A stretch of 64,000 nucleotides of DNA. Origin: Jiangella ureilytica (GTDB lineage Bacteria; Actinomycetota; Actinomycetes; Jiangellales; Jiangellaceae). Numbering within the stretch: position 1 is the first letter of the stretch; the number at the start of each line of letters is the position of its first letter. Where the stretch lies: positions 1-64,000 of the forward strand of contig NZ_SMKL01000021.1 in NCBI RefSeq assembly GCF_004348545.1, read 5' to 3'. A program made the position numbers and the translations under genes. This document shows, one piece after another, positions 1-64,000 of this stretch. Below the pieces are notes generated by a model. It did no database searches and was not told the origin of the DNA. It saw only the letters and a program-made list of their open reading frames with translations.

Positions 1-2625
1 GGCGACTACGGTGCGCTGGCCGGCGAACTGGTGGGGTGGGTGGGTGCGGCGCCGCTACGTGAGCGGCTGCGGGCGGCGCACGTGCGGGCGCTGTACGCCG
101 CCGGCCGGCAGGGCGACGCGCTGGCGAGCCTGGCCGAACTGCGTGCGCTGCTGGCCGACGAGCTCGGCGTCGACCCGTCCCCCGCCCTGGCCGAGCTGCA
201 CGCCGCGGTGCTCGCGCACGACCCGGCCCTGATCGGCGACGGCATCCGCTCGGCAACCGCCGCCGTCGCGGAGCGGCCCGGCCACCTGCCGGTGCCGCTG
301 ACGCCGCTGGTCGGCCGGGCCGAGGCGGTCGCCGACGTCGCCGCCCGGCTCGCCGCACACCGGCTGGTCACGCTGACCGGCCCCGGCGGGGTCGGCAAGA
401 CCCGGCTGGCCCTCGAGGCGGCCCGCTCGGCCGCCGGCCACCGCGACGGCGGCTGGCTGGTCGAGCTGGCCGGCCTGCGCGCGAGTGGCCCGGCGGCCGT
501 CGCCGAGGTCATCGCGGGGATCCTCGAGCTGCGCACCGAGGCGGGCCCCGACCCCGTCGCCCGGCTGGCCGGCGCACTGCGGACCCGCGAGCTGCTGCTG
601 GTCCTGGACAACTGCGAGCACCTGGCCGACGTCGCCGACGTCGCCGCCGCGGTCCTGCGCGCCGCTCCGGGCGTGCGCGTCCTCGCCACCAGCCAGGTCC
701 CGCTCGGCCTGCCCGGCGAGGTCGTCGCGCCGGTCGCGCCGCTCGATCCGGCCACCGACGCCGTCGACCTGTTCCTGGCCCGGGCCGGCGCCGCCGCGCC
801 CGGCCGCGAGCTCGACCGCGACACCGTCGCCGAGATCTGCCGCCGCCTCGACGGGCTGCCGCTGGCGCTCGAGCTGGCCGCCACCCGGGTCCGGGCGCTG
901 GGCGAGCGCGAGCTGCTGGCCCGGCTCGACCACCGGTTCGAGCTGCTCGCCGCGGGGCAGCGCGGCGTGCCCGAGCGGCAGCGGACGCTGCGGGCGATGA
1001 TCGACTGGAGCTGGGAGCTGCTCACCGAGCCGGAGCGGACGGTGCTGCGGCGGCTCGCGGTGTCGGCCGACGGGTGCGACCTCGCCGGAGCCGAGGCCGT
1101 CGCGGCCGGCGACGACCTCGCCGCGACCAGTGTCGCCGGCCTCGTCGGCCGGCTCGCCGACCGGTCGCTGGTCACCGTCGTCCCCACCGCCACCGGCCCG
1201 CGCTACCGGCTGCTCGAGTCCGTCGCGGCGTACGCGGGCGAGCGGCTGCGCGCGGCCGGCGAGCTCGGCACCGTCGGGCGGCGGCACCGCGACCACCTGC
1301 TGGCCCTCGCCGCCCGGGCCGACCGCGGGCTGCGCGGGCCCGAACAGCGGCACTGGCTGGACGTGCTCGACGCGGAGTCGGCGAACCTGCGCGCCGTCCT
1401 CGACGACGCCGTGCGCACCGGCGCCGCGGACACCGCGTTGCGGCTGGTCGACGCGCTCGGCTGGTACTGGTTCCTGCGCGGCCGGCTGGGTGAGGGACGG
1501 CGGTCGGCGGCGGCCGCGCTCGCGGTCGAGCCGGCCGGCGGCGACGGCGTCGACGGCGGGCTGCGCGCCCGGGTCGGCGCGTGGGAGGCCGGGTTCGCCG
1601 TCCAGCTCGGCGCGGATCCCGGCCTGGCCGAGTACGCCGAGGCGGCGCTGGCCCGGTTCGCCGGCACCGGCGACGACGCCGGGCTGGCCTGGGCGCGCTG
1701 GTTCCTGAGCCTCGGACTGGTGGGCGTCGGTGACGTGCCGGCGCACGTCCGGCGGGTGGCGGCGGCGCTGACGGCGTTCCGGCGGCTCGGCGACCGGTGG
1801 GGCCAGGCGGCGGCGTTGAGCCTGAGTGCCGACCTCGCCCGCCCGCTCGGGTCCGCCGACGCCGGGCTGCGGTCCGCCGACGAAGCGGCCGCGCTCTTCG
1901 ACGAGCTGGGCGATCGCTGGGGACTGCTGCGGGTCACCGATACGCTGGCCGCCCGCGCGGAGATCGAGGGCGACTACGACCGCGCCGCCGCCCTGCACGA
2001 CCACGGCGTCCGCATCGCCACGGAGCTGGGACTGGCCACGGAGCTCTCCTACCAGCTGGCCGGGCAGGGCCGCGTCGCGCTGCTGCGCGGTGACCACGCG
2101 GCCGCCGACGACCTGCACGAGCGCGCCCGGCAGCTGGCCGCCCGGCACGCGCACCGCCGGGGTGAGCAGTTCGCCGAGGTCGGGCTCGCGCTCTCGGCCC
2201 GGCGGCAGGGCCGGCTCGACGACGCCGAACGGCACCTGCGGACCTGGCTGGACTGGTGCCTCGACGCCGACGGCGACCTCGGTGCCGCCCTCATCCTGGC
2301 CGAGCTGGGCTTCGTCGCCGAGCTGCGCGGCGACGCCGAGGCGGCCCGGGCGCTGCACCTCGACGGCCTGGCCGCGGCCCGGTCGGCCGGCGACCTGCGG
2401 GCCATCGCGCTCGCGCTCGAGGGGCTGGCCGGCGTGCACGCGCTGACCGGTGATGGCGCGGGCGCGGCCGAGCTGCTGGCCGCGGCGGCCGCCGCCCGCG
2501 AGGAGTCCGGGGTGCCGCTGCCGCCGGCCGAGCGCGGCGACGTCGACCGCATCGCCGCCGCGGCGGCCGCGCTCCTGAGCCGAGCCGGCGATGGTCAGGC
2601 GATCCGCCGCCAGAGCTCCGGGTAG
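1..2625 (+). CDS. AfsR/SARP-type regulator, BTAD-NB-ARC-TPR (5' end outside window)
   Basis: The reading frame is open from base 1, so the N-terminus (in this family usually an OmpR-like DNA-binding domain) lies upstream. The first ~70 residues look like the end of a bacterial transcriptional activation domain (ALYAAGRQGDAL, ADELGVDPSPAL). An NTPase follows: Walker A GPGGVGKTR at 379-405 and Walker B LLLVLDNCEHL near 592-624, then a winged-helix-like part (IDWSWELL). The last ~450 residues are Ala/Leu/Arg-rich repeats of TPR type. Known members are STAND-like cytoplasmic transcription activators whose NTPase switches DNA binding. The target here is unknown. Its 3' end overlaps the convergent gene by 31 bp. 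Confidence 0.85.
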   Translation, partial: GDYGALAGELVGWVGAAPLRERLRAAHVRALYAAGRQGDALASLAELRALLADELGVDPSPALAELHAAVLAHDPALIGDGIRSATAAVAERPGHLPVPLTPLVGRAEAVADVAARLAAHRLVTLTGPGGVGKTRLALEAARSAAGHRDGGWLVELAGLRASGPAAVAEVIAGILELRTEAGPDPVARLAGALRTRELLLVLDNCEHLADVADVAAAVLRAAPGVRVLATSQVPLGLPGEVVAPVAPLDPATDAVDLFLARAGAAAPGRELDRDTVAEICRRLDGLPLALELAATRVRALGERELLARLDHRFELLAAGQRGVPERQRTLRAMIDWSWELLTEPERTVLRRLAVSADGCDLAGAEAVAAGDDLAATSVAGLVGRLADRSLVTVVPTATGPRYRLLESVAAYAGERLRAAGELGTVGRRHRDHLLALAARADRGLRGPEQRHWLDVLDAESANLRAVLDDAVRTGAADTALRLVDALGWYWFLRGRLGEGRRSAAAALAVEPAGGDGVDGGLRARVGAWEAGFAVQLGADPGLAEYAEAALARFAGTGDDAGLAWARWFLSLGLVGVGDVPAHVRRVAAALTAFRRLGDRWGQAAALSLSADLARPLGSADAGLRSADEAAALFDELGDRWGLLRVTDTLAARAEIEGDYDRAAALHDHGVRIATELGLATELSYQLAGQGRVALLRGDHAAADDLHERARQLAARHAHRRGEQFAEVGLALSARRQGRLDDAERHLRTWLDWCLDADGDLGAALILAELGFVAELRGDAEAARALHLDGLAAARSAGDLRAIALALEGLAGVHALTGDGAGAAELLAAAAAAREESGVPLPPAERGDVDRIAAAAAALLSRAGDGQAIRRQSSG

Positions 2626-3155
2626 TCGACCACCAGGCCGTCGGCGTCCACCGTCAGGTCGGCGGTGAAGTCGCCGGACGAGTAGCGGTAGAGGCTGTCG
2701 GCCAGCCGGACGTAGCGCTGACTCACCGCCTCGGTGGTCAGGCCGCGGTCCACCTGCACGTAGACGATCCGCAGGTCCGCCGACGCCTCTCCGACCGACA
2801 GGCCCAGGCGGCGGATCGGCAGGGTGTTGGTGAACGGCGTCAGCGCGATGTCGACGTCGACGCAGCCGGCGAGGTCGGCCCGCTCGGCGCCGGCGGCGTC
2901 GTACCAGCGCTGGCCGTCGCGCCGCTCCAGCACCAGGTCGGGCTCACCGTTCGTCGTCAGCGTCAGCCGTCGCACGGACCAGTCCGGGCCGGCCTCGATG
3001 CGGTACGCCACCCGGGTCGGCCGCCCGTCCAGCGCGACGATCACCCCGTCGGCCCGCACCCCGTCGGCGCCGGCCCGCAGCATCAGGTGCTCGGTGGCCG
3101 GCCAGCTCAGCGCCGACCACATCAGCTCGCGTTCCACTCCGTCCCCGGTCATCAT
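2595..3155 (-). CDS. putative glycolipid-binding domain protein
   Basis: 186 residues. The pattern (LMWSALSWPATEHLML, YRIEAGPDWSVRRL, CVDVDIALTPFTNTLPIRRL, ending DYPELWRRIA) matches the putative glycolipid-binding family (PF06475 type), whose biochemical role is poorly known. The start is the first of two ATGs (3155, 3152), just inside a 30-bp divergent gap; the longer frame upstream is a shadow of the CGNR gene. It is transcribed divergently from the CGNR regulator, and the palindrome in the gap suggests shared control. No signal peptide or membrane helix is seen. Confidence 0.72.
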   Translation of the reverse strand: MMTGDGVERELMWSALSWPATEHLMLRAGADGVRADGVIVALDGRPTRVAYRIEAGPDWSVRRLTLTTNGEPDLVLERRDGQRWYDAAGAERADLAGCVDVDIALTPFTNTLPIRRLGLSVGEASADLRIVYVQVDRGLTTEAVSQRYVRLADSLYRYSSGDFTADLTVDADGLVVDYPELWRRIA

Positions 3156-3166
3156 GAGGTCCAGGT

Positions 3167-3192
3167 TAACCACTAAACTAGTTACGTGGTTA
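3167..3192. promoter_or_regulatory. 26-bp palindrome between divergent genes, candidate operator
   Basis: TAACCAC (3167-3173) and GTGGTTA (3186-3192) are perfect inverted arms around an AACTAGTT core (3176-3183) that shares the same centre; 11 of 13 half-site positions pair. It fills almost the whole gap between two start codons and contains the GTG start of the CGNR gene. Autoregulation by the CGNR protein is an inference. Confidence 0.6.
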
Positions 3193-3731
3193 GCGACCAG
3201 GAAGCGCCGGGTGCACTCGAGGACGTGCGCGAGCTGCTGAACAGCTGGCTGATCCCCAACGACACCCGCCGGCCCGACGACCGGTTCGACGCGTGGGCCG
3301 CCGCGCACGCCGTCACCACACCGGCCTACCGCGCCGCCGTCCGCGACCTCCGCGACGACCTGCGTGCCGTCCTGGACGGCCGGGCCGCGGCCGACGCCGT
3401 CGTCAACCGGTGGATCGAGCGGACCGCCACGCACCCGCGGGTCGAGGACGGCGCCGTCCGGTACCGGCACGACGGTGGCCCGGCCGGAGACCTGCTGGTG
3501 ACCGTCGTGACGGCGATCGCCGACGGCCGCTGGGCCCGGCTGAAGACCTGCCCCGACTGCCGCTGGGCGTTCTACGACCACACCCGCAACGGCAGCAAGC
3601 GCTGGTGCCTGATGACCGCCGGCGGGCCGGGCGGCCGGTCATGCGGCAGCATCGCCAAGGTCCGCGCCTACCGCGCGCGTCAGGCCTCGGGCGCCTCGGT
3701 GCCGGGGATGGGCCCGGCCGGCGCCGGATAG
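3186..3731 (+). CDS. CGNR zinc-finger (ABATE) regulator
   Basis: 181 residues. The C-terminal part has the CGNR zinc finger: CPDCRWAFYD, NGSKRWC and a later CG pair (SCGS), giving four Cys for one zinc. The N-terminal half resembles the ABATE ligand-binding-like domain. Members are thought to be stress-related transcription regulators. GTG 3186 is chosen because it begins the family-like sequence; no Shine-Dalgarno is visible and the codon lies inside the palindrome, so the mRNA may be leaderless. The 3' end overlaps the convergent SRPBCC gene by 52 bp. Confidence 0.8.
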   Translation: MVSDQEAPGALEDVRELLNSWLIPNDTRRPDDRFDAWAAAHAVTTPAYRAAVRDLRDDLRAVLDGRAAADAVVNRWIERTATHPRVEDGAVRYRHDGGPAGDLLVTVVTAIADGRWARLKTCPDCRWAFYDHTRNGSKRWCLMTAGGPGGRSCGSIAKVRAYRARQASGASVPGMGPAGAG

Positions 3732-4432
3732 CGCCCGCCCCACCACGCACCCCACCGCCCGGCCAGTTCCGCGTACGCCGCCTCGTCCAGTCCGTACGTG
3801 CTGAGCAGCGCCATCGCGGTCCCGGCCGGCTTCTCGGCGGTCGGCTCCGTGTACGCGACCACCAGCAGCCCGTCGCCCCACGCATCGACGGTGACGCCGA
3901 ACTGGTGCGCCGAGCGGAACCAGACCTCGCCCTTGACGTCCTGCCCGGCGAGCCTCGCCTCGAACGCGCTGCCCGCCGGCTGGACGGCGACGCCGTCGAG
4001 CCCCAGTTCCGGAAGGAGCGGCGGCGCTCCGGCCGTGGTGCCGGCCAGGAAGACGGTGCGACGCGGCGCGCCGGGCTGGCGCTCGAGGAAGAAGCGGAGC
4101 TGCTGGAGGAACGTGGTCCAGCCCTCGGTGATGTCGTCGTAGTAGGCGTCCCATTCGGGGCTGACGCCGCGCGGCGCCCTGGTCAGCGTGACCCGGGTGC
4201 CGTCGCCGTCGGGCTCGAGGACGATGTGGTCGCCCTCCTGGACGCCGAGCGTGCGGGCCCCTTCGTCCTCGACGAAGCTCTGGAAGTAGATGAGGTCGAT
4301 CTCGGCGTCGAGACCGGGGTCGTCCCAGCCGTGCCAGTGCCGGATCTTGTCCTTCTCGCGCAGCGCGCGCCACACCTCGTCGACGGGCGCGGCGACGGTG
4401 ACCCGGATGACGGGCCGGTCCTGCTCGGTCAT
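3680..4432 (-). CDS. SRPBCC / AHSA1-family protein
   Basis: 250 residues. It begins with the usual SRPBCC signature (RVTVAAPVDEVWRALRE) and has the AHSA1-like segment EGWTTFLQQLRFFLE near residue 110, followed by a second START-like half (AGSAFEARLAGQDVKGEVWFR) and a C-terminal WGAWWGG stretch. The fold binds hydrophobic ligands in a deep pocket; the ligand is unknown. The start ATG 4432 overlaps the stop of the ArsR gene by 4 nt (ATGA), so the two are translationally coupled. ArsR-SRPBCC pairs are a common actinobacterial arrangement in which the regulator probably senses what the partner binds. Confidence 0.85.
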   Translation of the reverse strand: MTEQDRPVIRVTVAAPVDEVWRALREKDKIRHWHGWDDPGLDAEIDLIYFQSFVEDEGARTLGVQEGDHIVLEPDGDGTRVTLTRAPRGVSPEWDAYYDDITEGWTTFLQQLRFFLERQPGAPRRTVFLAGTTAGAPPLLPELGLDGVAVQPAGSAFEARLAGQDVKGEVWFRSAHQFGVTVDAWGDGLLVVAYTEPTAEKPAGTAMALLSTYGLDEAAYAELAGRWGAWWGGRYPAPAGPIPGTEAPEA

Positions 4433-5049
4433 GGGATGGTCTCCTCGGTGGTGTCGTCCGTGGGCTCTGTGGCGGCCGGCGCCGGGTAGCCGCCGGCGAC
4501 CAGCCGGTACGGCCTGCCGTCGCCGGTGTCGAAACGGGCGACAGTGCGGCGCACCGCCTCGGTCAGCTCGTCGGTGAAGGCGTGGACGTCGCCGGGCGCG
4601 CCGAAGCGCACCTCGGCCTCGATGGTGAACGTGAGCAGCCGCTTGCCGGACTCGTCGGCCTTGGCCTGCATGCGGGCGACGTCGCGCACGGCGCCGGCCG
4701 CGACGCCGACGAGGTGCTCGGCGGCGTACTGGTCCTGGATCTGGCTGAAGCGGTCCCGGTGGTCGCCGTCGCCGGACATGACCGCGGGGTCGACGACGAG
4801 CGCGCCCGGCTTGGCGCGCAGGATCCGCTCGACGCAGCCGCGCCGCTGGCGTTCCTCGACCAGCTCGACCAGCCCGGCCGCCTCGAGCACGCGCAGGTGG
4901 TAGTTGACCCGCTGCCGCGGCAGCCCGAGCGCCGCCGCCAGCTGAGTGGCCGAGGCCGGCTCGCGCAGCGCCGTCAGCAACTCGCGCCGCGGCGGAGAGA
5001 GCGCGGCGCGCACCTCGGCCGGCTCCTCGAGGTAGGTGATCGCGGCCAT
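4429..5049 (-). CDS. ArsR-family regulator, extended C-terminus
   Basis: 206 residues. The winged helix is at the N-terminus (RRELLTALREPASATQLAAALG, LPRQRVNYHLRVLEAAGLVEL). The long C-terminal half (VARMQAKADESGKRLLTF) is typical of the ArsR group paired with SRPBCC proteins and has no obvious metal-binding Cys set. An ATG at 5061 would add four residues, but a TTGACA/GATGAT promoter places the transcript start at about 5049, so the second ATG (MAAITYLEE) is preferred as a leaderless start. It heads an operon with the SRPBCC gene and probably represses its own promoter. Confidence 0.85.
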   Translation of the reverse strand: MAAITYLEEPAEVRAALSPPRRELLTALREPASATQLAAALGLPRQRVNYHLRVLEAAGLVELVEERQRRGCVERILRAKPGALVVDPAVMSGDGDHRDRFSQIQDQYAAEHLVGVAAGAVRDVARMQAKADESGKRLLTFTIEAEVRFGAPGDVHAFTDELTEAVRRTVARFDTGDGRPYRLVAGGYPAPAATEPTDDTTEETIP

Positions 5050-5056
5050 GCGACCC

Positions 5057-5086
5057 ATCATCGAATTGACAGTTCAATTTGTCAAT
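5057..5086 (-). promoter_or_regulatory. promoter with inverted-repeat operator of the arsR-SRPBCC operon
   Basis: Read on the minus strand, TTGACA (5085-5080) is followed after exactly 17 nt by GATGAT (5062-5057), then 7 nt to ATG 5049. ATTGACA (5065-5071) and TGTCAAT (5080-5086) form a 7-bp perfect inverted repeat over the -35 and spacer, the expected place for an ArsR repressor. Confidence 0.65.
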
Positions 5087-5109
5087 ACGCGGACGCCTCC
5101 CACTCGCAA

Positions 5110-5181
5110 GTCGATGGTGGAGAAAACGTGGAGTCGGCGGCCGATATGTCCGATCGATACCGCGGTCACTCCAAGATCAAC
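5110..5181 (+). repeat. 72-bp dispersed repeat, copy 1
   Basis: It aligns without gaps to 49950-50021 (56 of 72 identical). The right end CTCCAAGATCAAC is perfect in both; in copy 2 the left end is its exact inverse, here it is degraded. It lies between a gene end and the arsR promoter. No ORF inside. Confidence 0.75.
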
Positions 5182-5202
5182 CTGGAGTGGTGGTGGGACG
5201 GG

Positions 5203-5754
5203 TCAGCCGGCGGACAGCGGGGCGCGGTCCGGGACCACCCCGCCGAGGCCGCGCAGCCACTGGTCCGGTGGGTCGGGCCACCAGCGCCCGGAGTGGAGGC
5301 CGGCCAGCAGGTCGCGGACGGCGGCCGCCGACGGCGCGGCCGGCACGACCCGGTTCGGCGAGGCGCCCGCGAGCACGCCGAACCACCAGTGCTTGGCGGT
5401 GTCGCCGAGCCCGTCCGGGTCGAGGACGACGTAGTAGTCCGGCAGCGCGGAGGCCTCGGTGCGCAGTGCGCTCAGCGCGGCCTCGACGGCGACCTCGAGC
5501 GTGCCGGTCGGCGCGGTGCCGTCGAAGAACCCGGCCCACGCGGCGCCGACACCGGCGAGCGGATCGAGATCGTGTACGACGTAGGCGGCGTGCGACTGGG
5601 CGGCCGCCTCGCGGACCCGCCGGCCACCGTCGTCGCCGGCCGCGTGCGGGACCGCCCGCACGTTCGCCAGCCCGTCGAGCGCGGCCACCACCCGGCCCGC
5701 CTGCTCGCCGACGATCACGACCACCGTGCTGTTCGGGCGTCCCACGCCGTCCAT
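5203..5754 (-). CDS. conserved-looking hypothetical protein
   Basis: 183 residues. It begins VVVIVGEQAGRVVAALDGLANVRAV, which looks like a beta-alpha-beta start, and carries YYVVLDPDGLG and KHWWFGVLAGASP in the middle. No catalytic motif, signal peptide or membrane segment is evident and I do not recognise the family. ATG 5754 is chosen because longer frames run into the divergent YCII promoter. Codon use (strong GC3) supports a real gene. It is divergent from the YCII gene across a 31-bp gap. Confidence 0.65.
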   Translation of the reverse strand: MDGVGRPNSTVVVIVGEQAGRVVAALDGLANVRAVPHAAGDDGGRRVREAAAQSHAAYVVHDLDPLAGVGAAWAGFFDGTAPTGTLEVAVEAALSALRTEASALPDYYVVLDPDGLGDTAKHWWFGVLAGASPNRVVPAAPSAAAVRDLLAGLHSGRWWPDPPDQWLRGLGGVVPDRAPLSAG

Positions 5755-5785
5755 AGTAGGAACCCGCGGGCTTAGGCTGCCGCTC

Positions 5786-6145
5786 GTGAAGTACATGATG
5801 CTCATCTACGGGACCGACGAGACGTGGCAGCGGATCTACGACGGCGACAAGGCCGGCGCCGAGCACATGCGCGCCCACCGCGAGCTGACCGAGCAGCTCA
5901 TCGCCTCGGGTGAGTACGTCACCTCGCAAGGACTCACCGTCGAGGCGGCCCGGACCGTGCGGGTGCGCGACGGCGTGCCCGCGGTGACCGACGGGCCGTT
6001 CAGCGAGGCCAAAGAGGTGCTGGCCGGCTTCTACCTGGTCGAGTGCGCGAGCGTGGAGCGGGCGACGGAGATCGCGGCGCTGCTGCCCGAGGCGGCCCTG
6101 GACCTCGTGGAAGTGCGCCGGGTCGTGGACCCCGCCGACATGTAG
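5786..6145 (+). CDS. YCII-related (DGPF) protein
   Basis: 119 residues: KYMMLIYGTDETW at the start, VTDGPFSEAKEVLAGFYLVECAS in the middle and EVRRVV at the end, the standard ferredoxin-like YCII/DGPF layout. Members are small dimeric proteins, often encoded next to ECF sigma factors; the reaction is not established. The GTG start is preceded by TAGGCT (5773-5778) with a 7-nt spacer and no Shine-Dalgarno, so a leaderless mRNA is likely. No sigma factor is adjacent to this copy; another YCII gene at 28688 has one. Confidence 0.88.
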   Translation: MKYMMLIYGTDETWQRIYDGDKAGAEHMRAHRELTEQLIASGEYVTSQGLTVEAARTVRVRDGVPAVTDGPFSEAKEVLAGFYLVECASVERATEIAALLPEAALDLVEVRRVVDPADM

Positions 6146-6271
6146 CCGGACACGGGGTCGTCGGGCCGGGCGCGCCGATGTACGGTCGCGCGCTCCCGCC
6201 GTCCCCGCACCGACTCCTCGGGGAGGCCGTCGGCCCCAGCTCGTCGCCGGTCATGCCCGGCTCCTCGTGTG

Positions 6272-7048
6272 TCACGCGGGTGCCTCCGGATCGAGCCCGA
6301 GTGCCGCACGCCCGCCGTCGACCGGCACCGTCGCGCCGTTGACGAACGAGGCGTCGTCGGAGAGCAGGTGGGCGACCACGGCGGCCACCTCGTCGACCCG
6401 GCCGACGCGCCCGACGGGATGCAGCTGGCGCAGCTGCGCCTCGACCTCGGCGGCCGCTGCCGGCGACAGCCCGGCGAGGTAGGCGTCGTAGCGCTCGGTA
6501 GCGATGGACCCCAGCGCGACCGCGTTGACCCGGACGCCCCGCGCGCCGTACTCGACCGCGAGCGCCCTGGTCAGCCCCTCAACCGCCGCCTTCGCCGTGG
6601 CGTACGGCAGCGACCCCGGCACCGCCCGCTGCGCCTGGTGCGACGACACGTTGACGATGGCCCCGCCCTGACCGTGCGCGAGGAACCGCCGGACCGCGGT
6701 GGTGCAGCCGACGAGCACGGGGTCGAGGTTCAGGGCGATGAGCCGCGACGTCTCGGCGGCGTCGGTGGTGTGGACGGACGCGTCGCGGAACACCGCCGCG
6801 TTGTTGACCCAGCCGGCCAGCGGCGCCGCGGACTCGGCGAGGTCGGCGGCATGCCAGGCGACGCCGGGGTCGGCGGCGCTGCCCGCCACCGCCAGCGCGC
6901 GCAGGCCGGCCGGATGGTCGCGCAGCCAGTGCAGCGCCGTCGGGTCGAGGTCGAGCGCCACCACCGTGGCGCCGGCGCCGAGCAGCCGCTCGACCACGGC
7001 CCGGCCGACCCCGCGGCCGCCGCCCGTGACCACATACGAACGATCCAT
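6272..7048 (-). CDS. short-chain dehydrogenase/reductase (SDR)
   Basis: 258 residues, the classical SDR length. The dinucleotide loop TGGGRGVGR is at 8-16, NNAA at 82-85, catalytic Ser136 in VNVSSHQ, and Tyr149/Lys153 in YATAK; the C-terminus has the usual VNGATVPVDGG. Asp at the end of beta-2 (LDLD) suggests NAD(H) rather than NADP(H), by inference. The substrate cannot be read from the sequence. It ends facing the YCII gene, with 126 bp between them that show no clear signal. Confidence 0.9.
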   Translation of the reverse strand: MDRSYVVTGGGRGVGRAVVERLLGAGATVVALDLDPTALHWLRDHPAGLRALAVAGSAADPGVAWHAADLAESAAPLAGWVNNAAVFRDASVHTTDAAETSRLIALNLDPVLVGCTTAVRRFLAHGQGGAIVNVSSHQAQRAVPGSLPYATAKAAVEGLTRALAVEYGARGVRVNAVALGSIATERYDAYLAGLSPAAAAEVEAQLRQLHPVGRVGRVDEVAAVVAHLLSDDASFVNGATVPVDGGRAALGLDPEAPA

Positions 7049-7079
7049 ACCCCCACCTTGCCACGGGGGTCCGACCGAC

Positions 7080-7508
7080 TCAGGGCGGCGACGGCGGGTG
7101 CAGCAGCACCACCGGGATGACGCGGTCGGTGTTGGACTCGTAGAGCCGATAGCCCTTGTACGCGGCGAGCACGCGCGGCCACCACACCGCGCGCTCGTCC
7201 GGGTCGGCGGTGCGCGCCCTGGCCGGCCAGCGGCGGCCGCGCACCTGCACGATGACGTCGGGGTGCGCGACCAGGTTGGTGTACCACTGCGGGTGCCGGG
7301 GCCGGCCGCCCCACGACGCGATGACGACCAGGTGCTCGTCGTCGCGCAGGTAGAGCAGCGGGACGGTGTGCCGCCGCCCGGTCCGCGCGCCCGTGGTGGT
7401 CAGCAGCAGCATGTCGTTGCGCACCAGCCGCCGGCCGAGCAGCCCTCGGGTCGCCCGGTACAGGGCGATGTGCAGGCGGGACAGCCGGCGGGCGGTCTGG
7501 TCGCGCAC
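7080..7508 (-). CDS. deazaflavin (F420)-dependent nitroreductase-like protein, DDN family
   Basis: 142 residues, the usual length. Family features are LLTTTGARTGRRHTVPLLYL, then WGGRPRHPQWYTNLVAHP and a terminal YKGYRLYESNTDRVIPVVLL. The split-barrel fold uses reduced F420 to reduce quinones or nitro compounds. GTG 7508 has a good AGGAG ribosome site overlapping the stop of the upstream FAD reductase gene (8-bp gap), so the two form an operon. The arrangement suggests a redox pair, but the natural substrate is unknown. Confidence 0.88.
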   Translation of the reverse strand: MRDQTARRLSRLHIALYRATRGLLGRRLVRNDMLLLTTTGARTGRRHTVPLLYLRDDEHLVVIASWGGRPRHPQWYTNLVAHPDVIVQVRGRRWPARARTADPDERAVWWPRVLAAYKGYRLYESNTDRVIPVVLLHPPSPP

Positions 7509-7516
7509 GGCAGCTC

Positions 7517-8749
7517 CTAGGTGGGCAGGACGTCCTCGAGCGGCACGTCGGTGTCGGTGAGCCGGGCGACGTCGACCGGCTCGCCGGAGCGGATCAGCGC
7601 CTTGATCGGCTCGCCGACGTCCCAGACGTTGACGTTCATACCGGCGACGACCCGGCCGTCGCGCAGCCAGAACGAGACGAACTCGCGCGCCGCGACGTCG
7701 CCGCGGTACACGACCTCGTCATAGTGGTCCTTCGTCACCAGGCCGTGGAACTCCATGCCGAGGTCGTACTGGTCGGTGAAGAAGTAGGGCAGCTCGTCGT
7801 AGACGGCGTCGCCGCCCAGCATGGTCGACGCCGCGACCGCCGGTTGGTTCAGCGCGTTGGCCCAGTGCTCGACCCGGATGCCCGGACCCAGCAGCGGGTG
7901 GTCGGCCTCGGCGATGTCGCCCGCGACGACGATGGCGGGGTCGCTGCTCTGCAGCCGCGCGTCGGTGACGACGCCCGAGTGCACGCGCAGGCCGGCGCCG
8001 GCGGCCAGCTGCAGGTTCGGCGCCGCGCCGATGCCGACCACGACGGCGTCGGCCGCGAGCCGGGTGCCGTCGGCGAGGACCGCGCCGCTGACGCCGTCGG
8101 CGCCCACGGTGAACCGCTCGACGCCGCTGCGCGTGAGCAGGGTGACGCCGTGCTCGGTGTGCAGGCGGGCGAAGACCGTGGCCAGCTCCGGACCCAGCGG
8201 GCCGATGAGCGGCAGTTCCTGCGACTCGACGATGGTGACCTCGACGCCGGCCTCGCGTGCGGCCGCGGTGACCTCGAGACCGATCCAGCCGCCGCCCACG
8301 ACGAGCAGCTTCCGGCTCGACCCGATGGTCGCCTTGATGGCGTCGGAGTCGGGGAGCTTGCGCAGGTAGTGCACGCGCTCGGCGTCGGCGCCCGGGAGGG
8401 TGAGCCGGCGCGGGCTGGACCCCGTGGCGAGCAGCAGCTTCGCGTAGCGGACGGTGCCGCCGTCGTCCTGGACGACGGTGCGCGTGCGAGGGTCGATCTC
8501 GATCACCCGGGTGCCCAGCCGCAGGTCGACGTCGTGTTCGGCGTACCAGCCCTCGTCGTGGACGAACGCGGCGTCGCGTTCGGCCTTGCCGAGGAGGTAG
8601 TCCTTGGACAGCGGCGGACGTTCGTAGGGGCGGTCCGGCTCGTCGCCGATGAGCACCAGCGGACCGGTGTATCCCTGGTCGCGCAGTGCCTCGGCGCCTT
8701 TGGCGCCGGCGAGCCCGGCGCCGACGATGACGAATGGCTGCTCGGTCAC
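7517..8749 (-). CDS. FAD-dependent NAD(P)H-ferredoxin/rhodocoxin reductase-like oxidoreductase
   Basis: 410 residues. FAD site GAGLAG at 10-15, PYERPPLSKDYLLG near 42, ATGSSPRRL near 109, NAD(P) site VVGGGWIGLE near 150, and a second FAD motif VVAGDIAEADHP. This is the layout of ferredoxin reductases of P450 and dioxygenase systems; the C-terminal domain (VSFWLRDGRVVAGMNVNVWD) fits. No ferredoxin is encoded nearby. The GTG start is preceded by TAGCGT (8756-8761, minus strand) with a 6-nt spacer, so the mRNA is probably leaderless. First gene of an operon with the DDN protein. Confidence 0.9.
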   Translation of the reverse strand: MTEQPFVIVGAGLAGAKGAEALRDQGYTGPLVLIGDEPDRPYERPPLSKDYLLGKAERDAAFVHDEGWYAEHDVDLRLGTRVIEIDPRTRTVVQDDGGTVRYAKLLLATGSSPRRLTLPGADAERVHYLRKLPDSDAIKATIGSSRKLLVVGGGWIGLEVTAAAREAGVEVTIVESQELPLIGPLGPELATVFARLHTEHGVTLLTRSGVERFTVGADGVSGAVLADGTRLAADAVVVGIGAAPNLQLAAGAGLRVHSGVVTDARLQSSDPAIVVAGDIAEADHPLLGPGIRVEHWANALNQPAVAASTMLGGDAVYDELPYFFTDQYDLGMEFHGLVTKDHYDEVVYRGDVAAREFVSFWLRDGRVVAGMNVNVWDVGEPIKALIRSGEPVDVARLTDTDVPLEDVLPT

Positions 8750-8851
8750 GACCCCACGCTAACGCCCTCTCCGGACGGCGGCGGCAGTACGGCGGCATCG
8801 ACGGCGAGAAACCGCCAGACGTTGTCGGACCCGGCTGGTTGGATGCGGGAC

Positions 8852-9679
8852 ATGACCACTGCGTACGACACCGCCGCCGCCTTCACCGCGCTGCACCGCC
8901 CGGGTACGCCGCTGCTGCTGCCCAACGCCTGGGACCCGCTCAGCGCCCGCATCGTCGAGGCCGCCGGCGCGCCCGCCGTCGCCACCACCAGCGCCGGCGT
9001 GGCCTGGGCCCTCGGCGCCGCCGACGGCGACCACATCGACCGCGACAGCATGCTCGCCCTGACCGCGCGGGTCGTGGCGGCGGTGCGCGTGCCGGTGACG
9101 GCCGACATCGAGAGCGGGTTCGGCGCCACGCCGGCCGAGGTCGGGGTCACGGCCGGCGGCGTCCTGGCCGCGGGCGCCGCCGGGGCGAACATCGAGGACG
9201 TCCACCCCGGCGACCCGGCCGCGCTGCGCGACCCGAAGGAGCAGGCCGAGCGGCTGGCCGCCGCGCGTTCCGCCGCTGACGCGGCCGGCGTGCCGTTCTA
9301 CGTCAACGCGCGCATCGACACCTACCTGCGCGCCGTGGGCGACCCCGACTCCCGGTTCGCCGACACCGTCGCCCGGGCGCAGGCCTACCTCCAGGCCGGC
9401 GCCTCCGGCGTCTTCGTCCCCGGCGTCGTCGACGCGCCGACGGTGACGCGGCTCGCAGCAGAGATCGACGGCCCGCTGAACGTTCTGGCCGGGCCGGGCG
9501 CTCCTCCGGTCGCCGAGCTCGCGGCCGCCGGTGTCGCCCGCGTCAGTCTCGGCTCGTCCGTCGCGGCCGCGGCCTATGCCGTCGCCCAGCGCGCCGCGAA
9601 CGAGCTGTTCGAGCAGGGCACCTACACCGCGGTCGAGGGAGGGCTCGCCTACGGCGACCTCAACGCGCTGATGTCCTGA
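8852..9679 (+). CDS. isocitrate lyase/PEP mutase family protein
   Basis: 275 residues. Family segments are LLLPNAWDPLSARIVEAAGAPAVATTSAG, the metal site region VPVTADIESGFG and GVNIEDVHP-like GANIEDVHPGDP. The KKCGH catalytic loop of true isocitrate lyase is absent, as in carboxyvinyl-carboxyphosphonate phosphorylmutase-like and oxaloacetate/PEP hydrolase members, so the exact reaction is open. ATG 8852 was preferred over an in-frame ATG at 8843. It is monocistronic and faces the PhyH gene across a short hairpin. Confidence 0.88.
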   Translation: MTTAYDTAAAFTALHRPGTPLLLPNAWDPLSARIVEAAGAPAVATTSAGVAWALGAADGDHIDRDSMLALTARVVAAVRVPVTADIESGFGATPAEVGVTAGGVLAAGAAGANIEDVHPGDPAALRDPKEQAERLAAARSAADAAGVPFYVNARIDTYLRAVGDPDSRFADTVARAQAYLQAGASGVFVPGVVDAPTVTRLAAEIDGPLNVLAGPGAPPVAELAAAGVARVSLGSSVAAAAYAVAQRAANELFEQGTYTAVEGGLAYGDLNALMS

Positions 9680-9680
9680 C

Positions 9681-9708
9681 GGCCGATGTGCCGGCCGATG
9701 TGCCGGCC
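9681..9708. terminator. tandem 12-mer with hairpin between convergent genes
   Basis: GGCCGATGTGCC occurs twice head-to-tail and is followed by GGCC, so GGCCG/CGGCC arms can pair in either unit. It fills most of the 39-bp gap between two convergent stop codons and may act as a bidirectional terminator; no U-tract follows. Confidence 0.4.
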
Positions 9709-9718
9709 GTCGTCGCGC

Positions 9719-10537
9719 TCAGCGCCGGTAGAGCACCGGGTTCAGCGGGCCGGCCGCCGGCTCGCCGGGCCTGACGTCCGGCAGCGACGCGGCGAGGTTG
9801 CCCGCCTGGTGCTCGTTGACGGGCTCGGCGGCCACCATGTCCGCGTCGATGTAGATGACGGTCATCACCCGCCGCGGACCGGCCGCCGTGTTCGGGCCGG
9901 CGTGGTGGAAGGTCCAGCCCAGGTGGACGCTGGCGTCGCCCAGGGCGAACGGCTCGGTCACGACCGGCAGGTCCTGCTCGGCCAGCGCCACCTGCAGCGC
10001 CGCCTCGGACTCGTCGCTGATCGGGAGGTCGCGGCCGAACTCGAACCGGTGACTGCCGGCGGCGAACTCGAGCGGCCCCATCTCGAGCGGGGTCTCCTGC
10101 AACGGCAGCCAGATGGTGCAGCACCGGTCGGTCGCCAGCGGCCAGTAGTACTGGTCGGCGTGCCAGGGCGTGACACCGCCGCCGGGCTCCTTGTAGAGCG
10201 CCTGGTCGTGGTACAGCCGCACGCCGTCGACTCCCAGCAGCTCGGCGGCGATCCGGGCCAGCCGGCGCGAGTGAACCAGCTCCCGTACCAGGTCGCTGTG
10301 CTGCCAGAGGTTGCCGACCTGCAGGAATGCCTTGTCGTAGGTGGACCGCTCGGCCATCGGCAGGTGCATGGTGTTGAGCTCGATCACCTTCGCGGTGATC
10401 TCGGGCTCGTAGCCGGCGACGACGGACGGGTCGAGCACGCCGCCGAGATGGACGAAGCCGTCGCGCTCGAAGGCGGCGATCCGGCCGGGAGCGAGGTCGT
10501 AGGGGGTGTCGAGGGCGGTCGGCGAGGTGGTGGTCAT
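9719..10537 (-). CDS. phytanoyl-CoA dioxygenase (PhyH) family protein
   Basis: 272 residues of a 2-oxoglutarate/Fe(II) oxygenase. The iron motif is HxD at His126-Asp128 (TPWHADQYYW) with a distal His at 211-212 (TFHHAGPN) and a 2-oxoglutarate Arg just after (PRRVMTVIY). The N-terminus (AAFERDGFVHLGGVLD) is typical. Members hydroxylate lipids or small natural products; the substrate is not known. The start ATG 10537 has a strong AGGAGG site. It is divergent from an AraC regulator 340 bp away, a plausible controller. Confidence 0.9.
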   Translation of the reverse strand: MTTTSPTALDTPYDLAPGRIAAFERDGFVHLGGVLDPSVVAGYEPEITAKVIELNTMHLPMAERSTYDKAFLQVGNLWQHSDLVRELVHSRRLARIAAELLGVDGVRLYHDQALYKEPGGGVTPWHADQYYWPLATDRCCTIWLPLQETPLEMGPLEFAAGSHRFEFGRDLPISDESEAALQVALAEQDLPVVTEPFALGDASVHLGWTFHHAGPNTAAGPRRVMTVIYIDADMVAAEPVNEHQAGNLAASLPDVRPGEPAAGPLNPVLYRR

Positions 10538-10877
10538 CGGTCCTCCTGGGACGAGGGGTCTCGGCAGGGCGCCCACGTCCATGCTGCTGGCGCCGGCCCG
10601 CCGGCCACCACGCCGCCGGCACCGACTTCCGGTACTCTCCTGACCTCTCCGTCGGCCGATACGGTCGGCGGGTGATCGTCGGGTACTGCGACCGGCCGGG
10701 CGGCTGCGACGAGCTGCGCGCCGCCGCCACGGGTGTACCGGATCACGACGCACGACCAGCGCCACCGCGACGAGGTGCCGATCGAGCTCCACGACCCGTT
10801 CTGGTCGTGCCGAACAGCCGCGCGGCGATGAATGCAGGGGTACCCGCGGTGCGCCCGCGGCGCCGTATCGTCGAGGG
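10538..10877. other. 340-bp divergent region between phyH-like and araC-like genes
   Basis: It should hold both promoters. A TATCGT box at 10866-10871 lies 6 nt before the AraC start. The rest carries a probable remnant of a small gene (10672-10831) with its own TACGGT box. Nothing else is recognisable. Confidence 0.5.
10672..10831 (+). pseudogene. possible frameshifted small gene remnant
   Basis: A GTG at 10672 sits 6 nt after TACGGT (10660-10665), like the leaderless genes nearby. The frame runs MIVGYCDRPGGCDELRAAAT with high GC3; after about 10732 the coding character moves to another frame, VYRITTHDQRHRDEVPIEL and on to FWSCRTAARR, ending at TGA 10829. This fits a short gene broken by one indel. 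The parent family is not recognised, and a chance pattern cannot be excluded. Confidence 0.3.
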
Positions 10878-11711
10878 ATGCGCCCGGCCCTCGAGCACAT
10901 CGGCACCACGGGCGGGCTCTCGTGGAAGCGGCACCTGTTCCGCAGCACCGCCTTCGCGTTCAGCTGGCACTTCCACCCGGAGGTCGAGCTGACGCTGATC
11001 ACCGCGGGCACCGGGACGCGCTACGCGGGCGACAGCATCGAGCCGTACGAGCCCGGTCAGCTCACCCTCCTCGGCGCCGGTGTGCCGCACGCCTTCGTGT
11101 CGGCGGCGCCAGGACGGCACGAGGCGGTGGTCGTGCACTTCCGGGCGGACTTCCTCGGGCCCGGGCTGTTCGACGCGACGGAGTTCGCGGCGGCCGGGCG
11201 GCTGATCACCGCCGCCGGGCGCGGGCTGGAGCTGCCCGCGCCGGAGCCGACCGTCCGCCGGCTGACCGAGCTGGCGGCACGGACCGGCGCCGACGGCACG
11301 CTCGGTCTGCTCGACGCCCTGGTCCGGCTGGCCGACGGCGCGCCGGGACGGCCACTGGTCAGCGCCGGCTACCGCCCGCCCGGCCGCCCGAACAGCCGGC
11401 GCATGGACGACGTCTTCGGCTACCTGCACGCCCACTACGCCGAGCCGGTCGCCGTCGACGACGTCGCCGCCGTCGCCCACCTGTCCCCCACCGCGTTCAG
11501 CCGGTTCTTCCGCCGCGCCACCGGCCGCACGTTCACCGCGTACCTCACCGAGCTGCGCATCGGCGCCGCCTGCCGGTTGCTCGCCGACGGCGACCGCGCG
11601 GTCTCGGACATCGCCGCCTCGTGCGGGTTCGGCAACCTCTCGAACTTCAACCGGCGCTTCCGCGAGCTCAAGGCGATGACGCCGCGCGAATACCGCGCCC
11701 GGTTCCGCTGA
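10878..11711 (+). CDS. AraC-family regulator with cupin N-terminus
   Basis: 277 residues. The N-terminal half is an AraC-type cupin (FSWHFHPEVELTLITAGTGTRYAGD, PGQLTLLGAGVPHAF); the C-terminal ~100 residues are the double helix-turn-helix (VDDVAAVAHLSPTAFSRFFRR and DIAASCGFGNLSNFNRRFREL, ending MTPREYRARFR). Such proteins bind a small effector in the cupin and activate or repress neighbouring genes; the divergent PhyH gene is the obvious candidate. TATCGT at 10866-10871 with a 6-nt spacer points to a leaderless mRNA. Confidence 0.9.
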   Translation: MRPALEHIGTTGGLSWKRHLFRSTAFAFSWHFHPEVELTLITAGTGTRYAGDSIEPYEPGQLTLLGAGVPHAFVSAAPGRHEAVVVHFRADFLGPGLFDATEFAAAGRLITAAGRGLELPAPEPTVRRLTELAARTGADGTLGLLDALVRLADGAPGRPLVSAGYRPPGRPNSRRMDDVFGYLHAHYAEPVAVDDVAAVAHLSPTAFSRFFRRATGRTFTAYLTELRIGAACRLLADGDRAVSDIAASCGFGNLSNFNRRFRELKAMTPREYRARFR

Positions 11712-11847
11712 CCGGCGCGCGAGGGTGGGCCGACCACCACGATCACCCGGGCTCCACCACGACTGCAGGCGTAGGGCGACACGGGATCTCGTGCAGCACG
11801 TGATCATCTCGGACCGGGCTGTCGGAGCCGGGTGGCAGAGTGGAAAC

Positions 11848-12531
11848 ATGTACCGCGAACGCCCTTCGCGCATCCCGCACGCGGTGCTCTGGTCGTCGAC
11901 GGTGCAGGTCGCCGAGACGCATCGGGTGCTGCCCGACGGCTGCCTCGACCTGCTGTGGACGGGCGGCCGGCTGACGGTCGCCGGGCCCGACACCGTCGCG
12001 CACATCGCGTTGTGGCAGCCGGGCACGCCGTTCGTCGGGCTGCGGTTCGGGTCCGGGGTGGGGCCGCGAGTGCTGGGCCTGCCCGCACACGAGCTGCGCG
12101 ACCAGCGGGTCCCGCTCGACCAGCTCTGGCCGGCCGCGCAGGTGCGCCGGCTGACCGAGCGGCTGGCCGAGGCGCCCGGCCCGGGCGGCCTGATCGAGGC
12201 GTTCGCCCACGACCGGCTGGGCGCGGCGCCGCAGGCCGACCCCGTCGTCGAACGGGTGGCCGAGCGGCTGGGCCAGGGCGCCGCGGTCGGCGAGGTCGCA
12301 CGCGAGGTGGGGCTGAGCGCGCGGCAGCTGCACCGCCGCAGCCTCGACGCGTTCGGGTACGGCCCGAAGACGCTGGCCCGCATCCTGCGGCTGCACCGGG
12401 CGCTCGAGCTGGGCCGCTCCGGCACGGCGGCGGCCGAGGCGGCCTACGCGGCCGGGTACGCCGACCAGGCGCACCTCTCGCGCGAGGTGCGGTCGCTGAC
12501 CGGCGTCACCCTGACGTCGCTGGTGGCGTGA
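11848..12531 (+). CDS. AraC-family regulator with DUF6597-like N-terminus
   Basis: 227 residues. It starts YRERPSRIPHAVLWSSTVQ and has RVLPDGCLDLLWTGGRL and VGLRFGSGVGPRVLGLPAHELRDQ, the N-terminal domain of a widespread AraC group, then a helix-turn-helix C-terminus (EVAREVGLSARQLHRRSLDAFGYGPKTLARILRL, AAYAAGYADQAHLSREVRSLTGVT). The true ligand is unknown. ATG 11848 begins the conserved sequence. It is tail-to-tail with the VOC gene, 16 bp apart, and follows the previous AraC gene by 136 bp. Confidence 0.88.
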   Translation: MYRERPSRIPHAVLWSSTVQVAETHRVLPDGCLDLLWTGGRLTVAGPDTVAHIALWQPGTPFVGLRFGSGVGPRVLGLPAHELRDQRVPLDQLWPAAQVRRLTERLAEAPGPGGLIEAFAHDRLGAAPQADPVVERVAERLGQGAAVGEVAREVGLSARQLHRRSLDAFGYGPKTLARILRLHRALELGRSGTAAAEAAYAAGYADQAHLSREVRSLTGVTLTSLVA

Positions 12532-12547
12532 GCGGCGGCGCCGGCCG

Positions 12548-12946
12548 TCAGTCCGCCGGCAGCGCCGCGTACAGGTCGACGCCGTTGCCGTCCGGGTCGT
12601 GCACGACGGCGTAGCGCTGCCCCCAGAACGCGTCCCACGGGGCGAGATGGGACTCGTACCCGGCTGCGGTGAGCTTCTCGTGCATGGCGTCGACGCCGGC
12701 GGGGTCGCCGCAGTCGAACGCGAGGCTGGCGCTGCCGCCGTCGGGCGGGGTGAAGCCGGAGTCGAACGAGGCGATGGTCGCATGGGTGTCGAGGAGCAGC
12801 TTGACGCCCGGCGCGAGCGCGATCTCGACGTGCGGCGTGTCCTCGGCGCCGTCCGGCACGTCGAGGCCGAGGGCGCGGTAGAACTCCAGCGAGCGCGCCA
12901 TGTCGGCGACGGGGAACCCGATGGCCGCGAAACGTGGCTGTGTCAT
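12548..12946 (-). CDS. glyoxalase/bleomycin-resistance (VOC) superfamily protein
   Basis: 132 residues with the two babab halves of a VOC protein: IGFPVADMARSLEFYRALG, then HDPDGNGVDLYAAL at the end. Metal ligands of true glyoxalase are not complete (His39 in THVEIAL-like TPHVEIAL, Glu replaced by Asp near the end), so it may bind or modify a toxin rather than act as a lyase. The mRNA looks leaderless: TAGCGT, 7 nt, ATG on the minus strand. It is divergent from the MmcQ/YjbR gene. Confidence 0.85.
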   Translation of the reverse strand: MTQPRFAAIGFPVADMARSLEFYRALGLDVPDGAEDTPHVEIALAPGVKLLLDTHATIASFDSGFTPPDGGSASLAFDCGDPAGVDAMHEKLTAAGYESHLAPWDAFWGQRYAVVHDPDGNGVDLYAALPAD

Positions 12947-12953
12947 GACGACG

Positions 12954-13007
12954 ACGCTACGGCGCGGTCCGCGGACCGGTCTTGAAGGAATCGGACGCCG
13001 CTACGCT
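12954..13007. promoter_or_regulatory. back-to-back -10 elements of two leaderless genes
   Basis: On the minus strand TAGCGT (12959-12954) is 7 nt from the VOC ATG; on the plus strand TACGCT (13002-13007) is 6 nt from the MmcQ GTG. Neither gene has a Shine-Dalgarno. The 67-bp divergent gap is therefore nearly all promoter. Confidence 0.6.
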
Positions 13008-13013
13008 GGCGGC

Positions 13014-13391
13014 GTGGCCCACCCGCGGATGTACAGCGACGACGACCCCTACCTGGCCGAGCTGCGCGCCGCCTGCCTGCGCTTCCCCGAGGCGGCCGAG
13101 GTCGAGGCGTGGGGCCGGCCGACTTTCCGCGCGGGGAAGAGGATCTTCGCCGTCTTCGAGGGCAACGACGACCACCCGTTCGCGGTGATCTTCAAGCCCG
13201 AACCCGCCGAGCGGGCCGCGCTGCTGCAGGACCCGCGCTTCTACGTGCCCGCCTACTACGGCCCGAGCGGCTGGCTCTCCTTCGACTTCACGGCCGCCGA
13301 CGTCGACTGGGCCGAGGTGGGCGAGCTTCTCGACGGCTCGTATCGGCAGGTCGCGCTCAAGCGCATGCTGAAGGCGCTGGACGGCCGCTGA
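13014..13391 (+). CDS. MmcQ/YjbR family protein
   Basis: 125 residues: LRAACLRFPEAAEVEAWGRPTFRAGKRIFAVF at the start, FYVPAYYGPSGWLSFDF and a terminal SYRQVALKRMLKAL, the standard CyaY-like fold of this family. The proteins are thought to bind DNA or small ligands, but no reaction is established. GTG 13014 follows TACGCT by 6 nt; a leaderless start is likely. No operon partner. Confidence 0.85.
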   Translation: MAHPRMYSDDDPYLAELRAACLRFPEAAEVEAWGRPTFRAGKRIFAVFEGNDDHPFAVIFKPEPAERAALLQDPRFYVPAYYGPSGWLSFDFTAADVDWAEVGELLDGSYRQVALKRMLKALDGR

Positions 13392-13412
13392 CGCGCACGA
13401 CCGTGAGCGGCG

Positions 13413-13743
13413 TCAGCCGAGCTGGAAGCGCCAGAAGATCGCGATCGGCAGATCGCGATGGGCCGCATGCGTGGCCTTCGGCGCCCGGCCGTGCAGAAGC
13501 CACGGATCGGCGACGGTCCCGGCCGGGATCGGCTCGGGTGGGCTGCCGGGATCGGCCACGTCACCGAATCGCGGTTCGACGCAGCTTCGCACCTGGAGCC
13601 CCACGGGCAGCGCAGCGACCAGGTCGTCGCTGGTGTGGTGGCTCCACTGCGGAATGTAGCCCGGCATGCCGTCCGGCCTCACTGTGACCAGCGGGAAGCC
13701 GCGCACGCTGATCCGGGACGGCATCGCGTGCAGCGTCAGTCAT
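13413..13743 (-). pseudogene. remnant of a class I SAM-dependent methyltransferase (C-terminal end)
   Basis: Only the last ~109 residues of a methyltransferase are recognisable (LHAMPSRISVRGFPLV, PGYIPQWSHHTSDDLVAALP, then HRDLPIAIFWRFQL as the C-terminal strand). The SAM-binding half is missing. An AGGAGACAC ribosome site and ATG lie at 13743, but that ATG opens another frame and the remnant's frame is closed by TGA right beside it. The simplest reading is a large internal deletion plus a frameshift. Family assignment rests on the C-terminal pattern only. Confidence 0.6.
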
Positions 13744-13890
13744 GTGTCTCCTGTGCCGGCGGGTCATTCGCCGCGGTGTCAGTGACGGGGGCCCGCGGCG
13801 TTCAACCCGTTGTCGGTTCGCGCCGCCGCGCGCCCGCGCCATCCGTGGTCACCCCGGTCATGGCCGGGCGCCGGAGGTAATGTCGAAGGC

Positions 13891-14382
13891 GTGGCAGTAC
13901 GCATCGAGCAGGTCGACCTGCCCGGCATCGGGGTACGGCACGACGTGCTCACCGAGACCGGCCGCCGCGTCAGTGTCCTGACCCACCGCTCCGGCGAGCG
14001 CACGCTCGCCGTCTTCGAGGTCGACGACCCCGACTCCTGCCGCGACCCGGTCACCCTCACCGAAGGCGAGGCCGAGGCGCTGGCCGAGCTGCTCGGCGCG
14101 TCGGTCATGCTCGGCCAGCTCTCGGCGCTGCGCGACGCCGCCGGCGTGTTCACCGAGCAGATCGTCATCGCCGCGGACTCCCCGTACGTCGACCGGGCGC
14201 TCGGCGACACCCGGGCCCGCACCCGCACCGGCGCCTCCATCGTGGCGCTGCTGCGCGACGGCAGCGTGGTTGCGTCGCCGGGCCCCGAGACGCGGCTGCG
14301 CGCCGGCGACACCGTGGTCGCGGTCGGCACCCGCTCCGGCCTCGACGAGCTGACGCGGATCATCGCCGACGGCGCGAACTGA
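13891..14382 (+). CDS. khtT: cation:proton antiporter regulatory subunit, TrkA-C domain (KhtT-like)
   Basis: 163 residues. The N-terminal half (VRIEQVDLPGIGVRHDVLTETGRRVSVLTHRSGER) is typical of KhtT-like subunits; the second half is a TrkA-C (RCK-C) domain (VVASPGPETRLRAGDTVVAVGTRSGLDEL). In Bacillus, KhtT is the soluble regulator of the KhtU K+/H+ antiporter and binds c-di-AMP; binding here is inferred. GTG 13891 follows TAATGT (13878-13883) by 7 nt, a leaderless pattern. The antiporter gene starts 16 nt downstream, so the two form an operon. Confidence 0.88.
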   Translation: MAVRIEQVDLPGIGVRHDVLTETGRRVSVLTHRSGERTLAVFEVDDPDSCRDPVTLTEGEAEALAELLGASVMLGQLSALRDAAGVFTEQIVIAADSPYVDRALGDTRARTRTGASIVALLRDGSVVASPGPETRLRAGDTVVAVGTRSGLDELTRIIADGAN

Positions 14383-14397
14383 CCGCCCGCGGCACCG

Positions 14398-15600
14398 ATG
14401 GCCGAGACCACCACGCTGCTGATCGAGATCGGCGCGCTCCTGCTGGGCATGGGGCTGCTGGGCCGCATCGCCGGTCGCGCCGGGCTCTCGCCGATCCCGC
14501 TGTATCTGCTGGCCGGGCTGGCGTTCGGGCACGGCGGGCTGCTGCCGCTGTCGGCGAGTGAGGAGTTCTTCGAGGTCGGCTCCGAGGTCGGCGTCATCCT
14601 GCTGCTGGTCATGCTGGGCCTGGAGTACTCCGCCGGTGAGCTGCTGACGAGCATCCGCCGGTCGGCGTGGGCCGGCGTGTTCGATGCGCTGCTCAACGCA
14701 CTGCCGGGCGCGGCGTTCGCGCTGCTGCTCGGCTGGGGCCCCGTGGCCGCCGTCACGATGGCCGGCGTCACCTGGGTGTCGTCGTCGGGCGTCATCGCCA
14801 AGGTGCTGCGCGACCTGGGCCGGCTGAACAACCGCGAGACGCCGGTGGTGCTGTCGATCCTGGTCATCGAGGACCTCGCGATGGCGTTCTACCTGCCGCT
14901 GCTCTCGGCCCTGGTGGTCGGCGCCGGCCTGGCCGAGGGCGCCCGGACCATGGCCATCGCCGTCACCGCGGCGCTGGTCATCCTCTATGGCGCGCTGCGC
15001 TACGGCCGGGTCATCTCGACGCTGTTCTCACCGCGGCAGCGCGAGGCTCTGCTGCTCGGCGTGCTGGGGCTGACGATGCTGGTCGCCGGCGTGGCCGAGC
15101 AGGTGAACGTGTCGGCGGCCGTGGGTGCGTTCCTCGTCGGCATCGCGATCTCCGGCCCGGTCGCCGAGCATGCGTCGGAGCTGCTGACCCCGCTGCGCGA
15201 CGTGTTCGCGGCGATCTTCTTCGTGTTCTTCGGGCTGCGGACCGACCCCGCCGACATCGGGCCGGTGCTGCTGCCCGCGCTCGCACTCGCCGTCGTCACC
15301 ATCGGGACGAAGCTGCTGACCGGCTATCTCGCCGCCCGGCGGGCCGGGATCGGCGAGCCCGGACGGTGGCGGGCCGGGCTGGCGCTGGCGCCGCGCGGCG
15401 AGTTCTCCGTGGTCATCGCGGGGCTGGCGGTGAGTGCCGGCATCGAGCCCACGCTGGCGCCACTGGTGACGACGTACGTGCTGATCACCGTCGTGACCGG
15501 GCCGCTGCTGGCGCGGCTGCCGGAGACCCCGCGGTTCCGGGCGGCGCTGCGACGGCGGGCGCTCAGCCGAGACCGGGGAGCAGTACCGCCGCACCCGTGA
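14398..15600 (+). CDS. khtU: CPA2-family cation:proton antiporter (KhtU/KefB-like)
   Basis: 400 residues with 11-12 hydrophobic segments. The CPA2 signature is clear: [41 protein letters not shown] (the ED pair marks the ion site region), [18 protein letters not shown] and [11 protein letters not shown]. There is no C-terminal TrkA-N domain; regulation is supplied by the separate KhtT-like subunit encoded just upstream. The likely role is K+(or Na+)/H+ exchange at the cytoplasmic membrane for pH or osmotic control. The 3' end overlaps the convergent dehydrogenase gene by 38 bp. Confidence 0.9.
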
Positions 15601-16564
15601 CCGCGTCGCCCGCGAGGTCCGCCAGGGCTTGGTCGGCGCACCCCAGCGGGTACGGCGTCGTGGTCACGTGCAGCCGGTGCTCGCCGGCGAGACGGAGGAA
15701 CGCCCGGGCGTCGTCGCGGGTGTTGGCGGTGACGCTGCGCAGCTGCCGCTCCTGGAACAGGTGCCGCTCGTAGTTCAGCGGCGGGATGTCGGTGAGGTGG
15801 ATGCCGGCGACGGCGAGCGTGCCGCCCCGGTCGAGGGCCGCGAGCGCCGGCAGGACCAGGTCGCCGACCGGTGCGAACAGGATCGCGGCGTCGAGAGGCT
15901 CCGGCGGCGGGTCGGCGGCGTCGCCGGCCGAGGCGGCACCCAGCTCGAGCGCCAGGGCCTGGGCGGCCGGGCTGCGCGTCATGACGTGGACGGTGGCGCC
16001 CCGGGCCAGCGCGACCTGCGCGGCCAGGTGGGCGCTGGCGCCGAACCCGTAGACGCCGAGGCGCCCGCCGGGCGGCAGCTCGGCACGCAGCAGCGCGCGG
16101 TAGCCGATGATGCCGGCGCACAGCAGCGGCGCGAGCTCGACGTCGTCGTACCCGGCGGGCAGCGCCAGCGCGTAGGCGGCCGGAACGGTGGCGTACTCGG
16201 CGTACCCGCCGTCGGCGTCCCAGCCGGTGTAGACCGACGCCGGGCAGAGGTTCTCCGCACCCCGGCGGCAGGAGGCGCAGGTGCCGTCGGTGCCGCGCAG
16301 CCAGGCGATCCCGACACGGTCGCCGACGGCGAACCCGCCGTCGGCGCCGCTCACCACCTCGCCGACGACCTCGTGGCCGGGCACGACGTGCGGGCGGTGC
16401 ACCGGCAGGTCGCCCTCGGCGACGTGCAGGTCGGTGCGGCAGACGCCGCAGGCCAGGACCCGGACCAGCAGTTCACCGGGGCCGGGCTCGGGGACCGTCT
16501 CGTCGACGAGCGTCAGCGGCCGGGTCGCCATCGGCCCGGGCGCCGTGACCCGCCACGCGCGCAT
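15563..16564 (-). CDS. zinc-dependent alcohol dehydrogenase (MDR)
   Basis: 333 residues. The catalytic zinc site is [10 protein letters not shown] with GHEVVGEV; the nucleotide site is [14 protein letters not shown]. The structural zinc loop reads [15 protein letters not shown]: spacing shows three Cys with Asp at the first ligand position, a variant I recall from a subgroup of bacterial alcohol dehydrogenases. It oxidises an alcohol or reduces an aldehyde; substrate unknown. Start ATG 16564 is the first codon of the conserved N-terminus. It runs into the antiporter gene tail-to-tail. Confidence 0.88.
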
Positions 16565-16568
16565 CGCG

Positions 16569-16937
16569 TCAGTCGAAGGTCAGCAACGCATCGACGTCGA
16601 CGGACACCGGGAACGGCCGTTCGAGTGTGATGACGCCGGAGCCGCGGGCGACCTCTTTGTACGTGCCACCGACCAGCTCGTACGCGACGAACCGGCCGTC
16701 GTCGACCGCCGCCGGGTCGATCCGCGGCACATTCAGGTGCGCCTGCGCCCGCGGGAACATGACGACGTCCGGGCAACGCTCCGTCGGTGGGAACTGCGCC
16801 TCGATGGTCACGCCGATGTGCTGAAGGGCGACCAGGCCGTCGGGTGGCTGCGCGTCCAACCGGTTGGCGTCGGTCTCCTCGATCGCATCCCACTCCTCGA
16901 CGGTCAGGAGCTCGTTGGGCACCGTGACAGTCGTCAC
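16569..16937 (-). pseudogene. degenerate Uma2-family (PD-(D/E)XK) endonuclease
   Basis: 122 residues from GTG 16937, which has a strong GGAGGAA site. It keeps the Uma2 start (LTVEEWDAIEETDANR), the PDVV strand (CPDVVMFPR) and the end (YELVGGTYKEVARGSGVITLERPFPVSVDVDAL). The segment between PDVV and YELV, which should carry the catalytic E-x-K and the YA..GIP..W motif, is missing, and the part before PDVV is shortened. A normal member is about 190 residues. It is probably an inactive internally deleted copy, although the frame is still open. Confidence 0.65.
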
Positions 16938-17081
16938 CGGTTCCTCCTTCGCTCGATGTCGTTCTGACCGTCGATTCATACCGCCACGATACGCGGATCG
17001 GCACCTTCACGCGTGTGCCCGAATCCGCCGGCCCGGTTGCCCGGACCGGCAGATTCGTGGTTCAGAAACGTGCCCTACCGA

Positions 17082-17936
17082 TCAGTTCCCCAGGCCGACG
17101 TGCGAACCGGGCAGCAGGACGTCCGCCTTCACCGGCAGGTGGTCCGAGGCGTCGGTCGTCACCACCGCGGCCGTCCGGGTGATCACGTCTTCGGACGTGA
17201 GGACGTAGTCGATGCGGGCGTTCGGGTCCTCGACCGGGTAGGTGTAGCCGTCGCCGACGCCGGCCTCCTCCCAGGTGTCGACCAGCTCGTCGACGAGTGT
17301 CCGGATCTCCGGCGTGTCCGGCCTGGCGTTGAGGTCGCCGAGCAGGACCACCGATTCCGACGGCTCGCCCATGAGCTCCTCGATGGCCGCGACCTGCTCC
17401 AGCCGCTCGTTGGCGTCGTTGTGCTGCAGGTGGGTGTTGTAGACCGTCACCCACACGCCGCGCACGTTGATGCGGGCGCGCAGCAGGCCGCGCTGCTCGT
17501 GTCCCTCGTACCGGGGCAGGAACGTGTTGTCCCACTCGCGGATGGGCCGCTCGCTCAGGATGGCGGTGCCGTACTGCCGCCGCGGCTGGCCGGGCTGGAG
17601 CGGGTCGAGGTCGAGGTTGGCGCCGTAGACGACGTGCATGTCCAGTTCGTCGGCCAGCCAGGCGGCCTGGTCGACGAAATCACTGCGCTCGCCCCAGTGC
17701 CGGTCGACCTCCTGCAGGCCGACGACGTCGACGCCCTCGGTCTTGATGACGTCGGCGACCCGCTGCAGGTTCAGCAGGCCGTCCGTTCCGACGCCGTGGT
17801 GGATGTTGAAGCTCATGACCGTCAGCGGCCGGTCGCGCGGCGACGGGCCGGCCGACGACGAGGCGGGCTGTGCGGTCGCTGCCATCAGTCCCAAGACTGC
17901 CAGAGCGGCGGTCAGTGCGGTGCGGAGCATGCGCAT
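17082..17936 (-). CDS. secreted endonuclease/exonuclease/phosphatase (EEP) fold protein
   Basis: 284 residues. A signal peptide is visible (MRMLRTALTAALAVLGLMAATAQPA). The EEP core follows: TVMSFNIHHG, DVVGLQEVDRHW (catalytic Glu), GTAILSERPI, NTHLQH, VLLGDLNARPDTPE, RIDYVLTS and a final SDHLPV. These are the metal and phosphate ligands of DNase I, sphingomyelinase and inositol phosphatase relatives; which substrate is used cannot be told. ATG 17936 is preceded by AAGGGA; an ATG two codons later is an alternative. Single gene, 83 bp from the large caspase/helicase gene. Confidence 0.9.
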   Translation of the reverse strand: MRMLRTALTAALAVLGLMAATAQPASSSAGPSPRDRPLTVMSFNIHHGVGTDGLLNLQRVADVIKTEGVDVVGLQEVDRHWGERSDFVDQAAWLADELDMHVVYGANLDLDPLQPGQPRRQYGTAILSERPIREWDNTFLPRYEGHEQRGLLRARINVRGVWVTVYNTHLQHNDANERLEQVAAIEELMGEPSESVVLLGDLNARPDTPEIRTLVDELVDTWEEAGVGDGYTYPVEDPNARIDYVLTSEDVITRTAAVVTTDASDHLPVKADVLLPGSHVGLGN

Positions 17937-18019
17937 GGGGGATCCCTTCGACGTCACGGGGCACGTGCCGCCGAGCTTTCCCGCCGCGGATGACGTGTAG
18001 ACGAACCTCCAGGAAACGG

Positions 18020-21000
18020 TCAGTCGATGAGCCCGTCGATCGGCGCGCCGGACCGCACCTGCCACGTCGGCACCCGCAGCACCTTCGTCACCGGCGGCAG
18101 CCCCGACTCCGGCACCAGGCCGGTCAGCAGCCGGCGCCGGCGCAGCAGCAGCCGCAGGTGGCGGGCGGCGTCCTCACCCGGCCAGCCGCGGTCGAGCAGC
18201 ACGGCGATGCTCCCCGACGGCGTGCGCACCAGCACGTCGACGCGGTAGCCGTCGACGACGGCGTTCGGCTCGACCTCGGTGTGGCCGGCGGCCGCGAGCC
18301 GCTCGCAGAGCGCCTCGACGAGCGGGTCGGTGAAGACCGCGGACTCGATGGGCGCCGGCGGGTTCGGCCGCACGTGGAAGGACCGGACCGACGACATCCG
18401 GGCGAGCAGCGCCGGCAGCCCGGCCTGCCGCGACCAGAACCCGTGCTGCCCGACGGTGACGACGTGCGCCCGGGTGCGGGCGACGGCGCCGCTCCACAGC
18501 GCGGCCTGGCCCTGCGCCCAGCGGACCGTCTGGGCCGGCATGTCCTCGCCGGCCACCAGCGACAGCACGACGGCGTCGCAGTCGATTGGCTCGCCGTCGC
18601 CCACGCAGGCCACCGGCACCGGCTCGAACCGGAACAGCGACCGCAGCTCGTCGGCCTGTGCCCGGAACGGCGTGACCACGGTGACGGTGGCGTCGTCGGG
18701 GAGCTGCTCGCGCAGTTCCTTGACCGCCCACACGACGCGGTCGATCTCGGCCTGGTTGCGCCACGAGCCGCCGTTGGCGCCGCGCTCGGGCGTGCCGGTG
18801 ACGTCCTCCCAGAGCAGCAGGGTGGCGTCGCCGGTCTCGGGGTCGAGCGCCCGGGGCAGCGCGCCGACGTCGGTGACGACGGTGAGCCGCCCCCCGTAGC
18901 AGTGCTCGTCGACGATCCGCGCGATGCCGGGGTGCGAGCCGTCGTGCTCGTCGAGCAGCAGCGGCTCCTCGACATTGGGCAACGCGGCGTCGTAGACGGA
19001 GTCGCCGCGGAACGACAGCCGCCGCTCGGCGAGGAACCCGGCGGAGAGACCGGCGGCCCGGCGGGCGCGGCGCAGCCGGTGGTCGCTGAGGCCGGGCGCG
19101 CGCAGCTGCTGGCGCGGGTCGCCGATGACCAGCGCCCGGCGCGCGCGGAACAGCAGCGGCAGCGCGGCCGGCACCGGCGCGCGGTGCGCGTCGTGGAGGA
19201 CCACGAGGTCGAACATGCCGGCCTCGAGCGCCAGCTGCCCGGCGTCCTCGAGCGTGACGGCCCAGCCGCCCAGGTGACTGAGCAGATCGCGGTGGCTGGC
19301 CTGCCGGTTCCGGCCGCCCGGCTCCAGCGCGATGCGCCGTGCCTCGAGCCGCTCGCGGGCGGTCGCGGCCTGCTCGCCGACGACCACGGAGACCAGCTCG
19401 GCCGACAGCTCCGCCACCCGGGCCGCCAGCTCGCGGCCCTCGCGGTCGAGCGCGTCGTCGGTGACGGCGAGCACCTCGCGCTTGTCCTCGCGCAGCCGCT
19501 CCTCGGCCCGCGCGAACAGCAGCAGGGTGTCGTAGGCGGCCGGGTCGAGCAGCGCCTCGCGGATGGTGTCGCCGTCGGCACCGGCCTCGCTGACCGCGTG
19601 CACGAACGCGAGCACCAGGTTGCGCCGGCGCAGCCCGCTCATGAGGTGGGTCTCGGTGAGGGTGCGCGCGCGGTCGATCCAGTCGCTCAGCCCGGCGTCG
19701 TCGGTGCGCCACGCCGCGGCCAGCACGTCGGCCGGCACGCCGAGCCGCTCGGCCGCCGTCGCCCGCGCCGTCGTGGTTTTGCGCATGAGGATCTCGAGGT
19801 CGTTGCGCTCGTTCAGCCGGTAGCGCCAGGCCTTGACCTGGGCCTGCGTGGCGGCCAGCTCGGTGGCGACGGTGCCCCGGGCGCGGCCGCGCCGCTCGTC
19901 CTTGGTGGAGCGCAGCAGCTCGCGGACCACCTGCTTCTCCTCGGCCCGCGCCTGCGCGTCGCCGGTCTTGATGAGCAGGCCGGTGGTGAGGTCGCCGCAC
20001 CGGCCGGCCAGCCGCTGCAGCGCGGCGTCGTCGGCCGAGGCCACCAGCACCTTCTGCCCGGCGGCGACCGCGGTGGCGACGACGTCGACGATGACGTCGT
20101 CGGCCCCGGTGCCGGGCGGCGCGGTGACGACGGTGAGCGGCCGCGACATGGCCGCGGCGACCACGGCCTCCTGGCTCTCGTTCAGCTCGGCCGGGAGCAC
20201 GGGCGCGACGGCGGAGCGGGTGGTGGTGCGCATCCCGACCGGCTTGCCCAGAAACTCCAGCGCCGTGCCCGGCACGTCGTCCAGCCGCTCGGCCAACTCG
20301 CCCAGCTCGGCGCCGACGGCCTGCTGGGCGGCGCGGTCGGACTCGACGTACAGCACGCCGGCGGTGTTGTGCACGCCCGTGCGATTCGCGGCCTTCGGCT
20401 CGATGCCGCCCAGCGCGGCCGGGTCCAGCTCGTCCAGCTCGGCCAGCCCGAGCCGCTTGACCAGCTGGCGGATCGCCACCAGCATCTGGTCGCGGTCGCC
20501 GGCCTTCCAGCTCTGCCGCCAGGCCGCCAGCACGCCGGCCGCCTCTTGGTCGTCGAGGCAGGCCTGCAGCACCCCGGCGTGCGGCAGCACCGGGCCGGTG
20601 GGGCGCAGTGCCGCTGCCCCGCGGGCGTCGACGGTGACCTCGGCGCGGCGGACCAGCAGCGGCGCGACGGTCGACGTGGCGAGCGGATCGCCGGAGTTGC
20701 GGCGGCCGGCGCCCGCGAGCGTGACGAGCGGGTACCCGTACCAGACGTCGCGCTCCTTCCAGTCGAACGTGTCGACGCCGGCGGGCGCGAGGGCGGTCGT
20801 TTCGGCGCCGCTGAGCAGCAGCTCGGCGCCGTCGGACATGGGGAACCAGTCGGCGGCCTCGCCGGTGCGGCTGGGCATCGCCTCGGGCGACGGAGCCTCG
20901 GCGAGGCAGGCGCGGTAGTACGCGATGACCTCGCGCCAGCCCGGGTCGGCGACCTGGTCGCCGTGCTCGCCGTCGGACGCGCCGGCGCCGCCGGCGCCCG

Positions 21001-22024
21001 CGGCGGCGGGTGGCGCGATGGTCGCGGTGGCGCCGCCGCCCTTGCCGCCCTCGGGACCGCCGCCGCGCACGCCGTCGCCGTCGCCGTCGAGCAGGCTGAG
21101 CGCCCGCACCGCGGACCGCGCGATGACGTGGTTGCCGGCGACCGCGAGCGTCGACGTGGCCGGCAGCTGCTCGGCCGGGACGCCCTGATCGGTGAGCCGG
21201 GCCGTCAGGTACGTCGCGAGGTCGTCGGCGGTGACCCACGGGCCGAGGCCGCGCTTGACCCGTCCGGTGCGCAGCCCTTCGACGATCTCGCCGGTGAACC
21301 GCGACGTACCCAGCTGCGTGACCGGCTCCGCCATGGCGGCCGCCGGCTGCGGCACCTGCGAGGCCGAGATCACGTAGACGCCGGCCGGCTCGAGCATGAC
21401 CTGGCGGCGTTGGACGGCGAACCGGTCGGTCTCGGCGCCCGGCAGGCAGGCGTCGAGGAGCACGACCTTGCTGGCGGCGCGCGACTCCTGCAGCTGGTCG
21501 CGCAGGAAGTCGGCCGGGACGGCGGTGCGCTCGAGATCGGCCGGGTCGGTGTCGGCGGCGGCCAGGTAGAGCCGGCCGTCGGCGGCGGACACCTGCGCGT
21601 ACCCGGTGAGGTACACGATGACGGTGTCGGCCAGCGCACGCTCGTCGAGGAACGTCTCGACGGCCCGCATGATCTCGCCGCGGCTGCCGTCGGGGACCAC
21701 CTGGCACGTGTCGACCATGCCCACGTCGGCACGCTCCAGGACCTGGCGCAGCTGCCGCAGCCCGGCCGCCGCCGTGGGCAGCAGCGGGTAGCCCGCGTGG
21801 TCGTACACCGCGGTGCCGATGAGCAGGGCCGCGCGGTCGCCCGCGGGCAGCTGACGGCGGTCCGGCACGACCGGCGCGACGGCGGAGTCGGCCGCCGACG
21901 GGAACCGCAGCGAGGCGTCCGGGGTGCGCCGCGACGACGCCGGGAGCGTGACGGTGGCCGGTCGGACTGCGACGAATCGATTGCGGGCATGATCGGTTCG
22001 CACATTCATCGACAGCTCGTTCAT
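18020..22024 (-). CDS. caspase-like / SF1 helicase-like / nuclease-like fusion with replaced catalytic residues
   Basis: 1334 residues. Residues ~62-300 look like a peptidase C14 (caspase) domain: DRAALLIGTAVYD, VIVYLTGYAQVS, KVVLLDACLPG, then GPWVTADDLATYL; the expected GHG His is replaced (GYA, 141-143) while Cys193 of DAC remains. A Gly-rich linker is near 318-352 and an unassigned middle follows. An SF1 (Upf1/Dna2-like) helicase core begins LNESQEAVVAAA: its Walker A reads PPGTGADD (636-643), with Ala for the essential Lys; the Walker B region reads LHDAH (943-947); GDPRQQL, VTPFRAQADEL and ARTRAH are kept. The last ~100 residues resemble the restriction-endonuclease-like domain of helicase-nuclease proteins (YRVDVLV), without a clear E-x-K. 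ATG 22024 has a GGGAG site. Cytoplasmic; role unknown, perhaps a defence-derived sensor. Confidence 0.75.
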   Translation of the reverse strand: MNELSMNVRTDHARNRFVAVRPATVTLPASSRRTPDASLRFPSAADSAVAPVVPDRRQLPAGDRAALLIGTAVYDHAGYPLLPTAAAGLRQLRQVLERADVGMVDTCQVVPDGSRGEIMRAVETFLDERALADTVIVYLTGYAQVSAADGRLYLAAADTDPADLERTAVPADFLRDQLQESRAASKVVLLDACLPGAETDRFAVQRRQVMLEPAGVYVISASQVPQPAAAMAEPVTQLGTSRFTGEIVEGLRTGRVKRGLGPWVTADDLATYLTARLTDQGVPAEQLPATSTLAVAGNHVIARSAVRALSLLDGDGDGVRGGGPEGGKGGGATATIAPPAAAGAGGAGASDGEHGDQVADPGWREVIAYYRACLAEAPSPEAMPSRTGEAADWFPMSDGAELLLSGAETTALAPAGVDTFDWKERDVWYGYPLVTLAGAGRRNSGDPLATSTVAPLLVRRAEVTVDARGAAALRPTGPVLPHAGVLQACLDDQEAAGVLAAWRQSWKAGDRDQMLVAIRQLVKRLGLAELDELDPAALGGIEPKAANRTGVHNTAGVLYVESDRAAQQAVGAELGELAERLDDVPGTALEFLGKPVGMRTTTRSAVAPVLPAELNESQEAVVAAAMSRPLTVVTAPPGTGADDVIVDVVATAVAAGQKVLVASADDAALQRLAGRCGDLTTGLLIKTGDAQARAEEKQVVRELLRSTKDERRGRARGTVATELAATQAQVKAWRYRLNERNDLEILMRKTTTARATAAERLGVPADVLAAAWRTDDAGLSDWIDRARTLTETHLMSGLRRRNLVLAFVHAVSEAGADGDTIREALLDPAAYDTLLLFARAEERLREDKREVLAVTDDALDREGRELAARVAELSAELVSVVVGEQAATARERLEARRIALEPGGRNRQASHRDLLSHLGGWAVTLEDAGQLALEAGMFDLVVLHDAHRAPVPAALPLLFRARRALVIGDPRQQLRAPGLSDHRLRRARRAAGLSAGFLAERRLSFRGDSVYDAALPNVEEPLLLDEHDGSHPGIARIVDEHCYGGRLTVVTDVGALPRALDPETGDATLLLWEDVTGTPERGANGGSWRNQAEIDRVVWAVKELREQLPDDATVTVVTPFRAQADELRSLFRFEPVPVACVGDGEPIDCDAVVLSLVAGEDMPAQTVRWAQGQAALWSGAVARTRAHVVTVGQHGFWSRQAGLPALLARMSSVRSFHVRPNPPAPIESAVFTDPLVEALCERLAAAGHTEVEPNAVVDGYRVDVLVRTPSGSIAVLLDRGWPGEDAARHLRLLLRRRRLLTGLVPESGLPPVTKVLRVPTWQVRSGAPIDGLID

Positions 22025-22426
22025 CAGGCTCCCTCGCGTCTGGCCTGCTTGGCGGCGAACACCCCGTTCACCTGCGGTTCTTCGCAGACTAAGTACGCAT
22101 CGCGACGTATGTCGGATCTTGGAGCAATATGGTCCGAACACCCGATGGAGTACTCGGACGAGAGGATCGTGGTGATCTAGAAGGCGATCCCGTATAACCC
22201 TGCCGGTTATTCGATCATGGGAATTCGGGGCTGTCATCCCGAGCGGGGACCGTCAGTTCCGCGGTGAGCACTCCGGCCTGCAACCGGGTCCTGGCGCGAG
22301 CAGCTCCATGAGCGCCCACCGGCGACGTGCGCGCCCCCTCGCCGGCGACGCGTTCTCGGCGCACCTGCCGAACCGCCCTCGCGCGGGCCCCGCCAAGGCA
22401 CGCTGGACACCATCCTCGAGGTGCGG
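22025..22426. other. 402-bp intergenic region upstream of the caspase/helicase gene
   Basis: The 22050-22230 part is notably AT-richer than its surroundings and probably holds the promoter and 5' leader of the large gene. GATCTTGGAG at 22115-22124 matches the end of the 72-bp repeats, but the similarity stops there. Nothing recognisable codes in 22230-22426. Confidence 0.4.
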
Positions 22427-23761
22427 TCAGCGCCGGCCCGGCTGCGCCAGCCAGTCGAGGGTCACCGCGGCGGTCCAGGACTGGTGCAGGCTGCCCAGCG
22501 GCTCGCCGGTGAACGGCTCGTAGTACTCGCCGAAGTCGCCCGCGGCGAGCTGCCGGAGCGAGGCCTCGCGCAGCCGGCCGGCGCCGTCGTGATCGCCTTG
22601 GCGTTCGAAGGCCCAGCCGAACAGCCACGACACGATCGGCCAGACCGGGCCGCGCCAGTACGCGCGCGGCTGCAGGCCGGGGTCCGACGGCGACACCGTC
22701 GGCGGGAGCGGGTGGGCCAGCGCGGGGTGGCCGCACCAGCGCTCGCCCCAGAACAGCTCGCGCTGGCGTTCGTCGGGGCCGCACAGCAGCGGCGCGAAGC
22801 CGGCCACCGTCTCGGTCTCGATCCACTCCCCGGAGCGGCGGTCGAGGTCGCGGGCGAGCCCCGTCGACGGCGACACCGTCGACAGCACGCCGGCGCGGAA
22901 CCGGGCGGCCAGCTCGCGCAGCTCGGCCACGTCGCCGGCGGTGCCGGCCCCGAGCTCCTCACCGAGAACGGCCAGCTCGTCGCTGGCCACCGCGAGGATG
23001 GCCGAGGTGAACACATCGGCGACCCGGAAGCCGACCACGTCGCGGGCGGCGTCGTCGTCGTAGTCGACCCGGCGCAGCTGCTCGACCAGCCACAGGTAGC
23101 GGCCGTATTCGGCATCGGTGGGCCGCTCGCCCGCATCGCCGACGTGGTCGACGTCGGTGCGGACGAACGAGGGCAGCTCCGCACCGGGGACGACGGCGGC
23201 GTACGGCCGGTCCCAGCGCGGCGAGTTGTCCATGCCGCTCTCCCAGCCGTGGTAGATCTCGACCAGGCCGCGGCGGTCGGGGTCGCGCGCCGTCGCGAGC
23301 CAGCGGTGCCAGGCCAGCCAGGCCCCGAACGTGTCGCGGACGAACGCCTCGGCCTCCTCGCGCGCCGCTCCGCCGGCACGACGGCCGGCGTCGACGATGC
23401 GGCGCACCGCGACGGCGTGCACCGGCGGCTGGCAGATGCCCGACGTCCGGACGGAGCCGGGCGCGGCCGCCGCGGCCTGGGTGCCCCACCGCTCCGGGCC
23501 GGGGAAGTAGCCGTCGCCCTCGGAGAACACGATGTGCGGGATCATCCCCGTGGACCACTGGGCGCGCAGCAGCGTGCGCAGCTCGGTGACGGCGCGCGGC
23601 ACCGACAGCTGGGCCAGCCCGACGGCGATGAGCGCGGAGTCCCAGCTCCACATGTGCGGGTAGAGCCGCGGCGCGGCCGCCGTCATGGAGCCGAGGTCGT
23701 TGCGGCGCAGCACCTCGGCCGCGCGGTCGCCGAGCCCCACGTCGCTGACCGGGACCAGCAC
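22427..23761 (-). CDS. GH63-like glycosidase (glucosyl/mannosylglycerate hydrolase type)
   Basis: 444 residues of an (alpha/alpha)6-barrel enzyme. Recognisable stretches are PHMWSWDSALIAVGL, STGMIPHIVF, GICQPPVHA, YHGWESGMDNSPRWDRPY (catalytic Asp region), YWRGPVWPIVSWL and EYYEPFTGEPLGS (catalytic Glu region). This is closest to the mannosyl-/glucosylglycerate hydrolases and related GH63 members; action on a compatible solute glycoside is inferred. GTG 23761 has an excellent AAGGAGG site, better than the ATG seven codons upstream. Cytoplasmic. Divergent from a ROK repressor, the likely regulator. Confidence 0.82.
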   Translation of the reverse strand: MLVPVSDVGLGDRAAEVLRRNDLGSMTAAAPRLYPHMWSWDSALIAVGLAQLSVPRAVTELRTLLRAQWSTGMIPHIVFSEGDGYFPGPERWGTQAAAAAPGSVRTSGICQPPVHAVAVRRIVDAGRRAGGAAREEAEAFVRDTFGAWLAWHRWLATARDPDRRGLVEIYHGWESGMDNSPRWDRPYAAVVPGAELPSFVRTDVDHVGDAGERPTDAEYGRYLWLVEQLRRVDYDDDAARDVVGFRVADVFTSAILAVASDELAVLGEELGAGTAGDVAELRELAARFRAGVLSTVSPSTGLARDLDRRSGEWIETETVAGFAPLLCGPDERQRELFWGERWCGHPALAHPLPPTVSPSDPGLQPRAYWRGPVWPIVSWLFGWAFERQGDHDGAGRLREASLRQLAAGDFGEYYEPFTGEPLGSLHQSWTAAVTLDWLAQPGRR

Positions 23762-23799
23762 CGCGCCTCCTTCACGCCACATCAGGGATGTCCGACCCG

Positions 23800-23823
23800 A
23801 CCAGGTTTCGGTATCGTCCTGGT
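23800..23823. promoter_or_regulatory. inverted repeat between GH63 and ROK genes, candidate operator
   Basis: ACCAGG (23800-23805) and CCTGGT (23818-23823) form a perfect 6-bp inverted repeat, centre to centre 18 bp, in the 95-bp divergent gap. Position and symmetry suit a ROK repressor controlling the glycosidase and itself. Confidence 0.5.
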
Positions 23824-23856
23824 TTTGTCAACTCGCTGGACGTAAGGGGATGGCCC

Positions 23857-25014
23857 GTGACGGCGCTGCGCACCACCGGCCGGCCGGCGGCGACGCCCGG
23901 CAGCTCACCCGGCCGGCTGCTGCAGGTCATCCGGTCGCGCGACGACTGGACCCGCCAGCAGCTGCTGGCCGAGACCGGGCTGTCGCGCATGACGCTGTTC
24001 GAGCGGCTCGACCCACTGTTCCGGGCCGGACTCGTGCACGAGGCGGGCCCGGCCGGACCGACCGGTGGCCGCCCGGCGGCCCTGATCCGCTTCGCCGACC
24101 AGGGCCGCGTGGTCCTCGTCCTCGACCTCGACCACCACACCGCCCGGGTCGCCGTCACCGACCTCGCCGGGCGGAGCCTGCGCGAGCGCGAGCTGGCGGT
24201 CGACGTCGCCGGGCCACCGGACTCGGTGCTGACGACGGCGTGCGACGCGGGCGACGCGCTGCTGGCGGCGGGTGCGGCCGAGACGCTGGTCGGCGTGGGC
24301 GTCGCGCTGCCCGGACCCGTCTCGCCCGTCACGGGGCTGCTCCGCCCGGCGACGGTCATGCCCGGCTGGGACGGCTTCCCCATCGCCGCCGCCATCGCCG
24401 CCCGGTGGCCGGTGCCCGTACTGCTCGAGAACGACGCCCGGGCGCACGCCCTCGGCGAGGCCGCCGACCGCCCCGGCACGACGCCGCTGGTCGCGGTGAA
24501 GTACGCGCACGGCATCGGCGCCGGGGTCGTGCTCGACGGGGCACTGCTGTGCGGGTTCGACGGCGCGGCCGGCGACATCGGCCACATCCGGGTGACAGGT
24601 GATGACGCCGCTCCGCTCTGCCGGTGCGGGCGCACGGGGTGCCTGGCGGCGTTCGCGTCGGGCTATGCGCTGCTGCGGCGCCGCGGCGTCACACCGTCGT
24701 CGTCGGACGACCTGGCCGCGCGGCTGGCGGCGTCCGGCGACCTCCGCGACGGCGCCCGGCTGCTGGGCCGGACGCTGGCCGGGCTCGTGGCACTGGTGAA
24801 CCCGCAGACCATCGTGCTCGGCGGATCGCTGGGACGGCTGCCGGTGGTGGTCGACGAGGTGACGGCGGCCGTGCGGGCCGACGCGCTGGAGCGGCTGACC
24901 GGCGACCTCGAGATCGTCGCGAGCACGGCCCGCCACCCTGCTGCCGTCGGCATGGCCGCGCTGGTCACCGGGCACGTCTACGCGCCGGCAGCCGTCGACG
25001 CGCTGCTCGCGTGA
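23857..25014 (+). CDS. ROK-family transcriptional repressor / sugar kinase fold
   Basis: 385 residues. An N-terminal winged helix (LLQVIRSRDDWTRQQLLAETGLSRMTLFERLDPL) precedes a ROK domain: LVLDLDHHTARVAVTDLAG (phosphate loop region), GVGVALPGPVSP, LLENDARAHALGE, AGDIGHIRV and the zinc motif CRCGRTGCLAAFAS. These mark NagC/XylR/Mlc-type repressors that sense sugars. GTG 23857 has an AAGGGG site; longer starts would run over the operator. Its neighbour and likely target is the divergent GH63 glycosidase, so the inducer may be the glycosidase's product or substrate (inference). Confidence 0.88.
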   Translation: MTALRTTGRPAATPGSSPGRLLQVIRSRDDWTRQQLLAETGLSRMTLFERLDPLFRAGLVHEAGPAGPTGGRPAALIRFADQGRVVLVLDLDHHTARVAVTDLAGRSLRERELAVDVAGPPDSVLTTACDAGDALLAAGAAETLVGVGVALPGPVSPVTGLLRPATVMPGWDGFPIAAAIAARWPVPVLLENDARAHALGEAADRPGTTPLVAVKYAHGIGAGVVLDGALLCGFDGAAGDIGHIRVTGDDAAPLCRCGRTGCLAAFASGYALLRRRGVTPSSSDDLAARLAASGDLRDGARLLGRTLAGLVALVNPQTIVLGGSLGRLPVVVDEVTAAVRADALERLTGDLEIVASTARHPAAVGMAALVTGHVYAPAAVDALLA

Positions 25015-25024
25015 GCCGGAGGGG

Positions 25025-25600
25025 TCAGAGGGCGGAGCGGCGCCGGCGGGTCTGGCGCGCGGCCCAGTGGTCGATGACCGGCCGGGTCCAGAGCGGCAGC
25101 CGGTTGTTCAGCGTCGCGACGGGCGGGGGCATCTGGTGCCGGGCGTGGTAGGCGTTGACGGTGCTGCGGCTGACGCCGAGCAGCCGGGCGATCGCCGACG
25201 CCGTCAGCAGGGCCTCCGGGTCGAGCTCCGGCGCCGACAGCCCGACGACGACGGCGGACCGCGCCGCGATCTCGTCGATCGGCACCGCCAGGGGTTCGGC
25301 GGGGTTCAGCGAGAGCGTGCCCAGCGGGATGCACCAGCGCAGTTCCGGCCGCGCCTCGGGGCCCTCCAGCCAGGCCCGGTCCAGCAGGACGAACTCGCCG
25401 TCGTCGCGGGCGACGCGCAGGGCGCCCGCATAGCGCCGTCCGAACGTGACGTCCGTCGCACCGGGAACGGGCTGGCGAGAGGCGGTATAGATCCAGGATC
25501 CAGAGGTTCTCAAGTAGTTGCCGCCACCGGCCATGAGTTCGGCATCTGGCCAGGTCAGAGGCCGCAAGGCCACCTCGAGCTCGGCCCCTGCGTCGAGCAT
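25025..25600 (-). CDS. helix-turn-helix domain protein of unknown role
   Basis: 191 residues. The N-terminal ~125 residues are unassigned (LRTSGSWIYTASRQPVPGATDV, LDRAWLEGPEARPELRWCIPLG). The last 60 residues are a small winged-helix/excisionase-type DNA-binding domain: LTASAIARLLGVSRSTVNAYHARHQMPPPV followed by the wing LNNRLPLWTRPVIDHWAA. It could be a sensor-regulator of its own promoter and of the divergent M23 peptidase gene. ATG 25600 has a GAGGGAG site. The family is not recognised by name. Confidence 0.75.
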   Translation of the reverse strand: MLDAGAELEVALRPLTWPDAELMAGGGNYLRTSGSWIYTASRQPVPGATDVTFGRRYAGALRVARDDGEFVLLDRAWLEGPEARPELRWCIPLGTLSLNPAEPLAVPIDEIAARSAVVVGLSAPELDPEALLTASAIARLLGVSRSTVNAYHARHQMPPPVATLNNRLPLWTRPVIDHWAARQTRRRRSAL

Positions 25601-25626
25601 GAGAGCTCCCTCGGATTACAGCTATT

Positions 25627-25658
25627 GGTTGTAAAACCGGGCAAAGCCCGCTTACAGT
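25627..25658 (+). promoter_or_regulatory. promoter with two inverted repeats upstream of the M23 peptidase
   Basis: TTGTAA (25629-25634), an 18-nt spacer and TACAGT (25653-25658) look like -35/-10 elements. GGTTGTAAAACC (25627-25638) is a palindrome over the -35, and CGGGCAAAGCCCG (25638-25650) fills the spacer, so a repressor could block both. The divergent HTH protein is a candidate. Confidence 0.55.
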
Positions 25659-25666
25659 AGCCGCCG

Positions 25667-25696
25667 ATGACCGCAGACAGGAAGGGCCCCGAGTGA
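25667..25696 (+). CDS. 9-codon leaderless upstream ORF (MTADRKGPE)
   Basis: ATG 25667 lies 8 nt after the TACAGT box, so it would start at or next to the first transcribed base. It ends with a TGA (25694-25696) that overlaps the GTG start of the peptidase (GTGA), and the peptidase's AGGAAGGG ribosome site lies inside it. Translation of the leader could therefore be coupled to peptidase translation. Small, and not provable from sequence alone. Confidence 0.45.
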   Translation: MTADRKGPE

Positions 25697-26859
25697 CGAG
25701 ACAATCACTGGGGCCGGTCGTGGCTGTAGCCGTCACCGCTTGTTGCCTCGCTTGGGGCATCACGGCGTCGACGGCCGCACCCGACCTCCGTGCCGAGTCC
25801 ACGCCCTCCGTCGCGGAGGCGCAGGCCGACTTGGAGGCGGCGCAGGCTGCCTTCGAACAGGCCCAGCAGACGCGGCGGGCGGCCGAGCAGCGGGCCGAGC
25901 AGGCCAGCCAGGCCGCCGTCGACGCCCAGGCGGCCGCGGAGCAGGCCACGGCCCGCGCCGACCGCGCCCGCGGCGAGAGCACCGACGCCGCCGCGGCGGC
26001 CACGTCCGCCCGCGAGACGCTGGGCCGGCTAGCCGCGCACGCCTACATGACCAACACCGAGCTCAGCAGCATCATGCAGCTCGGCATCGGCGACCCCGAG
26101 GAGTTCCAGGCCCGGGCGGCCGGTGTCCAGGACCTCATGCGGGTCCAGGACGGCGTGCTCGCCGAGGCGGCCGAGTCGCAGGCCAACGCCACCGACGCCA
26201 CCGCGCGCGCCGATGGCCACGCCGCCGCCGCGCAGGTGGCGGCCGACTCCGCCGCCCAGCTGAACGCCCAGGCCCAGGCCGCCCTCGACGAAGCCGCGAC
26301 CGCCATGGACGAGGCCAGCGAGCAGCTGCGCACGATGCGCGACATCCATGCGGCCGCCGAGCAGGCGGCCGAGGAGCGCGAAGAGGCGCAGAACCAGCCC
26401 GACCGCGGCGAGGGCAGCGGCGGCGGTGGCGGCTCCACCGACAGCCCGCCGCCGTCGGGCAGCGGCGTCTTCCAGTACCCGTCGAGCGGCCGCATCACGT
26501 CGCCGTACGGCATGCGGGTGCACCCCGTGACCGGCGTGTACAAGCTGCACAGCGGCACCGACTTCGGCGCCGCCTGCGGCTCGCCGGTCTACGCGGCCTA
26601 CCCCGGCACCGTCGAGTCGACCGGCTACGAGGGCGCCTACGGCAACCGCATCGAGGTCTCCCACGGCACCATCGACGGCATGGACGTCACCACGACGTAC
26701 AACCACCTGTCGGCCTTCAGCTCCAGCCCCGGGCAGTCGGTGGCCGCCGGCGATCTCATCGGGCGGGTCGGCACCACCGGGTCCTCGACGGGCTGCCACC
26801 TGCACTTCGAGGTGCTGGTGAACGGCGACTTCACCGACCCGATGGCGTGGTTGCAGTAG
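25693..26859 (+). CDS. M23 (LytM) metallopeptidase with coiled-coil N-terminus
   Basis: 388 residues. A signal peptide is visible (GPVVAVAVTACCLAWGITAST). Residues ~40-235 are an Ala/Glu/Gln-rich coiled coil, then a Gly/Ser/Pro linker (EGSGGGGGSTDSPPPSG), then the M23 domain: GRITSPYGMRVHPVTG, zinc ligands in LHSGTDFG (HxxxD), YNHLSAFSS and HLHFEV (HxH). It cuts peptidoglycan cross-links outside the cell; the coiled-coil layout is that of EnvC/RipA-like hydrolases whose helices restrain activity. GTG 25693 has AGGAAGGG. Regulated from the inverted-repeat promoter just upstream. Confidence 0.9.
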   Translation: MTRQSLGPVVAVAVTACCLAWGITASTAAPDLRAESTPSVAEAQADLEAAQAAFEQAQQTRRAAEQRAEQASQAAVDAQAAAEQATARADRARGESTDAAAAATSARETLGRLAAHAYMTNTELSSIMQLGIGDPEEFQARAAGVQDLMRVQDGVLAEAAESQANATDATARADGHAAAAQVAADSAAQLNAQAQAALDEAATAMDEASEQLRTMRDIHAAAEQAAEEREEAQNQPDRGEGSGGGGGSTDSPPPSGSGVFQYPSSGRITSPYGMRVHPVTGVYKLHSGTDFGAACGSPVYAAYPGTVESTGYEGAYGNRIEVSHGTIDGMDVTTTYNHLSAFSSSPGQSVAAGDLIGRVGTTGSSTGCHLHFEVLVNGDFTDPMAWLQ

Positions 26860-26930
26860 ATCCTCGTCGGTGGGGCTAGCCTCACCTCCGGGCACTGGTC
26901 AGCCCCATGGGGCCCGGCCGCGAACCTCCG

Positions 26931-27234
26931 TAGCGTCCTCACCATGCAGCAGCAACCACCCGGGCACCGAACCGGGAGCGTGAGGAATGTACGCGCTCCC
27001 ACTGCGTAGTCTCCGCTCTCGCCGAGGGGGCTTCGCGGGCACCCTAGTGGCGCTCGCCTTCGGCGTCGCCATGATCATCGCCTGCGGCGGGCTGATGGAG
27101 ACCGGGGATCCGCGCCGACGTCACGGCGCAGCGCCTGGCCGCGACCCAGCTGGTGATCACCGGCGAGGTCTGGTTCGCCACCAGGGGCCGCGCGGTGCGG
27201 GCGGTGGTCGCCGCCGGACTGACCGGAGGGGCGC
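26931..27234 (+). pseudogene. truncated, frameshifted FtsX-like ABC permease remnant
   Basis: From ATG 26987 the protein begins MYALPLRSLRSRRGGFAGTL and VALAFGVAMIIACGGLMETG, the first membrane helix of FtsX/MacB-type permeases. After METG at about 27103 an extra G shifts the frame; in the other frame IRADVTAQRLAATQLVITGE continues the family pattern, and it breaks off at the convergent oxidoreductase gene. Upstream, TAGCGT (26931-26936) with a 7-nt spacer precedes an ATG (26944) that opens a 21-codon ORF, perhaps the scar of the partner ATPase gene. Clearly non-functional. Confidence 0.65.
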
Positions 27235-28590
27235 TCAGAGCTCGCGCAGCGCGTCGCCGATGCCGCGGTGGATGGTCGGGTAGGCGTAGATCATGTGCTT
27301 CAGCTGCTCGACCGGGACGCGGCCGTGCACCGCGACGGCCAGCGCGCCGAGCACCTCGCCGCCGGTGGGCCCGGCCGACGTGGCACCCACCAGCACGCCC
27401 TGGTCGGTGTCGGCGACGAGCTTGATGAAGCCGTCGTTGCCGGCCTTGTGGATCCAGCCGCGCGAGGTGGACGGCACCTGCGTGCTGCCGGTGCGCACGG
27501 TGAGTCCGGAGTCGCGCGCCTGCGCCTCGGTGAGGCCGACGGCGCCGATCTCGGGATCGGTGAACGTCACCCGGGGCAGCGCGCGGTAGTCGGCCGGCGG
27601 GCCGTCCTGGCCGAGGATGTCGCGGATGACGATGTCGCCCTGGTACATGGCCAGGTGCGTGAACGCGCCGTGCCCGGCGACGTCGCCGACCGCCCACAGC
27701 CCGTCGCCGGCCCTCAGGCGGTCGTCGACCTCGACGAACTTCGCCGACGGGTCCAGCCCCACGGTGTCGGCCCCGATGGCCCCGAGGTCGCAGTAGCGGC
27801 CGACCGCCACCAGCAGCCGCTCGGCGCCGACCTCGGTGCCGTCGGCGAGCGTGACGGTGAACCGCTCGCCGTCGTGGCGCACCGACTCAGCACCCGAGCC
27901 CACCCGTACGTCGATGCCCTCGGCCTCGAGCACGCGGGCCGCCAGCTCGCCGGACTCGGGCTCCTCGCTGGGCAGCAGCCGCTCGGCCATCTCGACGACG
28001 GTGACCCGCACGCCGAACCGGGCGAACGCCTGCGTCAGCTCGAGCCCGACGGGGCCGCCGCCGAGCACGACCATCGACTCGGGCAGCTCCTTGATCTGGA
28101 CGGCGTCGCGGTTGGTCCAGTACGGCGTGCCCTCGATGCCGTCGATGGGCGGGACGAGCGGCGCCGACCCGGTGCCGATGACCACCCCGCGGCTCGCCTC
28201 GTACACCGTCCCGTCGACCTCGACCCGGCCCGGACCGGCGAGACGCCCCCAGCCCCGGACGAAGCGTGCGCCCTTGCCGACGAGGCGGTCGACGGCGACC
28301 TGGTCGTTCCAGTCGTCGGTGGCCTCGTCGCGGATGCGCGCGGCGACCGGCGCCCAGTCGGGCGTGACCTCGGCGTGCCCGGCCATGCCGTCGACCCGCC
28401 GCGTCTCGGCCAGCAGGTCGGCCGCCCGCACCATCATCTTGGTGGGGACGCAGGCGTAGTAGGGGCACTCGCCGCCCACCAGCCGGCCCTCGATGCCGAC
28501 CACGTTCAGCCCGTTCTCGGCCAGTGTTCCAGCGACGTGCTCGCCGCCCACGCCGAGCCCCAGAACGACCACATCGACCTGCTCGCTCAT
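27235..28590 (-). CDS. pyridine nucleotide-disulfide oxidoreductase (Lpd/mercuric reductase-like)
   Basis: 451 residues. FAD site VLGLGVGGEHVAG, redox pair Cys42-Cys47 (GGECPYYACVPTK), ATGS-type GTGSAPLVPP, NAD(P) site VLGGGPVGLEL, second FAD motif LWAVGDVAGHGAFTH, and the dimerisation domain (TFTDPEIGAVGLTEAQA). The usual C-terminal HPT(x)SE is changed to AYPTIHRGIGDAL, so the acid-base pair is atypical and lipoamide reduction is uncertain; it may be a general disulfide or quinone reductase. ATG 28590 has a GGAGG site. It abuts the FtsX remnant. Confidence 0.88.
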   Translation of the reverse strand: MSEQVDVVVLGLGVGGEHVAGTLAENGLNVVGIEGRLVGGECPYYACVPTKMMVRAADLLAETRRVDGMAGHAEVTPDWAPVAARIRDEATDDWNDQVAVDRLVGKGARFVRGWGRLAGPGRVEVDGTVYEASRGVVIGTGSAPLVPPIDGIEGTPYWTNRDAVQIKELPESMVVLGGGPVGLELTQAFARFGVRVTVVEMAERLLPSEEPESGELAARVLEAEGIDVRVGSGAESVRHDGERFTVTLADGTEVGAERLLVAVGRYCDLGAIGADTVGLDPSAKFVEVDDRLRAGDGLWAVGDVAGHGAFTHLAMYQGDIVIRDILGQDGPPADYRALPRVTFTDPEIGAVGLTEAQARDSGLTVRTGSTQVPSTSRGWIHKAGNDGFIKLVADTDQGVLVGATSAGPTGGEVLGALAVAVHGRVPVEQLKHMIYAYPTIHRGIGDALREL

Positions 28591-28687
28591 CGCACCTCCA
28601 GTCGTTGCCGCCGAGCCTATGTCGATTCGGGGACGCCTCGTTCGTCAAGGGTGATAGACAGCCACCGAGAGGGAAGGACGAGGCGTC

Positions 28688-29041
28688 ATGAGGTACATGC
28701 TCATGCTGTTCGAACAGGACACCGACTGGGACGCGGTGCCCGAGGCCGAGCGCACGGCGGCCCTGGACGAGCACGCGGCGTTCATCGCCTATCTGAACAG
28801 CCGCGGCATCGAGCACTACGGCGCGGCGCTGCGGCCGTCGACGACGGCCACCACGCTGCGGCCGGCCGGCCCGGACCGGGACATGCTCGTCACGGACGGC
28901 CCGTACGTCGAGCTCAAGGAGAACCTGGCCGGCTTCTACATCGTCGAGGCGGCCGATCTCGACGACGCCGTCGAGATCGCCCGGCACTGCCCCACCGGCA
29001 CCGGCACGGAGATCCGGCCGCTGTGGGACGCGACGAGCTGA
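28688..29041 (+). CDS. YCII-related protein paired with ECF sigma factor
   Basis: 117 residues: RYMLMLFEQDTDWDAVPEAER, VTDGPYVELKENLAGFYIVEAADLDDAVEIA and a terminal TGTEIRPL, the DGPF/YCII fold. Its stop codon lies 19 nt inside the next gene, so translation is probably coupled. YCII next to a SigJ-like sigma factor is a standard actinobacterial pair; the YCII protein is thought to take part in the response the sigma controls, but no reaction is established. ATG 28688 has a purine-rich ribosome site (GGGAAGGA). The 5786 copy lacks a sigma neighbour. Confidence 0.9.
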   Translation: MRYMLMLFEQDTDWDAVPEAERTAALDEHAAFIAYLNSRGIEHYGAALRPSTTATTLRPAGPDRDMLVTDGPYVELKENLAGFYIVEAADLDDAVEIARHCPTGTGTEIRPLWDATS

Positions 29042-30264
29042 CGGACGCGGTCGCCGACGCGCACCGCCGGGGCTGGGGACGGGTCCTGGCGACGGTGGTG
29101 CGCGTCACCCGAGACCTCGATGCCGCGGAGGACGCCGTCCAGGAGGCATTCGCCGCGGCCCTCGAGCTCTGGCCGGATCAGGGCGTGCCGGCCGACACGA
29201 CCGCCTGGCTGACCACGGTCGCCCGCAACCGTGCCCTGGACGCGCTGCGGCGGGAGCGGACGCTGGCCCGCAAGCTGCCGCTGCTCATCGTGCCCGGCGA
29301 CGACGCACCGGCGGACGTGGAGCCGATCGAGGACGAACGGCTGCGGCTGATCTTCACCTGCTGCCACCCGGCGCTCGCCCTGCCGGCCCGGGTCGCACTG
29401 ACGCTGCGGCTGGTCTGCGGCGTGCCGACGCCGGACGTCGCCCGGCTCTTCCTGGTGACTCAGCCGACCATGGCGGCCCGGCTGACCCGGGCGAAGAAGA
29501 AGATCCAGGCCGCGGGCATCCCGTACCGCGTGCCGGCGGCGCACGAGCTGCCCGACCGCTTGCCCGCGGCGCTCGCCGTCGTGTCGCTGCTGCTCACCGA
29601 GGGCCACACGGCCTCGCGCGGCGATTCGCTGCGGCGCCCGGAGCTGGTGCGGACGGCGACGGAACTGGCCGAGGTGCTGGCGGAGCTGATGCCGGACGAG
29701 GCGGAGGTGCTGGGCCTGCTCGCGACGGTGCGGCTGGCGGCGGCCCGGAGCGCGGCCCGGCTGGACACCGAGGGTGGTCTGATGCCGCTGTCCGCACAAG
29801 ACCGTTCGCTCTGGGACCCGGCGCTGATCGAGGACGGGTGTGCGCTGGCCGGGCGGGCCATGCGGCGATCGTCGCCGGGACGGGCCGGTCCGTACGCGCT
29901 GCACGCCGCGATCGCCGCGGTGCACTCGGAGGCGCCGTCCTACGAGGCGACGGACTGGACGCAGGTCGTGGCGCTCTACGACCTGCTGCTGGCCGTGGCG
30001 CCGTCACCCGTGACGGCGTTGGCGCGGGCGGCCGCGTGGTCGCACGTCGCCGGGCCGGCCGCGGCTCTGGACGAGGTGACGGCGCTGGCCGCCGACCCGC
30101 GGCTGCACGGGTACTACGGCGTGCCGGCGGTCCGCGCCGACCTGCTGCGGCGGCTGGGCCGGAACGCCGAGGCGGCGGCCTCCTTTGCGGAAGCCGCCGC
30201 CTCGACCGCCAACGACGTGGAGCGCTCCTACCTGCTCGCTCGGGCCGCCGACCCGGCGCTGTAG
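29023..30264 (+). CDS. ECF sigma factor with long C-terminal DUF6596-like domain (SigJ-like)
   Basis: 413 residues. Region 2 is near the N-terminus ([47 protein letters not shown]), region 4 follows ([46 protein letters not shown]), and ~230 further residues form the helical C-terminal domain typical of this group ([24 protein letters not shown]). It redirects RNA polymerase to a stress-type regulon; its inducer is unknown. GTG 29023 starts within the YCII gene. Its 3' end overlaps the convergent ribosomal protein gene by 37 bp. Confidence 0.9.
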
Positions 30265-30494
30265 CGCCGCCGGAACTTCTCGACCTGGCCCGCGGAGTCC
30301 AGGACTCGCGCCTTGCCCGTGTAGAACGGGTGGCTGGCCGACGAGATCTGCACGTCGACGACGGGGTAGGTGTTCCCGTCCTCCCACGCGACGGTCTGCT
30401 CGGTACGCGCGGTCGAGCGGGTCAGGAACGCGAGGCCCGCCTCGGCGTCGCGGTAGACCACCGGCCGGTACTCGGGGTGGATGTTCTTCTTCAC
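30228..30494 (-). CDS. rpmE2: 50S ribosomal protein L31 type B (zinc-independent)
   Basis: 88 residues: [25 protein letters not shown] and the conserved end [28 protein letters not shown]. The Cys ligands of the zinc-binding L31 (C+ form) are absent, so this is the type B (C-) paralogue that replaces the zinc form on the ribosome during zinc shortage and frees zinc. In actinobacteria this gene is a classic Zur target, and a Zur-like box (30508-30522) overlaps the region just upstream. GTG 30494 has AGAAGGAGG as ribosome site. Confidence 0.92.
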
Positions 30495-30507
30495 GACGAC
30501 CTCCTTC

Positions 30508-30522
30508 TGAATGTCATTCTCA
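30508..30522 (-). promoter_or_regulatory. Zur-like box upstream of rpmE2
   Basis: On the minus strand the site reads TGAGAATGACATTCA. It contains the perfect inverted repeat GAATG-A-CATTC and matches the actinobacterial Zur consensus (TGaaAATGATTTTCA) at 12 of 15 positions. It lies just upstream of the rpmE2 ribosome site, as expected for zinc-dependent repression. Confidence 0.65.
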
Positions 30523-30583
30523 ACAACGCCACGGCGGGCCGCGGCATTCCCCGAGGCCGGGGCTCGGCCGGTATCCTCGAACC

Positions 30584-30793
30584 GTGCCGACCTACGAGTT
30601 CCGCTGCCGCGCCTGCGGCTCGACCTTCGACGTCGTCCGGCCCATGGCCGCGGCGAGCGCCCCGGCGCCCTGCCCGGCCGGCCACGCCGACACCGTCAAG
30701 CTGCTCACCACCGTGGGGCTGTCCGGCCGCGCCGGTGCCGCTCCGGCCGGTGGCGGCGGCGGATGCTGCGGCGGCGCCTGCGGCTGCGGCTGA
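30584..30793 (+). CDS. FmdB-like zinc-ribbon protein
   Basis: 69 residues. It begins with the FmdB pattern [17 protein letters not shown] (CxxC), has CPAGH where the second Cys pair would be, and ends in a Cys/Gly-rich tail (GGCCGGACGCG) with four to five further Cys. GTG 30584 follows TATCCT by 6 nt with no Shine-Dalgarno, so it is probably leaderless. It sits between two Zur-like boxes, so a role in zinc handling is plausible but inferred; FmdB itself has no firm function. Confidence 0.8.
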
Positions 30794-30863
30794 CCCGCCG
30801 GGCCGCCACGATTCTTGCGTGGCACGCATAATGGCTTCCCCCGTCGCTCTGCGCGTGCTTGAC

Positions 30864-30878
30864 TGAGAGTGATTCTCA
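30864..30878 (+). promoter_or_regulatory. second Zur-like box, upstream of methyltransferase gene
   Basis: TGAGAGTGATTCTCA has perfect TGAGA/TCTCA arms and matches the Zur consensus at 12 of 15 positions. It lies 26 nt before the methyltransferase start and overlaps a possible -35 (TTGACT at 30859-30864). Confidence 0.6.
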
Positions 30879-30904
30879 GGCAAGGGCGTCGAGGGGGCCG
30901 CGCC

Positions 30905-31780
30905 ATGAACCACCAGACCATCGTCATCAACTGGGCCGAAGAGGCCGACCGGCTGTGCGCCGCCGTCGCCGACGACGCCGCCTGGTACGCGTCCGTCGCC
31001 CGCGAGCTGGCCAGACCCAGCGACCGGCTGGCCGTCGACATCGGCTGCGGCGGCGCCGGCATGGCCGTCGCACTGGGTGCGGCGCTACCGCCCGCGGCGT
31101 TCGTCGTCGGCGTCGACGTGGACGGCAACGTGCTCGACGCCGCCCGGCGGCGCATCACCGAGACCGGCGTCGACGACGGCCACATCCGGCTGCTCCGCGC
31201 CGATCTCGACACCGACCTCAACGTACTGCCGGCGGTCGCGCACGGCGCGGACATCGTCTGGGCGTCGTCGTCGATCCATCACCTCGCCGACCAGCAGGCC
31301 GCGATCGACGCGCTGGCCGCTCTGCTGGCGCCGGGCGGCCGGCTGGCGCTGGCCGAGGGCGGGCTCTCCGCCCGCCACCTGCCCTGGGACGTCGGGGTCG
31401 GCGAGCCGGGCCTGGAGGTGCGGCTGGAGGCCGCCGAGGACCGCTGGTTCACCCGCATGCGCGCCGGCGTGCCGGGCAGCGTGCCGATGCCGTACGGCTG
31501 GCCGACGGCCCTGCGCCGCGCCGGCCTCGTCGACGTCGCCACCCGGACGTTCACGTTCGAGCGCCCGCTCCCGCTGAGCGATCAGGACCTCGGCTCGGTG
31601 CTGCAGAGCCTGCGTCACCGCGTCGACCGCGCACACGCAGACGGCGAGCTGCGACCGCCCGACAAGGCGGCCTGGGACCGGCTGCTCGACCCCGGCGACG
31701 ACGCCTGGCTCGGTCGCCGCGACGACGTGTACTCGCTCAGCGCGAGGAGCGTCCACCTCGGCCACCGCGCGGCGGCGTAG
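30905..31780 (+). CDS. class I SAM-dependent methyltransferase, probably zinc-regulated
   Basis: 291 residues. Motif I is LAVDIGCGGAGMAVAL (42-57); motif II VVGVDVDGNVLDAARRR and the IHHLADQQAAIDALAALLAPGGRL segment complete a UbiE/Coq5-like SAM fold. The N-terminal ~40 residues and the C-terminal half (RWFTRMRAGVPG, GWPTALRRAGL) form the substrate part; the substrate is unknown. ATG 30905 has a GAGGGGG site, and earlier starts would put the Zur-like box inside the gene. That box suggests expression under zinc shortage (inference). Confidence 0.85.
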   Translation: MNHQTIVINWAEEADRLCAAVADDAAWYASVARELARPSDRLAVDIGCGGAGMAVALGAALPPAAFVVGVDVDGNVLDAARRRITETGVDDGHIRLLRADLDTDLNVLPAVAHGADIVWASSSIHHLADQQAAIDALAALLAPGGRLALAEGGLSARHLPWDVGVGEPGLEVRLEAAEDRWFTRMRAGVPGSVPMPYGWPTALRRAGLVDVATRTFTFERPLPLSDQDLGSVLQSLRHRVDRAHADGELRPPDKAAWDRLLDPGDDAWLGRRDDVYSLSARSVHLGHRAAA

Positions 31781-32206
31781 ACCCGAGCCATCGGCCACCC
31801 GCCGCGCGCACCCGAGCCGCCGACCACCCCACCGAGTCGAAGCACGGGCGCCGGCGGTCACCCCCGAGACGAGCACGGGCGCCGCCGCCGACGACCTCAC
31901 CGCGGCAAGCAGGGGAGCCGACGGTCACCCGCCGCTGCGCGCCCGAGCCGCTGCGCTCGTCGCGAGGGACTTTCACCCGCCAGAGCGGGGAAAACTCCCT
32001 CCCGGCGCCGCATCGAGGCCCGGCGAACCTCGAATGCGCAGGCGGGCCACGCTCCGCTCGTCCCGGTCACCTGCCGCGCAGCGACGCCGCCGCATCGGCG
32101 CTGTCGGCGCCCGCCCGTAGGGTGGGTTCCCTCCCAACCGGGCGGGGACCAGAACCCGCCATCGAGGACTCGACCTGCGGCGGATCGCCCACGGCGAACG
32201 ACGGGA
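31781..32206. other. intergenic region without recognisable genes before hsp20
   Basis: About 430 bp rich in CCCGAGCC- and CACGGGCG-like short words, with no supported ORF on either strand and no codon-position bias. It carries one copy of a 45-bp hairpin repeat (32102-32146). Its degenerate repeats suggest decayed sequence rather than a gene. Confidence 0.5.
32102..32146 (+). repeat. 45-bp hairpin repeat, copy 1
   Basis: It matches the reverse complement of 56462-56506 at 40 of 45 positions, no gaps. CCCGCCC and GGGCGGG arms pair around an inner GGGTGGG stem-loop. Both copies lie in gene-free gaps, so it is a dispersed palindromic element. Confidence 0.7.
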
Positions 32207-32227
32207 ATTGAGCGAGGTCGACTCAAG
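32207..32227. promoter_or_regulatory. HAIR-type operator (HspR site) upstream of hsp20
   Basis: ATTGAGC, 7 nt, ACTCAAG matches the HspR-associated inverted repeat (CTTGAGT-N7-ACTCAAG) at 12 of 14 positions. It lies ~55 bp before the Hsp20 start and is the expected heat-shock repressor site. Confidence 0.75.
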
Positions 32228-32281
32228 TTATGCGTGTCAGACCTGGTGATCCCAGGTACTCGATCACGAAGGAGAGTCGCC

Positions 32282-32707
32282 ATGAGCACCACACTCGTAC
32301 CGTTCGCCGACGTCGACCGGCTGTTCCGCACGTTCTGGGACGCCCCCGTCACCGCCGGCTCCGCCAAGGGCTTCGCGCCCGCCGCCGACGTCGCTCGCGA
32401 GGGCGACGACCTGGTGGCCCGCTTCGACCTGCCGGGCATCGACCCGGAGAAGGACGTCACCGTCGAGGTCGAGGGGCGGCGGCTGGTCGTTCGCGGCGAG
32501 CGCCAGGACACCCGCGACGAGAAGACCGCCGGCCGCCGGGTCCGTGAGGTCCGGTACGGCAACTTCCGCCGCACCGTCGCCCTGCCGGTCACCGTCGACC
32601 CGAGCGCCGTCAGCGCGAGCTACGACGCCGGCGTCCTGACCGTCACCGTGGCGGGCGTCTACGCGGGCACCTCGCCCACGCGCATCGAGGTGCAGCGCGC
32701 CGCCTGA
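32282..32707 (+). CDS. Hsp20/alpha-crystallin small heat-shock protein
   Basis: 141 residues. The alpha-crystallin core spans ~35-135: FAPAADVAREGDDLVARFDLPGIDPEKDVTVEV, RRLVVRGERQD, NFRRTVALPVTVDPSAVSASYDAGVLTVTV. It is an ATP-independent holdase that binds unfolding proteins. ATG 32282 has an AAGGAGA site. The HAIR element upstream points to control by HspR, the repressor that works with DnaK in actinobacteria (HspR is not encoded here). A strong hairpin terminator follows. Confidence 0.93.
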   Translation: MSTTLVPFADVDRLFRTFWDAPVTAGSAKGFAPAADVAREGDDLVARFDLPGIDPEKDVTVEVEGRRLVVRGERQDTRDEKTAGRRVREVRYGNFRRTVALPVTVDPSAVSASYDAGVLTVTVAGVYAGTSPTRIEVQRAA

Positions 32708-32732
32708 TCCGCGTCGCGGATGAGCACATGAG

Positions 32733-32770
32733 AACGGCCGGGGCGGTCCACACGGACCGCCCCGGCCGTT
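32733..32770. terminator. strong bidirectional hairpin terminator
   Basis: Two perfect 17-bp arms (32733-32749 and 32754-32770) enclose a 4-nt ACAC loop; the arms begin AACGGCC and end GGCCGTT. It sits between the convergent hsp20 and lipoprotein genes, with no U-tract, as usual in this group. Confidence 0.8.
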
Positions 32771-32794
32771 CGCTGTCCCCGGGTCCCGTCGGGG

Positions 32795-33307
32795 TCAGCT
32801 GGAGGGCTCGATGCCCACGACACTGTCGACGCGGAACGGCGTGCCCTGCTGGCAGGTGGTCATGAGGGTCTCGTCGACGGTCCCGGTGACCTGCACCTCG
32901 CGGCCCGACGCGATGAGCTCCTGGTCGCCGCCGAGCAGGAGGTAGCCGTCGAGCAGCCAGCAGCCGGACTCGACCCCGGCCTCGGGGAAGCCGGTCAGCT
33001 CGGTGGAGCCGGGCAGCGTGGTGGGCTGCGGCACGGGCGCCTCGGTGCCGGACGGGTTCGGCTGCGGCTCGCCGCCGGGGGTGGTGGGGTCGCCGGACGG
33101 ACCGGTCGGGTCGCCCTGGCCGGGTTCGGTGGGGCCGTCAGTGGGCAGGCCCGGGTCGTCGGTGGGCAGCCCCGGCGACGCACTCGGCCCGCCGGTCGGT
33201 GTCACCTCCGACGTCGGATCGTCGCCGCCCGTCGCCGGGACGTCGCTGCCGCAGCCCGCGAGCAGCAGGACCGCCGCGGCAGCGACGGTCGTGAACAGCC
33301 GATCCAT
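32795..33307 (-). CDS. secreted lipoprotein, Pro/Gly/Thr-rich
   Basis: 170 residues. A lipoprotein signal is clear (RLFTTVAAAAVLLLAGC, lipobox LAGC). A low-complexity linker of Pro, Gly, Thr and Asp follows (residues ~20-100, with repeats such as GLPTDDPGLPTDGP), then a C-terminal domain of ~60 residues (CWLLDGYLLLGGDQELIASGREVQVTGTVDE, TTCQQGTPFRVDSV) that looks like a small OB-type beta-barrel. ATG 33307 sits next to an alternative GTG two codons upstream. Function unknown; it is anchored outside the membrane. Confidence 0.75.
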   Translation of the reverse strand: MDRLFTTVAAAAVLLLAGCGSDVPATGGDDPTSEVTPTGGPSASPGLPTDDPGLPTDGPTEPGQGDPTGPSGDPTTPGGEPQPNPSGTEAPVPQPTTLPGSTELTGFPEAGVESGCWLLDGYLLLGGDQELIASGREVQVTGTVDETLMTTCQQGTPFRVDSVVGIEPSS

Positions 33308-33430
33308 CCTCACGATGATCAGACGTCCGACGCCGGCTCCCGGTTCCGACGCCCGCCACTGCCCTCCTTTCCCTCGCGGGACTCGCGGCCACCTGGGACC
33401 ATGCGGTCGGCTGCCTCTAAGCTGGGACGG

Positions 33431-33970
33431 GTGATCTGGACCGTCGCCACCGACTACGGCCCCATCGTCGTGCGCGAACAGATCGAGCCCGACGACGAGC
33501 CCGGCATCCTCGAGCTCTTCGCCGCGTGCGACGACTGGTTCGAGGCGGTCACCGGCGGGCCGTCGGGCCACGGCGACGTACAGGGCCTGTTCTACTCGCT
33601 GCCTGAAGGCCGCTCGTTCGAGGACAAGCGGCTGTTCACCGTCCGCGACGGCGACAAGATCGTCGGGCTGGTCGACGCCGTGCTGGGGCACCCGCACCGC
33701 AACGCCGTCGCCGTCGGCCAGTTCCTCGTCGCCCCGTCGCACCGCGGCCGCGGCCTCGGCACCGCCGTCGCGTCCGTCCTGGTCGGCGAGGCACGCGCGG
33801 CCGGCCTCGAGGAGGTCACGGCGACGGCGCACGACGCCTGGCCGGCGGGTCAGGCGTTCCTGCGCGCGCTCGGCTTCGCCATCGGCCCGGTCACCGAGCC
33901 GGCCGGCAACCGCGCGACGACGTCGGGCGAGCCGGCGGTCCGCCGCGCCACGCTGTCCCTCGGGGCCTGA
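33431..33970 (+). CDS. GNAT-family N-acetyltransferase
   Basis: 179 residues. The acetyl-CoA loop is QFLVAPSHRGRGLGTAVASVLVGEAR (Q/RxxGxG/A-type HRGRGLG), followed by GLEEVTATAHDAWPAGQAFLRALGFAI. The substrate is not evident. GTG 33431 follows TAAGCT (33418-33423) by 7 nt with no ribosome site, so the start is taken as leaderless; an upstream ATG at 33401 would lie before the -10. Single gene. Confidence 0.85.
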   Translation: MIWTVATDYGPIVVREQIEPDDEPGILELFAACDDWFEAVTGGPSGHGDVQGLFYSLPEGRSFEDKRLFTVRDGDKIVGLVDAVLGHPHRNAVAVGQFLVAPSHRGRGLGTAVASVLVGEARAAGLEEVTATAHDAWPAGQAFLRALGFAIGPVTEPAGNRATTSGEPAVRRATLSLGA

Positions 33971-34022
33971 ACCCGTCACCCCCCTTCCGGGTGCGGGCCG
34001 GCGGTTCGTAGCCTGGACGCCC

Positions 34023-34370
34023 ATGAAGTGGTTGACCTCCCACCGGCAGACGACCCGCGCCCGTCAGGAGCTCGCGTCGCTCGCGGCCTCCATCGGCATG
34101 GAGACGATGCCGGCGTGGGCGCCGGGACTGCTGGCCGAGGTCGACCAGCACGCCGCAGCGGTCCGGGACATCCTCATCCTCGGCAACGGCGGCCTGGGGC
34201 CGGTGGAGCTGGCCGGGTACGCGGGCGGCGTCGAGGACGTCGCCCGCGAGCGCGGGTGGCGGCCCGGCGGCCACGACTGGGTGTCGCTCCGGCTGGCCGG
34301 CGTCTGCCTGCTGGCCATGACCCCGGGGGCCACGGCCAGCATCGAGGACGGTGACGCCGCGCTCTCCTGA
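34023..34370 (+). CDS. small hypothetical protein, DUF6401-like
   Basis: 115 residues, mostly helical by composition. A pattern such as ELASLAASIGMETMPAWAPGLLAEVDQHAAAVRDILI and VELAGYAGGVEDVARERGW resembles small actinobacterial proteins I associate with DUF6401; this assignment is uncertain. No signal peptide or membrane helix. ATG 34023 follows TAGCCT (34009-34014) by 8 nt, a leaderless pattern. Role unknown. Confidence 0.6.
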   Translation: MKWLTSHRQTTRARQELASLAASIGMETMPAWAPGLLAEVDQHAAAVRDILILGNGGLGPVELAGYAGGVEDVARERGWRPGGHDWVSLRLAGVCLLAMTPGATASIEDGDAALS

Positions 34371-34384
34371 GCGCCGCGCCCGAT

Positions 34385-35251
34385 CTACGGATACTCCTCC
34401 CGCGGCGGGCCCGAGTACGGGGCGTCCGATCCCGTCGCCGGCCTGCTGGTGCCGGTCGGCGAGGTGGCCGCCGGAGGGACGGCGGTCGCCGGCGGCATGT
34501 CGCGCGGCTCCGACGGCGGCATCCCTGCCGGCGTCTCGTGGGCACGCAGCGCGTCCTCGCGGCCGCGCTGGTAGGCCTCGCCGCGGGTCCGCGCCTCCGG
34601 GATCTCGCGTTCCGCACGACTCAGCCAGCGTTCCCAGCGCTGCTCCATCGGCCGCAGCATCCCGCCGCCGACCCCGACGATGATCACGCCGGCGACGGTG
34701 GCGAGCACGGCGATCAGCACCGGGGTGGTGACGGCCGTGGCCACGCCGATCTGGTTCAGCGCCGCGATCACACCGAGCGCGATGACGAAGACCTGCACGA
34801 TCCGAGCGACCAGACGGCCGTAGCTCAGCCCGCTCAGCGCGCTGCCGACGAGATCGCCGAGCGCGCTCGCCACCGCCGTCGCGACCACCACGATCACCAC
34901 GGCGACGACCGCCTGGGGCAGCCAGGCCACGATGTCGGAGAGCAGGTCGCTCACCGGGTTGGGCCCGAAGATTCCGAAGGCCATCTGCAGGGCCAGCAGC
35001 AGCACCGCGTAGTACACCAGCGTCGCGATCAGGCCACTGGCGTCGTACCTCGACTGCGCCAGGGCCCGCCGGACGCCGCCGCGCTCCACCGCGCGATCGA
35101 AGCCGACCCGCTCGAGAACCACATCGACCAGCTTGCGCAGCGCCTTCGCGACCAGCCAGCCGATCAGCAGGATCGCCAGGAACGCCACGAACCTCGGCAG
35201 CCAGGTGATCACGGCGTCGAGCGCGTTGTTCCAGGACTGTTCGATGTCCAT
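34385..35251 (-). CDS. mechanosensitive channel-like membrane protein (conserved TM helix repeats)
   Basis: 288 residues. Four to five hydrophobic helices are seen: FLAILLIGWLVAKALRKL, LVYYAVLLLALQMAF, VVAVVIVVVATAVASAL, VFVIALGVIAALN and VLIAVLATVAGVIIVGVGGG; the pattern matches the conserved TM helix repeat (PF05552 type) that makes up MscS relatives lacking the large cytoplasmic cage. The C-terminal ~90 residues are Pro/Ala/Glu-rich and disordered. ATG 35251 gives a better-placed GGAAGG site than the GTG at 35260. Probable solute or ion release under turgor stress, by family. Confidence 0.8.
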   Translation of the reverse strand: MDIEQSWNNALDAVITWLPRFVAFLAILLIGWLVAKALRKLVDVVLERVGFDRAVERGGVRRALAQSRYDASGLIATLVYYAVLLLALQMAFGIFGPNPVSDLLSDIVAWLPQAVVAVVIVVVATAVASALGDLVGSALSGLSYGRLVARIVQVFVIALGVIAALNQIGVATAVTTPVLIAVLATVAGVIIVGVGGGMLRPMEQRWERWLSRAEREIPEARTRGEAYQRGREDALRAHETPAGMPPSEPRDMPPATAVPPAATSPTGTSRPATGSDAPYSGPPREEYP

Positions 35252-35375
35252 CCGGCTCACATCCTTCCGGGCCGGGCCTGCCCACCGCCCTTCGGCGGCC
35301 GGACCCGTGCCCTCCGGCTCGGGACGCCGATACCCCGACGGCGCGATCCCAACCGAACCGGTCCGGACGGGTGCG

Positions 35376-35852
35376 CTAGAGCCGCAGCGCCCGCGGCGGC
35401 GACGCCAGCAGGTCCGCGTCGTCCCAGTCCATGCCGGGCACGTCGACGTAGAGCTCGATCTCGTTGCCGTCCGGGTCGGCGATGTACAGGCTGTGCGTCA
35501 CCACGTGGTCGGTGGCGCCGAGCACCGTCGCACCGGCTTCCTGCAGCGTCCGCAGCGCCTCGCGCAACTCCTCGTCGGATGTGCCGATCTTGAGGCCGAA
35601 GTGGTACATGCCGACCCGGCGACCGGCCGGTAGCGTCGCGGCGTCGGGGCCGACCTCGATGAGCAGCAGCTCGTGGTGCGTGCGGCCGGACGGCGCGTTG
35701 AACATCGCGAACGGCGCCGGCAGCGGGCCGGACCCGTCGCCGCCGGGCTTCGGCAGCACCTGCCGCCAGCCCAGCACGTCGCGGTAGAACGTCACCGAGC
35801 GCTGGATGTCGCGCACGTAGAGCACGACGTGCCCGAGTTCCTTGACCTCCAT
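35376..35852 (-). CDS. VOC-family dioxygenase/glyoxalase-like protein
   Basis: 158 residues. ELGHVVLYVRDIQRSVTFYRDVLGW opens the first half and DHVVTHSLYIADPDGNEIELYVDVPG closes the second; His (LGHV), His (HHELLL/YHF) and Glu (NEIELY) positions fit a metal-binding VOC enzyme, as in catechol 2,3-dioxygenase-like proteins. The substrate is probably an aromatic or reactive small molecule. ATG 35852 has a GAGGAG site. It is divergent from a MarR regulator, which is the likely controller. Confidence 0.87.
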   Translation of the reverse strand: MEVKELGHVVLYVRDIQRSVTFYRDVLGWRQVLPKPGGDGSGPLPAPFAMFNAPSGRTHHELLLIEVGPDAATLPAGRRVGMYHFGLKIGTSDEELREALRTLQEAGATVLGATDHVVTHSLYIADPDGNEIELYVDVPGMDWDDADLLASPPRALRL

Positions 35853-35912
35853 GACCCACTCCTCGTCCGCCTGCGCCGGGCACGTCCCCTCGTCCGCGCC
35901 CGACGCAGAAAT

Positions 35913-35939
35913 TTGAACTCTCAACTATCATCGTATGCT
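35913..35939 (+). promoter_or_regulatory. marR promoter with TTGA-TCAA dyad
   Basis: TTGAAC (35913-35918), 15 nt, TATGCT (35934-35939), then 6 nt to the GTG start. The TTGA-N4-TCAA dyad at 35913-35924 overlaps the -35, a plausible MarR autoregulation site for the divergent MarR/VOC pair. Confidence 0.5.
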
Positions 35940-35945
35940 GGTGGC

Positions 35946-36416
35946 GTGAAGGCAACACGGTGGCTGAGTGACGATGAACAGAGGGTGTGGCGGAGCTACC
36001 TGCTCGCGAACCAGCTGCTGTGGGCGTCGCTCGACCGGCAACTGCAGCGCGACGCCGGCATGCCGCACGCGTACTACATCATCCTCGCGATGCTCTCCGA
36101 GGCGCCGAACCGCGAGCTGACCATGTCGCAACTGGCCAAGGTGGTCATCTCGTCCCCGAGCCGGCTGTCGCACGCCGTCGCCAAGCTCGAGCAGGCCGGT
36201 TGGGTACGCCGCCGCAAGCACGAGACCGACGGCCGCACGACCCTCGCCTCGCTCACCGACGACGGGTTCGCCGTACTGGCCGCGGCCGCGCCCGGCCACG
36301 TCGAGGAGGTCCGCAGCATCCTCTTCGACCCGCTCACGCCCGAACAGGTGGACCAGCTGGGCGCGATCGTCTCGGCGATCGTCGCCGGCCAGGACGGCCG
36401 CCCTCCGCACCTGTGA
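35946..36416 (+). CDS. MarR-family transcriptional regulator
   Basis: 156 residues. The winged helix is in the middle: LTMSQLAKVVISSPSRLSHAVAKLEQAGWVRRRKHETDGRTTLASLT, flanked by dimerisation helices (RVWRSYLLANQLLWASLDRQL and LFDPLTPEQVDQLGAIV). Such proteins sense phenolic or oxidative signals and repress neighbouring genes; the divergent VOC gene is the likely target. GTG 35946 follows TATGCT by 6 nt, so a leaderless mRNA is likely. Confidence 0.9.
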   Translation: MKATRWLSDDEQRVWRSYLLANQLLWASLDRQLQRDAGMPHAYYIILAMLSEAPNRELTMSQLAKVVISSPSRLSHAVAKLEQAGWVRRRKHETDGRTTLASLTDDGFAVLAAAAPGHVEEVRSILFDPLTPEQVDQLGAIVSAIVAGQDGRPPHL

Positions 36417-36500
36417 GAATGCTTCCGAACGGCGGCAGCCGCAGCCGGCCGACGACGCCCCCGAACCACGCCGACACGACGCGAGAGAGGGCCTGAGACC

Positions 36501-37445
36501 ATGCGCGACATCGCCGTCTTCAGCGGAAGTGCCCACCCCGACCTGGCCGCGGAGATCTGCACCCAGCTCGGAGCCGCCCTCAACCCCGTCCGCATCCAGC
36601 GCTTCGCCAACGACTGTCTCGAGGTGCAGCTGCAGGCCAACTGCCGCGAGCACGACGTGTTCCTGATCCAGCCCATCGTGCCGCCGGTGCAGGAGCACCT
36701 GGTCGAGCTGTTCCTCATGCTCGACGCCGCCCGGGGCGCCTCGGCCGCGCGCATCACCGTCGTCATGCCGCACTACGCCTACGCCCGCTCGGACAAGAAG
36801 GACGCGCCGCGCATCTCGATCGGCGGCCGGCTCATGGCCGACCTGCTGACCACGGCCGGCGCCAACCGCGTGCTCGCGATGACGCTGCACTCGCCGCAGG
36901 TGCACGGGTTCTTCAGCGTCCCGGTCGACCAGCTGCACGCGCTGCGCGAGCTGGCGGCGCACTTCCAGGCGCACGACCTCTCCAACACCGTCGTCGTCTC
37001 GCCCGACCTCGGCAACGCCAAACCGGCGTCGGCGTTCGCGCGCATGCTGGGCGTCCCGGTGGCGGCCGGGGCGAAGCAGCGGTTCGCCGACGACAACGTC
37101 ACCATCAGCGCGATCATCGGCGAGGTCGCCGGCTGCGACATCATCGTGCTCGACGACGAGATCGCCAAGGGCAGCACGCTGATCGAGCTGATGGACCGGC
37201 TGCGCGAGCGCGACGCGCGGTCCATCCGGATCGCCTGCACGCACGGGCTGTTCGCCGGCGACGCGCTGCGCCGGCTCGGCGACCAGCCCGACGTCGAGGA
37301 GATCGTGTGCACCAACACCGTGCCGCTGGCGAACGGCACGACGCACCCGAAGCTGACGGTGCTCTCGGTGGCGCCGCTGCTCGCCGAGGCGATCCGGCGG
37401 ATCCACAACGGTGAGTCGGTCAGCGCGCTCTTCCACGACGCGTGA
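36501..37445 (+). CDS. ribose-phosphate pyrophosphokinase (PRPP synthetase), atypical
   Basis: 314 residues, the usual length. The family pattern is present: IAVFSGSAHPDLAAEI, RFANDCLEVQLQANCREHDVFLIQ, ITVVMPHYAYARSDKKDAPRISI, MTLHSPQVHGFFSVPVDQL, VVSPDLGNAKPASAFA and IIVLDDEIAKGSTL. It makes PRPP from ribose 5-phosphate and ATP. The ATP/catalytic loop reads ARSDKKD for ARQDRKD, and the PRPP loop reads DDEIAKGST for the usual DDMIDTGGT; the canonical copy is usually next to glmU, so this is likely a second, divergent enzyme. ATG 36501 has GAGAGAGGG upstream. Confidence 0.88.
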   Translation: MRDIAVFSGSAHPDLAAEICTQLGAALNPVRIQRFANDCLEVQLQANCREHDVFLIQPIVPPVQEHLVELFLMLDAARGASAARITVVMPHYAYARSDKKDAPRISIGGRLMADLLTTAGANRVLAMTLHSPQVHGFFSVPVDQLHALRELAAHFQAHDLSNTVVVSPDLGNAKPASAFARMLGVPVAAGAKQRFADDNVTISAIIGEVAGCDIIVLDDEIAKGSTLIELMDRLRERDARSIRIACTHGLFAGDALRRLGDQPDVEEIVCTNTVPLANGTTHPKLTVLSVAPLLAEAIRRIHNGESVSALFHDA

Positions 37446-37526
37446 GAGCTAGGTCACCCGCGGCAGTGGGACCAATCCGGGCAATTACCGGACGAGGTCC
37501 GGAACCGCACCCCATACTCGGTGCTC

Positions 37527-37787
37527 ATGACGAGGAGTCAGTTCGAGACCATGTCGGACTTCGCCGACCCGCTCACCGCCGTCACTCGCCGCGGCACGCT
37601 CGTCCCCGCCCAGCGCGAGGGGTTCATCGAGCTCGACGCCTCCGGTGAACGGTTCGAGCTGCTCGGACCGTTCGACAACGCCGCCGAGCTCGGCGACGAC
37701 GTCGAGATCACCGGCGTCGTGGCGCCCCAGGGCCGCGGGAAGCGCGGCACGCCGGCCATGCTCGTGCGGCACGTCCGCCGGCTCTGA
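37527..37787 (+). CDS. small OB-fold-like hypothetical protein
   Basis: 86 residues. The middle (GFIELDASGERFELLGPFDNAAELGDDVEITGVVAPQG) has the alternating beta pattern and GDDVEITG turn of small OB-type barrels, similar in rhythm to the C-terminal part of the 32795 lipoprotein. The start is uncertain: GTG 37521 or ATG 37527. No catalytic residue is identifiable. It lies 81 bp after the PRPP synthetase gene and may be transcribed separately. Confidence 0.55.
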   Translation: MTRSQFETMSDFADPLTAVTRRGTLVPAQREGFIELDASGERFELLGPFDNAAELGDDVEITGVVAPQGRGKRGTPAMLVRHVRRL

Positions 37788-37817
37788 CCTCACCCTCTCG
37801 TCACCGGGGAACGACGA

Positions 37818-37843
37818 AGCGGGCGGCCGCACGGCCGCCCGCT
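37818..37843. terminator. bidirectional hairpin terminator
   Basis: Perfect 11-bp arms AGCGGGCGGCC (37818-37828) and GGCCGCCCGCT (37833-37843) with a GCAC loop, between the convergent OB-like and rhodanese genes. Confidence 0.75.
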
Positions 37844-37867
37844 CCTCGATGTCTCCGAGCGCGCCTG

Positions 37868-38188
37868 CTACTGCGGCAGGCCGGTCTCGACCGGGTGCCC
37901 GGCGCGGATCCAGGCGTTGGTGCCACCGGCGACGTTGCGGACGTCATAGCCCTGGGCGTCGAGGTAGTCGGCCACCTGCCCGCTGCGCCCGCCGACCGCG
38001 CAGACCACGTAGACAGTGCGGTCGCGGGGGATGTCGTCGATCTGCTCGATGACCGAGCCCATGGGGATCAACTGCACGCCCGGGATGTGCGCCTCGACGT
38101 ACTCACCCGGCTCACGGACGTCGACGATGGTGGCGCCGTCCTTCCACTGCGCCACGAGCTCGTCGACCGTGACCTCGCCGGCGCTCAC
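37868..38188 (-). CDS. rhodanese-like sulfurtransferase
   Basis: 106 residues, a single rhodanese domain: ATIVDVREPGEYVEAHIPGVQLIPMG and the active-site loop VVCAVGGRSGQVADYL with Cys63. The six-residue CAVGGRS loop is typical of thiosulfate:sulfurtransferase-type domains, which carry sulfur as a persulfide. Its start codon overlaps the stop of the DtxR/IdeR gene by 4 nt, so the two form an operon. A sulfur transferase encoded with the iron regulator suggests a role in Fe-S or sulfur supply (inference). Confidence 0.92.
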   Translation of the reverse strand: MSAGEVTVDELVAQWKDGATIVDVREPGEYVEAHIPGVQLIPMGSVIEQIDDIPRDRTVYVVCAVGGRSGQVADYLDAQGYDVRNVAGGTNAWIRAGHPVETGLPQ

Positions 38189-38868
38189 GGGACGCTCACG
38201 AAGATGTGCGCGGCGTCGGCCGCCGACAGCTCGACGGTCTCGGTGCTGCGCACCTGGATGCCGTTGTCGGTGGTGGTGGCGCGTACCGTGCGGCCCGGCA
38301 CGATCTCGGCCTCGCGCAGGCTGGCCAGCAGCTTCTCGTCGACCTGCAGCGGCTCGCCGATGTGGCGGACGGTGACCTCGGCGCCGTCAGTGGTGCCGGC
38401 CTGGCGCAGTTGCCGGACACCGGCGCGGAAGTCTTCGACCACCGTGGCGCTGCCCAGCTCGGCCAGGCCCGGGATGGGGTTGCCGTAGGGGTCGGCCGAC
38501 GGCTCGTGCAGGAGGTCGACCAGACGCCGCTCGACCGCCTCGGAGACGACGTGCTCCCAGCGGCAGGCCTCGTTGTGCACCAGCTCCCAGTCGAGCCCGA
38601 TGACGTCGACCAGCAGCCGCTCGACCAGGCGATGCTTGCGCATGACGCGCATGGCCAGCAGGCGGCCCTTCTCGGAGAGCTCGAGGTGGCGGTCTTCGTC
38701 GACGTGGAGCAGGCCGTCGCGCTCCATGCGGGCGACGGTCTGGCTGACGGTGGGCCCGGACTGGTGCAGCCGCTCGGCGATGCGCGCCCGGAGAGGGACG
38801 ATGCCTTCCTCTTCGAGCTCGAAGATCGTCTTGAGGTACATCTCTGTCGTATCGATGAGGTCGCTCAC
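38185..38868 (-). CDS. ideR: DtxR/IdeR-type iron-dependent repressor
   Basis: 227 residues. The N-terminal helix-turn-helix (TEMYLKTIFELEEEGIVPLRARIAERLHQSGPTVSQTVARMERDGLL) is near identical to IdeR-type proteins. The metal sites are intact by position: Met10, Cys102, Glu105 and His106 for the primary site; His79, Glu83 and His98 for the ancillary site. Cys102 and Met10 indicate an iron-type repressor rather than a manganese MntR. The C-terminal SH3-like domain is present. It represses siderophore and iron uptake genes, none of which are in this window. ATG 38868. Confidence 0.9.
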   Translation of the reverse strand: MSDLIDTTEMYLKTIFELEEEGIVPLRARIAERLHQSGPTVSQTVARMERDGLLHVDEDRHLELSEKGRLLAMRVMRKHRLVERLLVDVIGLDWELVHNEACRWEHVVSEAVERRLVDLLHEPSADPYGNPIPGLAELGSATVVEDFRAGVRQLRQAGTTDGAEVTVRHIGEPLQVDEKLLASLREAEIVPGRTVRATTTDNGIQVRSTETVELSAADAAHIFVSVP

Positions 38869-39062
38869 CGGACGGCTCTCCTCGCATCACTCAGAAGTCG
38901 AAATGACCTAGGGCCTCGTGGTGCCATCGGTCGCGCGCAACTTGCCGGGGTCGGGTTGATACCTCCGAGCTTATCGCGACCGCGTCTCGTTTTCCGGCTC
39001 CGCTCAGGTCAGCGGCCCTGAGGCCGCTGACGGCGGGTGCTCGATCGTGGGAGGATCACCGG

Positions 39063-39863
39063 GTGCAGGTCGTGAGCGTGCTGAGCCTCAAGGGCGGCGT
39101 CGGGAAGACGTCAGTCACCCTCGGGCTGGCCGGGGCGGCCGCGGCCCAGCACCTGCGCTGCGTCGTCGTCGACCTCGACCCTCAGGCCAACGCCACCACG
39201 GTGCTCTCGCCGGGCGAGGTGATGTTCACAGCCAACGACGTCCTGGCCGGCGACCACGCGGTGTCCATCAGCGACGCCCTCGCCGTCAGCGGCTGGGGCG
39301 AGCCGGTCAGCGTCCTCGCCGGCGAACCTGCGCTCGAGCGGCGCAACCATCCGCCCGACGGCGTACCGGGCCGCCACCACGTGCGCACCGCGCTCGCCGG
39401 CCTGCGCGACACCGACCTCGTCCTGCTCGACTGCCCGCCGAGCCTCGCCGAGCTGACCCGCAACGCGCTGGCCGCCAGCGACGCCGCGCTCGTGGTCACG
39501 GAGCCGACGGCGTTCGCCCTCGCCGGTGCCCAGCAGGCCCTCGACGCCGTCGACGCCGTCCGCCGGTCGCACAACCTGCGGCTGCGCCCGGCCGGCATCG
39601 TCGTCAACCGCTTCCGCGCCGGCTCCGCCGAGCACCGGTTCCGTCTCGACGAGCTCATCGCCGCCTACCGCGAGCTCGTCATCGACCCCGTCCTGCCGGA
39701 GCGCTCGGCCGTCTCGCGCGCACAGGGCGCCGGGCTGCCGGTCCAGCGCTGGCCGTCGCCAGGCGCCCGCGAGGTGGCCCGCATCTTCGCCGGCTACCTC
39801 GGGCTCGTCATGAGCGCCGCCGGGTCCGGTGCCGGCCCGTTCTCGAAGGGGGCGTCGCGATGA
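39063..39863 (+). CDS. orphan ParA-family ATPase
   Basis: 266 residues. Walker A is the deviant ParA type, LSLKGGVGKTSVTLGLAGA, with VVVDLDPQANATTVL (switch I) and LVLLDCPPSLAELTRNAL (switch II), plus TEPTAFALAGAQQALDAV. It binds ATP and DNA and positions a cargo. No ParB, parS or chromosome-origin genes are adjacent, so this is not the canonical parAB. GTG 39063 has a GGGAGG site 8 nt away. The next gene starts in its stop codon (ATGA), so that small protein is the likely partner. Confidence 0.9.
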   Translation: MQVVSVLSLKGGVGKTSVTLGLAGAAAAQHLRCVVVDLDPQANATTVLSPGEVMFTANDVLAGDHAVSISDALAVSGWGEPVSVLAGEPALERRNHPPDGVPGRHHVRTALAGLRDTDLVLLDCPPSLAELTRNALAASDAALVVTEPTAFALAGAQQALDAVDAVRRSHNLRLRPAGIVVNRFRAGSAEHRFRLDELIAAYRELVIDPVLPERSAVSRAQGAGLPVQRWPSPGAREVARIFAGYLGLVMSAAGSGAGPFSKGASR

Positions 39864-40144
39864 GCGGCTCCATGCCCGCGCCGCGGCCGGCGCTGGTCCG
39901 TCAGCCCGACGGCACCGTCCGCGCCACGGCCACGCACCTGTCGTCGCTCGCCGTCGACGAGACCGCCGTCGCCAAGGCGGTCAAGAAACACAAGAAGAAG
40001 GCACATGCGGGCGACGACGGCGCCGAACTGCTGGTCCCGCTGTCCAAGCGCGACCGCAAGCGGCTGCGGCGCAAGGCCGATGCCTACGGCTGGACGGCCG
40101 AGGAGGCCGCGGCGCACGTGCTGCGCGCCTGGGCCGACGACTGA
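39860..40144 (+). CDS. small basic protein coupled to ParA
   Basis: 94 residues. It has two lysine/arginine clusters, VKKHKKKAHAGDDG and LSKRDRKRLRRKADAYGW, and an acidic/alanine end (TAEEAAAHVLRAWADD). The first ~40 residues look flexible (LVRQPDGTVRATATHLSSLAV). It overlaps parA by 4 nt and is almost certainly co-translated. By analogy with ParA systems of non-chromosomal cargo, it could be the DNA- or cargo-binding partner; this is inference. No named family is recognised. Confidence 0.7.
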   Translation: MSGSMPAPRPALVRQPDGTVRATATHLSSLAVDETAVAKAVKKHKKKAHAGDDGAELLVPLSKRDRKRLRRKADAYGWTAEEAAAHVLRAWADD

Positions 40145-40232
40145 GCCCCGCGCCGACCGCGAGATCCCGAGCGGCGGCGAGTCCCACGAGGGAGAGGGAA
40201 CCAGCCGGGGATTCACGGTCCTGCAGGTCCCC

Positions 40233-40745
40233 GTGCCGGCCGTGGAGTCGTTCGTCCGGGACCGCTACGAGCACTACGACCGCGCCTACCTGTCGGCCGA
40301 CCCCGCCTTCACGCACGCGCACATCACCGTCCTGGCGCCGTTCCTGCCGGCACCGGACCCGGCGGCCCTCGGCGTGGTGGGGGCGATCCTGGCCGGGACC
40401 GAGCCGATCACGTTCGAGCTGCGCCGCCTCGAGACGTTCCCGAACGGCGTCATCTACCTCGCGCCGGAACCGGCCGAGCCGTTCCGCCGGCTCACCGAAC
40501 GGTTCGTCGCGGCGTTCCCGCAGTGCCTGCCGTACGGCGGCGCGTTCGCCGACATCGTCCCGCACGTCACCCTCGACCAGCGCTCGGCCGAGGTCTCGGT
40601 GGAGTCGACCCGGGACCGGCTCGGGACCACCGTGCCGGTGACCTGCGTGGCCGACAGGGTCGACCTCGCGTGGTACGAGCCGCACCGGTGCCGGGTGCTG
40701 ACGAGCTGGCCTCTGGGAGGCCCGAGCCGACCCGGCTACAGCTAG
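40233..40745 (+). CDS. 2H phosphoesterase / 2'-5' RNA ligase-like protein, start uncertain
   Basis: Two HxT motifs mark the 2H fold: HITVL at 40320 and HVTLD at 40563, separated by ~80 residues as expected. The protein acts on 2',3'-cyclic or 2'-5' phosphodiesters by family. The conserved N-terminal strand (GFTVLQVPVPAVES) begins near 40209, where no ATG, GTG or TTG exists in frame; only CTG 40218 or GTG 40233 could start translation. I mark GTG 40233, but this would cut the first strand, so an unusual start or a damaged start is possible. The stop overlaps nagA (tail-to-tail, 4 bp). Confidence 0.7.
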   Translation: MPAVESFVRDRYEHYDRAYLSADPAFTHAHITVLAPFLPAPDPAALGVVGAILAGTEPITFELRRLETFPNGVIYLAPEPAEPFRRLTERFVAAFPQCLPYGGAFADIVPHVTLDQRSAEVSVESTRDRLGTTVPVTCVADRVDLAWYEPHRCRVLTSWPLGGPSRPGYS

Positions 40746-41887
40746 GCCTCGCTCCACTCCCCTCGGGCCATGACGGCCTCGACGGTCAGGTCCGGGGCGA
40801 GCACGACGAGGTCGGCGTCGAGCCCCGGGGCGAGCGCGCCGGTGCGGTCGTCGATGCCCAGCAGCCGCGCCGGGATCGCCGACGACGCCCGCACCGCCTC
40901 GGGCACGGTGAACCCGGCCCGCTCGACGGCGAACCGGAACGCGCGGTCCATGGTCAGCGTGCTGCCGGCGATGGAGCCGCCCTCGACCAGCCGGGCGACG
41001 CCGTCCTCGACCCGCACCGCGAGCCCGCCGAGCACGTAGTCGCCGTCGCCGATGTCCGTGGCGTCCATGGCGTCGGTGACGAAGGCGACCCGCCCCGGAC
41101 CGGATGCTGACGCCGTCGCCGATCGGACCAGGCCGGCCACCGCGGGGTGCAGGTGGACGCCGTCGAGGATGAGCTCGACGGTGACCCGCTCGTCCTCGAG
41201 CAGCGCGACGATGGGCCCGGGGTCGCGGTGGTGCACCGGCGCCATGGCATTGAACAGGTGCGTCGCGACGGTGGCGCCCGCGTCGATGGCCGCGCGGGCG
41301 GTGTCGTAGGTCGCGTCGGTGTGCCCGACGGCGGCGACGGCGCCCGCCGCGGCGACCGCGCGGACCGCGTCGAGGCCATGCTCGAGCTCCGGCGCGACGG
41401 TGACCATGCGGACGGTGCCGTGCCCGGCGGTGAGCAGGCGCTCGACGGCGGCCGGCTCCGGCGCGCGCAGCGTCCGCTCGTCGTGGGCGCCCTTGCGGGC
41501 CGGCGAGATCCACGGCCCCTCGAGGTGGACGCCGGCGAGCAGGCCGTCGTCGGTGAGCTCGGCCAGCGCCCGGACGTCACGCTCGAGCGCGTCGTACTCG
41601 CCGCTGACCAGGCTCGCGACGACGGAGGTGGTGCCGTGGCGGCGATGGGTGGCGACGAACGTGTGGATCGCCTCGGGGTCGGCGCCCACGACGGTGCCGC
41701 CACCACCGCCGTGCGTGTGCATGTCGACGAAGCCGGGGATCAGCCAGCTTCCGGCCAGATCGCGGTCGGCTGGGGTGGGCGACGGGCCGTGGCCCAGCGC
41801 GGCGATGCGGCCGCCGTCGACCCGCAGCCAGCCGTGCTCCACCACGCCGTCGGGCGTGACCATCCTCGCGCCGGCGATCACCGACAT
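40742..41887 (-). CDS. nagA: N-acetylglucosamine-6-phosphate deacetylase
   Basis: 381 residues. The amidohydrolase metal site is FVDMHTHGGG (His57, His59), then GVHLEGPWISPARKGAH (Glu), GHTDATYDTARAAIDAGATVATHLFNAM (His ligands) and the catalytic Asp in VAFVTDAMDATD. It converts GlcNAc-6-P to GlcN-6-P and acetate during chitin and cell-wall sugar use. ATG 41887 has a strong GGGAGGAA site. No nagB or PTS gene lies next to it. Confidence 0.92.
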   Translation of the reverse strand: MSVIAGARMVTPDGVVEHGWLRVDGGRIAALGHGPSPTPADRDLAGSWLIPGFVDMHTHGGGGGTVVGADPEAIHTFVATHRRHGTTSVVASLVSGEYDALERDVRALAELTDDGLLAGVHLEGPWISPARKGAHDERTLRAPEPAAVERLLTAGHGTVRMVTVAPELEHGLDAVRAVAAAGAVAAVGHTDATYDTARAAIDAGATVATHLFNAMAPVHHRDPGPIVALLEDERVTVELILDGVHLHPAVAGLVRSATASASGPGRVAFVTDAMDATDIGDGDYVLGGLAVRVEDGVARLVEGGSIAGSTLTMDRAFRFAVERAGFTVPEAVRASSAIPARLLGIDDRTGALAPGLDADLVVLAPDLTVEAVMARGEWSEA

Positions 41888-42029
41888 CCGCGTTCCTCCC
41901 GGTTCGATCCGTGTCGGACCGCACCGTATCGCGTGGCGGCCCCAGGAGGCCGGTGTGTGGAGCGGGCTCGGGTGGCTGTGCAGCGGCTTGCCCGGGCACG
42001 ACGACTCCCTTGTCCTAGGCTGGGGCCGC

Positions 42030-42722
42030 ATGACGCTGACGGTGCAGTCGCGGTTCCGCGGCCCCACGACATCGGGCAACGGCGGCTACGTCGCCGGTTT
42101 GCTGGCCGCGACGTTCCCGGGCGGCGAGGGGCCGGTCACCGTCACGCTGCGGACGCCGCCGCCGCTGGAGACGCCACTGTCGGTCGCGCCCTCCCCGGAG
42201 GGTGAGGGTGTGTCGCTGCTTCACGGGCCGACGCTGGTCGCCGTCGCCGCTGGCGGTGCGCCCGAGGGTGACCTGGTCGCCGTCGAGCCGGTCGCCGCGT
42301 CGGAGGTGGCCGCGATCTCGGCGCGGTACCCGGGGTTCTCGGCGCACCCGTTCCCGGAGTGCTTCGTCTGCGGCCCGGACCGCTCCCCCGGCGACGGGCT
42401 GCGGCTGTTTCCCGGCCGGGTGGGCGACGGCCGGACGGCGTGCGCCTGGTCTGTGGGCGCCGATGTCGCGGGTGCGCCGGAGTTCGTGTGGGCGGCGCTC
42501 GACTGCCCCGGCGGCTGGGCCGCGCCCATCGAGGGCCGCCCGATGGTGCTCGGCCGCATCACGGCTCTGGTGTCGGATGTGCCGTTGCCCGGCGAGACGT
42601 GCCTGGTCATGGGCGCACTCGTCGGCACCGAAGGCCGCAAGACCTGGACCGACTCGACGGTCTACGGCTCCGACGGGCGCGTGCTCGGCCAGGCCCGGTC
42701 GACGTGGATCGCGCTGCCGTGA
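42030..42722 (+). CDS. two-hotdog thioesterase-like protein
   Basis: 230 residues. The N-terminal half starts with the hotdog-type FRGPTTSGNGGYVAGLLAA; the second half has a FPECFVCGPDRSPGDGLRLFPG stretch and VWAALDCPGGWA, a layout I associate with acyl-CoA thioesterase-like proteins of actinobacteria. No clear catalytic residue can be chosen. ATG 42030 follows TAGGCT (42016-42021) by 8 nt, a leaderless pattern. A weak GCCCGG/CCGGGC hairpin lies just after the stop. Confidence 0.7.
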   Translation: MTLTVQSRFRGPTTSGNGGYVAGLLAATFPGGEGPVTVTLRTPPPLETPLSVAPSPEGEGVSLLHGPTLVAVAAGGAPEGDLVAVEPVAASEVAAISARYPGFSAHPFPECFVCGPDRSPGDGLRLFPGRVGDGRTACAWSVGADVAGAPEFVWAALDCPGGWAAPIEGRPMVLGRITALVSDVPLPGETCLVMGALVGTEGRKTWTDSTVYGSDGRVLGQARSTWIALP

Positions 42723-42765
42723 CTCGTGCCCGGTTTGTTCCCGTGTTCACCGGGCGGAAAAGACG

Positions 42766-42795
42766 TTGCCGGAGGGCGGGGGCGTTGCTTAACGT
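42766..42795 (+). promoter_or_regulatory. strong promoter of the structured RNA/leader
   Basis: TTGCCG (42766-42771), an 18-nt spacer and TAACGT (42790-42795) give a good -35/-10 pair. Transcription should start near 42802, just before a GGAGAGGAGG ribosome site. Confidence 0.6.
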
Positions 42796-42801
42796 TGGGG
42801 G

Positions 42802-43090
42802 CACACGGAGAGGAGGTGGTCCAGTAGATGAATAGCTATCGGACTTGTGAGGTGGCTGCTCGCTAGCAGCCCTGCTCGACGCAGGACTTGGGGGTGACCC
42901 CCGCGTTCGCCGGCCTGGTTGCTGGCACTACCGAGCAGTCACCCGACCCGTGGGCTCCCGGCGCTGGTCCGTCCGGGCCACGTCCGCCGACCGTGTTGGT
43001 CAGCGGAGTGGAAGCAGCCCACGGGTCGTCCCATTTCCGGGCCCGTTCTGCCGGTTGGCCGGGGGTTCGAGGTTCGCCGGGGTGATGAGG
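42802..43090 (+). ncRNA. candidate structured RNA or long leader
   Basis: No long ORF. Hairpins can form at 42854-42871 (GGCTGCT/AGCAGCC), 42871-42885 (CCTGC/GCAGG) and 42890-42902 (GGGGG/CCCCC). A perfect 12-bp long-range stem pairs 42945-42956 (GACCCGTGGGCT) with 43016-43027. Dense helices behind a good promoter suggest a regulatory RNA or a leader. I do not recognise a known class (not tmRNA, not RNase P by any motif I can see). End point is arbitrary. Confidence 0.5.
42828..42866 (+). CDS. 12-codon ORF (MNSYRTCEVAAR) with very strong ribosome site
   Basis: ATG 42828 is 9 nt after GGAGAGGAGG and follows a TAG stop. The ORF ends at TAG 42864, which lies inside the first hairpin (42854-42871), so a ribosome on it would open or block that stem. 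This is the geometry of an attenuation leader peptide, but no operon gene follows within 800 bp. Confidence 0.5.
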   Translation: MNSYRTCEVAAR

Positions 43091-43099
43091 TGGGCTCCC

Positions 43100-43243
43100 G
43101 TCCCCCTGCTGCCCATTCTCTTAACCCCGGGCACCCGCCTCAAGCCGGCGCCCTCTGTGGTCACCTCGCCGCTGCGCTTGCGGGGCTTCGGCTTGACCCG
43201 GGCACCCGGGGCCTAAGAACGGGCAGCTATCAGGGGGACGGGG
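43100..43243 (+). repeat. 140-bp inverted-end element, copy A
   Basis: Left end GTCCCCCTGCTGCCCATT and right end that is the inverse of GTCCCCCTGATAGCTGCC; both ends are imperfect inverts of each other. Its right 38 bp are exactly the inverse of the left 38 bp of copy B (43564-43601). Confidence 0.75.
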
Positions 43244-43270
43244 AGACCCTGGGCACGCCTCGCGGCCCGC

Positions 43271-43349
43271 GTCCCCGTTCGCGTCCCCGTTCGCGTCCCC
43301 GTTCGCGCCCCCGTTTCGCGCCCCCGTATCGCGCGCCCGTTTCGCCCGG
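43271..43349 (+). repeat. 12-bp tandem repeats
   Basis: GTCCCCGTTCGC occurs three times exactly at 43271-43306, followed by about four diverged units (GCCCCCGTTTCGC, GCCCCCGTATCGC and similar). Simple-sequence array inside the region bracketed by the two inverted elements. Confidence 0.8.
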
Positions 43350-43400
43350 TTGGCCCGGTTCGCCGGACTCTGCACCGCGATGATCATCGGCGATCCGCTA

Positions 43401-43490
43401 CATCACCAGGCGTTCTGCCGCTTCACCAGGCGTTCTGCCGCTTCACCAGGCATGCAGGCCTCGTGAAGCGGCAGAGAACCTCGTGATGGC
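43401..43490. repeat. 20-bp tandem repeats folded into a long imperfect palindrome
   Basis: CACCAGGCGTTCTGCCGCTT occurs at 43404-43423 and 43424-43443; CACCAGGC begins a third. The sequence then returns as an imperfect inverse (GTGAAGCGGCAGAGAACC at ~43462-43480, ending CTCGTGATG), so the whole forms a long hairpin. Confidence 0.7.
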
Positions 43491-43563
43491 CCCGCGAAAC
43501 GCGCCAAATCCCACATCGCGGACGCACCAAGGCCCGCCGACCCCGCGCCCGTCGCCAGACTCG

Positions 43564-43695
43564 CCCCGTCCCCCTGATAGCTGCCCGTTCTTAGGCCCCG
43601 GACGGGCGGGTCAAGCGGACCCCCACGGCGCGAAGCGCCACCAGGGTCCGCTTGAGGCGACCGTCCGGGGCTAAGAGAATGGGCAGCAGGGGGAC
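43564..43695 (-). repeat. 130-bp inverted-end element, copy B
   Basis: Same element as 43100-43243 in opposite orientation: the 38-bp end nearest copy A is identical to it in inverse, the far end shares GTCCCCCTGCTGCCCATT and the next ~8 bp. The inner parts differ in sequence and length. Confidence 0.75.
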
Positions 43696-43730
43696 GGGGA
43701 ACCCCACGCAACCCCACGCACCAAGGACGC

Positions 43731-44351
43731 TCAGGGGGCCAGGCGCTCCACGATCCATTCCTGCTCCGGACCGCGGCGGTAGCGAAGGCGGTCGTGCAGG
43801 CGGGCGACGCCGCCTTGCCAGAACTCGACCGTGTCGGGCACGACCCGGAAGCCGCTCCAGAAGTCGGGCAGCGGAACCTCGTCGGGGTAGCGCTCGGACA
43901 TCTCGGCGGCCAGCGCCTCCAGTTCCTCCCGCGTCGCGATGACGCTGGACTGGCGGCTGGCCCAGGCGCCGATCTGCGACTCCCGCGGCCGGGTGCGCCA
44001 GTAGGCCCGCGTGGCCTCACGTGACACCGTCGACGCCGAGCCGCAGACCAGGACCTGGCGTTCCATGGCGATCCAGGGGAAGCACAGCGAGACGCGCGGG
44101 TTGCCGGCGATCTCGGCGGCCTTGCGCGAGCCGGTGTTGGTGAAGAAGACGAAGGCGCCGTCGTCGATCCCTTTGAGGAGCACGGATCGGCTGCTCGGCT
44201 GGCCGCCGGGGCCGACGGTGCCGAGGACCATGGCGTTCGGTTCGGCGATGCCCACGGTGACGGCGTCGTGCAGCCAGGCCCGGAACTCGTCGAACGGATC
44301 GGGAGCGAGGTCGCGCTCGAGTAGGCGTCCGGCGGTGTAGCGCCGGCGCAT
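43731..44351 (-). CDS. pdxH: pyridoxamine 5'-phosphate oxidase
   Basis: 206 residues. MRRRYTAGRLLERDLAPDPFDEFRAWL and VGIAEPNAMVLGTVG open the protein; SSRSVLLKGIDDGAFVFFTNTGSRKAAEIAGNP carries the FMN and PLP contacts; IGAWASRQSSVI and the C-terminal ARLHDRLRYRR complete the active site. It oxidises pyridoxamine/pyridoxine phosphate to PLP in the cytoplasm, needed by SerC encoded nearby. ATG 44351 begins the conserved sequence; GTGs at 44372 and 44381 are alternatives. Divergent from citrate synthase. Confidence 0.93.
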   Translation of the reverse strand: MRRRYTAGRLLERDLAPDPFDEFRAWLHDAVTVGIAEPNAMVLGTVGPGGQPSSRSVLLKGIDDGAFVFFTNTGSRKAAEIAGNPRVSLCFPWIAMERQVLVCGSASTVSREATRAYWRTRPRESQIGAWASRQSSVIATREELEALAAEMSERYPDEVPLPDFWSGFRVVPDTVEFWQGGVARLHDRLRYRRGPEQEWIVERLAP

Positions 44352-44561
44352 CCGGGACAGTCCTTCCTCCACGGCGTCCACTCTGTCACCTCGACCAGAC
44401 CGAACGCCCGCCGCAGCCGGTCGACCAGGGGCGATCACAGGAACGTGGGCAAGGCCACTGTGGGAAACCGCACATTCACATTGTCGCAACTTGTGGAGTG
44501 CCACCAGTTGCGGGGCATGATGGGGTGGGGGCCCGCGAGCGCACCACGAATGGAGATGTCA

Positions 44562-45668
44562 ATGACCGAGGTCAAGCATGGCCTTGAGGGTGTCGTAGCG
44601 TTCGAGACGCAGATCGCCGAGCCCGACAAGGAGGGTGGCGCGCTCCGCTACCGAGGGGTCGACATCGACGACCTCGTCGGCCGGGTGCCGTTCGGCAACG
44701 TCTGGGGGCTCCTGGTCGACGGGAGTTTCGACCCCGGCCTGCCGCCCGCCGAGCCCCTGGACCTGCTCATTCGCACCGGCGATGTCCGGGTCGACGTACA
44801 GAGCTCCCTCGCCGCACTGGCTCCGCTGTGGGGCTTCAAGCCGCTGCTCGACACCAGCGACGAGGACGCCCGCGACCAGCTGGCCCGGTCGGCGTCGACG
44901 GCGCTCAGCTTCGTCGCCCAGTCGGCCCGGCACATCGCCGGCGAGGCGCCGGTGCCCGACGACGTCGTCGCTCAGGCCGGCAGCATCGTCGAGCAGTTCA
45001 TGGTGCGCTGGCGCGGCGAGCCCGACCCCCGCCACACCGCCGCCGTCGATGCCTACCTCACCTCGGCCGCCGAGCACGGCATGAACGCGTCGACGTTCAC
45101 CGGCCGGGTGGTCGCGTCCACCGGTGCCGACGTCGGCGCCTCGCTGTCCGCCGCCGTCGGCGCCATGAGCGGCCCGCTGCACGGCGGCGCGCCCTCGCGG
45201 GTGCTGGCCATGATCGAAGAGATCGAGCGCACCGGCGACCCCCTCGGCTACGTCAAGGGCGTCCTCGACCGCGGCGAGCGGATGATGGGCTTCGGCCACC
45301 GGGTCTACCGCGCCGAGGACCCGCGAGCCCGCACACTGCGCCGGGTCGCCCGCGAGCTGGGCGCGCCGCGCTACGAGGTCGCCGAGGCGTTCGAGAAGGC
45401 CGCGCTGTCCGAGCTGCACGAACGCAAGCCCGACCGCGTGCTCGCTACCAACGTGGAGTTCTGGGCCGCCATCGTGCTCGACTTCGCCGAGGTCCCCGCC
45501 AGCATGTTCACCTCGATGTTCACGTGCGCTCGTACCGCCGGCTGGTGCGCGCACATCCTCGAGCAGAAGAAGACCGGCCGCCTGGTCCGCCCGTCGGCCA
45601 TGTACACCGGGCCGGGCGCACGCACGCCCGACACCGTCGCCGGCTGGAACCTCTCCTGGGCCGCCTGA
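44562..45668 (+). CDS. citA: citrate synthase 2-type
   Basis: 368 residues, the short actinobacterial form. Catalytic residues are readable: His207 in SGPLHGGAP, His246 in GFGHRVYRAEDP and Asp307 in AIVLDFAEVP; the N-terminus LEGVVAFETQIAEPDKEGGALRYRGVDIDDL is typical. It condenses acetyl-CoA with oxaloacetate at the entry to the TCA cycle. ATG 44562 has a GGAG site; the overlapping earlier ATG at 44556 is less likely. Divergent from pdxH by 210 bp, which holds both promoters. Confidence 0.92.
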   Translation: MTEVKHGLEGVVAFETQIAEPDKEGGALRYRGVDIDDLVGRVPFGNVWGLLVDGSFDPGLPPAEPLDLLIRTGDVRVDVQSSLAALAPLWGFKPLLDTSDEDARDQLARSASTALSFVAQSARHIAGEAPVPDDVVAQAGSIVEQFMVRWRGEPDPRHTAAVDAYLTSAAEHGMNASTFTGRVVASTGADVGASLSAAVGAMSGPLHGGAPSRVLAMIEEIERTGDPLGYVKGVLDRGERMMGFGHRVYRAEDPRARTLRRVARELGAPRYEVAEAFEKAALSELHERKPDRVLATNVEFWAAIVLDFAEVPASMFTSMFTCARTAGWCAHILEQKKTGRLVRPSAMYTGPGARTPDTVAGWNLSWAA

Positions 45669-45783
45669 GCAGCACACTCGTACGCCGCCACGCGCCGGTC
45701 CGTGTCAGGTGACGGACCGGCGCTCGCATGTCCGGTGACATGCGGCACAATGGCCCACTGACAGTGTCGTCACACTTCCGTAA

Positions 45784-46941
<1,158 letters not shown>

Positions 46942-46960
46942 GTCAGGACTTCTTGTCAAT

Positions 46961-47005
46961 AACAACGCCCGGCCGCGATTCGTGTCAGCGGCCGGGCGCG
47001 TTGTT
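46961..47005 (+). terminator. hairpin terminator after serC
   Basis: AACAACGCCCGGCCGC (46961-46976) pairs with GCGGCCGGGCG-C-GTTGTT (46988-47005), an 11-nt loop and one bulged C. It lies 20 nt after the serC stop. Confidence 0.7.
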
Positions 47006-47334
47006 GGTTCCTCTCACTGCAGGAACCGCATTCCCCCGTCGTGGTTCCTGGGACAACCATAGAGCTCGGCGATCATCCTGGGGATCATCCGTTCGGTCGG
47101 CTGCCGATCATCCGCGCGGTCAGCCTTTCACCGCAGTAGCGGGACGATTTGCGCAGGCCGCGCCCATGATCAACCGGTGGCCGATATGGCTTCCATGGTC
47201 ATTGATCGACTAGTCACGATGGCGGTCACAACCGAGTGAATTCCGAGTGACGACGGCGGCGGCTCGGCTGCGTGGGGCGGCGCGTAGGCTGAGCGTCGGG
47301 CGCCGCCGACGGCGTCGGCGAAGGAGGCGACACG
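47006..47334. other. 329-bp gap before the small membrane protein gene
   Basis: GATCATCC occurs three times (47071, 47083, 47106). The AAGGAGG ribosome site of the small gene begins at about 47321, and a TAGGCT box is at 47285-47290. No larger gene is recognisable. Confidence 0.4.
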
Positions 47335-47418
47335 GTGCGGCCGAAGACCACCCGGCACCTGGTGACCGCCGCCCTGGTCGTGATGCTGATCATCGTGGCG
47401 ATCGCGGCGGCGTTCTGA
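47335..47418 (+). CDS. 27-residue single-pass membrane peptide
   Basis: VRPKTTRHLVTAALVVMLIIVAIAAAF: a basic start and one hydrophobic helix of ~18 residues. GTG 47335 has a near-perfect AAGGAGG site, and codons are strongly GC3-biased. Too short for ordinary gene finding. It could stabilise a membrane protein; nothing more can be said. Convergent with the thpR gene, 10 bp away. Confidence 0.5.
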   Translation: MRPKTTRHLVTAALVVMLIIVAIAAAF

Positions 47419-47428
47419 CGCCTCCCGC

Positions 47429-47977
47429 TCAGCGGGCGCCGCGCAGCGGGAACGTCGCGAGCGGCTCGTACCGCGGCCCGCGGCCGGGTCCGCCCGGGTG
47501 CGACCGCAGCAGCCTCACGGTGTCGGCCGCCCACTCCGGGCCCTCGTAGCCGGCCAGCCGCTCGACGTATGGCCGCAGGTCAGCGGCGCCGCGGGCTCGG
47601 GCCAGCGTGACGTGCGGGCGGAACCGCTGCGTGTCCTCGTGGCCGACGCCGGTGCGTCGCCCGGCGGCCCGAACGGACCCGGCCAGGGCACGCAGAACGA
47701 CGCCGTCGCCGTCGACACCCGCCCACAGGACCGCGGTGCCGAACCGGCCCGCCCCGGCGATGCGCGCGCGGGTCGGCGGGTGCCGTCGGGCGGCCCGCTC
47801 CAGCCGCTCGGTGAGTTCCGGCACCTTGTCCTCGGCGACCTGGCCGTAGAACGCGAGCGTGAGGTGCCAGCCGGCCGGCTCGGACCAGCGCAACGCACCG
47901 TCACGCACCCCGGCGACGACGGCGTCCAGGTGCGTCACCGCCTCCGCTGGCGGCTCGACGGCGGCGAACAGTCGCAC
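47429..47977 (-). CDS. thpR: RNA 2',3'-cyclic phosphodiesterase (ThpR)
   Basis: 182 residues. It starts RLFAAVEPPAEAVTHLDAVV and carries both 2H motifs: WHLTLAFYGQV and RPHVTLARAR, at standard spacing. ThpR opens 2',3'-cyclic phosphates and can ligate tRNA halves in vitro. GTG 47977 begins the conserved strand. It is a second, unrelated-looking 2H protein besides the one at 40.2 kb. Its upstream neighbour is an MFS gene on the same strand. Confidence 0.88.
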   Translation of the reverse strand: MRLFAAVEPPAEAVTHLDAVVAGVRDGALRWSEPAGWHLTLAFYGQVAEDKVPELTERLERAARRHPPTRARIAGAGRFGTAVLWAGVDGDGVVLRALAGSVRAAGRRTGVGHEDTQRFRPHVTLARARGAADLRPYVERLAGYEGPEWAADTVRLLRSHPGGPGRGPRYEPLATFPLRGAR

Positions 47978-48030
47978 ACGGCAACCATTCCACGGCAGGC
48001 ATCGGCGCGTGGGCCGAGAGAGCGCGACGT

Positions 48031-49362
48031 TCAGGCGGCACTGACGGCGTCGCGGGTGCCGGGGCGGACGCTCTCGGGCTCGTCGGCCGGCATCGGCGCG
48101 GGGGCGGTGGTGACGACGACGAGGCCGGGCCGGGGGCGCAGACGCGTGCGCACGACCACGCCGCTCCTCGGGGCCAGGATCAGCAGTGCACCGATGGCGA
48201 ACGCGGCGGTGAGGATGCCGCCGCCGAGCAGCGACCAGCGGGCGCCGAACGCGTCGGCGACGAAGCCGATGACGGGCGCGCCGAACGGCGTGCCGCCCAT
48301 GAAGATCATCATGTAGAGCGACATGACCCGGCCTCGGACGTACTGCGGCACCGTCGTCTGCACGTAGGCGTTGGCCGCCGTGAGCACCGTCATCGCGATG
48401 ATGCCCACCGGCACCAGCGAGATGGCGAACAGGAGGTACGACGGCATCAGCCCGGCTGCGATCTCGAACACGCCGAAGACCACCGCCCCGCCGACGATGA
48501 GCCGTCGGCGCGGCACCCGGCGCCGGGCCGCGACGAGCGCGCCCGACAGGGTCCCGATGGCCATGATCGAGCCGAGCAGGCCGTACTCGCTCGGGCCCTT
48601 GTCGTAGACGTCGGTGGCCATGAGGGCCATGGTCATCTGGAAGTTCATGCCGAACGTGCCGAGCCCGAACATGATGGTGACGACCATCAGCAGGTCGGGC
48701 CGCGACCACAGGTAGGCCACCCCTTCGCGCAGCTGCGAGACCGCGCCCGGCCGCTCCTCGCCGCGCTTCGGCCGGCCGGGGACGCCGCGGAGCAGCAGCA
48801 GGGCGAGGATCGGCGACACGAACGAGGCGCCGTTGAGGATGAACACCCAGCCGGTCCCGATGACGCCGATCAGAATGCCGGCGACGCCCGGCCCGATCAG
48901 GCGCGCAGCGTTGAACGACGCGCTGTTGAGGGCGACGGCGTTGGTGAGGTCGTCCTTGGCCACCAGCTCCGACACGAACGCCTGCCGCGCGGGGTTGTCC
49001 AGCGCACTGCCGACGCCGAGCAGGAACGCCAGCACGTAGACGTGCCAGATCTCGGCCAGCCCGGTGAGCGTCAGCACGCCGAGGGTCAGCCCGACGAGGC
49101 CGAGGAAACTGTTGGTGAGGATCAGCAGCTTGCGCTTGTCGAACCGGTCGGCCAGCAGCCCGCCGAACGGCGCCACCAGCAGGAACGGCAGGAACTGCAG
49201 GCCGGTGGTGATGCCCACCGCCTGCGCGCCACCGCCCAGCACGACCAGCACCAGCCAGTCCTGCGCGATGCGCTGCATCCAGGTGCCGACGTTGGACAGG
49301 AACATGCCCGACCAATAGAGCCGATAGTTGCGGTGGCGGAGGGAGTGGAACGTGGGGCTCAC
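48031..49362 (-). CDS. MFS transporter (MDR exporter-like)
   Basis: 443 residues with ~12 hydrophobic segments. FHSLRHRNYRLYWSGMFLSNVGTWMQRIAQDWLVL is the standard start of the EntS/TetV-type MFS group; LADRFDKRKLLI is the motif A loop. Probably a drug or metabolite/proton antiporter. The GTG start overlaps the marR stop by 4 nt (GTGA), so the two are co-translated and the MarR protein is likely its repressor. The C-terminal ~60 residues are Pro/Val-rich and cytoplasmic. Confidence 0.88.
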   Translation of the reverse strand: MSPTFHSLRHRNYRLYWSGMFLSNVGTWMQRIAQDWLVLVVLGGGAQAVGITTGLQFLPFLLVAPFGGLLADRFDKRKLLILTNSFLGLVGLTLGVLTLTGLAEIWHVYVLAFLLGVGSALDNPARQAFVSELVAKDDLTNAVALNSASFNAARLIGPGVAGILIGVIGTGWVFILNGASFVSPILALLLLRGVPGRPKRGEERPGAVSQLREGVAYLWSRPDLLMVVTIMFGLGTFGMNFQMTMALMATDVYDKGPSEYGLLGSIMAIGTLSGALVAARRRVPRRRLIVGGAVVFGVFEIAAGLMPSYLLFAISLVPVGIIAMTVLTAANAYVQTTVPQYVRGRVMSLYMMIFMGGTPFGAPVIGFVADAFGARWSLLGGGILTAAFAIGALLILAPRSGVVVRTRLRPRPGLVVVTTAPAPMPADEPESVRPGTRDAVSAA

Positions 49363-49850
49363 AGGCCCGCCAGCTTCTCGAGAACGGGCAGCGCCGCGCG
49401 CAGCCGCTCGCGCTCGTCAGGGGTGAGGTCGCGCAGCTTGTGCGTCAGCCAGGCGTCGCGGCGCTTGCGGTCGGCGACGGTGCGGGCCCGGCCGGCCTCG
49501 GTGATGCGGACGTTCGTGACCCGCCGGTCGACGGCGTCGGGCTCGCGGACCGCGAGGCCCAGCTCCTCGAGCCCGGACACGATGCGCGTCATGGACGGCG
49601 GCCGGATGCGCTCGCACGCGGCCAGCTCGCCCACGGGCAGCGGGCCCTTGCGCTCGAGGATGCCCAGAGCGGACAGCTGGTTCAGGGTGAGGGAGTCGTC
49701 CTCGCGCTGGTTGCGCAGCCGGCGGTTCAGCCGCCCGACGGCGATGCGGAGGGAGCTGGCCAGCCCGGCCTGGGTACGCGGCTGCGCCGAGCCCGAGCGC
49801 GCCGGCTGGCCCTGGGACGCGGTGTTCTGAGGAATCTTCGTGGCTGGCAC
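49359..49850 (-). CDS. MarR-family regulator of the downstream exporter
   Basis: 163 residues. An N-terminal extension precedes the MarR fold: LASSLRIAVGRLNRRLRNQREDDSLTLNQLSALGILERKGPLPVGELAACERIRPPSMTRIVSGLEELGLAVREPDAVDRRVTNVRITEAG. First gene of the marR-MFS operon. GTG 49850 follows TAGACT on the minus strand by 7 nt, so a leaderless mRNA is likely, and the TTAGTCTAA dyad over that box could be its own operator. Confidence 0.9.
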   Translation of the reverse strand: MPATKIPQNTASQGQPARSGSAQPRTQAGLASSLRIAVGRLNRRLRNQREDDSLTLNQLSALGILERKGPLPVGELAACERIRPPSMTRIVSGLEELGLAVREPDAVDRRVTNVRITEAGRARTVADRKRRDAWLTHKLRDLTPDERERLRAALPVLEKLAGL

Positions 49851-49855
49851 TTTCC

Positions 49856-49882
49856 TTAGTCTAACTCATTACCTTTGCTAAC
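49856..49882 (-). promoter_or_regulatory. marR-MFS promoter with dyad
   Basis: On the minus strand TAGACT (49863-49858) lies 7 nt before the GTG. TTAGTCTAA (49856-49864) is a perfect 4-bp dyad over it, and a further GTTAGC word lies ~20 bp upstream, a typical MarR autoregulatory arrangement. Confidence 0.5.
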
Positions 49883-49949
49883 GGCCAGCGGCGTCGGGTG
49901 ACATGGGTGCTGGCAGCGGATTCGTGGTGGTCGCGCGCCCGGCAACAGA

Positions 49950-50021
49950 GTTGATCTTGGAGAATCTGCGGAGCTGCCGGGCGAAATGTCCGATCGGTCC
50001 CGCGCTTACTCCAAGATCAAC
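49950..50021 (+). repeat. 72-bp dispersed repeat, copy 2 (intact ends)
   Basis: Ends are a perfect 13-bp inverted repeat, GTTGATCTTGGAG and CTCCAAGATCAAC. The body aligns gap-free with 5110-5181 (56/72 identical). As with copy 1, it lies between the end of a minus-strand gene and the promoter of a minus-strand regulator gene. Confidence 0.8.
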
Positions 50022-50118
50022 CCCCGCGTCGGGGTGAACGAGGGGCGCGGCCGGCGGGACGAGGGGCGCGGCCGGCGGCACGAGGGGCGCGGCCGGGGTG
50101 CGGCCGGCGCGACGCGGG

Positions 50119-51594
50119 TCAGGCGGTGTCGGAGCGGCGCGCGCGGCGGCCGCGGTACTGGCTGCCGCCCTCGGTGGTGTCGTCGGCGTCCGAGGCGGCC
50201 GGGGGCTCCTCGGCCGGAGCCGGCCGGCGCCCGCCGAACGTGGTGTCGAGCAGCGGCTCGTCGTCGTCGAGGGGAGCGGCGGGACGGCTGAGCGGCTCGC
50301 CGAACAGCTCCGACGCGGGCGGCGTGGCTCGGCGGGCCGGGCGCTCGGCCTGCGGCGGTGGAGTGGCGGCGGGGCGCGGCGCCGCCGGGGTCTCGCCGGA
50401 GCGGGGTCGCGGTGCGGCAGCCGGGCGCTCGGGCGTGGCCGGGCGCTGCGACGGCGCGGCCGGGCGGTCCCCCGCCGCGGGCCGTGGGTCGGGCGCGGTC
50501 GGGCGCTGCGACGGCGCGGCCGGGCTCTCGGCCGGGCCGGGCCGCTGGGCGGCAGCCGGGCGGTGCGGCGCGGCAGGGGTCTCGTCGGCACGAGGTCGCG
50601 GTGCGGCGGCTGGACGCTCCGGAGCGGCCCCCGGGCGCGGCGAGCCGGCGCCGGGTCGCTGTGCGCCGGCCGGTCCCGCACCCGCGTCGGTGCGCGAGCC
50701 GGCACCAGGTCGCGGCGAGCCGACCCCGGGACGCTGTGGTCCGGCCGGGCTCTCACCCGCGCCGGGCCGCTGAACGGCGGCCGGCCGCTCGGCCGGAGGG
50801 GCCGGACGATCGCCCGGCCCGGATCGCGGCGGCAGGTCGGCGGCGGGCCGCTGCGGCGTGGCGGCCGGACGCTCGCCGGCGCCGGTGCGCGACGGCGCGA
50901 CCGGGCGCTCGGCCGCACCGGGCACCTGGGCAGGGCCGCCCGGCAGGCCGCCGGCCTGCTCGCGATCGCCGGACCAGCTCGGCCGGCCGTGGGTCGTCGT
51001 GTCGGGGCGGGCGCCACGCGGATCGGAACCCGGTCGCGTGGGCGGCGGGTCGACGCGGGCGCCGTCGACCCGGGTGCCGTCGATCCGGGTGCCGTCGATC
51101 CGGGTGCCGTCGACGCGAGTGGTGTCGGTGCGGGTGGTCTCGGGCCGGACGGGCGGAAGGTCGTCGCCGGTGTCGATGGGCCGGGTGACGGAGTCGGGCG
51201 CACTCTGCGGACGGGCCGCCACGTCGGTGTCGCGGGCGATGACCTCGCCGCGGGTGAGCACCTCGCCGGCCGGGCCGTCAGCGGCGCCGGCGGCCTCGGC
51301 CGCCGCGAGCTCGGCCTCTTCACGCTCGAACTCGATGGCGTCGCGGCGCTTGCGGGTGTACTCGAGGCCGAGCAGCCCGAGCCCGACGCCGGCGAGGCAG
51401 GTCCAGACCCACCAGCCGCGCCCCTCGGCCTGCAAGGAGTCCATGCGCAGGGCCAGCAGCACGAAGGCGACGGCCCACAGGACGGTGACGACGGCGACCG
51501 TGCGAACGCCGTCGACGTCGAGCGGCTGAACCTCGTGGGGCTCGACCGCCTCGACCTCGGGCTCCCCGGGGGACCGCCGCCGACGCTTCGCCAT
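50119..51594 (-). CDS. DUF2530 membrane protein with very long Pro/Ala-rich tail
   Basis: 491 residues. The first ~95 residues are the DUF2530 domain with two membrane helices (VAVVTVLWAVAFVLLALRM and WWVWTCLAGVGLGLLGLEYTRKRR). The remaining ~390 residues are cytoplasmic and disordered by composition (Pro, Ala, Arg, Gly), with a 5-residue repeat GTRID/GTRVD (about residues 165-190) and many RPAAxxRPG-like units; the end has a few acidic patches. Normal DUF2530 proteins are ~80 residues, so the tail is unusual. ATG 51594 has GGG-rich upstream. Divergent from the NCS2 gene. Confidence 0.8.
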   Translation of the reverse strand: MAKRRRRSPGEPEVEAVEPHEVQPLDVDGVRTVAVVTVLWAVAFVLLALRMDSLQAEGRGWWVWTCLAGVGLGLLGLEYTRKRRDAIEFEREEAELAAAEAAGAADGPAGEVLTRGEVIARDTDVAARPQSAPDSVTRPIDTGDDLPPVRPETTRTDTTRVDGTRIDGTRIDGTRVDGARVDPPPTRPGSDPRGARPDTTTHGRPSWSGDREQAGGLPGGPAQVPGAAERPVAPSRTGAGERPAATPQRPAADLPPRSGPGDRPAPPAERPAAVQRPGAGESPAGPQRPGVGSPRPGAGSRTDAGAGPAGAQRPGAGSPRPGAAPERPAAAPRPRADETPAAPHRPAAAQRPGPAESPAAPSQRPTAPDPRPAAGDRPAAPSQRPATPERPAAAPRPRSGETPAAPRPAATPPPQAERPARRATPPASELFGEPLSRPAAPLDDDEPLLDTTFGGRRPAPAEEPPAASDADDTTEGGSQYRGRRARRSDTA

Positions 51595-51733
51595 GAACCC
51601 CAGGCTAGCCCGCCTGGATACATCGCGGCGAGCCGATCCACAGCCCGCCGTCTTCGTCCGCGGACGATCTTCTGGCATCCTCACGGCGAAACCCGGCTGC
51701 GTCCGTCCCCCGCCGAGCCGCCCGGAGGGCATC

Positions 51734-53203
51734 ATGAGCGATCCCGGCACGACCACCACCGAGCCCACCGAACCGACCGCGATCCATCGTTACTTCAAGA
51801 TCACCGAGCGCGGCTCGACCGTCGGCCGCGAGGTGCGCGGCGGCCTGGTCACGTTCTTCACGATGGCCTACATCATCGTGCTGAACCCGCTGATCATCGG
51901 CACGGTCGCCGACGTCGACGGCGACTATCTGGGCGGCGGCGACGTCCCCGACCTGGCCGCGGTCGCGGCGACGACCGCCCTGGTCGCGGGCGTGCTGACC
52001 ATCGCCATGGGCGTGGTCGCGAACTTCCCGCTGGCGCTGGCAGCGGGCCTCGGGCTGAACGCGTTCGTCGCGTTCGGACTGGCGGCCCAGATGACCTGGG
52101 CCGACGCCATGGGCCTGGTGGTCATGGAGGGCCTGGTCATCCTGGTCCTGGTGCTGACGGGATTCCGCCAGGCCGTGTTCGGGGCGGTCCCCCGCCAGCT
52201 CAAGACCGCGATCAGCGTCGGCATCGGCCTGTTCATCACGCTGGTCGGGTTCGTGAACGCCGGGTTCGTGCGGTCGACGGGGAACCCGTCGCCGCCGGTG
52301 GGCCTGGGCGAGGGCGGCTCGCTGACGACCTGGCCGGTCGCGGTGTTCTGCGCCGGCCTGATCGCCGTCATCGTGCTGTACGCGCTGAAGATCCGCGGCG
52401 CGATCCTGTGGACGATCATCGGGACGACGGTGCTCGCGGTGGTCGTCGAGACGGTGGCGGACCTGGGCACGTCGTCGGAGAACCCGGGCGGCTGGAACCT
52501 CAACGCACCGCAGTGGCCCGACCAGATCGTCGATCTGCCGGACTTCTCGCTGATCGGCGACTTCAGCCTGCTCGGCTCGTGGGAGTCCGTCGGCGTCGTG
52601 AGCGTGCTGCTGTTCGTGTTCACGCTGATGCTGGCCGACTTCTTCGACACCATGGGGACCATGGTCGCCGTCGGCGCCGAGGGCGAGCTGCTCGACGAGG
52701 ACGGCAACCCGCCGAGGACCACGCAGATCCTGCTGGTCGACTCCGTCGCCGCGGCGGCGGGCGGCGCGGCGTCGGTGTCGAGCAACACCTCCTACATCGA
52801 GTCCGCCTCGGGCGTCGGCGAGGGCGCGCGCACCGGCCTGGCCAGCGTCGTGACGGGGATCTGCTTCCTGCTGGCGACGTTCCTGGCGCCGCTGGTCGCC
52901 ATGGTGCCGAACGAGGCGGCCGCCCCGGCGCTGGTGCTGGTCGGCTTCCTGATGATGGGCCAGGTCCGCGAGATCGCCTGGGACGACGCCGAGATCGCCA
53001 TCCCGGCGTTCCTCACGCTGGCGCTGATGCCGTTCACGTACTCCATCAGCACCGGCATCGGCGCCGGCTTCCTCTCGTACGTGATCATCAAGATCGCGAA
53101 GGGAAAGGCCCGCGAGCTGCACCCGCTGCTGTGGATCGTGGCGGCGCTGTTCGTGGTCTACTTCGCGATCACGCCGATCGAGGACCTGCTCGGCGTGCGC
53201 TGA
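51734..53203 (+). CDS. NCS2-family (AzgA-like) purine permease
   Basis: 489 residues. EVRGGLVTFFTMAYIIVLNPLI is the AzgA/PbuG start; ANFPLALAAGLGLNAFVAF and the TM8-TM10 region (LFVFTLMLADFFDTMGTMVAVG, SSNTSYIESASGVGEGARTGLASVVTG) carry the purine-site residues of this subfamily. It imports hypoxanthine, guanine or adenine with protons. ATG 51734 has a GGAGGG site. No purine salvage gene is adjacent. Divergent from the DUF2530 gene by 139 bp. Confidence 0.92.
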   Translation: MSDPGTTTTEPTEPTAIHRYFKITERGSTVGREVRGGLVTFFTMAYIIVLNPLIIGTVADVDGDYLGGGDVPDLAAVAATTALVAGVLTIAMGVVANFPLALAAGLGLNAFVAFGLAAQMTWADAMGLVVMEGLVILVLVLTGFRQAVFGAVPRQLKTAISVGIGLFITLVGFVNAGFVRSTGNPSPPVGLGEGGSLTTWPVAVFCAGLIAVIVLYALKIRGAILWTIIGTTVLAVVVETVADLGTSSENPGGWNLNAPQWPDQIVDLPDFSLIGDFSLLGSWESVGVVSVLLFVFTLMLADFFDTMGTMVAVGAEGELLDEDGNPPRTTQILLVDSVAAAAGGAASVSSNTSYIESASGVGEGARTGLASVVTGICFLLATFLAPLVAMVPNEAAAPALVLVGFLMMGQVREIAWDDAEIAIPAFLTLALMPFTYSISTGIGAGFLSYVIIKIAKGKARELHPLLWIVAALFVVYFAITPIEDLLGVR

Positions 53204-53251
53204 CTCGTGTCGCCCCGACATTGTCGGTGCCGTCCGGTACACCTTGAGACC

Positions 53252-53854
53252 ATGACCGAGATCGTGCTGTTCCACTCCGTCCTGGGGCTGCGTCCCGGCG
53301 TGCTCGAGACCGCGGAGCAGTGGCGGGCGGCGGGCCACGCCGTCCACGTGCCCGACCTCTACGGCGGCGCGGTCTTCGACGGCTACGACGAGGCGTTCGA
53401 GTTCCTCGACAAGTACGGCGGCCAGGGCGAGCTGCTGCGCCGCACCGACGCCGCGGTCGACGGCGTCCGGCCCGGGGTGGTCTACGCGGGATACTCCAAC
53501 GGCGTCATCTCCGTCGTGCACCTGGTCACCTCGCGGCCGGGCGCGCTGGGGGCACTGTCGTTCCACGGGTCGGTGCCGGTGCGGGCGGTCGGCGCCGAGC
53601 TGTGGCCGTCGTCGGTCCCGGTGCAGGTGCACGAGGCCGAGCTCGACCCGTTCCGCGAGGACGACGCCAACCGCGAGTTCGCCGAGACCGTCAGCGCGTC
53701 CGGCGCCTCCTACCACTATTACGGCTACCCGGGCGTGTCGGCGCACCTGTTCGCCGACTCCTCGCTGACCAGCGAGTACGACCGGCAGGCCGCCGAGACC
53801 ATGCACGGGCGCGCGCTGGAGTTCATCGCGGCGTGTGAGGATCGGGGGCGCTGA
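53252..53854 (+). CDS. dienelactone hydrolase-family alpha/beta hydrolase
   Basis: 200 residues. The nucleophile loop is AGYSNGV (G-x-S-x-G, Ser where true dienelactone hydrolases have Cys), with Asp in HEAELDPFRED and His in YPGVSAHLFAD. The start VLFHSVLGLRPGVLETAEQWRAAGHAVHVPDLYGG is typical of the family. Substrate unknown. ATG 53252. It precedes the TPM-like pair by 28 bp and may be co-transcribed with it. Confidence 0.87.
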   Translation: MTEIVLFHSVLGLRPGVLETAEQWRAAGHAVHVPDLYGGAVFDGYDEAFEFLDKYGGQGELLRRTDAAVDGVRPGVVYAGYSNGVISVVHLVTSRPGALGALSFHGSVPVRAVGAELWPSSVPVQVHEAELDPFREDDANREFAETVSASGASYHYYGYPGVSAHLFADSSLTSEYDRQAAETMHGRALEFIAACEDRGR

Positions 53855-53882
53855 CCGACGCACCCACCCGGCGAGGAGACCC

Positions 53883-54989
53883 ATGCGGCTGACGTTCCGA
53901 GCGGTCGCCTTGCTGGTGGCGGCCGTGTCCGGATGGGCGGGCACGACGGCGGCAGCCGGCGGCGCCACCGTGGTCACCGCTGAGGCCGGCACCGAGGCGC
54001 CGGTGGAGGGGCTCGCGGCCGACGTCGCGGCCGCCTGGGAGTCCGGGCCGGTCTACGTCGACGAGACTCAGGACGGCATCGTGCCCGCCGACGAGGCCGA
54101 GCGGCTCGCCGAACGGGTCGAGGGTCACCATCCCGCCACCTTCATCGCCGTCGTCCCGGCCACCGCGCTGTCGGACATGCCCGGCGAGGACGACGACGCC
54201 CGCGGCGCGGCCTTCCTCGACGCCATCGACGCCGCGGGCGGCCCCGTCGGCGCCTACCTGGTCGTCTTCGGCGGAGCGGCCACGTACGGCGGCGGCTTCG
54301 GCATCGAGGCGCCGGTGCACGAGGCGGTCGAGGCCGCCGTCGACCGGCACACCCGGTCGCAGCAGGTCGCCATCATCGACGACGCGCTCACCGAGCTCGG
54401 CGTGCCGGGCGCACCGGCCGAACCCGGCGGCACCGGCTGGGTGCCGCCTGTGGTCGTCGTCCTCGTCGTGCTGGCCCTCGCCGCCGGGGCGCTGGCCTGG
54501 TGGCGCCGCCGCCGGCGGACGGCCGGCGACGGCGCCGCGGGACCGGCCGCCTACCGTCCGTCGTTCGAGGTGCTCGACGACGAGGCCGACTCGGTGGGTG
54601 AGCGCCGGCAGCTGGCCCGCGAGGACGTCACCCGGTTCGGCGAAGAGCTCGACGCCGCCGATCTCGACGTCACCGATCCCTCCGTCGCCGCCGACGTCCA
54701 GGCCGCCATGGACGCCTACGCCGAGGCCGGCGGGGCCGTCGACGGCGATCCGGACGACCACGTGCTCCGCGCGGTGCGATCGACGGTCGAGTACGGTCGG
54801 TGGCGCCTGGCGAGCGCGCAGGCGCGGCTGGCCGGCCGGCCGCTGCCCGCACGCCGGGCCGACTGCTTCTTCGACCAGCGCCATGGAGTGTCCGTGACCG
54901 ACTGGATGTACACCCCGCCCGGTGGCCGCGCCCGCGAGATCCCGGTCTGCGCCGCCTGCCGCGACCGGTTGGCCGGAGCGGCCCGATGA
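53883..54989 (+). CDS. TPM-like secreted/membrane protein with C-terminal Cys domain, paralogue 1
   Basis: 368 residues. Signal peptide at 1-25; a TPM/phosphatase-like extracytoplasmic domain (VYVDETQDGIVPADEAERLAERVEG, GAYLVVFGGAATYGGGFGIEAPVHEAV) to ~180; one membrane helix near 195-215 (VVVVLVVLALAAGALAWW); then a cytoplasmic helical part and a Cys domain, CFFDQRHG...IPVCAACRDRL. The same layout and Cys motif occur in the next gene, so they are paralogues. ATG 53883 has GAGGAG. Function unknown. Confidence 0.75.
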   Translation: MRLTFRAVALLVAAVSGWAGTTAAAGGATVVTAEAGTEAPVEGLAADVAAAWESGPVYVDETQDGIVPADEAERLAERVEGHHPATFIAVVPATALSDMPGEDDDARGAAFLDAIDAAGGPVGAYLVVFGGAATYGGGFGIEAPVHEAVEAAVDRHTRSQQVAIIDDALTELGVPGAPAEPGGTGWVPPVVVVLVVLALAAGALAWWRRRRRTAGDGAAGPAAYRPSFEVLDDEADSVGERRQLAREDVTRFGEELDAADLDVTDPSVAADVQAAMDAYAEAGGAVDGDPDDHVLRAVRSTVEYGRWRLASAQARLAGRPLPARRADCFFDQRHGVSVTDWMYTPPGGRAREIPVCAACRDRLAGAAR

Positions 54990-56419
54990 GGCCGGCGGCC
55001 CGGCTCGCGGTGACCGCCGCGATCGCCGTGCTGACCGCCGTCGCCGCGCTCTGGGCGAGCACGGTCCCAGCCGCGGCCGACGAGTCCGACGTCGACCGCT
55101 ACCTCGACGAGGTGGCGGTCGAGCTGGCCGAGCCGGGCGTCTGGATCGACCCCGACGCCGGCGGCGTCATCGGCGCCGCCGAGGCGGCCCAGCTCGACGA
55201 CGCCGCCGCCGAGGCTCCCGGCAACGGCATGCGCATCGCCGTCGTTCCCGCGTGGAAGCTCGACCCCGAGGGCCAGGAGCGGCTGTTCGGCCGCACGCTG
55301 CTCTACGAGGGCGAGGAGCTCGCGTCGCAGCTGTACGACCGCGTCGGCGTCGACGGCGTCTACCTCGTCATGTCCGTGGCCGACTCGTCGTACGACGGCC
55401 GCGGCATGTGGGCGGTGCAGCACAGCGAGGAGGGCCCGACGTACCACGTCGAGGACGCCATCGACCAGGCGATCGACTGCTGCGCGCCCGGTTACGGGCC
55501 CATGATCGACCGGTTCGTCGAGCGCGCCTCCGATGTCGACCATCCGTTCCACCGCGACGTCGCGCCCTGGGCAGTGGGCGCCGCCGGCATCGCCGGGGGC
55601 TGGTGGGGCGGCACGGCGCTCAGCGCCCGGCGCCGTCGCCGGGCCGAGGAGCAACGCCACCTCGACGTCGTCCGGCCGATGCTCACCGAAGAGGTCATCG
55701 AGCTGTCCGACCGTGTCTCCGACCTGCCGACCACCTCTGACATCGCCCAGGCGGCGCTGACGAAGGAGATCCTCGACACCGTCGAGAAGGCCCGGCACCG
55801 CCTCGACGCCGCGAAGACCGACGAGCACGTGCAGGCGGTGACGACGCTGCTCGGTACCGCGCGCTACAAGATCGCGTGCCTCGAGGCGTTGCAGCAGGGC
55901 CGGCCGGTGCCCGAGCCCACGCCGCCGTGCTTCTTCGACCCCCGGCACGGACCCAGTACGCAGCAGCGGCAGTGGCGGCCGGCCGAGGGCGCGGAGCGCG
56001 AGGTCCCGGTCTGCGACCAGTGCGCCGCCCGGCTCGACGCCGGCGAGGCACCCGCCGCGCGGCGGGCCGGCAGCCGCAGCTACTGGGAGGGCGGCGAGGA
56101 CCTCGTCGCCTACATCGAGGGCTACTGGGCCGGCAGCGGCGGCTCCTGGCGGTTCCCGCACGACGACCACGCCCGCGCCCGCGGGTCGCTATGGACGCGG
56201 TGGGACTCCCGGCGCCCGCGCGCCCGGCTGGCCGGCATGCGACGGTCGCTGAGCAAGGCCGCGAGCTCGGCCATGACGTCCTCTGGCAACGGATCGCCGG
56301 GATCCGGCTGGGGCGGCGGCTCCGGCGGGTCGAGCGGCGGGCGCAGTCGGCGGCGCAGCTTCGGCGGCGGGTCGAGCCGGCGATCCTCGCGCCGCTCCGG
56401 CGGTGGCCGCCGCTTCTGA
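54986..56419 (+). CDS. TPM-like membrane protein with C-terminal Cys domain and Gly/Arg/Ser tail, paralogue 2
   Basis: 477 residues, overlapping the previous gene by 4 nt (ATGA). Signal peptide 1-32; TPM-like domain (VWIDPDAGGVIGAAEAAQLDDAAAEA, GVDGVYLVMSVADSSYDGRG) to ~190; a short membrane helix (GAAGIAGGWWGGTAL); helical middle; the Cys domain CFFDPRHGPS...REVPVCDQCAARL near 314-350; then a C-terminal Gly/Ser/Arg-rich tail. The shared CFFD(x)RHG/VCxxC pair probably binds one zinc. With its paralogue it may form a heteromeric cell-surface complex; the role is unknown. Confidence 0.75.
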   Translation: MRPAARLAVTAAIAVLTAVAALWASTVPAAADESDVDRYLDEVAVELAEPGVWIDPDAGGVIGAAEAAQLDDAAAEAPGNGMRIAVVPAWKLDPEGQERLFGRTLLYEGEELASQLYDRVGVDGVYLVMSVADSSYDGRGMWAVQHSEEGPTYHVEDAIDQAIDCCAPGYGPMIDRFVERASDVDHPFHRDVAPWAVGAAGIAGGWWGGTALSARRRRRAEEQRHLDVVRPMLTEEVIELSDRVSDLPTTSDIAQAALTKEILDTVEKARHRLDAAKTDEHVQAVTTLLGTARYKIACLEALQQGRPVPEPTPPCFFDPRHGPSTQQRQWRPAEGAEREVPVCDQCAARLDAGEAPAARRAGSRSYWEGGEDLVAYIEGYWAGSGGSWRFPHDDHARARGSLWTRWDSRRPRARLAGMRRSLSKAASSAMTSSGNGSPGSGWGGGSGGSSGGRSRRRSFGGGSSRRSSRRSGGGRRF

Positions 56420-56461
56420 CACCATCCGCCGGCGGTCCGGGCCCGTTTGGGGCGGACATGA

Positions 56462-56506
56462 CCCGCCCGGTGGGGTGGGACCCCACCCTACGAGCGGGCA
56501 CCGACA
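56462..56506 (-). repeat. 45-bp hairpin repeat, copy 2
   Basis: Inverse of 32102-32146, 40 of 45 identical. GGTGGGG/CCCCACC inner arms pair perfectly inside CCCGC..GCGGG outer arms. It lies in the gap between two convergent genes. Confidence 0.7.
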
Positions 56507-56593
56507 CCCTCGGCAGCGCGACCGGCCCACACGCTCAGGCGGCAGGCACCGGGACGGCGGGCGGAGCGCGACCGGCGCCCGAACCCGAGGGGC

Positions 56594-59581
56594 TCAGTCG
56601 AAGGCGTCCTCGGCCAGCAGCGAGGGCAGCGCGGCCGGTTCGGCGAGGGCCTCGGCGAGCAGCCAGCGCAGGTCCCAGCGGCCGGCCGTCCACGCCAGCC
56701 CGCGCGCGAGGCCGTCGGTGGTCGCCGCGTGGACGTCGTCGCCGTCGACCCACCAGTCGACCGCGGTTCCGCCGACCCGCAGGTCGTCGTGCTCCACGTA
56801 CGTCCGTGGCGCCGAGCCGAGCACGGCGGCCACGACGTCCGGCACCGGCTGGGACCGGCCGTCGCCGTCCAGGGCGGCGTCGTGCACCTCCGAGGCGAGG
56901 TCGACGTCGAGCAGGTCGGCGAGCGCGGCCGGGCCTGGGACCACCGCCGTCAGCCCGAGCTGCAGCCAGTGCGGCCCGTCGCACACCACGACCGATGCCG
57001 CGGGCACCACCCGGCTGCCGGCGCCGTCGGCCACGCGCACACGCGGAGGCGGCCGCACCCCGGCCGGGTCGTGCGCGGCCAGCACGTCGTAGACCTGCGC
57101 CAATGTTGCGGCGGGCAGCTCGAGATCGTCCTCGGCCAGGCGGGCGAGGACCGCGCCGGGGTCGAGGTCCTCGGGTTCGCGGGCCAGCCCGACGGCGGCG
57201 GCGAAGGCGTCGTCGAGCGGGATGTCGGCGACGGGCAGGACGGCGCGCACCACCGGCGCCGATCCCGGCAGGGCCAGCCCGGTCAGCGCCCGGCCGCCGA
57301 CGCGTGCGTGCCGGCGCAGCCACCAGGCGGTGTACGACGGCGCCGATCGGGGGCTCCCGTCGCCCAGCGTCAGCCGCACCGGGTCGACGACGGCGGCGCG
57401 GGCGTCGGCGTCGTCGGCGAGCCACTCGAGCACGTGCGGCCAGGCGTCGTCGCGGACGAGGTCGAGGTCGGCGACGGCGGCGAACTCGCTCATGAGCGGG
57501 GGCACGTCCTGGCGCGGCAGGCCGGCGAGCACGTCGTCGATCCACGCGTCCTCGTCGTCGAGGTCGTGCCAGGTGTCCGGCTCGAGCGTCACGTCGGTGT
57601 CGCGGACGACGGCGAAGCCGTCACGCACCCCGACCGCCCGGAGCACCGCCGGGCCGAAGCCCTCGACCAGCGAGGGCGCGACGGTGAACTCGGCCGGGTC
57701 GGCGTCGAGGGCGTCGAGCAGCGCCGACCCGGGCAGCAGCAGCTCGCGCGCCGGAGCGACGGCGCCCGTGGCGTCGGGCAGCGGCAGCCCGGCCAGCCAC
57801 GGCTCCGCGGCGACATCGAGTCCGGACTCGGCGACCAGCCGCAGCACGGCCTCGGCGACGGGCGCGGGGTCGTCGTCGCTCTCGGCGAGGTCGGCCACGG
57901 CGCCCTGCACCATCGGGTCGCGCAGCACCGAGGCCGCCGTCGCGTCGAGCGCGCCGAGCCGGTGCAGCAGCGGGTGGACGGCGTCCGGGGCGATGACGCG
58001 CAGGTCGAACGGCGCCAGCAGCTCCGGGCCGACCTCGCCTGCCACCAGCAGCCCACGCGGCCCGCGGACCAGCCGGCCGTCGGCCAGCGGCACCGGCAGC
58101 GCCCCCAGCGACTCCTGGTCCGAGCCGTCGAGCGCGTCGTACAGCGCCCGCCACCCGGCCGGCTCGAGCCGCTCACCGGCCAGCTCGTCGACCACGTCGG
58201 CCAGCGGGACCACCGTCGCGCCGAGCCCGGCCAGCACGTCGGCCCGCCACCAGTCGCGCGCCGGCAATCCACGCACGACGCCACCCAGCACCGCCGGGTC
58301 GCCGGTCCGGCTCAGCCCGTCGACCAGCGTGACCTCGGTGGGCCGCAACCGCGCTCCGTCGGCGCCGGGTACGAACGCACTGGCAGCGAGCGCCGTTCTG
58401 GCCGCCCGATGCAATGCGGCGTCCACCGCGTCGGCGCCGAGCGGTCCCGGCACCAGCCCGAGCACCGCCGCACCCAGCCCGGCGGCGGCCGGACCCGCCG
58501 GGACGAACGAGGCCACCAGCTCGGCATAGACCTCGCCGGCCGCCGCCACGATCAGGTCGGCCAGCGGTCCGGGCGCCACGCGCCGGCGCGAGGAGTCCAG
58601 CGGCAGCCCGGCCACGACCAGCGCCGGCAGATCGGTCCGGTCATCGGTCGGCGTCGGCGCGTGCACGACCGACGGGAGGGACGGCGGCAGCGCACCCGGC
58701 ACGCGCACCCCCGCCTCGTCGGACCGGACCGGCACCGCCACCGTCACCGACCAGCCCGGCTGCGACCGCTCCTCGAACGGCCGGTCGGCCAGCAGCTCGC
58801 CCCGCGCTACGCCGGTGCGGGTCGCCAGCCGCCAGACGCGCTCGCCGATGCGGCGCTGCGTCAGGCCGGGCGCCAGCTCGTCCGGCTCACCCGCGGACAG
58901 CCGCCGGGCGGCGCCGTCGACGTCGACGACCAGCTCGCCCAGCCACGGGAGCGCCAGCAGCAGGGCGTCGTCGACCTCGGTGAGCAGCCGCCGGGCCAGC
59001 CGGACGGCGTCGTCGTCGCGCAGGGGCAGCTCGACGGCGGTGTCGTAGCCCGCCGGAACGGCGCCCGCCGCATACCCCACCGGGAACGGCAGCCGCAGCA
59101 CGGGAACCGCCGGTCCGCGCCGGACCAGCTCGTCGGCCAGAGCCGGCACCCTCGCCGCCTCAGCCAGCGCATCGGCCCGCGACCACTCCACCCCGGTCCC
59201 GGACGCCGTCAGCACCCGGGGCTCGTCGGTGACCGCCAGCACCGCCGCGAACCCGACGCCGAACCGGCCGACGGCGGCCTGGTCGCGCTTGGTCGACGCC
59301 CGCAGCGTCGACAAGCCCTCGACGCCCGCGGCGTCCAGCGCCGCGCCGGTGTTCGCGGCCAGCAGCGTCGACCCGGTCAGCCGCAGCAGCAGCCGGCCGG
59401 GAACACCCGCCCGAGCGGCGGCGTCGGCGGCGTTCTGGGCCAGCTCGACGACCACACGGTCGCGGTAGGCGCCGCGGACCAGCTCGTCCTCGGCGTTGGC
59501 GTCCTCGCGGAACCGGGCCGGCGACGCGGACCAGGCGGCCAGCACCCGCGAGCGCAGCGCCGCGGTGTCGAAGTCGTCCAC
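56594..59581 (-). CDS. sacsin N-terminal/GHKL ATP-binding domain protein
   Basis: 995 residues. The N-terminal ~200 residues are a GHKL ATPase of sacsin type: RVVVELAQNAADAAARAG (N box), LLAANTGAALDAAGVEGLSTLRASTKRD and GRFGVGFAAVLAVTDEPRVL (G2 box). The rest is Ala/Leu/Asp-rich without recognised domains. Bacterial members are of unknown role, perhaps chaperone-like. GTG 59581 follows TAACCT on the minus strand (overlapping the stop of the DUF3027 gene) by 8 nt, so it may be transcribed leaderless from inside the operon. This is a large core actinobacterial gene. Confidence 0.85.
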   Translation of the reverse strand: MDDFDTAALRSRVLAAWSASPARFREDANAEDELVRGAYRDRVVVELAQNAADAAARAGVPGRLLLRLTGSTLLAANTGAALDAAGVEGLSTLRASTKRDQAAVGRFGVGFAAVLAVTDEPRVLTASGTGVEWSRADALAEAARVPALADELVRRGPAVPVLRLPFPVGYAAGAVPAGYDTAVELPLRDDDAVRLARRLLTEVDDALLLALPWLGELVVDVDGAARRLSAGEPDELAPGLTQRRIGERVWRLATRTGVARGELLADRPFEERSQPGWSVTVAVPVRSDEAGVRVPGALPPSLPSVVHAPTPTDDRTDLPALVVAGLPLDSSRRRVAPGPLADLIVAAAGEVYAELVASFVPAGPAAAGLGAAVLGLVPGPLGADAVDAALHRAARTALAASAFVPGADGARLRPTEVTLVDGLSRTGDPAVLGGVVRGLPARDWWRADVLAGLGATVVPLADVVDELAGERLEPAGWRALYDALDGSDQESLGALPVPLADGRLVRGPRGLLVAGEVGPELLAPFDLRVIAPDAVHPLLHRLGALDATAASVLRDPMVQGAVADLAESDDDPAPVAEAVLRLVAESGLDVAAEPWLAGLPLPDATGAVAPARELLLPGSALLDALDADPAEFTVAPSLVEGFGPAVLRAVGVRDGFAVVRDTDVTLEPDTWHDLDDEDAWIDDVLAGLPRQDVPPLMSEFAAVADLDLVRDDAWPHVLEWLADDADARAAVVDPVRLTLGDGSPRSAPSYTAWWLRRHARVGGRALTGLALPGSAPVVRAVLPVADIPLDDAFAAAVGLAREPEDLDPGAVLARLAEDDLELPAATLAQVYDVLAAHDPAGVRPPPRVRVADGAGSRVVPAASVVVCDGPHWLQLGLTAVVPGPAALADLLDVDLASEVHDAALDGDGRSQPVPDVVAAVLGSAPRTYVEHDDLRVGGTAVDWWVDGDDVHAATTDGLARGLAWTAGRWDLRWLLAEALAEPAALPSLLAEDAFD

Positions 59582-59592
59582 GGAGCCGAAGG

Positions 59593-60372
59593 TTACGGCG
59601 CGTCGAGCTCCAGCGGCACCAGCTCGTAGCTGAGGGTGTCGACGACCGGCTCCGGGGTGTCGTCGGACGGCGCCGGCAGACGGACGTCGGTGTGCCCGCC
59701 GCAGCCGTGCGCGTGCGAGACGACCTTGCCGTCGAACGGGGTGCGCTCGTTGCTGCAGACTCCGAACGCGTGGCCGAGCGTGCCCGCCAGCATGACCGCG
59801 AACCCGCAGCTGCCGCACCGTCCGGGCGCGGCCTTGGCGATGTCGGACTGCGGGCCGGTGTCGCCCTCGAACCAGCGCTGGGCGGCGTCGTCGCGGCCCT
59901 CGCGCGACAGCACCCACTCGCGGCCGAGGCCGAGCTCCCGGATCACCTCGAGGGCGTCCTGGTCGTCGGCCGTGACGTAGCCGGGCTCGACGCGGTAGTC
60001 GTCCTCGGAGACCGGCAGCAGATCGCCGGGGCCGAGGTCCTCGGGCTTGACCCGCTCGTCCCACGGCACCCAGGCCGGGGCCAGGACGGCGTCGGCGCCC
60101 GGCAGCAGCACGCACTCGCTGACGGTGACGGCCTTGGACCGCGACGCCCGGGTGACGGTGACGGCCCACCGCCAGCCGACGTAGCCGGCCAGCTCGCAGG
60201 CGAAGTAGTGGGTGACGACGCGCTCGCCCTCGGAGTCGTGGCCGAGGTGCGCGCCGACGGCGTCCTCGCTGCCGACGTCGACGGCGGCCGTCCGCGCGTC
60301 CTCGACGGCTTTGACGAGGACGGAGTCGGCCTTGACGGAGCGGGCACGGGGCGATGCGGCGGTCACAGTCAT
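59593..60372 (-). CDS. DUF3027 protein
   Basis: 259 residues. The family pattern is VVTHYFACELAGYVGWRWAVTVTRA, APAWVPWDERVKPEDLGPGDLLP and REGRDDAAQRWFEGDTGP, ending with a zinc-ribbon-like CGSCGFAVML...GVCSNERTPFDGKVVSHAHGCGGH (CxxC, C, HxHxC). No function is established. ATG 60372. It is directly followed by the sacsin-like gene (11-bp gap) and is divergent from an MFS permease; the cluster DUF3027-sacsin-MFS-cold-shock is a recurrent actinobacterial neighbourhood. Confidence 0.9.
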   Translation of the reverse strand: MTVTAASPRARSVKADSVLVKAVEDARTAAVDVGSEDAVGAHLGHDSEGERVVTHYFACELAGYVGWRWAVTVTRASRSKAVTVSECVLLPGADAVLAPAWVPWDERVKPEDLGPGDLLPVSEDDYRVEPGYVTADDQDALEVIRELGLGREWVLSREGRDDAAQRWFEGDTGPQSDIAKAAPGRCGSCGFAVMLAGTLGHAFGVCSNERTPFDGKVVSHAHGCGGHTDVRLPAPSDDTPEPVVDTLSYELVPLELDAP

Positions 60373-60465
60373 TGATTGTCGCAAACTCCGGCCATGATCG
60401 ACACATCGCGCCCGAAGGGAGGACATCCGCGTCAGCCGGCCGCCCCGATGAGGTTGGATGGGTGT

Positions 60466-62067
60466 GTGGCAGAGACGGATCCGCTCGCCGGTCCGCCCGA
60501 CGACGGCGGGCGGCGCGGCGCGCGCGACGACGGCGGGCGGTACGAGTCCCCGTTCGCCGAGCGTGGGCCGTCCGGCGGCGCCGACGACGCCGACGCGGGC
60601 GGGGCCGGGGCGCAGGATCCGCCGCACGACTCCACCCGCACCATGCCGCCCCCGCCGACCCCCGGCGCGCGCGTGCGCCGCGCCGCCGGGGCCACCGGCC
60701 GGGCCGCGAAGTCCGCCGCCGCCGGCACGTCCCGCGCGGCCCGCGTCAGTGCCGGCCGCCTGCACCGCGCCGCCGAGGCCAAGGGCGCCGGCCAGACCGG
60801 CCTGTCGCGGCTGATCGAGCTCAACGCCGCCAGCGCGTTCGCCGACGCCCTGGTCACGGTGGCGCTGGCCGGCACGCTGTTCTTCTCGGCCTCGACGTCC
60901 GAGGCACGCGGCAACGTTGCGCTGTACCTGCTGCTGACCATGGCGCCGTTCGCCGTCGTCGCGCCGGTGCTCGGGCCGTTCCTCGACCGGTTCAGCCACG
61001 GCCGGCGCTGGGCCATCGGGTTCACGGCGGCCACGCGCGGCTTCCTCGCCTGGGTGGCCGCCGACGCCGTCATCGACGGTGGGGTGTGGCTGTACCCGGC
61101 GGCGCTGGGCGTGCTGGTCGGGCAGAAGGCGTACGCCGTCACCCGGGCCGCCGCCGTGCCCCGGCTGCTCCCCGAGGGTTGGACGCTGGTGGCGGCGAAC
61201 TCCCGGCTGCAGCTCGCCGCGACGCTGGGCACGGCCGCCGGCGCGCCGGTCGGACTGGCGCTGGCGCAGATCGGCGACGACTGGCCGCTGCGGGCGGCGT
61301 TCTTCGCCTACGTGGGCACGACGGTGCTGGCGATCCTGCTGCCCAAGCGGGTCGACCTGTCCGAGGGCGAGGAGGCGGCGTCGCTCACCGATGGCGGCGA
61401 GGACGAGACCCGTCCGGGCGGGAAGCCGCGGAAGTTCCGGGTCGGCCCGGCGGTGGTCCGCGCGCTGCGGGCGAACACCGCGCTGCGCTGGCTGTCCGGG
61501 TTCATGACGATGTTCATGGCGTTCGTGCTGCGCGAGGAGCCGGTCGCCGGGCTCGACGACCTCGTCCTGCTGGGCATCGTCGCGGCCGCAGCCTGGCTGG
61601 GCAGCACCATCGGGTCGTCGGTCGGCGCGCTGGTGCAGGCCCGCAGCCCCGACCGCACCATCATCGTCCTGGTCGGGTTCGGCGCCGCGAGCACACTGGT
61701 CACCGCCGTGTTCTGGAACCTGCTGACGGTGATCCTCATCGGGCTGGCGGCCGGTTTCGCCCAGCAGCTCGGCCGGCTCTCGCTCGACGCCGTCGTGCAG
61801 CGCGACGTGCCGGAGAAGAACCGGTCCAACGCCTTCGCCCGGTCCGAGACGCTGCTGCAGCTCGGCTGGGTGGCCGGTGGCGCCGTGGGCATCGTGCTGC
61901 CGCTCATCCCGTGGGTCGGCATGGGCACGGCGACGCTGGTCATGCTGGCCGGGCTGGTGTTCGCGCTGCGGGTGCGCCCGCAGCGGCGCACCGCGACGGC
62001 GCCGGCCGACCGCACGCCGCCGTCGCACCCCGCGCCGCCACCGGCCCGCACGCCGGACGACTACTGA
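60466..62067 (+). CDS. MFS permease with long cytoplasmic N-terminus
   Basis: 533 residues. The first ~115 are hydrophilic (PPHDSTRTMPPPPTP, ARVRRAAGATGRAAKSAAAGTSRAARV), then ~12 membrane helices: NAASAFADALVTVALAGTLFF, LLLTMAPFAVVAPVLGPFLDR, and so on. Substrate unknown. GTG 60466 is chosen over ATG 60448 because a TTGGAT box lies 6 nt upstream; either is possible. Convergent with the cold-shock gene (6 bp). Divergent from DUF3027. Confidence 0.85.
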   Translation: MAETDPLAGPPDDGGRRGARDDGGRYESPFAERGPSGGADDADAGGAGAQDPPHDSTRTMPPPPTPGARVRRAAGATGRAAKSAAAGTSRAARVSAGRLHRAAEAKGAGQTGLSRLIELNAASAFADALVTVALAGTLFFSASTSEARGNVALYLLLTMAPFAVVAPVLGPFLDRFSHGRRWAIGFTAATRGFLAWVAADAVIDGGVWLYPAALGVLVGQKAYAVTRAAAVPRLLPEGWTLVAANSRLQLAATLGTAAGAPVGLALAQIGDDWPLRAAFFAYVGTTVLAILLPKRVDLSEGEEAASLTDGGEDETRPGGKPRKFRVGPAVVRALRANTALRWLSGFMTMFMAFVLREEPVAGLDDLVLLGIVAAAAWLGSTIGSSVGALVQARSPDRTIIVLVGFGAASTLVTAVFWNLLTVILIGLAAGFAQQLGRLSLDAVVQRDVPEKNRSNAFARSETLLQLGWVAGGAVGIVLPLIPWVGMGTATLVMLAGLVFALRVRPQRRTATAPADRTPPSHPAPPPARTPDDY

Positions 62068-62073
62068 GCCCGG

Positions 62074-62457
62074 TCAGGCCTCGAGGTCGTCGGCCACCGC
62101 ACGCAGGACGGTCCCGACCTTGTGCGCCGCCTTCGGATCGGGGTGCCGGCCGCGCCGGTAGGTGTTCGACAGCCCGTCGAGCAGCTTGATGAGGTCTTCG
62201 ATGATGGTCACCATGTCGTCGGGCTTCTTCCGCGTGGCCGCGGACACCGACGGGAGGGGGTCGAGGACGCGCACCGACAGCGCCTGCTCTCCCCTGCGAC
62301 CCTCGGCCACCCCGAACTCCACCCGCTGACCCGGCTTCAGGGCGGTGACGCCCGCGGGCAGCGCGGACGAGTGCACGAACACGTCGCCGCCGTCGTCCTT
62401 CGAGAGGAACCCGAAGCCCTTCTCGGTGTCGAAAAACTTGACCTTGCCGGTTGGCAC
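62074..62457 (-). CDS. cold-shock domain protein with C-terminal extension
   Basis: 127 residues. The cold-shock domain is at the start: PTGKVKFFDTEKGFGFLSKDDGGDVFVHSSALPAG, with RNP1 (KGFGFL) and RNP2 (VFVHSS) intact; then RVEFGVAEGRRGEQALSVRVL. The extra ~60 residues (MVTIIEDLIKLLDGLSNTYRRGRHPDPKAAHKVGTVLRAVADDLEA) are helical and typical of the actinobacterial long form. It binds single-stranded RNA or DNA and acts as an RNA chaperone. GTG 62457 has an AGAGG site; earlier starts add only unstructured residues. Confidence 0.92.
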   Translation of the reverse strand: MPTGKVKFFDTEKGFGFLSKDDGGDVFVHSSALPAGVTALKPGQRVEFGVAEGRRGEQALSVRVLDPLPSVSAATRKKPDDMVTIIEDLIKLLDGLSNTYRRGRHPDPKAAHKVGTVLRAVADDLEA

Positions 62458-62586
62458 GGCTGACCTCTTCGTGTCGGGGGGACCGGACATTTCTCCCGTC
62501 GCCGGGAGACCTCACAAGACTAAGGCCGACGACGGCCTGTCGGCCGCTCCGGGGGCGATCAATCCGATGACGTAGCGTCGTCGCCC

Positions 62587-63366
62587 ATGGTGGAGGTTCT
62601 CCCGGTCGTGCGCGCGGTCCGCTACGTCGAGCCGCTGCGCGAGGGCGGGTCGCTGCCCGGCCTGGTCGAGGGCGACGATCTCGGCACCTACGTCGTGAAG
62701 TTCCGCGGCGCCGGCCAGGGCACGAAGTCGCTGGTCGCGGAGATCGTGGTCGGCGAGCTGGCCCGGCGCCTCGGCATCCGGGTGCCCGACCTCGTGCTCA
62801 CCGACCTCGACGAGGCGATCGCCCGGCGCGAGCCGGACCCGGAGATCCAGGAGCTGCTGCTCGCCAGCGTCGGGCTGAACCTCGGCATGGACTTCCTGCC
62901 GCGATCGCTGGGCTACGACGGCCACGGGAGGCGAGCCGACGCCGTCGACGCCGCGAAGGTGCTCTGGCTCGACGCCCTCACCGTCAACGTCGACCGCAGC
63001 TGGCGCAACCCGAACCTGCTGACCTGGCACGGGAGGCTCTGGGCCATCGACCACGGCGCCGCCCTGCTGTTCCAGCACACCTGGCCGGGGGTCGAGAGGT
63101 TCGCCGCCCGGCCGTACCCGATCGACGACCACGTGCTGGCGTTCGCGGCGGACGAGCTGCCGGCGATCGACGCGGCGCTCGCGCCGCAGGTGACGCCGTC
63201 GGCGCTGGCCGAGATCCTCGCGCTGGTGCCGGACGACTGGCTGCCCGAGGTGCCGGGCCTGTCCGATGGCGCCGCCGGGCCGGACGCCGTGCGCGCCGTC
63301 TACGTCGACCACCTCGCCGCCCGCGCCGCGGAGTCGGCGGCCTGGCTTCCGGCGGTCGCGGCATGA
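62587..63366 (+). CDS. HipA-family kinase
   Basis: 259 residues. YVVKFRGAGQGTKSLVAEIVVGELARRLGIRVP gives the ATP lysine region; VLWLDALTVNVDRSWRNPNLL the catalytic Asp/Asn loop; LWAIDHGAALLF the metal Asp (DHG). HipA kinases phosphorylate a protein target (GltX in E. coli); in this stand-alone actinobacterial group the target is unknown and no HipB antitoxin is present. ATG 62587 follows TAGCGT (62573-62578) by 8 nt. The stop overlaps the DUF3037 start. Confidence 0.85.
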   Translation: MVEVLPVVRAVRYVEPLREGGSLPGLVEGDDLGTYVVKFRGAGQGTKSLVAEIVVGELARRLGIRVPDLVLTDLDEAIARREPDPEIQELLLASVGLNLGMDFLPRSLGYDGHGRRADAVDAAKVLWLDALTVNVDRSWRNPNLLTWHGRLWAIDHGAALLFQHTWPGVERFAARPYPIDDHVLAFAADELPAIDAALAPQVTPSALAEILALVPDDWLPEVPGLSDGAAGPDAVRAVYVDHLAARAAESAAWLPAVAA

Positions 63367-63737
63367 TCGCGTTCGAGTACGCCGTCCTCCGCGTGGTCCC
63401 GCGGGTCGAGCGGGCCGAGTTCGTCAACGCCGGCGTCATCGTCTACAGCCAGAAGGCCGGTTACCTGAACGCGGCCACGCGCGTCGACGGCGACCGGCTG
63501 CGGGCCCTCGATCCGGAGGCCGACGTCGAGGCGATCACGGCCGCCGTCGAGGCCTACGCGCGCGCCTGCGCCGACCCCGACACGGCCGGCCCGGTGGGGG
63601 CCACGGCGATCGGCGAGCGGTTCCGCTGGCTGACGGCGCCGCGCAGCACCATCGTGCAGACCGGGCCGGTGCACGCGGGGCTCACCGACGATCCGGCCGG
63701 CGAGCTGGACCGGCTGCTGCGGCGTCTCGTGCTCTGA
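63363..63737 (+). CDS. DUF3037 protein, partner of HipA-like kinase
   Basis: 124 residues: FEYAVLRVVPRVERAEFVNAGVIVYSQKAGYL, then RFRWLTAPRSTIVQTGPVHAGLTDDPAGELDRLLRRLV, the complete family pattern. Its ATG overlaps the kinase stop (ATGA). HipA-like and DUF3037 genes are almost always paired, and the DUF3037 protein may be a substrate or regulator; not proven. Confidence 0.9.
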   Translation: MIAFEYAVLRVVPRVERAEFVNAGVIVYSQKAGYLNAATRVDGDRLRALDPEADVEAITAAVEAYARACADPDTAGPVGATAIGERFRWLTAPRSTIVQTGPVHAGLTDDPAGELDRLLRRLVL

Positions 63738-63747
63738 CGCCGGCGGC

Positions 63748-64000
63748 TCAGGTCGGGGTGCCGACGTAGTCGTCGAGCCAGTACGGGAAGTCGAGCAGGT
63801 CGGCGAAGACGACGTCGGCGCCGGCCTCGCGCAGCGCGACGGCGTCGTGCGTCCCGGTGGTGACCCCGATGGCGTAGGCGCCGGCCGACCGGGCGCCGAT
63901 CATGTCGCCGGGGTGGTCGCCCACGTAGACGTCGGCGCCACGCTCGCGCAGGGCCGTGCCCTTGGTCTCGGCGTACCGCTCGCCGACGACGTCGTCGACC
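63748..64000 (-). CDS. HAD-superfamily phosphatase, C-terminal part (cut by window end)
   Basis: The last 83 residues are in the window: YAETKGTALRERGADVYVGDHPGDMIGARSAG (motif III Lys, motif IV GDxxxD) and AIGVTTGTHDAVALREAGADVVFADLLDFPYWLDD. This is the phosphoglycolate phosphatase-like HAD group. The N-terminal motifs I and II lie beyond the edge. It is convergent with the DUF3037 gene across 10 bp. Confidence 0.82.
   Translation of the reverse strand, partial: VDDVVGERYAETKGTALRERGADVYVGDHPGDMIGARSAGAYAIGVTTGTHDAVALREAGADVVFADLLDFPYWLDDYVGTPT

What the first reader, a model, noticed from the sequence alone, without database searches (positions are those of the whole stretch)
18020..22024. 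Giant caspase/helicase/nuclease fusion that seems catalytically dead in all three domains
One 1334-residue protein combines a caspase-like domain, an SF1 helicase core and a C-terminal nuclease-like domain. At each key position the expected residue is missing: GHG is GYA (141-143), Walker A Lys is Ala (GTGADD, 639-643), Walker B reads LHDAH, and the nuclease lacks a clear E-x-K. Flanking conserved segments (DACLPG, GDPRQQL, VTPFRAQ, RVDVLV) remain and codon use is normal, so this is not a decaying pseudogene. A conserved pseudoenzyme of this architecture, perhaps a defence sensor or an inhibitor of an active paralogue, would be new to me.
Basis: partly seen in the sequence, partly recalled or inferred. 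Interest (0 to 1): 0.82.

Follow-up and report, generated by a model that had tools for sequence, protein, structure and literature searches.

The report
Conserved dead caspase-helicase protein
A soil bacterium carries a giant protein built from a protein-cutting domain and a DNA/RNA-motor domain that have both lost their catalytic parts, yet its relatives have kept the protein under selection, so it probably works by binding rather than by catalysis; a cousin of the motor died independently in another bacterial family.

Summary
The 1334-residue ORF is real (minus strand, 18020-22024). It carries an EACC1-type caspase domain, an insert, a UPF1-like SF1 helicase and a divergent MTES_1575-like C-terminal domain. 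The host belongs to Jiangellaceae. Orthologues occur in 12/12 same-genus genomes and 2 of a sister genus, in conserved synteny, with dN/dS about 0.2. Caspase His->Tyr (GYA) and loss of the Walker A Ser/Thr and of motif V are family-wide. Walker A Lys->Ala occurs in only two species and Walker B Asp->His only in the window, so decay is stepwise. The 'dead nuclease' is not a loss here: E-x-K is missing in intact relatives too, and D1263, D1278 and W1321 are invariant everywhere. Intact relatives (GHG, DCC, GTGKS, DEASQ, FQGGE) exist; the nearest lies directly behind an EACC1 gene, a published two-gene conflict system. Jiangellaceae have no detectable EACC1 and no caspase paralogue, so 'inhibitor of an active paralogue' is unlikely. 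A second actinomycete lineage independently lost the same helicase motifs and the whole caspase, but kept the insert, helicase fold and C-terminal domain. Best reading: an exapted, non-catalytic binding/scaffold derivative of an EACC1 caspase-helicase system.

The parts
18020..22024 (-). CDS, 1334 aa, pseudo-caspase / pseudo-SF1-helicase protein (start ATG at 22022-22024, stop 18020-18022)
   Evidence: start supported by conserved MNE/MSE start in orthologues
21188..21832 (-). Caspase domain (residues 65-279), EACC1-associated type
   Evidence: NF047832 140.7 bits (same place in six-frame search); fold match to MALT1 paracaspase, TMt 0.71 to 3v4o_A
21596..21604 (-). Residues 141-143 GYA in place of the catalytic His motif GHG
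   Evidence: codons GGG TAC GCG; GYA in all 14 orthologous genomes; GHG in intact relatives
21446..21454 (-). Residues 191-193 DAC: catalytic Cys193 retained
   Evidence: Cys in 13 of 14; DCC/DSC in intact relatives
20225..20959 (-). Insert ('middle') region, residues 356-600, kept in both dead lineages
18365..20224 (-). UPF1-like SF1 helicase core (residues 601-1220), motifs degenerate
   Evidence: Pfam AAA_11/AAA_12; AlphaFold pLDDT 86.1, pTM 0.86; Foldseek UPF1/SMUBP2/Senataxin
20096..20122 (-). Walker A region, residues 635-643 APPGTGADD (intact relatives GPPGTGKSx)
19184..19201 (-). Walker B region, residues 942-947 VLHDAH (intact relatives VIDEAS)
18575..18613 (-). Degenerate motif V (residues 1138-1150; intact relatives VGTVHxFQGGERD)
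18467..18499 (-). Degenerate motif VI (residues 1176-1186; intact relatives LWNVAITRARS)
18023..18352 (-). C-terminal domain (residues 1225-1334), restriction-endonuclease-like order of elements, divergent MTES_1575-like; D1263, D1278, W1321 invariant in all groups
17082..17936 (-). Downstream gene, secreted-type endonuclease/exonuclease/phosphatase family; always next to the orthologue in Jiangellaceae (linkage only, role unproven)

Best explanation
The protein descends from the caspase-helicase component of an EACC1-type two-gene conflict system (membrane-associated EACC1 gene followed by a caspase fused to an effector, here a UPF1-like helicase with a REase-like tail). On the stem of Jiangella plus Haloactinopolyspora no EACC1 partner was retained, the caspase His became Tyr, and the helicase lost the Walker A Ser/Thr, motif Ia, motif V and parts of motifs III and VI (shown by comparison). 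Lys641 and Asp944 were lost later, in the lineage leading to the window. What is selected is therefore the folded protein (shown: purifying selection, invariant framework) and not proteolysis or ATP-driven translocation (inferred from motifs). Most likely it acts as a non-catalytic binding or scaffold protein: the insert, the helicase shell and the REase-like tail hold a nucleic acid or a protein partner, possibly as a sensor or decoy (inferred).
For: Orthologue in 12/12 same-genus and 2/2 sister-genus genomes, no stop inside any. Conserved synteny across both genera. dN/dS 0.16-0.33 overall, 0.22 between the two species that have both lost the Walker Lys. Positions invariant in intact relatives are lost mainly in the motifs: 35 of 45 motif positions against 36 of 113 others, Fisher p 1.7e-7. 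Intact relatives with GHG, DCC, GTGKS, DEASQ, GDPMQ, FQGGE and NVAITRA. The nearest (L027; 98/98 support) sits directly downstream of an EACC1 gene. No EACC1, Peptidase_C14 or second caspase_w_EACC1 found in the Jiangellaceae genomes tested. Folds predicted and matched.
Against: No experiment. Nucleic-acid binding is not shown, and motif Ia and V positions that contact nucleic acid in SF1 helicases are also changed. 12 of 14 orthologues keep the Walker Lys, so nucleotide binding without hydrolysis is possible in most of the genus. Caspase Cys193 is kept in 13/14. The C-terminal domain might still be an active nuclease. NG86 dN/dS is rough at GC3 above 90%.
Confidence: 0.72

Rival explanations
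1. Defence sensor or decoy: the dead enzyme still works in phage defence, for example as bait for a phage inhibitor of caspases or helicases, as proposed for inactive effectors of related conflict systems.
For: The nearest intact relative is in an EACC1 system. Kaur et al. 2020 (PMC7159879) describe inactive effectors in related systems and suggest decoy roles; EACC1 systems are described as one N-terminal caspase with many different C-terminal domains.
Against: Fixed chromosomal locus, vertical inheritance, one copy per genome, no detectable EACC1 partner and no defence genes recognised among the flanking genes scanned. Strong overall constraint rather than fast evolution, except the linker 311-355.
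Confidence: 0.3
2. The C-terminal REase-like domain is the surviving active part: a nuclease using D1263 and D1278 with a non-standard third residue, with caspase and helicase shells kept as regulatory or targeting modules.
For: D1263, D1278 and W1321 are invariant in intact and both dead lineages; the element order fits a restriction-endonuclease-like core; 8 of 18 members match PF18741 MTES_1575 weakly.
Against: No member has E-x-K or another conserved Lys there. The Pfam matches are far below cut-off (best E 0.004). Invariant Asp can be structural.
Confidence: 0.25
3. Inhibitor or dominant-negative partner of an active paralogue.
For: General precedent of pseudoenzymes that regulate active relatives (established knowledge).
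Against: No second copy and no other caspase in the genome. Only one other AAA_12-type helicase in the window's genome (G000:C91:88568, about 1160 aa).
Confidence: 0.06
4. The protein is still an active ATPase or protease with displaced catalytic residues.
For: Cys193 retained in 13/14 and the Walker Lys in 12/14 orthologues.
Against: The His is replaced by Tyr in all; Walker A Ser/Thr, motif V and R1029 are lost in all. No Lys lies near the window's P-loop.
Confidence: 0.06
5. Pseudogene in early decay, or an assembly artefact.
For: Asp944->His is unique to the window.
Against: No stop inside in 14 genomes, dN/dS about 0.2, conserved synteny. The window copy differs from its sister species by ordinary codon changes.
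Confidence: 0.02

Closest known systems
EACC1 two-gene conflict system (System 4 of Kaur et al. 2020, eLife e52696, PMC7159879)
   Same: N-terminal caspase of the EACC1-associated type fused to a large C-terminal effector; the nearest intact relative lies directly downstream of an EACC1 gene.
   Different: No EACC1 gene in the Jiangellaceae genomes tested; protease and helicase sites lost; vertically inherited single-copy locus. The passages of that paper that I read do not describe a UPF1-like helicase fused to this caspase.
Pseudo-orthocaspases (Front Plant Sci 2019, PMC6426788)
   Same: Catalytic His replaced by Tyr in a bacterial caspase fold.
   Different: Those are mostly alphaproteobacterial and cyanobacterial; only 3 of 636 actinobacterial sequences were pseudo-variants. 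The known types are YS and YN; here Cys is kept (Y-C), fused to a dead helicase.
UPF1/SMUBP2/Senataxin-type SF1B helicases
   Same: Same fold and domain order of the helicase core.
   Different: Motifs I, Ia, II, III, V and VI degenerate.
Pseudo-helicases: RecC/AddB (general knowledge) and PriA of Deinococcus (PMC4504706)
   Same: A helicase fold kept without ATPase or helicase activity, as a binding/scaffold part.
   Different: Different helicase families; those are parts of DNA repair or replication-restart machinery with known partners.
Mokosh MkoA and DUF4011-type defence helicases (ProA, Hhe)
   Same: Weak profile similarity of the helicase part.
   Different: Bit scores far below the NCBIfam family cut-offs for ProA and Hhe; different N-terminal domain.

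Membership tests
EACC1 two-gene conflict system | Caspase domain of the EACC1-associated subfamily | tested here: met
   NF047832 140.7 bits against cut-off 140; 144 bits in the six-frame search
EACC1 two-gene conflict system | Adjacent 5' gene encoding EACC1 (PF19953) | tested here: not met
   No PF19953 match in 6 Jiangellaceae genomes incl. G000; no EACC1-like ORF in the gap upstream of the gene. It is met in the nearest intact relative. Divergent EACC1-like partners of other relatives also escape PF19953, so a very divergent copy elsewhere is not excluded.
EACC1 two-gene conflict system | Catalytic His/Cys dyad able to release the effector | tested here: not met
   His->Tyr in 14/14 genomes, Cys kept in 13/14
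SF1B helicase (UPF1-like), active | Walker A GxxGxGK[S/T] | tested here: not met
   GTGADD in the window; Ser/Thr missing in 14/14
SF1B helicase (UPF1-like), active | Walker B DE | tested here: not met
   HD in the window, DD in most, DE in one orthologue
SF1B helicase (UPF1-like), active | UPF1-like fold | tested here: met
   AlphaFold pTM 0.86; Foldseek best matches UPF1, Senataxin, SMUBP2
Pseudo-orthocaspase | p20 caspase fold lacking the His-Cys dyad | tested here: met
   fold; GYA
MTES_1575 / PD-(D/E)XK nuclease | Profile match above cut-off | tested here: not met
   Window E 0.008, 16.6 bits against cut-off 38.2; 8 of 18 relatives match weakly
MTES_1575 / PD-(D/E)XK nuclease | D ... (D/E)-x-K/D active site | tested here: inconclusive
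   D1263 and D1278 invariant, third residue missing in all relatives

The most novel reading that the evidence does not exclude
Two actinomycete lineages independently turned the caspase-helicase of an EACC1 conflict system into a non-catalytic chromosomal binding protein: one keeps a dead caspase (Jiangellaceae), the other lacks it and in 4 of 5 cases sits beside an Fpg/Nei-type DNA glycosylase gene. In both, the insert, the helicase shell and the REase-like tail are what selection keeps: repeated exaptation of an immune motor into a catalysis-free nucleic-acid sensor or scaffold.
Probability: 0.4. Interest if true: 0.75.

Novelty: new variant of a known kind. Interest (0 to 1): 0.6.

Why it matters
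Pseudo-caspases and pseudo-helicases are each known, but a single conserved protein that carries both, with intact relatives in a predicted immune system and a second independent loss of the same helicase, is a natural experiment on which parts of a conflict protein matter without catalysis. It makes a testable prediction: the insert, helicase shell and C-terminal domain bind something, and binding survives loss of ATPase and protease.

Tried and rejected
Active paralogue in the genome: none with a caspase. Plasmid copies: only caspase-domain matches, none full length. One shared origin of the two dead helicase lineages: rejected by the AU test, p 0.0004, with the motif columns left out of the tree; the grouping was named after seeing the sequences, so the p-value is indicative. 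Empty-site test in a related genus without the gene: the downstream marker gene lies in unrelated surroundings there, so gain and loss cannot be told apart. Profile search of the C-terminal domain against solved structures: only de novo TIM barrels and other matches that I regard as chance. Wider homologue sampling failed for technical reasons.

Full report
WHAT IS THERE. The gene lies on the minus strand, 22024 down to 18020, 1334 codons. The window belongs to a genome whose relatives are Jiangella and Haloactinopolyspora. Residues 65-279 match the NCBIfam model for caspases associated with EACC1, and the AlphaFold model of residues 52-560 (pLDDT 76.7) matches the MALT1 paracaspase. Residues 556-1334 are modelled with pLDDT 86.1 and pTM 0.86 and match UPF1, Senataxin and SMUBP2. 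The last 110 residues follow the element order of a restriction-endonuclease-like core and resemble Pfam MTES_1575 weakly but repeatedly.

WHICH SITES ARE LOST, AND WHEN. In 14 genomes (12 same genus, 2 sister genus) I aligned the orthologues. In all: caspase GHG is GYA; the Walker A Ser/Thr is gone; motif V (FQGGE in relatives) is erased; the R of YRCHP is Gly. In 13 of 14 the Walker B Glu is Asp (DD in most, HD in the window), while one Haloactinopolyspora copy has canonical DEAH. Lys641->Ala is found only in the window and its sister species, Asp944->His only in the window. Cys193 of the caspase is kept in 13 of 14.

COMPARISON WITH INTACT RELATIVES. A search of 395 genomes of the class gave full-length relatives with canonical motifs. 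Of 158 positions invariant in these, motif positions are kept in all eight representative Jiangellaceae in 10 of 45 cases and other positions in 77 of 113 (Fisher p 1.7e-7; I set the motif borders from standard SF1 motifs after seeing the alignment). The motif I/Ia and II/III windows are the most conserved part of the helicase in intact relatives but only average in Jiangellaceae. Overall dN/dS is 0.16-0.33.

ORIGIN. In a tree made without motif columns, Jiangellaceae are sister to L027 with 98/98 support. In that genome an EACC1 gene (PF19953) lies directly upstream of the caspase-helicase gene. Five other intact relatives have a small ORF touching or overlapping the start of the caspase gene, with a hydrophobic, small-residue-rich stretch like EACC1, though without a Pfam EACC1 match. 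[quoted passage not shown] 2020 (PMC7159879). The Jiangellaceae genomes tested have no detectable EACC1, no other caspase, and the gene sits in conserved synteny. The locus is therefore a chromosomal derivative and not a mobile defence cassette.

A SECOND DEAD LINEAGE. L037-L040 and L042 are relatives from another family without the caspase (no significant caspase-profile score), but with the insert (E 1e-16 to 1e-37), helicase shell and C-terminal domain. Their Walker A reads GSGAHD, GAGGAE, GTGDDT, GSGLND, GTGADQ. They form a separate clade, and joining them with Jiangellaceae is rejected (p 0.0004). Four of the five lie next to an Fpg/Nei-type DNA glycosylase gene.

HOW IT WORKS. Shown: loss of motifs, selection, vertical inheritance; fold by prediction. 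Inferred: no protease or ATPase activity; function by binding. The parts kept in both dead lineages (insert, helicase shell, REase-like tail) are the best candidates for the binding surface. In the tail, D1263, D1278 and W1321 are invariant in intact and dead members alike, and E-x-K is missing in all of them. Hence the tail is either a scaffold throughout the family or a nuclease with an unusual site; it is not a third loss in Jiangellaceae.

JUDGEMENT. A conserved double pseudoenzyme derived from a predicted immune system, with an independent parallel. Each ingredient has a precedent (pseudo-orthocaspases; inactive effectors; pseudo-helicases); I found no report of the combination or of the repeated loss in the papers I could search.

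Noticed in passing
L037, L038, L039, L040, L042 (and L052-L054): Caspase-less homologues with an independently degenerate SF1 helicase; in 4 of 5 the gene lies beside an Fpg/Nei-type DNA glycosylase gene.
   Followed up: partly
window 17082-17936: Endonuclease/exonuclease/phosphatase family gene with an apparent signal peptide, always directly downstream of the orthologue in Jiangellaceae; a role together is unproven.
   Followed up: partly
window 16569-16979: Small ORF (136 aa) that aligns to orthologues of about 200 residues with gaps; the window copy seems to carry an internal deletion.
   Followed up: no
G000:C91:88568-89101 (genome of the window): The one other AAA_12-type helicase of the genome, about 1160 aa, with similar-sized counterparts in the other Jiangellaceae searched; activity and role not examined.
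   Followed up: no
L044, L045, L047, L048, L049: Small ORFs touching or overlapping the start of intact caspase-helicase genes look like divergent EACC1 but miss the Pfam EACC1 model.
   Followed up: partly
window 20960-21094 (residues 311-355): Gly/Ala-rich linker after the caspase domain evolves fast (dN/dS up to about 1) while its surroundings are constrained.
   Followed up: no

Follow-up and report, generated by a model that had tools for sequence, protein, structure and literature searches.

Introduction

Short open reading frames (ORFs) are found in several described types of bacterial RNA. In the dual-function sRNAs SgrS and SR1, the encoded peptides (SgrT and SR1P) have functions of their own. 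Leader-peptide attenuators are exemplified by the whiB7 upstream ORF and the trp leaders, and tmRNA is a structured RNA with a pseudoknot and a short ORF that ends in a stem. The extended Shine-Dalgarno (SD) motifs described in Staphylococcus aureus form two extra base pairs, as seen by cryo-EM (PMC13009471).

The RNA considered here belongs to Ms_IGR-5 (RF02471), a known actinobacterial sRNA that Rfam files as ‘Gene; sRNA’ with its function unassigned. Ms_IGR-5 is one of the 139 sRNA transcription units whose two ends were mapped in S. avermitilis (PMC8780764), is supported by RNA-seq in S. lividans (PMC8079986), and in M. smegmatis overlaps ncMSMEG15794c (PMC10454040).

A full-length Ms_IGR-5 RNA in Jiangella ureilytica

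The window is a stretch of 64,000 nucleotides of Jiangella ureilytica DNA (contig NZ_SMKL01000021.1 of assembly GCF_004348545.1, positions 1 to 64,000). Within it, positions 42803–43034 match RF02471 with 83.9 bits (E 4.5e-17; gathering cut-off 45), and this match is untruncated, spanning model positions 1–184 of 184. A first-pass annotation, made from the sequence alone, had stated that none of the ordinary RNA classes is recognizable and had offered a new small RNA as one of three explanations. The statement was wrong because the feature is a member of an Rfam family, and the class is accordingly not a new one. What is new is the anatomy, namely an ORF, a complement of the 16S rRNA tail and a pseudoknotted fold, none of which is reported in the literature searched, a scope that ended short of the original description of the RNA (RNA 2013;19:74).

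The predicted RNA and the promoter elements that precede it are as follows.

42758–42761, + strand: A-tract upstream of the -35 box, conserved about 41–44 nt upstream of ACAC in relatives
42766–42771, + strand: -35 box TTGCCG, from sequence; the TTG is conserved at the same distance in relatives
42790–42795, + strand: -10 box TAACGT, from sequence; TAnnnT is conserved in relatives
42802–43040, + strand: predicted RNA of about 240 nt, from the RF02471 match and the folding z-score

The promoter proposed in the first-pass annotation, two boxes separated by an 18-nt spacer, is thus present at 42766–42795, and its elements can be aligned in relatives, where the A-tract (which we take to be UP-element-like), the TTG and the TAnnnT are each retained at a constant spacing relative to the start of the RNA. 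We infer the 5′ end of the RNA from this promoter and the 3′ end from the terminal hairpin described below. The extent first given for the feature (42766–43090) was too long, as the feature proper is predicted to stop near 43040 and a separate multicopy repeat begins at about 43090. Directly 3′ of the RNA, an imperfect long inverted repeat occupies 43097–43257 and 43550–43698, with arms that match over 49 nt at 90% and over 88 nt at 80%. Its left part, a dispersed repeat, recurs at about 20 further places in this genome and at many in relatives from the genus. Between the arms are tandem arrays (43256–43315 and 43389–43451) of 12-nt units (CGCGTCCCCGTT) and 20-nt units.

Of 246 genomes sampled from the class, 160 (about two thirds) contain an RF02471 match above the cut-off, compared to 0 of 14 controls. 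A DNA search pattern that is blind to start, stop and frame, but that includes GAGGTG, matched 239 of 393 genomes and 82 of 137 genera, with 0 occurrences of the reversed control pattern among the matches listed. Named matches include Streptomyces, Mycobacterium, Nocardia, Nocardioides, Cellulomonas, Nonomuraea and Geodermatophilus; five family-level groups (f3, f5, f25, f34 and f36) have none among the matches listed. Two pattern matches in viral sequences both lack the ORF and were put down to chance. Copy number is nearly always one per genome. A single genome (G102) carries two copies detected by the covariance model (L045 and L112), whose 12-codon ORFs are both intact and differ in sequence, and two others (G300 and G322) have two DNA-pattern matches each.

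For comparative analysis we used 229 relatives, comprising 111 loci from the covariance model and 118 loci from the blind pattern. The latter are what remained of 121 stretches after three chance matches in coding frames were excluded.

A 12-codon ORF that is very probably translated

Three elements near the 5′ end of the RNA bear on translation.

42807–42822, + strand: purine-rich complement of the full 16S rRNA 3′ tail, holding the SD core GGAGG (16 of 16 pairs)
42828–42866, + strand: 12-codon ORF MNSYRTCEVAAR, from ATG at 42828 to TAG at 42864–42866, with start, stop and frame kept in relatives
42849–42854, + strand: GAGGUG (codons 8–9), identical in 229 of 229 relatives, for 118 of which it was part of the search pattern

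The 12-codon ORF that had been noticed behind the promoter is present, and it is retained throughout the family. An in-frame ATG, TTG or GTG occurs in 228 of 229 relatives (108 ATG, 93 TTG, 27 GTG and a single ATT), and all 229 have a stop codon (194 TAG, 19 TGA and 16 TAA). Taken separately, the covariance-model loci that pass a motif filter have an in-frame start in 109 of 110 cases, the exception being the ATT of L018; the locus that failed this filter (L050) nevertheless carries a GTG start. The loci found with the blind pattern have the start 10–12 nt after GGAGG in 117 of 118 cases (in the remaining one, L216, it lies at 7 nt and is in frame), and the stop is found exactly three codons past GAG GTG in all 118.

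This phase is kept even as the distances change. The length of the ORF varies by whole codons only, although single-base differences are seen in the spacer that precedes it. Eight distances separate GGAGG from GAGGTG in the family (33, 34 and 36–41), yet the start is in frame in 228 of 229 sequences. When the slots are shifted by one or two bases, start codons appear in 0–7% and stop codons in 0% of sequences, and shuffling of the spacer yields starts in 6.7%. By parsimony, on a rough tree built from the rest of the same RNA, the first base of the start codon underwent at least 31 changes among A, T and G, with C in 0 of 229 sequences, and positions 2 and 3 underwent 0 and 1 changes. For the stop codon the minimum is 19 changes, none of them to a sense codon (n=229).

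From these patterns, the ORF is very probably translated, and its start, stop and frame appear to be under selection. Ribosome footprints have been reported on the M. abscessus and M. smegmatis homologues, and the authors of that study caution that many non-coding RNAs show footprints as well (PMC4974804). The view that this is a structured non-coding RNA with a coincidental ORF agrees with its filing by Rfam as an sRNA, but it is refuted by the statistics on start, stop and phase unless these triplets serve another role, and we find it scarcely credible.

UAG accounts for 194 of 229 stop codons in the family and for 16 of 56 genes predicted in the window by crude gene calling. Pairing of the stop codon within helix H3 (see below) or a role for RF1 may lie behind this excess.

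The ORF is preceded by a sequence that could pair with the entire 16S rRNA tail

The 3′ end of the genome's own 16S rRNA is GGAUCACCUCCUUUCU, and positions 42807–42822 can form 16 of 16 pairs with it, three of which are G-U, in a duplex with a calculated energy of -27.9 kcal/mol. The next best run upstream of 3,630 NTG triplets in the window is 10. The full 16 bases can pair in 193 of 229 relatives, 15 can pair in 31, and 12–14 in the other five. Moreover, the variation tolerated in this region is that expected of a strand facing the tail: among the 111 covariance-model loci, positions 2–16 follow the pairing rule in 97–100% of sequences, with A or G opposite U, C or T opposite G, a fixed G opposite C and T opposite A. 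Elsewhere in this genome, whole-tail complements occur in rDNA and at one site within a long open frame, and three outside the RNA in relatives likewise fall in long open frames. The comparative data therefore support the capacity of this SD region to pair with the whole 16S tail.

The ORF probably also serves as a structural core of the RNA

The first-pass annotation had called the RNA densely folded, and indeed its folding energy of -134.3 kcal/mol is well below the mean of shuffled sequences (-104.6 kcal/mol; z = -5.54), with 0 of 200 shuffles as low. The proposed fold consists of the following parts.

42804–42806, + strand: 5′ strand CAC of helix H0, partner 42847–42849 (codons 7–8); covaries, 4th and 10th highest among 21,115 column pairs
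42840–42845, + strand: pseudoknot strand CGGACU (codons 5–6), partner 42966–42971; GGAC/GUCC and GGAU/AUCC covary
42851–42860, + strand: 5′ strand of helix H2 (codons 8–11), partner 42934–42943; covaries
42862–42871, + strand: 5′ strand of helix H3, with the stop codon, partner 42917–42926; in the minimum free energy (MFE) structure, with weaker covariation than the other helices
42917–42926, + strand: 3′ strand of H3, from covariation and the MFE structure
42934–42943, + strand: 3′ strand of H2, AGCAGUCACC; covaries
42944–42956, + strand: 5′ arm of terminal hairpin T; 12 of 13 pairs covary
42957–42977, + strand: sub-hairpin within T whose loop carries GUCC, from a separate 48-locus alignment
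42966–42971, + strand: T-loop GGUCCG, pseudoknot partner of codons 5–6; covaries
43016–43028, + strand: 3′ arm of T, a probable terminator that lacks a good U-tract, from sequence and covariation

Covariation was scored on 191 sequences of less than 88% identity, giving 21,115 corrected column-pair scores. Ranks 1–12, and 18 of the top 23, fall in the five proposed helices (T, H2, H0, H3 and the pseudoknot), and for each of these 0 of 500 shuffles, which ignore relatedness, reach the observed pairing or covariation. The pseudoknot is also evident from a simple count: the loop carries AUCC alone in 17 of 21 sequences with GGAU and in 0 of 184 with GGAC, where 24 sequences with both motifs, neither motif or GGGC were omitted. 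The two features on which the first-pass annotation had made its reading depend, covarying stems and a kept ORF, are both found in relatives.

A separate alignment comprised 48 of the 102 covariance-model loci that remained after an identity cut; one of its H3 strands was moved one column to match the majority alignment. In these sequences, 88.6% of cells in the proposed helices are paired, compared to 33–41% when strands are slid by 1–3 columns. With shuffles that ignore relatedness, 28 pairs changed on both sides compared to 19.6 in shuffled alignments, and the covariation score is 0.328 compared to 0.161. The individual helices differ in strength. The GC-rich, 13-bp T stem is paired in 97% of cells, and H3 is the weakest nested helix with 71%. 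The outermost pseudoknot pair is kept in 17 of 48 loci, and the wobble pair at the Thr codon in 25 of 48. Both stems singled out at first pass are real in this genome with corrections. The perfect long-range stem described as 12 bp exists as T (42944–42956 with 43016–43028) and is 13 bp long, and the 7-bp hairpin GGCUGCU/AGCAGCC that contains the stop codon is present here but absent from many relatives. Judged from an alignment by eye, this local hairpin was rejected as a general feature.

A hairpin at the start codon, H1 (GUCC/GGAC), was likewise considered and rejected as a conserved helix. It hardly covaries, the GGAY quartet of the ORF instead following the T-loop, and 13 sequences with AUCC in the SD region and GGAC in the ORF retain GUCC in the loop. 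Its core can pair in 91–100% of cells at four positions, and H1 appears in place of the pseudoknot in both the MFE structure and the RNAalifold consensus, which are produced by programs that cannot represent pseudoknots. RNAalifold also pairs the 5′ CAC with the GUG of the SD, an arrangement without covariation, whereas pairing of this CAC with the GUG of the ORF covaries. H1 and the 16S-tail duplex compete for the same bases, and H1 is a possible alternative state.

Overall, the comparative evidence supports a predicted structure in which the ORF doubles as structural RNA, with codons 5–6 pairing with the T-loop, codons 7–8 with the 5′ end and codons 8–11 with the strand that precedes the terminal hairpin. 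Less certainly, the stop codon lies within H3.

The encoded peptide follows the RNA

The same pairing appears to dictate much of the peptide. Codons 2–4 are free and A/T-rich (n=229), codon 6 changes from Thr to Met or Ile when GGAC becomes GGAU, codon 7 encodes Arg, Cys, Ser or Gly with a first base that tracks H0, and codons 10–12 (A/V/T) vary with H2. Conservation as a peptide was therefore not found across the relatives. The Cys, Tyr and Arg codons emphasized at first pass do not merit that emphasis, as these residues vary with RNA pairing.

A functional 12-residue peptide, in the sense of SgrS or SR1, would explain why the ORF is kept throughout and why Glu-Val is identical in 229 of 229 relatives. 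However, the pattern that retrieved 118 of these already contained GAG GTG, residues 2–4 are free, and residues 6, 7 and 10–12 change with their RNA partners, including Thr to Met or Ile and Arg to Cys; we regard this explanation as quite improbable. The label of dual-function RNA nonetheless came closest among the three options first offered, in that ORF and fold are both kept, and it fits less well in that the peptide follows RNA pairing. Translation thus seems to be selected and the peptide less so. The peptide is probably not the product that matters.

Ms_IGR-5 appears to be an autonomous gene

As the first-pass annotation had noted, no gene follows on the same strand for about 650 bp; none is encountered before an ORF at about 44558, presumably citrate synthase, and a convergent pdxH-like ORF lies between it and the RNA. 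Among a subset of loci, Pfam analysis of 20 chosen proteins identified downstream neighbors on both strands that include MFS, histidine phosphatase, lactamase-fold, PknH-like, THAP4-like, CAAX protease, NlpC/P60 and MarR proteins. No conserved co-directional downstream gene was found in this subset, where the genes vary in kind and strand.

Upstream, a same-strand ORF at 42030–42722 (family unassigned, and presumably thioesterase-like) precedes the RNA in at least 19 of 111 loci, a lower bound given crude gene calling and mis-framed pdxH and nagA queries. At another locus, the gene adjoining the RNA (L017:1693–3177, minus strand) has matches to two domains, TIR and an extracellular one that is PknH-like.

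The short ORF, its stop codon in a stem and the terminator-like hairpin that follows bring to mind a transcription attenuator with a leader peptide whose operon was lost, as had been suggested at first pass. However, the genes downstream differ in kind and strand among relatives, no mutually exclusive antiterminator and terminator pairing exists among the covarying helices, and the RNA retains a promoter and a terminal hairpin of its own. This explanation is largely refuted, and we consider it very improbable. Instead, the comparative data support Ms_IGR-5 as an autonomous gene with its own conserved promoter, a GC-rich terminal hairpin and no conserved neighbor. In J. ureilytica a U-tract after the T stem is absent, as UCCCAUUU alone follows.

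An autonomous RNA with a terminal hairpin could also be a trans-acting, base-pairing sRNA, in which CAGYCACC and the GUCC loop would be seeds for mRNAs and the ORF would protect the RNA or time its decay. M. smegmatis IGR-5 is on a list of sRNAs detected with the help of heterologous Hfq (as cited by PMC10454040). However, both candidate seeds have covarying internal partners, and because these partners explain the conservation of the seeds, no targets are needed to account for it. We judge a trans-acting sRNA to be unlikely.

A possible ribosome-gated RNA switch

Translation and the fold are supported comparatively, and from these we infer a gating mechanism and its output. Specifically, Ms_IGR-5 could be an autonomous ribosome-gated switch in which translation of 12 codons unfolds the RNA, a proposal whose chances we put at about even. 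When the RNA is folded, H0 and the pseudoknot would close a loop that presents the SD and start codon, and almost all of the ORF from codon 5 through the stop would be paired. A free 30S subunit would dock at the over-long SD through the long tail duplex, and elongation through the 12 codons would then remove the pseudoknot, H0, H2 and H3 in that order. The SD-like GAGGUG ends 9 nt before the stop codon and six bases before the last sense codon; at this distance of about 6 nt, it may retain a terminating ribosome through the 16S tail. The unfolded state would expose CAGYCACC and the GUCC loop or admit RNases, such that RNA level or activity would report ribosome availability. We tentatively suggest that Ms_IGR-5 might be a class-wide sensor of free ribosomal subunits that captures 30S and signals through the pseudoknot loop and CAGYCACC. 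To our knowledge, no other bacterial RNA has such a design.

The main rival to a sensor is an RNA that merely decoys or parks subunits, with the 16-nt tail duplex trapping 30S (or 70S at the stop, via GAGGUG). Its effect would be fewer initiations elsewhere or a store of subunits, and translation of the 12 codons would be a slow release step only. Complementarity to the whole tail, which is almost unique in the genome as a gene start, is consistent with such a trap, as are the conserved promoter with its A-tract and the footprints in mycobacteria (PMC4974804). However, a single RNA gene would need a very high copy number to act in this way, and a pure trap requires neither a kept stop codon nor a covarying ORF fold, which makes a decoy rather unlikely.

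With this comparison, the role of a so far unexplained sRNA becomes a directly testable question about the sensing of translation capacity. About two thirds of the actinomycete genomes sampled (160 of 246) have the RNA, Mycobacterium and Streptomyces among them, and it has been filed as non-coding. Coding-potential filters miss ORFs of this kind; in S. clavuligerus, screening with CPC2 flagged just two conserved regions as peptide-coding, with 113 and 145 residues (PMC11678152).

Comparison with known systems

Ms_IGR-5 as represented by RF02471 is the same RNA family, matched end to end here. Its consensus structure lacks the pseudoknot, H0 and H2 that we find, and the portions of its descriptions examined mention no ORF. 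Dual-function sRNAs such as SgrS/SgrT and SR1/SR1P likewise have their own promoter and terminator and a translated ORF in a regulatory-type RNA, whereas in Ms_IGR-5 the peptide tracks the RNA pairing, and the structural core is formed by the coding strand itself. Leader-peptide attenuators also have a short ORF that ribosomes can translate only by melting stems close to a terminator; in contrast, this RNA has no conserved downstream gene, and no covarying antiterminator was found.

Like tmRNA, this is a structured RNA in which a pseudoknot accompanies a short ORF whose end lies in a stem. However, no tRNA-like domain was recognized, no Rfam match to tmRNA occurs in the window at the gathering threshold, and the ORF is equipped with an SD and a start codon of its own. 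Finally, the extended SD motifs of S. aureus similarly pair past the core toward the start codon and have a longer spacer (PMC13009471), whereas in Ms_IGR-5 up to 16 positions can pair, within an RNA that carries no long gene.
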